This document shows, one piece after another, positions 1 to 21,433 of a DNA stretch of 21,433 nt (its first letter is position 1; each line of letters starts with the position of its first letter). The DNA is taken from the IMG/VR virus record IMGVR_UViG_3300045116_000070, positions 1 to 21,433 of that record; one strand, written 5' to 3'. A program made the position numbers and the translations under genes. The notes under the pieces were generated by a model. The model had not been told where the DNA came from and did no database searches. It saw nothing but the letters and a program-made list of their open reading frames with translations. This DNA comes from a virus.

Positions 1-2961
1 GCCGACCGTCGCGCCGTTCGGCGTGATCATCCCGGAGCGGCTCGGGGTGAAGAGTTCCGGGCCGCGCTCGCCCACGAGGTAGCTCGTCCCGCCGATCACG
101 GGTCCCCCGGAGGCGCGGCCTTCGAGTCCCGTCCTCGTCGTGAAGGGGTTCGGGAAGTCGGTCGATGTTTGGCCCGTTGGTTTCGCGCCGGCGGCGGCGG
201 GGTAGACGCTGCCGATGATGCCGATGGCGGCCTGCTGCGCCAGCATCTGCGCCATGGCGCGGCTGATCGATTCCAGGAACGAGGTCAGGTAGTCGCTCAA
301 CTGCTGCATCCGGCCCATGAAGACATCGAAGAACAGGTTTTCGAAGGCGTTCGACATCCCCTGCGCCGCCGCCTTGGCCACAGTCACCCCGTACTCGAAC
401 GTCGTCTTCGTGTTCTCCTCCACCCACTCCGTCATGCCGCGCTCGAAGCCCGGCTTGAAGCCTTCGCCGTACCGCTTGTTGACGGCGCGTTCGTAGCGGG
501 CAATCCAATCCAGTTGCGCCTTGTCGCCGCGCGCGTTCCAGCGCATGAGTTCGATTTCGCGCGCGGTGCGGTTGCGCTGGACTTCCCACGCGGAGAGGGC
601 GCGTCCCGTGATGAGGTCGATCTGATTGAGCGTTTCGATCTGGTCCTGCATCTGATACGTCCACCGCTTCCGGTTCTCATCCGCCTTGATCGTATACTGA
701 TCTTCAAGGCGACTGATGGCCTTCAGCATGTCGTATTTCCCGGCATATTTCTTTCGTAGGACGGCGATCTCCTGTTTCCCCCGCCACTCCTCGAAGGACA
801 GGCCGCTCATCGCCAGTTGTCGCGTCCGCTGCGCTATGTCATCATCCATCTTCAATTCCTGAATCGCGATCCTCTTCCGCCCCGCCGCGTCGATCTGGTC
901 CACAATCGCCAGCGCCTCCGGCAACCCCTTCGCCTTGTTGCGGAGGTCATCGATCATGGCCTCGTGCGCCACGATGGCGTTCTCGGCGTCGGTCTTCGTG
1001 AGCGCGGCCAGTTGTCCCGAGAGCTGCTTGAAGAAGCTCGTCTCCTTCTCCGCCACGGCGCCCATCTTCATCCCGTACCAGTCCGTCAGGGCCTCGAACC
1101 GCCGCTGGTTCTCCGGGTCGGCAAGACCCATGAAGTCCGCGCCGACTTCCGTGAACTTCTCGGTCGGGAAGAGGCGCTCGAAGAGGTCCTTGTACTCCCT
1201 CTCGATCTCCGCGCGCGCGGTCTCGAACTCCGACTGCAGATTCTTCGCGACGGCCCGGTTGACCTCCTCCTCGGCCTTGATCTGCTCGGTCATCTGCTCG
1301 CGGGTCAGGGTGAAGCCTTGCAGCGCGCGCGCCTTCTGGCCCGCCGTCATCGTTTGTTCTTCGGGCCGATCCATCGACGGCTTCAGTCCGGTCGGCGGCG
1401 TGTTGATGATGAGTTCACGGCCCGTTCCCACCCAGATAGCGTAGAGTTGGTCTCTTGTGCGTTCGGCAATCTCCAGTTCGGCCCTTAGTTGTTCTTCTGT
1501 CCACTTGATGTACTCTTTCGGAATGGCAAAGTGTCGCAGTCCAACCGCGGTCATTCCTTTTCCGAGTGGCGTGTTGTTCCACTCGGTTACGTTGCTGAGT
1601 ATCTTCTGAAGTTTTGTGGCCTTCTCGTTTGCCTCTTCATAGTTCCGTCTGATCTCGGGCTTCCAGATAAGCGGAATGCCTGTCAACATCAGGGTGCGCA
1701 TCGCGTTGGTCCAGTTCGTCGCAACGTTCTGAAGACCCCATTCCCCTTTCACCATGCCCGCGCGCTTCTTGTAGTAGAGAGCGTCATCTTCCTTTCCAGG
1801 CTTAACCATATCCGCGCCAAGCGCGAAGCCGCCGACCGCCGTGAAGATGATGGGGACCGAGATCGTTCCTACCGCCGCAAGGAACTGCTTTGTAAACGCC
1901 GGAGCCGCCATTTGCCCCCACGCTTTTCCCAAGTTTACCCACGTCCCCGATATGCTCACGCCGATGGCGCCTATTGCCGCCACAGAGATCGCCAATGTCT
2001 TGGCCGCCACCGCCGCTATGGCCAGCGCAGCCGCCAGGTCGCGCGCCCAGGCGTTCTGGGCGAAGAACCGCACCGCGGAGGCCACGCCTTCCACGACCGT
2101 GCGCAGGTCCTTCCAGATCGCGTGGACGCCCTCAATGATCTCGTCACGGTGCTTGCTCATGTAGGTGTTCAACTGCTGCGCCCATCGCACCATGTCTTCA
2201 TACATCGTCGCGAAGGCGGGGATGGACGTCGTCTCCCACGTGTTCTTGATGTCCGTGTAGGTCGAAGACCACGTCTTTTGGATGTCCTTGGACGCCTGCG
2301 CCGTGCCCTTCAGGTTGTCGGCGATGAACTGAAGCGCCGTGCCCTGCTGGACGGCGGTCGCCAGCATCTTCTGCCACTCCGGGCCGAGCTTCGTGCGCAG
2401 GTTGATGGCAAGCTGGTCGGTGGCGCGGGACTGGCCGGACATGGCGGCGCGGAGTTCCTGCGACATCTGGATGTTGGAGACCTGCCCGCGCGTGATCATC
2501 TTGATGCGGCCGGCGATGATGGCGAGGTTCTCCATGTCGCGCGGGTTCGCGAGCACGATGCCCTTGACGGAGAGGATTTGCAGCGCCTCGCCCAGTTCGC
2601 GGACGTTCACGCCGTAGGCGGCGGCGTACTGGCCCATCCGCAGGTACGTGTCCTTGGCGTAGGCCAGGTTCGTTTCGTAGATGTCCTTCAGGCTCGCCTT
2701 GGACGTGTCGGCGGTTTCCGTGAGGCTGGCGGCGATGGCAATCGTCGCCTGCCGGTAGTCGTCGGTGATGGCGACGACGCCCTGAAGCCCGGCTTTGAGT
2801 TGGCTGAAGCCTTGGAGGATGCTGTAGGTTTCGAGGAGGCCGGCGGAGACCTCGCGGCTGGCCTTGGTCATGCGTTGAATGTCAATGGTAATGTCTTTGA
2901 GAATCTTGCCGGCTTCATCTCGTGCGCTGATGATGATCCGTGTCGCGAGTTCAGTCGCCAT
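1..2961 (-). CDS. Tape measure protein (3' end beyond window)
   Basis: The frame is open from the ATG at 2961 to base 1, giving at least 987 residues with no stop, so the gene is cut by the left edge. The product would set tail length and form the core of the tail tube during assembly. The end of the visible part has a glycine-rich stretch with GERGPELFTP, which is typical of the C-terminus of lambda-type tape measures, so little is probably missing. The protein is rich in helical and coiled-coil sequence, with two hydrophobic stretches at roughly residues 305-336 and 355-380, as expected for a protein that contacts the host membrane during DNA entry. AGGAGA lies just before the start. The start overlaps the end of the chaperone extension by 11 bases, the normal lambda order G-T-H. 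Part of it (about 1490-1880) is visibly less GC-rich than its surroundings. Confidence 0.93.
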   Translation of the reverse strand, partial: MATELATRIIISARDEAGKILKDITIDIQRMTKASREVSAGLLETYSILQGFSQLKAGLQGVVAITDDYRQATIAIAASLTETADTSKASLKDIYETNLAYAKDTYLRMGQYAAAYGVNVRELGEALQILSVKGIVLANPRDMENLAIIAGRIKMITRGQVSNIQMSQELRAAMSGQSRATDQLAINLRTKLGPEWQKMLATAVQQGTALQFIADNLKGTAQASKDIQKTWSSTYTDIKNTWETTSIPAFATMYEDMVRWAQQLNTYMSKHRDEIIEGVHAIWKDLRTVVEGVASAVRFFAQNAWARDLAAALAIAAVAAKTLAISVAAIGAIGVSISGTWVNLGKAWGQMAAPAFTKQFLAAVGTISVPIIFTAVGGFALGADMVKPGKEDDALYYKKRAGMVKGEWGLQNVATNWTNAMRTLMLTGIPLIWKPEIRRNYEEANEKATKLQKILSNVTEWNNTPLGKGMTAVGLRHFAIPKEYIKWTEEQLRAELEIAERTRDQLYAIWVGTGRELIINTPPTGLKPSMDRPEEQTMTAGQKARALQGFTLTREQMTEQIKAEEEVNRAVAKNLQSEFETARAEIEREYKDLFERLFPTEKFTEVGADFMGLADPENQRRFEALTDWYGMKMGAVAEKETSFFKQLSGQLAALTKTDAENAIVAHEAMIDDLRNKAKGLPEALAIVDQIDAAGRKRIAIQELKMDDDIAQRTRQLAMSGLSFEEWRGKQEIAVLRKKYAGKYDMLKAISRLEDQYTIKADENRKRWTYQMQDQIETLNQIDLITGRALSAWEVQRNRTAREIELMRWNARGDKAQLDWIARYERAVNKRYGEGFKPGFERGMTEWVEENTKTTFEYGVTVAKAAAQGMSNAFENLFFDVFMGRMQQLSDYLTSFLESISRAMAQMLAQQAAIGIIGSVYPAAAGAKPTGQTSTDFPNPFTTRTGLEGRASGGPVIGGTSYLVGERGPELFTPSRSGMITPNGATVG

Positions 2962-3861
2962 GCGGCTTCTCCTGCTTGTCCTTCTCGGCGCGCTTGCGTT
3001 CCTCGGCCAGCGTCACGCGCTCGACGGCCCGGAGCTTGTGGAGCATCGCCTCGTCCACCTCGATGCCCATGCGCTCCGCCACGGCAAAGACGGCCGGATA
3101 GTCCAATCCCACCACGCCGAAGCCCGTCGCGCGCCACTGCGTGCCGGCGGCGTCGAGCAATTCCACGGCCTCGGCGTTTTCGTCATCGAGCGCGGGACAG
3201 GCGAAGGAGCATCCCGCGCATTCCTTCCCGGCTCTGTCCGGGTCCTCCGCTGCGCCGCAGGCGCGGCAGTAGTCGGCGCGCTCGCGGCTGACGGACCACG
3301 TCCAGAACTCGGTCAGTTTTTTACGGCGCCGCCCTTGCCCTTGCTGCGTTCCCGAATCTCGGCGAAGAGACTCAGGCAGGCGGCGTTGGGCGATCTGTCG
3401 AGCACGGCTTGATCGGCGGGGTCCGGGAAGACGACGGCCAGCGTCGCGTCGGCCACGGCGTCCACGTTCGCGATGCCGTCCGCGCGCAGGCCCTTCAGGA
3501 ACTCGGCGTTCGCCGCGCGCAGGGCCTTTTCCTCGCAGCGCCGCAGTCCGCGCACCGGGGTTGATAGCACGGGCCACTGCGCCTTCGGGATCGGCACGAT
3601 GCCCTTGCCCGCTTCCACGGGGTAGGTCTGCTTGAACACGTCGGCGTAGAGCGTGTCGATGTCCGCCTGGTCGGCTTGGTCCAAGGTCTCCTGCGCCTCG
3701 GTGGAGGGCCACAGGAGCGCAAGAACGGCGTCGAGAAGTTCCCCGGCGCGCTCCGTGTCGCCGGCGATCATCGAAAGCCCGCGCGCTTCCAGCCCTTTCC
3801 GTTCCGCGCGCAGCAGTCCGCGCGCCTCCCAGTCGCGTCCACGAATGCGGTACGTCGCCAT
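2951..3861 (-). CDS. Tail assembly chaperone GT fusion made by -1 frameshift
   Basis: A -1 shift at 3316-3322 would extend the 182-residue chaperone by 121 residues to about 303 residues, ending at the TGA at 2951. The extension begins LTEFWTW and has no start codon of its own near the junction, so it is best explained as a T-type domain reached only by frameshifting. It contains five cysteines spaced like a metal site (fusion residues about 199, 202, 215, 218 and 222), followed by a helical, charged C-terminus. In lambda, GT recruits tail tube subunits to the gpG-coated tape measure. The tape measure start overlaps the end of this frame, as in other phages with this arrangement. Confidence 0.85.
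3313..3861 (-). CDS. Tail assembly chaperone, gpG-like (unshifted product)
   Basis: This 182-residue acidic, alanine-rich protein lies between the tail tube gene and the tape measure gene, where lambda-like phages encode gpG, the chaperone that coats the tape measure before tube polymerisation. The start ATG at 3861 has AGGGAGA six bases upstream. The zero-frame gene ends with GTA AAA AAC TGA, so the stop directly follows a slippery heptamer. The family call rests mainly on position, size and the frameshift; no diagnostic domain motif was recognised in the protein itself. Confidence 0.85.
   Translation of the reverse strand: MATYRIRGRDWEARGLLRAERKGLEARGLSMIAGDTERAGELLDAVLALLWPSTEAQETLDQADQADIDTLYADVFKQTYPVEAGKGIVPIPKAQWPVLSTPVRGLRRCEEKALRAANAEFLKGLRADGIANVDAVADATLAVVFPDPADQAVLDRSPNAACLSLFAEIRERSKGKGGAVKN
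3316..3322 (-). promoter_or_regulatory. Programmed -1 ribosomal frameshift slippery site
   Basis: Read on the minus strand the heptamer is A AAA AAC in the zero frame of the chaperone gene, fitting the X XXY YYZ rule exactly. Both tRNAs can re-pair after a one-base backward slip. The zero-frame stop TGA follows immediately. The -1 frame is open for 121 codons downstream. No clear downstream pseudoknot or upstream stimulator was worked out. Confidence 0.85.
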
Positions 3862-3954
3862 GTGATTCTCCCTTCAAGAGAACGGCGCGGACTCCGGTTC
3901 GCAGGGGCCGGGAGACGCGCCGCGCCGCGCGCCCGCCAGGCCCCGGATGTGCTG
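3862..3954 (-). other. GC-rich spacer between tail tube and chaperone genes
   Basis: This 93-base spacer contains complementary arms GGGGCC at 3904-3909 and GGCCCC at 3939-3944 around a very GC-rich interior, so the message could fold here. There is no T tract after it on the minus strand, so it is not a convincing intrinsic terminator. It could damp read-through or stabilise the end of the abundant tail tube message. The chaperone ribosome binding site lies at its left end. Confidence 0.3.
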
Positions 3955-5481
3955 TCAGGCGTAGCTGGCCACGTCGTTGACCAGCGTGACCTTGATCGAG
4001 GTCGCGTCCGTGGCGTTGTCGTAGAAGGCGCGCCAGGCGAGTTCCTGCATGATGCCCTTCGGGCCGTCCACCGGCGGGGTCTTGCGCGTGTACTTGACCT
4101 CCGGGATGAAGATGGTCAGGCTGTGGGTGCTCTTGGTGAAGGTCAGTTGCAGGCTGCTTTCCGTCCCCGCGATGGCCTTGTCGAGGAGGCTGGCATCGAG
4201 GAAGATCGCCTTCAGCGTGCCCGTGATGTCCACCTTGCCTTCCGGCAGGTCGCCGCGCACGCCGGCGCCGCCGAGGCGGTAGTCGTCGGTCTCGATGTTG
4301 AAGTTGCATTCCATCGAGAACTCGCGGCCGGTGGCGATGGGGGAGCCGCCTTCGGACAGGGCGCAGTGCATGTTGAGCAGGCGGCTGAGGCTGGCGCCCA
4401 GGTCGGTCGGGCCGGTGGTCGTGAAGGTCCAGTAGGTGTTGAGGTTGTGGCCCGTGGTGGCCGCGAAGGTGACGGTGACGCCGTTCTCCAACTCCTGCGC
4501 GGAGCCGGTGATGGCCACGCCGGTCGCCTTCCACGTCACGCCGCCGTCGTTGGACCACTTGAAGGTGTCCGGGGTGCCCTCGGCGTCGATCTGAACCTTG
4601 TAGTTCGTCGTGCCGAGTCCCCAGTTGGCCGTGCCGAGCGTCACGTCGTCCAGGTCGGCGGTGACGGCGATATCCCACCGGTCGCCGGAGGTGTGGCCGG
4701 TCGTCGCGGCGAAGGTGATCGTGACGCCCTTTTCGAGGGTCTGCGCGGCGCCGGTGATCGCAACCCCGGTTGCCTCCCACGTCGCGCCGCCGTCGTTGGA
4801 CCACTTGAAGGTGTCCGGCGTCCCCGTGCCGTCGATCTGCACCCGGTAGCTGCCGGACGGGGTTCCGGTGAACGCGCCGCCGCTGGTCGCGTCGTTGAGG
4901 CCGCTGCCGGTGAACGCCACCGCGCCCACGGTCCCGAGACCGGAGAAGGTCTTTGCGCCGACCGTCGCGTTGTAGGGCAGCGTCGACGGCGGGCTGATCT
5001 TCGTCTCGTTCGCCGCGAGGATGCCGAAGGTGTGCACGAGTTCATCCGCGCCGCCGCTGGGGTTGAATGCCCACCGGTTGATGCGGCAACCGTTCACGTG
5101 GAAGGCCACGCGGCTGGCGAGGCTGAGGAACTGCCGCTCGATCAGGAAGCTCGGCTGCGTGTTGCCGGCGAGCTTGAAGACGTGCGTGTAGGTGCCGGAC
5201 CCCGTGGTCGTCGGCGCGCCGAACATGGCCCGCAGGTACCACCCGATGGCCTTCAGGTCGGCGGGGACGACGTAATCGCCGCCGGCGTCCATGTTCCCGC
5301 TGAAGGGTTCGGCGGCGTTGCGGCTGCCGGTGATCGTGGCGGGGTCCATCTGCTCGCGCGTCCCGATCACGTTGTTGCTGTTGAAGGGCATGGACCGGCC
5401 CGCCTTGACGGACGGGTCCGCGCCGTAGGTCGTCTCCAGGTCGAAGATGGTCCGCGTGGCGAATCCCTTGGCTTGCGGCAT
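3955..5481 (-). CDS. Major tail tube protein with two inserted repeat domains
   Basis: This 508-residue protein is probably the subunit of the tail tube. The chosen ATG at 5481 has AGAGGAGG a short distance upstream; reading further upstream gives only a GC-rich extension without a comparable site. Residues 1-160 and about 360-508 look like the tube fold (N-terminal TTYG and a C-terminal beta-rich part). Between them lie two near-identical units at residues about 212-275 and 294-357, each containing GTPDTFKWSNDGG and ending near FAATTGH, with a period of 82 residues. Such units recur in phage virion proteins and are probably surface-exposed decorations. The gene lies between the tail terminator and the chaperone, as expected for a tube gene. 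The family assignment comes from position and general character, not from a catalytic motif. Confidence 0.8.
   Translation of the reverse strand: MPQAKGFATRTIFDLETTYGADPSVKAGRSMPFNSNNVIGTREQMDPATITGSRNAAEPFSGNMDAGGDYVVPADLKAIGWYLRAMFGAPTTTGSGTYTHVFKLAGNTQPSFLIERQFLSLASRVAFHVNGCRINRWAFNPSGGADELVHTFGILAANETKISPPSTLPYNATVGAKTFSGLGTVGAVAFTGSGLNDATSGGAFTGTPSGSYRVQIDGTGTPDTFKWSNDGGATWEATGVAITGAAQTLEKGVTITFAATTGHTSGDRWDIAVTADLDDVTLGTANWGLGTTNYKVQIDAEGTPDTFKWSNDGGVTWKATGVAITGSAQELENGVTVTFAATTGHNLNTYWTFTTTGPTDLGASLSRLLNMHCALSEGGSPIATGREFSMECNFNIETDDYRLGGAGVRGDLPEGKVDITGTLKAIFLDASLLDKAIAGTESSLQLTFTKSTHSLTIFIPEVKYTRKTPPVDGPKGIMQELAWRAFYDNATDATSIKVTLVNDVASYA
4539..4818 (-). repeat. Duplicated coding segment in tail tube gene
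   Basis: A 34-bp stretch is identical at 4539-4572 and 4785-4818, 246 bp apart (82 codons, in frame). The flanking sequence on both sides is also similar, encoding two copies of a domain of about 64 residues. Exact identity at the DNA level suggests a recent duplication or ongoing gene conversion. Confidence 0.9.
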
Positions 5482-5567
5482 TGCAGTGTCCTCCTCTGTT
5501 TGGCCGTAGCCGATGGAGACACCCACCGGCCCGACTGCTCTCATAATTCCGCCCAGTGCGGAAGGTC

Positions 5568-6035
5568 TCACAGGTCTACTTCTCCCCCGATCAGGTGCGG
5601 CGCGCGCATGGACAGGAACGCGCCCGCAAGCCACATCGGAAACATGGCGCCGTCCTCATAGACCGTCTCGCGGTCGCTGATGGCGACGTTGTCGCTCAAG
5701 GTGCGCAGCGCGGTGTAGATGAGCGTTCCGAGCGCGTCGCATTGCGCAATGCCGGTGTACTTCGTCACGCCCGCCGCGGTCGTCTGCGCGCTGTTGGCCA
5801 CCGCCCAGTCCACGCGGAAGGTGTACGCGAACTCCTCCGCCTCGTCGCCGTCCACCGCGTGCGTCGGGCGAAGCACGATGCACGGGCACTGATCGACGCC
5901 GGGGGGGTTCTGTTCGTCCAGGCCGATGAAGATGAGCGGCGCCTTCCCGAACTGCGCCTGGCACCACGCCAGCAGGGCGGCGTCGGTGGCCAGTTTCGCG
6001 GCGGCGCGGTCGAGAATGGCCGAGAGGGTGATCAT
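5568..6035 (-). CDS. Probable tail terminator/tail completion protein
   Basis: This 155-residue protein starts at the ATG at 6035, which overlaps the stop of the preceding gene (ATGA), so translation is probably coupled. It begins with a helical segment (MITLSAILDRAAAKL), followed by an alternating beta/helical pattern, and has the size expected of a tail terminator that caps the tube and joins it to the head. Its place directly before the tail tube gene and after a gpZ/HK97-gp10-like gene matches the lambda order Z-U-V. I recognise no signature residues, so the call is by synteny and size. Confidence 0.6.
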   Translation of the reverse strand: MITLSAILDRAAAKLATDAALLAWCQAQFGKAPLIFIGLDEQNPPGVDQCPCIVLRPTHAVDGDEAEEFAYTFRVDWAVANSAQTTAAGVTKYTGIAQCDALGTLIYTALRTLSDNVAISDRETVYEDGAMFPMWLAGAFLSMRAPHLIGGEVDL

Positions 6036-6748
6036 GCCGCCCCCGCTTTCGACAGGTACGCCGCGAACATGCCCTTCGCGTCGATGTTCGAGCGCCAGAA
6101 GAGGCGGCGTTCCATGTTCCCGGACAGCCGGTCGATGATCTGACCCTGCACGGCGTCAAAGACCGGCTTCATCAGGGGCCGCGCCGGATGCACGATGGCC
6201 TTGCGTCCGAGCTTCAGCTTGGCGACGTTGAAGAAGCGCCGCATCCGCGCGGTGATGGGCCGCGTGAACTGCATCTGAAAGAGCCGCCCGGAGCGCGCGG
6301 CGCTGGGGGTGATCCAGCCGATGCTGATCTGGCCCGGCTGCCACTTGTAGCGGACGGCGCGCTGGAGCCTTTCGCCGCCGGCCTTCAAGCGGCTGTACTT
6401 CAGCACCTTCGGGGGATAGTAGCCACGGATTCTCTTCCCCTTGCGCATTCGCCCGCGCCCGCGCAGGGCATCGAGCACGCGCGTCTGCGTCACGCGCGAG
6501 AGCGGGGGCCAGGCCACGGCGCCGGGGTGCTCCGTCGCCATGCCGCGCTGAATCTCCCCGCGAATCCACCAACCCAGACTTTTCAGCGCGCTGTTGAAAG
6601 CGCCGGGGAAGGTCTTCGCCAGCCAGGCCATGTACGGCGCGGCGTTGCCCTCGATGCGCACGATGGTCGCCGCGACGGGGGCTTTCCCCTGCGCCGCTTC
6701 CACGCGGGCGAGTTCCTGGTACATCGCCGTGTTGATGGTCTTGGCCAC
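6032..6748 (-). CDS. Tail completion/virion morphogenesis protein (gpZ/HK97 gp10-like)
   Basis: This 238-residue, very basic protein starts with GTG at 6748, preceded by AGGAAAC; the first ATG in frame is eight codons later. The C-terminal part contains HPARPLMKPVFDAV, which resembles the conserved ending of minor tail or virion morphogenesis proteins of the gpZ/HK97-gp10 group, where an arginine-proline motif precedes a final helix. These proteins act at the head-tail interface during tail completion. A positively charged middle region (about residues 95-130) suits contact with DNA or with acidic connector proteins. It overlaps the next gene by four bases. Confidence 0.65.
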   Translation of the reverse strand: MAKTINTAMYQELARVEAAQGKAPVAATIVRIEGNAAPYMAWLAKTFPGAFNSALKSLGWWIRGEIQRGMATEHPGAVAWPPLSRVTQTRVLDALRGRGRMRKGKRIRGYYPPKVLKYSRLKAGGERLQRAVRYKWQPGQISIGWITPSAARSGRLFQMQFTRPITARMRRFFNVAKLKLGRKAIVHPARPLMKPVFDAVQGQIIDRLSGNMERRLFWRSNIDAKGMFAAYLSKAGAA

Positions 6749-6758
6749 GGGCGGTTTC

Positions 6759-7430
6759 CTACAGCGCGTTTTCCAACTGCTTGCCGATGATGTCCGACGC
6801 CGCGCCGATGCCGACGCCGTTCACCGTGTAGAGCTTCTTGCGCACGAGTTCCGTCGCCGTCCCCTTGGCGCAGATCACGAGTTCCCACGGGGTCGCGGTC
6901 GTGTCGATGGTCACGTCCCCTTCGGCCACGTCCTTGCAGAAGTCGGCGGCGGTCTGCACGGCGAGCGCGGCGGTCTCGGCGTCGCCGGCGGCGCTGGCGG
7001 CTGTGTCGGCGGCCGTCTTGGCCTGTCCCGCCTTCGTGTCGGCGCTGATCGCGTAGGTCTTGGCCGTGTCGGCGTCGTTCTGCGTCTTGTCCTCCTGCAA
7101 CAGCCCGTTCGTCACGGAAATGTGCGTCTCCGCGATGATCGTGTCCGCCGTGTCGTCGTCCATCGCCTGCAAGATGATGTCATAGGGCGTGCTGAGTTCG
7201 CTGTTGAGGTTCGTCAGGTTGATCGACGCCCAATAGAGGCTGTCCGTCGCGTCCCCGAAATCCGTGTTCTCGGTCGCCGCCGCCTTCGGGTTCACGCAGG
7301 CCGCGAGGTTCGTCTTCCACGCCAGTTGCCCGGCGTCGAAGTCGAAGACCTTCCGGTCGGACAGGCGCAACGCGCGGAAGTAGACGGACTTGCCGGCGGT
7401 GTGCCGGACGGTGAAAACCTTGCTCGCCAT
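6759..7430 (-). CDS. Putative virion protein with alanine-rich helical region
   Basis: This 223-residue protein starts at the ATG at 7430 with AAGGAAT upstream. The first 110 residues look like a beta-rich domain (VYFRALRLSDRKVFDF and following), similar in character to small decoration or baseplate domains. Residues about 125-165 form an alanine-rich segment with spaced acidic residues, probably a coiled coil, followed by a short C-terminal domain. I do not recognise a named family. Its place among head-tail connector and tail genes argues for a structural role such as a fibre or decoration. It ends ten bases before the next gene. Confidence 0.6.
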   Translation of the reverse strand: MASKVFTVRHTAGKSVYFRALRLSDRKVFDFDAGQLAWKTNLAACVNPKAAATENTDFGDATDSLYWASINLTNLNSELSTPYDIILQAMDDDTADTIIAETHISVTNGLLQEDKTQNDADTAKTYAISADTKAGQAKTAADTAASAAGDAETAALAVQTAADFCKDVAEGDVTIDTTATPWELVICAKGTATELVRKKLYTVNGVGIGAASDIIGKQLENAL

Positions 7431-7447
7431 GTGCGATTCCTTTCAGG

Positions 7448-7846
7448 TCAAGGGGTGACAATGCGGGCTTGCACGTCGGGGCGCGCGGCGTCAATGGCGG
7501 ACTTCATCTTCTCTAACATGGTGTCCTTGCACGGCGCGCACTCCCGCAGGTCTGCCGTCCCATCATCGAGCAGTCGCGGCACGGCCGGCGGCGGCGGGCG
7601 TTTGGCCGCGAGCGCCGTGGCATCGGCGCGTGAGAGGACGGCCCCGCTACACTGGCTGCACGCCCGTCCACTCGCGAGGCCGCGCAGAACACTGGTAATC
7701 ACCGCCGAGACGTGCCCGGTGTTGTCGTCCACGCGCGGGCACTTCACGCAGTATCCGGGACGGACGAACACGCGAGCGCCGGTCACGCGCTTCGTGACCA
7801 AGCATTCGTACCCTTCCGGCGTTATGGTTCCGACGCACTCCATCAT
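7448..7846 (-). CDS. Cysteine-rich protein, probably zinc-binding, unknown function
   Basis: The predicted product has 132 residues. I prefer the ATG at 7846 because AGAGGAG lies six bases upstream of it. The in-frame ATG at 7852 directly abuts that site, and a start further upstream would overlap the preceding gene. Eight cysteines occur, six of them as CxxC pairs (C33/C36, C63/C66, C103/C106) plus C4 and C15, which points to two metal sites or a redox-type fold. The C-terminus is helical. No function is assigned. It lies in the connector/tail region next to another cysteine-rich gene. Confidence 0.65.
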   Translation of the reverse strand: MMECVGTITPEGYECLVTKRVTGARVFVRPGYCVKCPRVDDNTGHVSAVITSVLRGLASGRACSQCSGAVLSRADATALAAKRPPPPAVPRLLDDGTADLRECAPCKDTMLEKMKSAIDAARPDVQARIVTP

Positions 7847-7857
7847 CGACATCTCCT

Positions 7858-8559
7858 CTATGAAAGCGTCACGGAACACGTTGCGCCGACGGACTTGGGG
7901 TTGCCGGACGGAGACAACTCGAACGTCCCAATGCAGTCGAACGGCACGTCACCGGCCAGATAGAACAGGTCGCGCTGCGCATTGGCACACCATGAGGAAA
8001 TCGTCAGCCGCCTCGACCCGCCGATAGTCAGCACCAAGTTGCTGTTGCCGCCGGCGCCGGAAAGCGAACCGCCACACTGCGTCAACGGTATCTCCCATGT
8101 CCCGTTCCAGTAGGAGCACGGCGTGAATGGGCCGCCCGTGAGCAGGCCGGAGATCGTCACCGACGCCGCTGTCGGGCTGGAGCCGCTGCACGCGATGCAG
8201 GCCGCCAGACACGCTTCTTCGGTGTCGTAGCCGGTTTCGCTTTCGAGCGTGTACTTGATGTACTCATAGGACATTTCATCGTAAGCACATACCCCGAACT
8301 CCGGCAGGTTGGCGCCCAGGATGCAGACGTGCTCCGTATACGACGGGGAGCCGGGACACCCTTCGTCCCACCAATGTTCCACCTTTACCTTGTAGTATTT
8401 CGTGGGGTCCGGGAAGGGTGCTGCCCCGCCGCGCGTCCGGTAGATTCTCCGCCGCCCCGGCAGCACGGCCACGGCTCCGGGAAGGATGGAGCACGGGCCG
8501 GTGCGCCCGATCAGGGGCGTCCCGGCGGCGGCAAGGCGCTTGGGGAGAAGAAGGGACAT
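7858..8559 (-). CDS. Cysteine-rich putative virion protein, unknown function
   Basis: This 233-residue protein has 12 cysteines, which is unusual for a phage structural protein. The ATG at 8559 follows the previous stop by one base and has AAGGAG a few bases upstream. The N-terminal 50 residues are basic and proline/glycine-rich. A central part contains WWDEGCPGSP and EEACLAACIAC, and the C-terminal third reads as beta strands with further spaced cysteines (GTWEIPLTQCGG, SSWCANA, FDCIG). There is no evident signal peptide. It could be a disulfide-stabilised or metal-binding receptor or decoration protein, but this is inference. No homologous family was recognised. Confidence 0.7.
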   Translation of the reverse strand: MSLLLPKRLAAAGTPLIGRTGPCSILPGAVAVLPGRRRIYRTRGGAAPFPDPTKYYKVKVEHWWDEGCPGSPSYTEHVCILGANLPEFGVCAYDEMSYEYIKYTLESETGYDTEEACLAACIACSGSSPTAASVTISGLLTGGPFTPCSYWNGTWEIPLTQCGGSLSGAGGNSNLVLTIGGSRRLTISSWCANAQRDLFYLAGDVPFDCIGTFELSPSGNPKSVGATCSVTLS

Positions 8560-8560
8560 G

Positions 8561-9034
8561 CTACGGCTCCTTGGAGAGTGCGTCGGTGGCCTTGTTGATC
8601 GTCTTGACGGTGCTGATGAGCTTGTCCTTGCGCCGGTTGTCGTAGAGAAGTCCGGCGGCGAGCGCGAGGGTCAGGAGTTGCACCACGGCCCCGGCCATTC
8701 CACCGGGGCTGATAGCACCGGTCGCGGCCATGTTCCCGACCTGCCCGGCCAGCGCGACGAACTCCTGCCGGCGCTTGATCTGCGCTTCGAGGTCCGCCTT
8801 CGCCAGTTCGGCGGCTTTCATCTTGCCGGCGAAGTCGCTCTCGACGGCGGCGATCTCGCGGGCGAGTTCCGGGGCCGTCACGCTCCGCGCGGGGTCGATG
8901 AGGCTCTGCGTCTTCGGTTCGCACGAGACGAGAAAGAGCGCCGAAATAACTCCTATGGCGAGCGCGGCGACCGTGCCGCGGTTGTAGCTGATCCAGTTCA
9001 GGAGATCGTGCAGGTGATCGTGGCGGCGTTTCAT
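8561..9034 (-). CDS. Small membrane protein, possible lipoprotein
   Basis: The predicted protein has 157 residues and begins at the ATG at 9034, which overlaps the stop of the preceding gene (ATGA). A hydrophobic segment at residues 21-37 ends in LFLVSC, which fits a lipobox with Cys38 as the acylation site, though the N-terminal region is long for a lipoprotein signal. Residues about 50-95 are charged and helical, and a second membrane segment lies at about 113-131, followed by a basic tail. It could be a lysis-associated protein such as a holin or spanin component, or an exclusion protein, but no endolysin lies nearby. The function is not assigned. Confidence 0.65.
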   Translation of the reverse strand: MKRRHDHLHDLLNWISYNRGTVAALAIGVISALFLVSCEPKTQSLIDPARSVTAPELAREIAAVESDFAGKMKAAELAKADLEAQIKRRQEFVALAGQVGNMAATGAISPGGMAGAVVQLLTLALAAGLLYDNRRKDKLISTVKTINKATDALSKEP

Positions 9035-9351
9035 GGGCGCGCTCCGTGGCCGACGGACTGGGAGGTCAGGATGGCGAGTTGACGTTCGACGGATTCCAGC
9101 CGGGTCTCGACCTTGCCGAGTTGGACGGTCACGCGCACGTCGATCCCCCGCGCGTCGTCCAGCCGGGCGTAGAGGTAACCGCAGATGCCGATGAGGAAGC
9201 TGATGATCGCCGTCGTGTACCAGGACGGGCGGCGGTAGACGGATTCGCGGAGCACATTGAGCGCCTTCCATTGGTCCTTGTTGTCCGCGTCCAGGCGGGT
9301 TTGTTCGCGCTTGCAGTGGTCCGGGCACGTGTCTTCGATCTTGGCGGTCAT
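9031..9351 (-). CDS. Small membrane protein with coiled coil
   Basis: This 106-residue protein starts at the ATG at 9351, which overlaps the previous stop (ATGA) and has AGGGGAGA upstream. One membrane segment lies at about residues 44-62. A predicted coiled coil follows at about 75-97 (heptad pattern around VETRLESVERQLAIL). The N-terminal 43 residues are charged and contain C9 and C13. This layout resembles small phage membrane proteins of the haemolysin/XhlA or holin-partner type, but similarity is only architectural. It is coupled to the membrane protein gene that follows. Confidence 0.65.
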   Translation of the reverse strand: MTAKIEDTCPDHCKREQTRLDADNKDQWKALNVLRESVYRRPSWYTTAIISFLIGICGYLYARLDDARGIDVRVTVQLGKVETRLESVERQLAILTSQSVGHGARP

Positions 9352-9737
9352 CTCTGTCTCCCCTGTACGGCCGAGAATCCCGCGCGCTGGTCGCTCATCA
9401 GTGTGAGTTCCCACCAGGCCGGGATGCGCTTGAAGGTAAGGACGGTCCAGACAACTCCGTGCGTGTCGGTGATCGTGTCCCCGTAGGCGGGGTGATCGAG
9501 CAACATGGTGCGGATGGAACATCGCGCGTACCGCCCCGGCGACGCGCCGAAGGGACGGTTGACTTCGGGCAGGCCCGCGCCGTCCGCGAGTTCGGTTTCG
9601 TCAATCGTGACTTTGAGCGACAGGGGGTCGCCCCCGGCCTTGCGCTGATAGGCGCAGAGGTCGGCGTGGAGGGCCTCGATGTGCTCGGCGCTGACGGCGG
9701 CGTGGGTGTCGAAAACGCTCATCTCGTGTCCGTTCAT
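9348..9737 (-). CDS. Putative head-tail connector protein
   Basis: This 129-residue protein lies just after the capsid accessory gene, where lambda-like phages encode the FII-type or other head-tail joining proteins. Its C-terminal half (TITDTHGVVWTVLTFKR and onward) has the beta-strand pattern seen in such connectors, but I recognise no firm signature. ATG at 9737 is used; an ATG five codons later (9722) is equally possible, as neither has a strong ribosome binding site. A strong GC-rich hairpin ends seven bases before the first ATG. The stop overlaps the start of the next gene. Confidence 0.55.
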   Translation of the reverse strand: MNGHEMSVFDTHAAVSAEHIEALHADLCAYQRKAGGDPLSLKVTIDETELADGAGLPEVNRPFGASPGRYARCSIRTMLLDHPAYGDTITDTHGVVWTVLTFKRIPAWWELTLMSDQRAGFSAVQGRQR

Positions 9738-9744
9738 GGGACAG

Positions 9745-9786
9745 CCCCGGCGCGCGGCGGAACCTGCAAGTTCCCGCGCGCCGGGG
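9745..9786 (-). other. Strong GC-rich hairpin before connector gene
   Basis: Arms CCCCGGCGCGCG (9745-9756) and CGCGCGCCGGGG (9775-9786) are perfectly complementary over 12 bp. A further 4-bp stem (GAAC/GTTC) sits inside, and the loop has six bases. No T tract follows on the minus strand, so it is not a classic intrinsic terminator. Its position between the capsid accessory gene and the start codon of the next gene suggests transcript processing, 3' end protection or translational control. Confidence 0.7.
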
Positions 9787-9804
9787 GGACGGCGGCAGGG
9801 ACTG

Positions 9805-10485
9805 CTAGCTCGTCTTCACGAGACCGGCGCGTTCGAGCGCCAAGAGGGCGGCGTTGAGCTTCGTCCGCAGGGCGCCGACATCGGTGATGAGGGCGTTGAT
9901 CTGCGTCTGCAACTCCTTGTCTTCCTCGTTCACGCCCGACACGATGGTTGCGACCGCCGTGGCGATGGCGGCGTCCACCTGCGTCGCGGTCGGGGAGCTT
10001 CCGCCCCCGCAACCGCCGGCGGTGGCGGCGACGTCGACCATCGCGCCGTTCGCCGTGCCGGTCAGCGTGCCCGTGAGCGCGGCGGCGGTGGCCGCTCCGG
10101 CGTCGGCGACGTGCGCCTGCTTGCCGGCGACGTTCAGGAGGAAGACGACTTCCGTGGCGGACGCGTCGGCGGCGGCGCTGGCCTTGCCGCACACGATGTC
10201 CATCTTCGTGGGGTCGCTGGTGAGCGCGCCGCTCAACGCGACGCCGCCCACGGGGCTGCCGTTGGCGTCCCAACCGACCTGCTCGCCTTCGGCGATGTCG
10301 GAACTGTCCTTGACGCCCTTCGCGAGGCCCTGAATGACCAGCGCGCCCTTCTCGTTTGCGGCGATGGGCGAGGTGGCGATGCCCGCGCCGCCGGCGATGG
10401 CGATGACGGCGCCCGCGGCCACGGCGCTGCCCGGCGTGTAGTCGAGCGATTCGCCCACGGCGTAGATGCGCACTTTGATGCTCAT
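9805..10485 (-). CDS. DUF2190-type capsid accessory/decoration protein
   Basis: This 226-residue protein starts at the ATG at 10485 with GGGAGGA upstream; reading further upstream gives only GC-rich sequence without a better site. The first 80 residues (YTPGSAVAAGAVIAIAGG, then NEKGALVIQG and EGEQVGWDANG) match the pattern of the DUF2190 family, small beta-rich capsid proteins often encoded directly after the major capsid gene. A central alanine/glycine-rich stretch contains a GGCGGG segment. The last 60 residues are predicted to be helical and coiled, perhaps an oligomerisation stalk. It probably decorates or stabilises the capsid, taking the place of lambda gpD. Confidence 0.8.
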   Translation of the reverse strand: MSIKVRIYAVGESLDYTPGSAVAAGAVIAIAGGAGIATSPIAANEKGALVIQGLAKGVKDSSDIAEGEQVGWDANGSPVGGVALSGALTSDPTKMDIVCGKASAAADASATEVVFLLNVAGKQAHVADAGAATAAALTGTLTGTANGAMVDVAATAGGCGGGSSPTATQVDAAIATAVATIVSGVNEEDKELQTQINALITDVGALRTKLNAALLALERAGLVKTS

Positions 10486-10623
10486 GTTACTTCCTCCCGG
10501 ACCCTCGGCCATTCGACCGAGCAGATCCCAAAGTGTTTCCAGTACCGATCCATGTCTCACGTTCAGACTCCCGAAACGGCGGAGGGGGGCCGGCATGACC
10601 CGGTTTAGTCCCCCCGCAAGCGG

Positions 10624-12099
10624 CTACGATGCGGCGATGAACGGCGTCGGGATGACTTCGAGGTTCCAGGCGGAGATCGGGTTCGCCGTGCCCGTGTTCG
10701 TCAACGTCGCGTTCGCGCCCGTCACCGTCAGGAGCGTCGAGCTCGTGACCAACTGCCGGGCCGTGAACTCGTCTTCCGGGGCGACGATGAGGAACTTCGG
10801 CGCCAGGGCCAGCTTGCTGCCCTTGGCGTCGGTCTGCCGGGCCAGCAACGTGCGCGCGGCGGACAGGCTCGTCGCGTCGAGCGTCCCGAGACCTTCCACG
10901 ATGCCGCGCCAGCCGGCGGCGGCATAGCCGAAGTCGAAGTACATGCGGATGCGGACGCCCAGGTACGCGCCGTTCTCCTCGATGCGCTCCACCTTCGGCG
11001 TCTTGACGCCGTTGAGGTAGCCGATGATCATGTGGTCGGCCATCATCGGGCTGGCGGCCAGGAACCACTTGCGCCCGCTGCTGCCCTGGATGTTGGCGTG
11101 GTCGGCGTGGAAGAGGGCCTTCGAGTCCTCTTCCATGGTCGGGTTGCCGATCATGGCGGCGTAGAGGCCGCTGTCGAGGGCCAGAAGCTGCGCCATGACC
11201 ATGCGCTGCGGAACGCTGGTCAACATCTGCATGTCGTCGTTGATCAGCGTCTTGCGCCCGATGCCGATCACGAGGCCCTGCGTGTCGACGGCCAGGGATT
11301 CGCCGATGTCGCCGATCTGCCCGTGCTTCAGTTCGCCGTTGGCGTTGATCGCTTCCGGCGCGGCCACGTCGGTCAGGCGGACGAGTTTGAGCGTCTTGAA
11401 GTCCTTGACGCTGCGCTCGCCGCACCACCTCTGCGCCGTGGAGGGCGTCTGCGCCAGCGCCGTGAGCGCCGCCTTGTTGGCGACATCGGCCAGGATGTTG
11501 CCGAAGTCGGCCGTCGTGGAGGCGCGCTGAATCAGTTCGTCGTCGCTGACGAACCGGCCCAGGGGACGCCCGGCCATGCGGCAGGCTTCGTGCGCGACCT
11601 GGAGCAGGCTGATGGAGCGCATGCGGTACGCCTGCTCCATCTGCGGCGCGGTGAAGTGCTTCGCGTTCACCAGCGCGGTGTCGCTCATGCCCGCGCGCAG
11701 GCACAGGGCTGCCGTGATGTGCGCGCGCTCGACCGGCGCCTGCCCGTCATGGACGGAGGGGGCGGCGGGCGTCTGCGGGCGCGCCATGCGGATGGCTTCG
11801 AGGACCGCCGCGCGGAAGGCGTCGACGGACCTCCCGTCGGTCACGGCGGCGCTGACCATCTCCGGCGTGGCTTCGGGGTGCTGGCGGGCGACCTCGTTGA
11901 TCTCCGCGATGCGGCGGCGCTCCTGCGCGACGGCTTCCGCGCGTCCCGTGTCGTTCGCGGGCGGGGCCGGGGGCGGCGCGGGCGGCGTGCGCTGCGCGGC
12001 GGTGAATGCGTCGAAATCGGCCTTCAGGGCGGCGCGCTGCGTCTCGGTCAGGTCCGCCTCCTTCAGCCCACGTGCTTCCAACCAGGCGCTGAAGCTCAT
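10624..12099 (-). CDS. Scaffold-major capsid protein from internal start
   Basis: ATG at 12099 is codon 235 of the longer fusion gene. AAGGAGA lies six bases upstream, a better site than those of most neighbouring genes, and it falls in a variable linker after the protease domain. Initiation here would give 491 residues starting MSFSAWLEARG. In lambda, the scaffold Nu3 is made from an internal in-frame start inside the protease gene C, and this is a similar arrangement extended to the shell protein. Whether both products are made cannot be decided from sequence alone. Confidence 0.7.
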   Translation of the reverse strand: MSFSAWLEARGLKEADLTETQRAALKADFDAFTAAQRTPPAPPPAPPANDTGRAEAVAQERRRIAEINEVARQHPEATPEMVSAAVTDGRSVDAFRAAVLEAIRMARPQTPAAPSVHDGQAPVERAHITAALCLRAGMSDTALVNAKHFTAPQMEQAYRMRSISLLQVAHEACRMAGRPLGRFVSDDELIQRASTTADFGNILADVANKAALTALAQTPSTAQRWCGERSVKDFKTLKLVRLTDVAAPEAINANGELKHGQIGDIGESLAVDTQGLVIGIGRKTLINDDMQMLTSVPQRMVMAQLLALDSGLYAAMIGNPTMEEDSKALFHADHANIQGSSGRKWFLAASPMMADHMIIGYLNGVKTPKVERIEENGAYLGVRIRMYFDFGYAAAGWRGIVEGLGTLDATSLSAARTLLARQTDAKGSKLALAPKFLIVAPEDEFTARQLVTSSTLLTVTGANATLTNTGTANPISAWNLEVIPTPFIAAS

Positions 12100-12801
12100 G
12101 TGAGTCTCCTTTCCTCTGGCCCCGTCCTGTGGACCTTGCGCCGGGGTGTGCGCTGCCGCAGCCGCCCTTGCCGACGCCGACTGCGGCGTCTCGGTCTGCG
12201 AGTCCGATTCGGTGCGAGTCTTTGCGTTCGGGTCCGCCCCGATGACGCACAAGCTGTTTTCGACCGGCTGCCATTCGGTCGTGACGCGGAGGGCGCAGTC
12301 CTTCGGCGCCGTGAACGTGCGTCCGTTCACCGTCGCCGTGGCCCCCGGCTCCACCTGGACCGATTTCAACACGCGGTATCCGATGCTGTTGTCCGTGACG
12401 TGCTTGTCACGGACTTTGTCGCCGGCCTCCTTGGAGTCCTGATCGGCGGCGAAGCAGTTGCGCGCAACCAGTTGGCCGCTCTCGATCCGAAGTTCCCGGC
12501 TGCTGCCGTACACGTTGCGGATGGTGCTCCGGTTGTGCGTGTCGATGAGGGGAATCTGCCGGTTGTCGGGCAGCCGGCAACCGTCCATCAAGAGCACTTC
12601 CTGAATCATCTCCCACGTGCGCATGTCGAAGACGGACACCGGCGCTTCGGTGGCGATGACGGCCTCGACGGAGCGCGTCCCTTCGTTCCACGTCTCCGCG
12701 TTGACGCGGTAGGCGCGGACCGTGATGTCGCGGTGTTGATCGTCGTTCGCCGAGCGCGCGCACACGTCCCACGGCTGATGCTGGATGCTGCTATCACGCA
12801 T
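10624..12801 (-). CDS. Fused prohead protease, scaffold and major capsid protein
   Basis: This 725-residue protein begins at the ATG at 12801, which overlaps the portal stop, with AAGGAG upstream. Residues 1 to about 200 look like a prohead protease: IDTHNR with His89 and DNSIGYRV with Ser139 are candidate catalytic residues. A charged, proline-rich helical part (about 235-350) resembles a scaffold. From about 350 the sequence resembles the Mu-type major head subunit, including a TTADFGNILADV segment, LINDD and ALFHADH. One polypeptide therefore seems to combine maturation protease, scaffold and shell. A second in-frame start at codon 235 has an excellent ribosome binding site and probably makes a 491-residue scaffold-capsid product without the protease. 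Capsid protein would then be made in excess of protease. Confidence 0.88.
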   Translation of the reverse strand: MRDSSIQHQPWDVCARSANDDQHRDITVRAYRVNAETWNEGTRSVEAVIATEAPVSVFDMRTWEMIQEVLLMDGCRLPDNRQIPLIDTHNRSTIRNVYGSSRELRIESGQLVARNCFAADQDSKEAGDKVRDKHVTDNSIGYRVLKSVQVEPGATATVNGRTFTAPKDCALRVTTEWQPVENSLCVIGADPNAKTRTESDSQTETPQSASARAAAAAHTPAQGPQDGARGKETHMSFSAWLEARGLKEADLTETQRAALKADFDAFTAAQRTPPAPPPAPPANDTGRAEAVAQERRRIAEINEVARQHPEATPEMVSAAVTDGRSVDAFRAAVLEAIRMARPQTPAAPSVHDGQAPVERAHITAALCLRAGMSDTALVNAKHFTAPQMEQAYRMRSISLLQVAHEACRMAGRPLGRFVSDDELIQRASTTADFGNILADVANKAALTALAQTPSTAQRWCGERSVKDFKTLKLVRLTDVAAPEAINANGELKHGQIGDIGESLAVDTQGLVIGIGRKTLINDDMQMLTSVPQRMVMAQLLALDSGLYAAMIGNPTMEEDSKALFHADHANIQGSSGRKWFLAASPMMADHMIIGYLNGVKTPKVERIEENGAYLGVRIRMYFDFGYAAAGWRGIVEGLGTLDATSLSAARTLLARQTDAKGSKLALAPKFLIVAPEDEFTARQLVTSSTLLTVTGANATLTNTGTANPISAWNLEVIPTPFIAAS

Positions 12802-14401
12802 GGGCGGTCTCCTTCTTCTTCTGCGCCCCGGTCGATTCCTCTTCCTGCGCGGCTTCGTTCGCGGGCCGGTTGAGCGCCTTCTCGATGTCCGTCGTCTGGA
12901 TGTCGAGGGCCTTCATCAGCCGCTTCTCGCGGGCGATCTGGCGGAAGAGCCGCCGGTAGTCGATGCCTTCCCGGGCGCACTCGCGCGCGTAGCTCGTCAT
13001 GCGGTTTCCGAGCGCCATGCCCTGCGCCTGCCGCTCCTTCAGGATTTCCACGTAGCGCGCGCTGTCCCAGTAGTAGGTCGTCTCCACGCGCGCGCTCGCC
13101 GGGAACCGGCGCGGCAGATAGCCCGGCAGAAGTTCCGCTTCGCGGCGCCATTCGGTGAAGAGCCGGTCCCCCAGTTGAATGCTCCCCCACTCCTGGATTG
13201 CGCCGATGAACCGCCCGTAGACCTGATGGTCCAGCCGCCCGCTGGCGAAGTTGTAGCCGGCGCTGTTCCCGATGCCGATGTTGAAGGGCATGGAAATGCA
13301 GCGGAGCACTTCGCCCATGATGCAGTCCCGGAACATCTGGAAGGTCGTCTGCGGCTGTTCGCTCTTGAACCCCGCCGACTTGTAGCCGGGCGGCGCGACG
13401 GTGACGGACCCGCGCTTCAGCGTGGTCGAGGAGAGCGGGGCGATGTCGTAGGGAAGGGCCTGCTCGCTGTACGTTTCCAGCAGGACCGCCATGTCCGCGC
13501 CCTTCTCCGCCGCGTCGATGACGGCCAGCGTGAACCGGCGCAGGTAGGCGAGGAGTTCCAGCGCGGGCGACAGCCACGGGTAGGAGCGCGACTGTCCGGG
13601 GAAGGGCGTCACGCCGAGATAGATCACCGCGGAAGCCGGGACCTTCTCGTAGGCGTTGGGGTCGGTGTAGTTGACGGCGGACCCCGGATGATGCTTCAGG
13701 ATGTAGTAGAAGAGCGGAATCCCGTCGCCGTCGAACTCGATGCCGCCGTTCAGGTACGTCTCGTAGTTTTGGCCGTTGCGCTTGGCGAATCCGTCCGTCA
13801 TTCCCCACGGCGTCATCAGCCGTTGCGGCGCCACGGACAGCAGGCGCAGCTTGACGGGGTAGTCGGCCGTCCGAGAGCGCGGGCTTACCGACTTCAGCAC
13901 GCCCAGGTATTCCCCGTCGACGCACATCTGGATGATGATGTCGTTGATGATCTGCGCGAACGTCTTCTTTCCGCTCGCGTCGGCGATGGCGCACCACTCC
14001 TCGAACCTCTGCTCGTAGCCGTCGCCGATGGAAGGCGTCGGGGTTTCGACCTCGTCGTCGCCGGCGTCGATCTGCGCCTCGTCATTGACGATCACCATCG
14101 GCCCCGTGCCGGACACGTCGCGCGCCAGCGTGTCCACGATGCCCTTGACGTAGCTGTTGTTGTGGTACTCCGCCGCCGTGTTCTTGCGCAGGGTGTCCAG
14201 GTCCGGGATGATGCGGCTGTCGGCGTCGAGGGACCCGTACAATCCCCAGTGGTTGCGGTTCGTGGGTCCGCTCGCGGCGGCGTCGAAATACGCGCGCCCC
14301 GGACGGTCGCCGATAAAATCCCCGATGGGGCGCGGTTCCAGCGCGGGCTGCGCGCCCCGGAGCGCGTTCCATGCAGCGGCGAACCTGTTGCGGGCGCTCA
14401 T
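12794..14401 (-). CDS. Portal protein, lambda gpB-like
   Basis: This 535-residue protein is almost exactly the length of lambda gpB. It would form the dodecameric ring at one capsid vertex through which DNA is packaged and ejected. It sits between a gpW-like gene and the protease-capsid gene, the lambda order W-B-C. The N-terminal region (SARNRFAAAWNALRGA, then PDLDTLRKNTAAEYHNNSYVKGIVD) is typical of this portal family, where an early segment describes residues with repeated contacts to a neighbouring subunit. The C-terminal 30 residues are charged and probably disordered. The start ATG at 14401 overlaps the preceding stop (ATGA). Confidence 0.92.
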   Translation of the reverse strand: MSARNRFAAAWNALRGAQPALEPRPIGDFIGDRPGRAYFDAAASGPTNRNHWGLYGSLDADSRIIPDLDTLRKNTAAEYHNNSYVKGIVDTLARDVSGTGPMVIVNDEAQIDAGDDEVETPTPSIGDGYEQRFEEWCAIADASGKKTFAQIINDIIIQMCVDGEYLGVLKSVSPRSRTADYPVKLRLLSVAPQRLMTPWGMTDGFAKRNGQNYETYLNGGIEFDGDGIPLFYYILKHHPGSAVNYTDPNAYEKVPASAVIYLGVTPFPGQSRSYPWLSPALELLAYLRRFTLAVIDAAEKGADMAVLLETYSEQALPYDIAPLSSTTLKRGSVTVAPPGYKSAGFKSEQPQTTFQMFRDCIMGEVLRCISMPFNIGIGNSAGYNFASGRLDHQVYGRFIGAIQEWGSIQLGDRLFTEWRREAELLPGYLPRRFPASARVETTYYWDSARYVEILKERQAQGMALGNRMTSYARECAREGIDYRRLFRQIAREKRLMKALDIQTTDIEKALNRPANEAAQEEESTGAQKKKETAHA

Positions 14402-14622
14402 CCGCGCGGCCCTCCGTTTTCGATCTGCGCGAACTGCATGGAGTTCCCGCCAAGCGCCGCCGATGCCTGCAACTGGACGTAGTATTGGCGCGCGCGAATG
14501 AGGTCGTTCAGGGTCCGGTAGACCGTCTTCTTGCCGTTATTGTCGATCTCGACGGGCTGCCCGGCCCATACGAGAATCGCGGCGTCGATGGCGTCGATGA
14601 TGTCCTGATAGTCCGTTGCCAT
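14398..14622 (-). CDS. Head-tail joining protein, gpW-like
   Basis: This 74-residue protein (MATDYQDIIDAIDAAILVW...) lies directly before the portal gene and after the terminase genes, the place of lambda W. The two-helix pattern with an intervening strand pair (KKTVYRTLNDLIRARQYY) and the length fit gpW, which plugs the filled head and provides the tail docking surface. The ATG at 14622 is chosen. A TTG at 14634 would also be in frame, but it lies inside the T tract of the terminator just upstream. No strong ribosome binding site precedes the ATG, which may keep expression low or make it dependent on read-through. Confidence 0.75.
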   Translation of the reverse strand: MATDYQDIIDAIDAAILVWAGQPVEIDNNGKKTVYRTLNDLIRARQYYVQLQASAALGGNSMQFAQIENGGPRG

Positions 14623-14631
14623 GTCCAGCGC

Positions 14632-14676
14632 CAAACAAAAGACGACTGATCGAAGGATCGGCTCCGATCAGTCGTC
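14632..14676 (-). terminator. Intrinsic terminator upstream of gpW
   Basis: Arms GACGACTGATCG (14641-14652) and CGATCAGTCGTC (14665-14676) form a perfect 12-bp stem with a 12-base loop. On the minus strand the stem is followed by TTTTGTTTG. The loop and one arm can also form a smaller alternative hairpin (GATCG/CGATC), so the structure could switch. It ends only ten bases before the gpW start, so transcripts coming from the terminase side or from the promoter at 14741-14769 should stop here unless antiterminated. Confidence 0.85.
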
Positions 14677-14734
14677 CTGTCCGGCGTCGTTCGCGACGGG
14701 GGCCATTCCGCCACGCTGCGCGCCCTTGCGTCCT
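14677..14734 (-). ncRNA. Short leader between promoter and terminator
   Basis: If transcription starts about seven bases after the -10 hexamer, near 14734, and stops in the T tract near 14632, a transcript of about 100 bases would be made before gpW. It has no convincing reading frame with a ribosome binding site. It may be only an attenuated leader, like the terminated transcript from the lambda late promoter, or a small RNA. The exact ends are inferred. Confidence 0.35.
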
Positions 14735-14740
14735 GTGCGG

Positions 14741-14769
14741 AGAATACCCGCACTTTGCTGGCACGTCAA
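14741..14769 (-). promoter_or_regulatory. Sigma-70-type promoter for head genes
   Basis: On the minus strand there is TTGACG (14764-14769), a 17-base spacer, and TATTCT (14741-14746). This is close to the bacterial consensus and stands out in a GC-rich genome. It points toward gpW, portal and capsid, with an intrinsic terminator about 65 bases downstream of the -10 box. Palindromes lie 17 to 66 bases upstream of the -35 box. Confidence 0.7.
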
Positions 14770-14785
14770 GTCGATCACCGCAGAT

Positions 14786-14803
14786 TGTTCCACCGGTGGA
14801 ACA
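14786..14803. promoter_or_regulatory. 18-bp perfect palindrome upstream of promoter
   Basis: TGTTCCACCGGTGGAACA is perfectly symmetric over 18 bp. Its centre lies about 60 bases before the predicted transcription start, where an activator could act. It has the form TGT-N12-ACA, which as I recall is the pattern bound by the P2/P4 Ogr/Delta activators. Its half-sites also equal those of a bacterial parS site separated by two extra bases. Confidence 0.7.
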
Positions 14804-14805
14804 CA

Positions 14806-14821
14806 CCACAAGGGGTTGTGG
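14806..14821. repeat. Small inverted repeat
   Basis: CCACAA (14806-14811) and TTGTGG (14816-14821) are complementary around GGGG. The repeat lies between two other palindromes and may be part of a protein-binding cluster upstream of the head-gene promoter. Confidence 0.45.
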
Positions 14822-14835
14822 GTTTCACGTGGAAC
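14822..14835. promoter_or_regulatory. parS-like motif
   Basis: GTTTCACGTGGAAC has the CACGTG centre and 14-bp core typical of the bacterial ParB-binding parS site, which is usually written TGTTTCACGTGAAACA. The outermost bases differ here. Its centre is 34 bases from the centre of the 18-bp palindrome. It could recruit a host ParB protein, or it could be a regulator half of the cluster that resembles parS by chance. Confidence 0.5.
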
Positions 14836-14856
14836 GGAAGCCCCGGCGCCACCCCC

Positions 14857-15192
14857 CTACAGCCGCTCCTCGACGGTCTGGTACTTGTGGCCGCAGTGCG
14901 CGCAGACTCGCTGCCGCTCCCGGACGTCCGGCTTGTTGCGGACATAGTAGACCGATGACAGCCGGCCCGAGCACTTCGGGCAGCGGATGCCCACGCCGTT
15001 CGGGTTCTCGGCGGCGTCCGCGAGTTCCTGCAGCGTGACAAACCGCTTGGGGGTCTCTCGTGGCGCGGACGGTTGCGGCGGCGGTTTCGGCGCCGGGGCG
15101 GACGGCGGCGCCGATTCCGCGAGTTCGCGCATGAGGTCGTCGGCCCCCTGCTCTGCGGGCGGCGTGGGTGCGGCGGTCTTTCGTCTGGCCAT
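14857..15192 (-). CDS. Zinc-ribbon protein, Ogr/Delta-like possible late activator
   Basis: This 111-residue protein has a disordered, proline-rich first half and a C-terminal zinc ribbon with C71/C74 and C97/C100, containing RQRVCAHCGHKYQTVEE. That pattern resembles the Ogr/Delta family of phage late transcription activators and also the N-terminal ribbon of NrdR-type repressors, so DNA binding is likely. The ATG at 15192 starts one base after the large terminase stop; an in-frame TTG further upstream lies inside the terminase gene. The stop is followed by the control region with palindromes and a promoter, so it may regulate the head genes directly. Residues 52-59 (VTLQELAD) repeat a motif at the end of the large terminase. 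Confidence 0.72.
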   Translation of the reverse strand: MARRKTAAPTPPAEQGADDLMRELAESAPPSAPAPKPPPQPSAPRETPKRFVTLQELADAAENPNGVGIRCPKCSGRLSSVYYVRNKPDVRERQRVCAHCGHKYQTVEERL

Positions 15193-15193
15193 G

Positions 15194-17185
15194 TCATTGT
15201 GCCTTGTCTGCAAGTTCCTGTAGCGTCACCGTGCGCCCCCCTACCAGAGCGTTCCATCGTCGCGCGGCCGTCTCGATGCTCTGTCCGGCTACGAGCACCT
15301 CCAAGGCGGCGCGCGCGTTCATCGTCGCGTCAAGGAAGTGGTTCTGCGCGGTCTCGGCGTCTTCCTCTTCCGCTTTGCGCTTCTGGACGAAGTAGCTTTC
15401 AAGCCGGCCCGTGCGCGCGTTCCGTCGCGTGACGATCTTCTCCGAGTTCAACTGACCGAGGATGATCTGATCGGCGTCGACCGGAACGCGCGCGGACCCG
15501 CTCGACAGGGCGTCGTAGAGTTCCCGCTTGATGAGTCCCGTGTTGACGGACCGGAGCACGATTCCGCCCGGCAGCGCGCGCCCGCTCGGCGTCTTGTCAA
15601 CGCGCGTCGCCGTGAGCACGTATTCCTCCATGCCCTCCGGGACGCGGATGTCGCCCCGGCGTCCCTTCATCGGCCACAGCCAGCGCAACTGACGGCACCA
15701 GCCGTAGACATCCTCCGCCTTGTAGCCGGTGTCGATGCCCGCGGCGACGATCATCAGCTTCCGGTCCCCGCCCACGAAGGGCAGCGGGCGCAGTTCCGAA
15801 ATCCAGCGCATCGCCTCGTCGGGGTTCGCCTCCATGTCCACCTTGTGGATATCCCATGCTATCAACCACGCCTCGCGCTCCGCCGCCGATGCCCCGCCCC
15901 ACCCCCACACCACGTAGTGAATCTCCGTCTTCCGCACGTCAAAGCCCGCCGTCACGATCAGGGCCCCATCCGGGAGCGTGTTCCGCCGGTATCCCCCCTG
16001 CCGCTGCGCCATCTCCTTCAGCACGGCCACGGACACCGAATCGCGCCCGTACTCCTCCTCTTCCCACGGCCACGCCAGGTACCCGTTCACGAACGCCTTG
16101 TACGGCTCCGTGTACTTGTGGACCCGGATGTACCGGGCCGCGATCTCGCCCCACGTGCAGGACTCCCCCAACAGCGAGTAGAGCGACGACAGATGAAAGC
16201 CGATGGCGACCCCGCCGGGGTTGGGACTCACCCATTCGCCGGCCTCCACCATCGCGCGCTTCGCGTGTTGCGGTATCTCCTTGTCGCACTTCTCGCAGAG
16301 GTACGTCGCCTTCCACGTGATGTCGCGGATGGCGCAGTCGCGCGGCCACCGAATCCTGTCCGGGTGCATCGGCTGGCAATGTCCGCACAGCGGGCACGGC
16401 ACGTGGAAGAAGTGGACCGACGTGCTGCTCGCGGGCTTCCAGCGCCGCACGGGCAGCCGCAGGCCCGGCGCCGCGCCCTTGTCCGCCGTCTGGTACTTGT
16501 CCTCTTCCGCGTGATCGCGCGCCAGCCCCAACCCCGTCCACATGTTATCTTTCGGGTGCAAGGGACTGCTCGCCTCGATGATCTTCCGCCCGAAGAAGTT
16601 CTTCGCCCGGTCGTCCACGGCCGCATTGATCTCCGCCTCCAGGTCCTTCGTCTCGTCCTTCAGGATGTACCGCTCCGGGTGCGACGAGACGGACGCCATC
16701 GAGTTCCACGCGAACCGCACCGTCATGCGGTCCAGCGTGTACTGCAGGAGTTGGAAGTCATCCGCCTTGGACGTCCTGTGGCACCGAAGACTTTCGCAGT
16801 CGTCAAAGAGCCGTTGCCAGCGGTCCTTGCTCACTTCCTTGGCCACGTGCTGCGTCGGGTAGACCAGCATCAGCGGCCCCGGCGAGTAGTCCACGATGAA
16901 GTTGAAGATCGCCATCTCCAAGGTCGTCTTCCCCGTCTGCGTCCCGAAGCACGCGAACAAGTGAACGACGCGCGGGTCCGAGAACATCCGCAACGGGCCG
17001 CGCAAGTAGGGCGTGTGGCCGAAGTCAATCAGCCCGTGAATGGCGCTGGTGCGTTCGGACAGGTACAGAGTGCGTTCCGCGTGCTCGTCAATCGTCATGC
17101 TCGGCGGAGGGCGCAGCGCATTCCAGAACGCCTGGCGGATCGTCCGCAGGTTGTTCAGCGCCTCAATGGCGTGGGGTGCTATCAT
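15194..17185 (-). CDS. terL: Terminase large subunit, GpA family
   Basis: This 663-residue protein is the DNA-packaging motor and the nuclease that cuts concatemers. The N-terminal ATPase shows a Walker A-like GTQTGKTT (about residues 81-88) and a Walker B-like YILKDETKD with the acidic pair near 177-178. A zinc-binding insertion follows, with CPLC (about 263-266) and CEKC (about 296-299). The nuclease domain begins near TAGFDV, with candidate metal-binding aspartates at about 415, 484 and 618. Length and order agree with lambda gpA (641 residues), although the ATP-binding loop is more canonical here. The start overlaps the small subunit stop (ATGA). The last residues contain VTLQELADKAQ, which is echoed in the next gene. 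Confidence 0.95.
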   Translation of the reverse strand: MIAPHAIEALNNLRTIRQAFWNALRPPPSMTIDEHAERTLYLSERTSAIHGLIDFGHTPYLRGPLRMFSDPRVVHLFACFGTQTGKTTLEMAIFNFIVDYSPGPLMLVYPTQHVAKEVSKDRWQRLFDDCESLRCHRTSKADDFQLLQYTLDRMTVRFAWNSMASVSSHPERYILKDETKDLEAEINAAVDDRAKNFFGRKIIEASSPLHPKDNMWTGLGLARDHAEEDKYQTADKGAAPGLRLPVRRWKPASSTSVHFFHVPCPLCGHCQPMHPDRIRWPRDCAIRDITWKATYLCEKCDKEIPQHAKRAMVEAGEWVSPNPGGVAIGFHLSSLYSLLGESCTWGEIAARYIRVHKYTEPYKAFVNGYLAWPWEEEEYGRDSVSVAVLKEMAQRQGGYRRNTLPDGALIVTAGFDVRKTEIHYVVWGWGGASAAEREAWLIAWDIHKVDMEANPDEAMRWISELRPLPFVGGDRKLMIVAAGIDTGYKAEDVYGWCRQLRWLWPMKGRRGDIRVPEGMEEYVLTATRVDKTPSGRALPGGIVLRSVNTGLIKRELYDALSSGSARVPVDADQIILGQLNSEKIVTRRNARTGRLESYFVQKRKAEEEDAETAQNHFLDATMNARAALEVLVAGQSIETAARRWNALVGGRTVTLQELADKAQ

Positions 17186-17751
17186 GCCGTCTCCCCGTGC
17201 TCAATGGCCTTCTCCAGCGCGCGGCGGACCGCTTCGTCCACGGCGTCCTGCACCTTTCCGGCGTCGACCGGATCCCGGAGCAACGGAGCACATTTCTGCC
17301 GCGCCTGCGCCCCGATGTTCAAGAGGTCGTTCTTCAAACCCGTCGCTATCCGGGTCCACATCGACATCACGTCCGCCGTCGCGACCAACTCCCCTTCCTT
17401 CTGGCGGCGCTCCATCTCCGTCACCTTCGCGTCCTCCTCCGCCTGGCGCATCAGCGCCCACTTCTTGCGCCGGCTCACTTCCGCCGCGGACAGCGTCGGG
17501 TCATATTCTGACGGCTTCCCGTCACTTTTTGACGTATCTCCCCCACCCGTGGCAGGGTCTCCCGTCGCGTCGACCGGGGGGCGCTTCCCATCCCTGCGGG
17601 CAATCCATCCCTCGATATCGGCGACCGTGCCCTCTGCCGGGAAGCCCGGACTCTTTCGGTATCGGCGTATCGTTCGGGTCGTTATCCCCAACCGATCTGC
17701 CAGTTTGACAACCGTCGTCCAGTCCTTCTTCGTCTTCGCCTTGCGCGGCAT
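17182..17751 (-). CDS. terS: Terminase small subunit, Nu1-like
   Basis: This 189-residue protein begins with a basic stretch and a helix-turn-helix (VVKLADRLGITTRTIRRYRK, about residues 14-33) like the winged DNA-binding domain of lambda Nu1. A variable glycine/proline-rich linker follows, then a charged helical C-terminal part (about 85-189) that should assemble the subunit ring and bind the large subunit. It recognises packaging sites in phage DNA. The ATG at 17751 has GGGGTGAG upstream. The stop overlaps the start of the large subunit gene, so the two are translationally coupled. The attachment site lies just upstream. Confidence 0.85.
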   Translation of the reverse strand: MPRKAKTKKDWTTVVKLADRLGITTRTIRRYRKSPGFPAEGTVADIEGWIARRDGKRPPVDATGDPATGGGDTSKSDGKPSEYDPTLSAAEVSRRKKWALMRQAEEDAKVTEMERRQKEGELVATADVMSMWTRIATGLKNDLLNIGAQARQKCAPLLRDPVDAGKVQDAVDEAVRRALEKAIEHGETA

Positions 17752-17760
17752 CGCTCACCC

Positions 17761-17781
17761 CGAGACGTGAAAACGACGTGA
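17761..17781. repeat. 21-bp direct repeat, copy 1 (putative Int arm site)
   Basis: This copy is identical over 21 bp to 18047-18067 and contains two ACGTGA heptamer-like units in tandem. It lies upstream of terS, about 195 bases from the tRNA fragment. Flanking direct repeats around an attachment core are typical of integrase arm-binding sites. Confidence 0.75.
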
Positions 17782-17940
17782 CACCATACGTCACGAAACG
17801 ACGCAACCGAACGCGACCGACCGTTGCGGAACACGACCGGAAGATGCTATAAACAGCCTTGCAGCAAGGGTATAAGTGGTAACACGCGCCCTCGCATCGC
17901 TTTATGACCTCACAGGTTCCAGACGCCCAAAAAGGATTAG

Positions 17941-17980
17941 AAATCCACCGGTCGGGGGTTCGACTCCTCCCTGGCGCGCC
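17941..17980 (+). other. tRNA 3'-end fragment, likely attachment core
   Basis: The T arm is complete: stem GGGGG (17954-17958), loop TTCGACT (17959-17965) and stem CCTCC (17966-17970) with one G-T pair. It is followed by an acceptor strand CTGGCGC, discriminator G and CC. The 3' end GGCGCGCC resembles several bacterial tRNA-Arg genes. There is no D arm and no convincing 5' half upstream, so this is a fragment and not a working tRNA. Such fragments restore the host tRNA gene when a phage integrates. The exact core limits and tRNA identity cannot be fixed here. Confidence 0.75.
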
Positions 17981-17983
17981 TCG

Positions 17984-18025
17984 CAAAGGACGGCATGGTC
18001 ATGGGTTACGATCATGCCGTCTTTG
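17984..18025 (-). terminator. Hairpin overlapping the end of int
   Basis: GACGGCATG (17989-17997) and CATGCCGTC (18013-18021) are perfectly complementary, and the stem extends with CAAA/TTTG beyond a bulged G. The right arm overlaps the int stop codon. After the hairpin the minus strand has only a short run of T, so termination may be partial. It could stop int transcription before it crosses the attachment core, or limit int mRNA lifetime. Confidence 0.55.
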
Positions 18026-19121
18026 CCTTTCCCGCCGTTCCAGCGGCGAGACGTGAAAACGACGTGATTCCGATTTCGACGTAGGGCAGCCGGGCCGGGG
18101 CGGCGCGCAGAGCGTCGGGAAGTATGCGGGTGTAGAACTTCTCGGTGGTGCTGATGCTTGAGTGCCCGGCCAACTTCTGCGCGACGGCCGAGGACACCCC
18201 GGCCATTTGCAGATGTGACAGGAAGGTCCGCCGCAGGTCGTGGAAGGTGAAGGGGTTGTCCGCAAGGCCGGCATCGCGCTGAATGGCTGCCAGTGTGCGG
18301 TGAACGTCGATTCCCATGCGCTGTCCGTTCGTGCTGAAGACCCATTCGTCGTGCTCTCCGGCGTCCCGCAGTTCCGCCAGTCCGGCGACGGCTTCGTTGG
18401 AGAGTGGAGCGGTCCGATTGTGTCCGCTCTTGGGCCGGAAGTCGTCGCGGCAGCGAATGGTGATGGCGCCGCCGTGCAGGTCGACGTCCTCCCATCGAAG
18501 GTTCACGAGTTCGCCGATTCGCATTCCCGTGGTGACAGCCAGGTAGATGAGCACTCTCCATCGTAGTACCCGGCAGGCGTCCACAAGCGATTTGACTTCA
18601 TCGGCGGTGAGTATGCGGTACGTCCGTTCCGGCTCGCGCAGTTTCCTGACGCCGGCGCATGGATTGGACGCCAGGTAGCCTCTCGCCATTGCTCGGGCAA
18701 AGATGCTCTTCAGAGTCCGCAACAGCTTGTTGGCCGTGGCCTCGGACACGCCTTCCGACCTCCTGCGTCCGAGAAAGGCTTCCACCTTCGCCATGGTGAG
18801 CGTATCCATGCGGCGGTCCTTGACGTGATTCAGGAACTGATGGAGCGTGATCTTGTGATCGCGAACGGTGGACGGCCGCACCTGTGTGGCGGCGATGTCC
18901 AGATGCTCCGTGATGAACTCCGAGAGCATGATAGCAGTCGGCTCCCGCAGGTTGCCGGCGTTCAGGTCCGTCTCCATGCGGCGCCGGATGTCGTTCGCGC
19001 GCGCCAGACTTGTTCCGACAGAGCGTGAACGCTGACGCCCGGAGTCATCGTACCAACAGACGTGGTGCGTCGATTTGCCTGCTCTGCGTCTTGTGACGAT
19101 CCACACCCTTCGCCATTTCAT
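18012..19121 (-). CDS. int: Tyrosine-type phage integrase
   Basis: This 369-residue recombinase integrates and excises the phage genome. The catalytic set is complete: Arg201 in TTGMRIGEL, His294 and Arg297 in HDLRRT, His320 in AGHSS and the nucleophile Tyr330 in KFYTR. Residues 1-60 probably form the arm-binding domain, 65-155 the SAM-like core-binding domain and 165-335 the catalytic domain. About 35 extra residues follow the tyrosine, and part of them is encoded by a 21-bp repeat that also flanks the attachment core. The ATG at 19121 overlaps the excisionase-like gene stop (ATGA), with AAAGGAGG five bases upstream, one of the strongest ribosome binding sites in the window. The attachment core lies just downstream. 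Confidence 0.97.
   Translation of the reverse strand: MKWRRVWIVTRRRAGKSTHHVCWYDDSGRQRSRSVGTSLARANDIRRRMETDLNAGNLREPTAIMLSEFITEHLDIAATQVRPSTVRDHKITLHQFLNHVKDRRMDTLTMAKVEAFLGRRRSEGVSEATANKLLRTLKSIFARAMARGYLASNPCAGVRKLREPERTYRILTADEVKSLVDACRVLRWRVLIYLAVTTGMRIGELVNLRWEDVDLHGGAITIRCRDDFRPKSGHNRTAPLSNEAVAGLAELRDAGEHDEWVFSTNGQRMGIDVHRTLAAIQRDAGLADNPFTFHDLRRTFLSHLQMAGVSSAVAQKLAGHSSISTTEKFYTRILPDALRAAPARLPYVEIGITSFSRLAAGTAGKAKTA
18047..18067. repeat. 21-bp direct repeat, copy 2 (putative Int arm site)
   Basis: This is the second copy of the 21-bp repeat, lying inside the last codons of the int gene and encoding TSFSRL. It is about 90 bases from the tRNA fragment on the other side from copy 1. Being retained inside coding sequence suggests it is under selection as DNA. 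Confidence 0.75.
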
Positions 19122-19381
19122 CCCAACCTCCTTTCGCGGCGCGGGCGCGTGTTACCGCCGGTAAGAGTACCTCTCATTCCGCGAATGGTCAAGGGGGCTG
19201 GCTGGACCGTCGCGCGGTCGATGAACTCCGCGATCTGGGCCGCGCTGATGCGGATGCACTTCGGGGACAGGCGGACGCACCCGAGGTCACCCCGGCGCCG
19301 CAGTCTGCGGACGGCCGCGCGGTCTCGCAACTTCATCAGCGCCGCCGCCTCGTCTTCGGTGTAGAGAGTGATATCATTCAC
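19118..19381 (-). CDS. Small helix-turn-helix protein, probable excisionase
   Basis: This 87-residue protein starts at GTG 19381, which overlaps the stop of the preceding gene (GTGA). It has a MerR/excisionase-type helix-turn-helix: LYTEDEAAALMKLRDRAAVR, then RRRGDLGCVRLSPKCIRIS and a final helix AAQIAEFIDR, which is the common DNA-binding fold of Xis-like proteins. A basic tail follows. Its overlap with int strongly suggests it controls excision or directionality. It could instead be a transcription regulator. Confidence 0.75.
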   Translation of the reverse strand: MNDITLYTEDEAAALMKLRDRAAVRRLRRRGDLGCVRLSPKCIRISAAQIAEFIDRATVQPAPLTIRGMRGTLTGGNTRPRRERRLG

Positions 19382-19950
19382 AGCGAGTTTCCCGGTAGGG
19401 TCTTGACGAGGTTTCCGGCACGGTCGACGGGCCACTCGGGGTGGGCGCAGACGTCGATGGGAGGGTTCATCGTGTGGCAGAACGGACAGTCTTCGGCGCT
19501 CGGGGATAGACAGTCGCGCGTGGGTTCGGCGTAGAAGCGCTGGCATTCGTCGCACTGAAAGACGCGGACGCCGGGAACGGGTTTGCGCGGTTGGTCGGTG
19601 GATGCGGATGCTCGCGGTGGAAGTTCATCAAAGACTCCCATATAGGGATTCCATTGGAGTTCCGTACAGATCGCCACGGCGGTTGTCTTATCCACGCCGC
19701 ATGTCTCCATGACGAACTTCCACAAGACACGAACGTGGCTTCCGGTGATCTGCCACAATGCGTGCAGGGAACGCAGCATTGTTTCGCGGTCTACGGTATC
19801 CAATCCGCTTGCGCCCTTTGCTTTGTCGCGAAGACACCGCGCTCCCGCCTGACGCGCGCGCCGGAACGGACGTACAGTCTTGGAGAAGTCTTCGGCGGCG
19901 TCAATCAGCCGTGCGAGTGCCTTCTCTGCTCTTTTCAATGAGTCCATCAT
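19378..19950 (-). CDS. Zinc-finger protein of unknown function
   Basis: This 190-residue protein has a helical N-terminal half and a C-terminal zinc-binding site formed by C133/C136 (CDEC) and C155/C158 (CPFC). The ATG at 19950 is used, with AAAGGA upstream; a second ATG follows at once. It sits in the operon with the replication-like gene upstream and the excisionase-like gene downstream, so a role in DNA replication or recombination control is plausible, but no family was recognised. The middle of the gene is somewhat less GC-rich than its neighbours. Confidence 0.7.
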   Translation of the reverse strand: MMDSLKRAEKALARLIDAAEDFSKTVRPFRRARQAGARCLRDKAKGASGLDTVDRETMLRSLHALWQITGSHVRVLWKFVMETCGVDKTTAVAICTELQWNPYMGVFDELPPRASASTDQPRKPVPGVRVFQCDECQRFYAEPTRDCLSPSAEDCPFCHTMNPPIDVCAHPEWPVDRAGNLVKTLPGNSL

Positions 19951-19962
19951 TGGGTTCCTTTC

Positions 19963-21228
19963 TCATCTTGGCTCCGACGATCTGCGGGCTGGCCCATGTG
20001 CGCCGCCACTGTTTGGGACCTCCACTGCTGCCATCAACTTTTCGAACGGCACTTTCTGTTCGGCGTCGGGAGCGTCGGGATTGACGCCGGCGGCGCGGCA
20101 CTTCTCGCGCCAGCGCAGACGCGCTCCGAGCATTTCGGTCATCGATACGCGCTGCCCGTCGTCGGGTGGCCGCTCCGGCGGCTTCGGCGGTTCCAGCGCT
20201 TTGGTGCGCTGCTGGATGCGCTGGAAGTGCCAGTGGCGGAAGGATGCCTTGAGTTTGCCGTTGTTCGGAGGGGTGTCCGGGGTGGCCTTGTCGCGGAGGA
20301 AGGCGCTGACGTAGCCGTCGACGTCCGTGACGCCTGGCAGGCCGGCGTGGGTGAAGTCCTGCGGGGTCCAGGTGCGGCAGGTATTGGAGAGTTGCAGAAG
20401 TTGCGCGACGCCGCTGCGGACGGGTTCCCACGGCGAAACGCCCCATCCGGTGGCTTCGGCGCAGAGAATCTCGGTCGGGGTGGCGTCGGCGGGGTAGATG
20501 AGGGACGGTGACCGCGGCGCAGTGGCGGACGGTTGTGCGGATGACGGCGCAGCGGGCGTGGCGGGCGCGGGCGGCTGGGGTCGCTGTCCAGCGCCAGCTT
20601 TCGGTCCGGACGCCTCTGGCGCGGACTCTGTGCCGTTGTTTGCCGTTTCAGGCGAAGCCGAAGGGGGAGAGGGGGGCGCGTTCGTCTCGCGCGCGCGTTT
20701 TTCTGTTCTCTCTCTCTCTTGTCTTGTCTTGTCTTGTTCTGTTAATGTAGGCGCGATTTCTTCGCGGAACAATCGCGCTGTCGTCGCGGACGCGGCGCGG
20801 CGTCGGCGCGGAGATTTCGCGGTGCTATGTCCGTGCGGCGCATAGACTTGCTTCCATAAGCGGCGGCTGATGGTGGCCGGATGCTGGTCGAACTCAACCG
20901 ACTGCACCCACTTGAGCACGTCGGTCAAAACGGTCATTCCGCGCGTAATTTCGGATACATTCCATCGCGAAAGCGCGGCGATTGTGTCCACCGTGAGCGG
21001 TTGCGGGTCGCTCTCGTCGGTCAACAGGAGTCCCCGAAACGGGCTTAGGGCTGCCATGCCGCGGACGATCTCCCACGTGGCCAGGGCGGCGGTCGCGTCC
21101 GGGTGGCGCGAGAGCGTGTACCAAGCCGCGCCGGCGAAGTCCACCTTCGCCTTTATCCAGCGGATCCGGTTCATCGGCATTTCCCGGTGTTCGTGGTAGG
21201 GCCAGTTGACGATGTAGTAGACCTTCAC
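19963..21228 (-). CDS. Replisome-organizer-like replication protein
   Basis: This 421-residue protein starts at GTG 21228, which overlaps the stop of the preceding gene (GTGA) with GGGAGGA upstream. Residues about 20-112 resemble the N-terminal winged-helix domain of phage replisome organizers (FRGLLLTDE, then LTVDTIAALSRWNVSEITRGMTVL). A long, low-complexity linker of charged and alanine/proline-rich sequence follows (about 125-260). A C-terminal helical domain (about 265-385) may load host helicase. It would start phage DNA replication by binding the origin. A tandem short repeat at 20707-20737 lies in the linker. The assignment is by fold-level pattern, not by strong motif. Confidence 0.65.
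   Translation of the reverse strand: MKVYYIVNWPYHEHREMPMNRIRWIKAKVDFAGAAWYTLSRHPDATAALATWEIVRGMAALSPFRGLLLTDESDPQPLTVDTIAALSRWNVSEITRGMTVLTDVLKWVQSVEFDQHPATISRRLWKQVYAPHGHSTAKSPRRRRAASATTARLFREEIAPTLTEQDKTRQERERTEKRARETNAPPSPPSASPETANNGTESAPEASGPKAGAGQRPQPPAPATPAAPSSAQPSATAPRSPSLIYPADATPTEILCAEATGWGVSPWEPVRSGVAQLLQLSNTCRTWTPQDFTHAGLPGVTDVDGYVSAFLRDKATPDTPPNNGKLKASFRHWHFQRIQQRTKALEPPKPPERPPDDGQRVSMTEMLGARLRWREKCRAAGVNPDAPDAEQKVPFEKLMAAVEVPNSGGAHGPARRSSEPR
20707..20737. repeat. Short tandem repeats in replication gene linker
   Basis: On the plus strand six TC units (20707-20718) run into four CTTGT units (20718-20737). Neither unit is a multiple of three, so a gain or loss of one unit would shift the frame of the replication gene and cut off its C-terminal domain. 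Confidence 0.85.
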
Positions 21229-21428
21229 GCGCGTCCTCCCTTCGTGTTCATGCGGCGTTTTCGCGCGGCGGCGCGCATGTTCTGGGCCAACTTGAACCAC
21301 ATCACGTTGCGGCGCCGGCGTTGGGCGAGTTGGCGCGGCGTGGCCCGGGGCGGAGCCGCGCCTGCGTTGATCGGATGGAAGTCGGGGCAGGCTTTCCGGT
21401 CGGCATCCGCCAGCCGATACCCGCTCAT
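21225..21428 (-). CDS. Small basic protein, unknown function
   Basis: This 67-residue protein is rich in arginine and lysine (RQLAQRRRRNVMWF and RAAARKRRMNTKG), which suggests nucleic acid binding. The ATG at 21428 lies five bases from the window edge, so an upstream start or a ribosome binding site cannot be checked. It is joined to the replication gene by a GTGA overlap. No family was recognised. Confidence 0.5.
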   Translation of the reverse strand: MSGYRLADADRKACPDFHPINAGAAPPRATPRQLAQRRRRNVMWFKLAQNMRAAARKRRMNTKGGRA

Positions 21429-21433
21429 GGGAA

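Follow-up and report, generated by a model that had tools for sequence, protein, structure and literature searches.

The 234-nt gap between a zinc-ribbon (Zn-ribbon) ORF and the gpW-like head gene of a 21,433-base virus record (the window, meaning the whole stretch of DNA analysed) carries a predicted promoter, a leader and an intrinsic terminator. We judge the chances to be about even that this gap is the control region of the head operon, in which the Zn-ribbon protein would load onto polymerase and permit read-through of the leader terminator. A similar layout is found in very distant phages, and the arrangement points to an apparently undescribed late-gene switch. Such switches are known in detail for only a few phages. 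The candidate described here would combine, within about 600 bp, a tiny zinc protein, a DNA site specific to that protein and a leader terminator, and the module recurs in many uncultured phages.

The genes of the window run in the order integrase, small terminase, GpA terminase, Zn-ribbon ORF, gap, gpW-like gene, portal and protease/capsid fusion. Those discussed here lie on the minus strand, and the gap is the only long one between terminase and gpW. The relevant genes are as follows.

15194..17185, minus strand: GpA large terminase gene (Pfam GpA_ATPase, E 3e-40; GpA_nuclease, E 4e-36)
14857..15192, minus strand: Zn-ribbon ORF, 111 aa, CX2CX22CX2C, candidate regulator (Pfam, hhalign)
14398..14622, minus strand: gpW-like head gene, between terminase and portal (weak NCBIfam head-tail joining match, E 0.022)
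12794..14401, minus strand: portal gene (Pfam Phage_portal_2, E 9e-47)

The Zn-ribbon ORF matches the NrdR-type Zn ribbon of Pfam with an E value of 1.5e-5, a match that falls short of the cut-off. Its match to the Ogr_Delta profile (E 0.11; 12.9 bits against a cut-off of 26.3) is far too weak, and the cysteines are arranged as CX2CX22CX2C instead of CX2CX22CX4C. The first-pass annotation had proposed a search for a Q-like antiterminator elsewhere in the genome, and no Q homologue was recognized. Specifically, profile searches gave no Q family match for either the Zn-ribbon ORF or a 190-aa ORF, and the AlphaFold model of the latter has a pLDDT of 45, too low to judge a Q fold. The best candidate for a regulator is the adjacent Zn-ribbon ORF, which might act as a DNA-loaded antiterminator in the manner of Q or AlpA, or as an Ogr-like activator.

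In several named relatives the terminase, gpW and portal genes abut, so that the Zn-ribbon ORF and the control region seem to have been added in the window. Close relatives of the portal, terminase and Zn-ribbon were limited to a single near-identical contig among viral contigs, and there were none among genome contigs. Because this contig is 99.9% identical over 7.8 kb, with zero differences in the control region, it adds nothing on conservation. The closest terminase relatives (L016 and L098, 36-37% identity) have a gene with a ParB-like domain directly after the terminase, in the place taken by the Zn-ribbon ORF in the window. Their portal was undetectable, so neither provides an intermediate case.

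Within the gap, the promoter, the hairpins and the T tract are all on the strand of the head genes.

14741..14769, minus strand: promoter TTGACG-17-TATTCT (rank 1 in the window; 1/1000 gap shuffles)
14692..14715, minus strand: leader hairpin H1, with loop AAUGGCCC (by folding; aligned by covariance model R1 with H1 of the relatives)
14629..14686, minus strand: outer stem CGCCGGACA / TGTTTGGCG, enclosing the terminator hairpin and T tract (by folding)
14640..14677, minus strand: intrinsic-terminator hairpin (folding energy, window scan, gap shuffles)
14633..14640, minus strand: T tract TTTTGTTT of the terminator

A near-consensus promoter had been noticed here at first reading, and this claim is borne out by a scan of both strands, in which the site (-35 at 14769-14764, a spacer of 17 nt, -10 at 14746-14741) has the highest sigma70-like score of the whole window under the promoter rules of E. 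coli. The hairpin reported with it, described as a perfect stem of 12 bp followed by a T tract, is present together with its T tract; the stem is in fact longer and less perfect, comprising 15-16 bp with one G-U pair. Its folding energy is -24 to -26 kcal/mol (z = -5.0), and it is the best combination of hairpin and T tract in the window, matched by 3/1000 shuffles of the gap. The spacing given earlier, about 65 bases from the promoter and ten from gpW, also holds, as the stem begins 63 nt past the -10 element and some ten bases separate the end of the T tract from the gpW ATG (14622). The Shine-Dalgarno sequence of gpW is weak relative to those of most other genes in the window. No convincing tRNA or Rfam RNA was found at the site.

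The coincidence of the best promoter and the best terminator of the window in one gap argues for a control region of the head operon. It is very improbable that the promoter is a chance match lying beside a terminator whose sole role is to close the terminase unit. An equal or better promoter score does arise 0.35 times per shuffled whole window; on the other hand, it arises in only one of 1000 shuffles of the gap, and none of the 1000 is as good in both features jointly. Moreover, the space between the hairpin and the ATG is too short to hold another promoter for gpW, and the layout recurs in distant phages.

The first-pass annotation further suggested that a small hairpin in the loop could make the terminator switchable. 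We rejected a two-state terminator of this kind because the alternative fold of the apex is 11.6 kcal/mol less stable than the main fold, and thus the small hairpin is not a thermodynamic switch. The apical palindrome may nevertheless matter in some other way, as a palindrome of 10-12 bp is present at the terminator apex in all of at least 33 related elements described below.

Two palindromes are located upstream of the promoter.

14786..14803, no strand assigned: 18-bp perfect palindrome TGTTCCACCGGTGGAACA, candidate operator (longest perfect palindrome of the window)
14822..14835, no strand assigned: parS-like palindrome GTTTCACGTGGAAC, possible second operator

The centre of TGTTCCACCGGTGGAACA is 25.5 bp upstream of the first base of the -35 element. 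A palindrome of this quality occurred in 5/5000 gap shuffles, and the sequence was not found elsewhere in the window. One other match was listed for it in IMG/VR; this lies in an unrelated gene region and was taken as chance. The palindrome can be read as TGT-N12-ACA, like the Ogr dyad site, a resemblance that was noticed post hoc. The second palindrome resembles parS and sits in a phage intergenic region, where a host ParB could bind.

Among 79 GpA-terminase loci that were surveyed, a few very distant phages have a strong hairpin and T tract directly before gpW, in the order terminase, Zn-ribbon ORF, conserved motif, promoter, leader, terminator, gpW and portal. A DNA-pattern scan of IMG/VR for the outer stem of the terminator, which was independent of the promoter motif, brought the set to at least 33 distinct elements, and the terminases sampled from these relatives are only 28-30% identical. 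In 30 of the elements a Zn-ribbon ORF stops about 100 nt upstream, and in 32 a recognized gpW follows. The module in these relatives consists of a Zn-ribbon gene, a palindromic operator, a promoter, a two-hairpin leader ending in a terminator, and gpW. Neither the leader element nor its Zn-ribbon matched a known phage in the libraries searched, and we found no description of such a module among open-access papers.

The terminator stems of the relatives covary, with 98.8% of cells paired and a covariation score of 0.38 compared to 0.16 in shuffles. The outer stem CCCAATA/TATTGGG is invariant because the search patterns required it, and was not counted as evidence. In H1 the loop core TGATCA or TGGCC is kept, and the stem varies. 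The H1 loops and terminator apices are all self-complementary despite their varied sequence (for example in L197, L028, L256 and L285), a pattern that would suit the formation of kissing dimers by the RNA or the binding of a dimer to the DNA. The leader element occurs once per contig in 12/12 contigs of 10-51 kb, if weak reverse-strand echoes at its own position are disregarded. The operator pattern also occurs once in 10/12 of these contigs; the other two have a 3-nt spacer that the pattern used could not match.

There would be little reason to keep a strong terminator behind its own promoter in all of these elements unless it is overcome or yields a useful RNA. The latter possibility, in which promoter and terminator produce a trans-acting small RNA of about 100 nt while the head genes are expressed through leakage or from upstream, seems improbable to us. 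It would suit the compact unit of promoter, hairpin and terminator, as well as the pair of hairpins that the relatives have, whose loops are self-complementary, but it does not explain why the unit invariably follows the Zn-ribbon gene and immediately precedes gpW, and there is no Rfam match.

The operator of the relatives is a 17-bp imperfect palindrome with the pattern T[AGT]GTA[AC]-CGAC, centred 16-17 bp upstream of the -35 element in the cases that were parsed. At least six of its eight positions are paired in 19/32 parsed relatives, compared to 0.5% of background windows. Its sequence follows the type of Zn-ribbon finger. The half-site TAGTAA accompanies CYS[ST]-, CYGSH- and CYATY-type fingers, TGGTAA accompanies CYKTD and CYASR fingers, and TTGTAC accompanies the CYAHR finger; a single exception (L238, finger WYVSH) has an odd operator site. 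In trees built for 26 phages, three changes of operator class are required on the Zn-ribbon tree and six on the gpW tree. Three phages (L186, L285 and L300) have a common gpW type and terminator together with three different finger/operator pairs, and these natural swaps of protein and operator make both specificity and antitermination testable with short reporter constructs. This tracking is evidence for binding of the operator by the Zn-ribbon protein rather than proof of it, and the adjacency of gene and operator could account for part of the linkage and thereby mimic co-evolution. It also bears on the prospect that the palindromes are sites for host proteins such as ParB that tune the promoter, with the Zn-ribbon gene incidental. 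The resemblance of GTTTCACGTGGAAC to parS fits such a role, which we nonetheless consider hardly credible, as the parS-like palindrome is found in the window only and the operators of the relatives are different and track the Zn-ribbon type.

The window shares with the relatives a Zn-ribbon gene directly upstream and a gpW gene directly downstream, the latter with a weak match to the gpW profile of the relatives (E 8e-4). Its Zn-ribbon aligns with their Zn-ribbon profile in hhalign over 38 columns (prob 91, E 1e-6). Covariance model R1, which was built without the window, finds its best window match at 14720-14629; this match is full length and weak (12.5 bits, E 0.22). A second covariance model, likewise built without the window, has its best window match there too, also at full length, and scores lower still (10.0 bits, E about 1). 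The operator of the relatives is not found at 16-17 bp, as the window palindrome differs in sequence and is centred farther upstream. Membership is thus suggested by the layout, the similarity of the Zn-ribbons and a covariance match that is weak and the best in the window. Given the weak covariance scores and the differing operator, we call the window a divergent case built like the module of the relatives, for which homology is likely rather than established.

In the mechanism that we propose, the dedicated promoter would start a leader RNA of about 100 nt, which would fold into H1 and then into the intrinsic terminator. By default, most transcripts, including any from the terminase genes, would end there as a short RNA. 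The Zn-ribbon protein would bind the palindrome or palindromes in front of the -35 element and, once loaded onto polymerase, enable it to read through the terminator in the manner of lambda Q and AlpA. Like P2 Ogr, the protein may in addition stimulate initiation. The retention of a terminator downstream of the promoter favours antitermination. Several observations count against this reading for the window, including the weak model hits, an operator that differs from that of the relatives in sequence and distance (25 versus 17 bp), and the lack of an intermediate phage joining the two. The position of the operator upstream of the -35 element likewise speaks against loading in the manner of Q or AlpA, whose sites are between -35 and -10.

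The likeness to lambda pR'/tR' that was remarked upon at first reading is supported. The head genes are immediately preceded by a promoter and its promoter-proximal terminator, and distant phages repeat this layout in front of gpW, with a regulator-like gene immediately upstream. In lambda, the order is regulator gene, late promoter, promoter-proximal terminator and late genes (PMC6266700). Gene order and occurrence once per genome are the same here, the regulator gene is immediately upstream as Q is in lambdoid phages, and, judged by sequence, so is the intrinsic terminator before the late genes. However, the candidate regulator is an unrelated small Zn-ribbon, its operator lies upstream of the -35 element, and the head genes come first here whereas lysis genes come first in lambda. 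HK022 put RNA offers a further parallel, as it is an RNA hairpin between promoter and terminator in a phage leader; here a single hairpin precedes the terminator. In Pseudomonas aeruginosa, the promoter-bound non-Q protein AlpA carries polymerase past a terminator just before its target genes (PMC7969949). In the arrangement proposed here, a regulator would likewise be bound to DNA at a promoter whose intrinsic terminator immediately precedes the target gene, although AlpA is a predicted winged-helix protein.

P2 Ogr and P4 Delta are also small phage C4 zinc proteins, with a dyad site upstream of late promoters (PMC3931495). The window palindrome fits the TGT-N12-ACA form of this site and the sites of the relatives do not. 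P2 has several late promoters compared to the single head promoter here. To our knowledge, no leader terminator accompanies the late promoters of P2. These likenesses bring in an account with activation only, in which initiation is stimulated by the Zn-ribbon protein, the terminator serves as a leaky insulator against terminase transcripts, and no antitermination occurs. We regard this account as rather doubtful. Operators upstream of the -35 element lie where an activator sits and favour it, as do the form of the window palindrome and the closeness of CX2CX22CX2C to Ogr's CX2CX22CX4C (PMC3931495), from which it differs in the spacing of the second half. The natural place for an insulator, however, is upstream of the promoter, and here the terminator is downstream, where a strong one would steadily lower head-gene expression; the Ogr_Delta match is also far below the cut-off. 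The sequence by itself is compatible with antitermination as well as with activated initiation combined with a leaky terminator. Tentatively, small phage Zn-ribbons might constitute a new class of DNA-loaded antiterminators, each with its own palindrome, a single head promoter and a leader terminator with self-complementary loops.

Other features were observed beyond the head genes. The near-identical contig (L100, 1-8086, compared with window 20676-21433) diverges inside a putative replication gene, consistent with mosaic exchange, and its early genes, read by eye, resemble those for SSB, a Rad52-like protein, an ASCH protein and a DNA methyltransferase. Beside the integrase gene, positions 17915-17990 of the window resemble the anticodon-to-T-arm part of a tRNA gene and are likely attP; ARAGORN detected no complete tRNA in this interval. 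Finally, a strong plus-strand hairpin with TTTGCCTTT is present at 18021, over the 3' end of the integrase gene.
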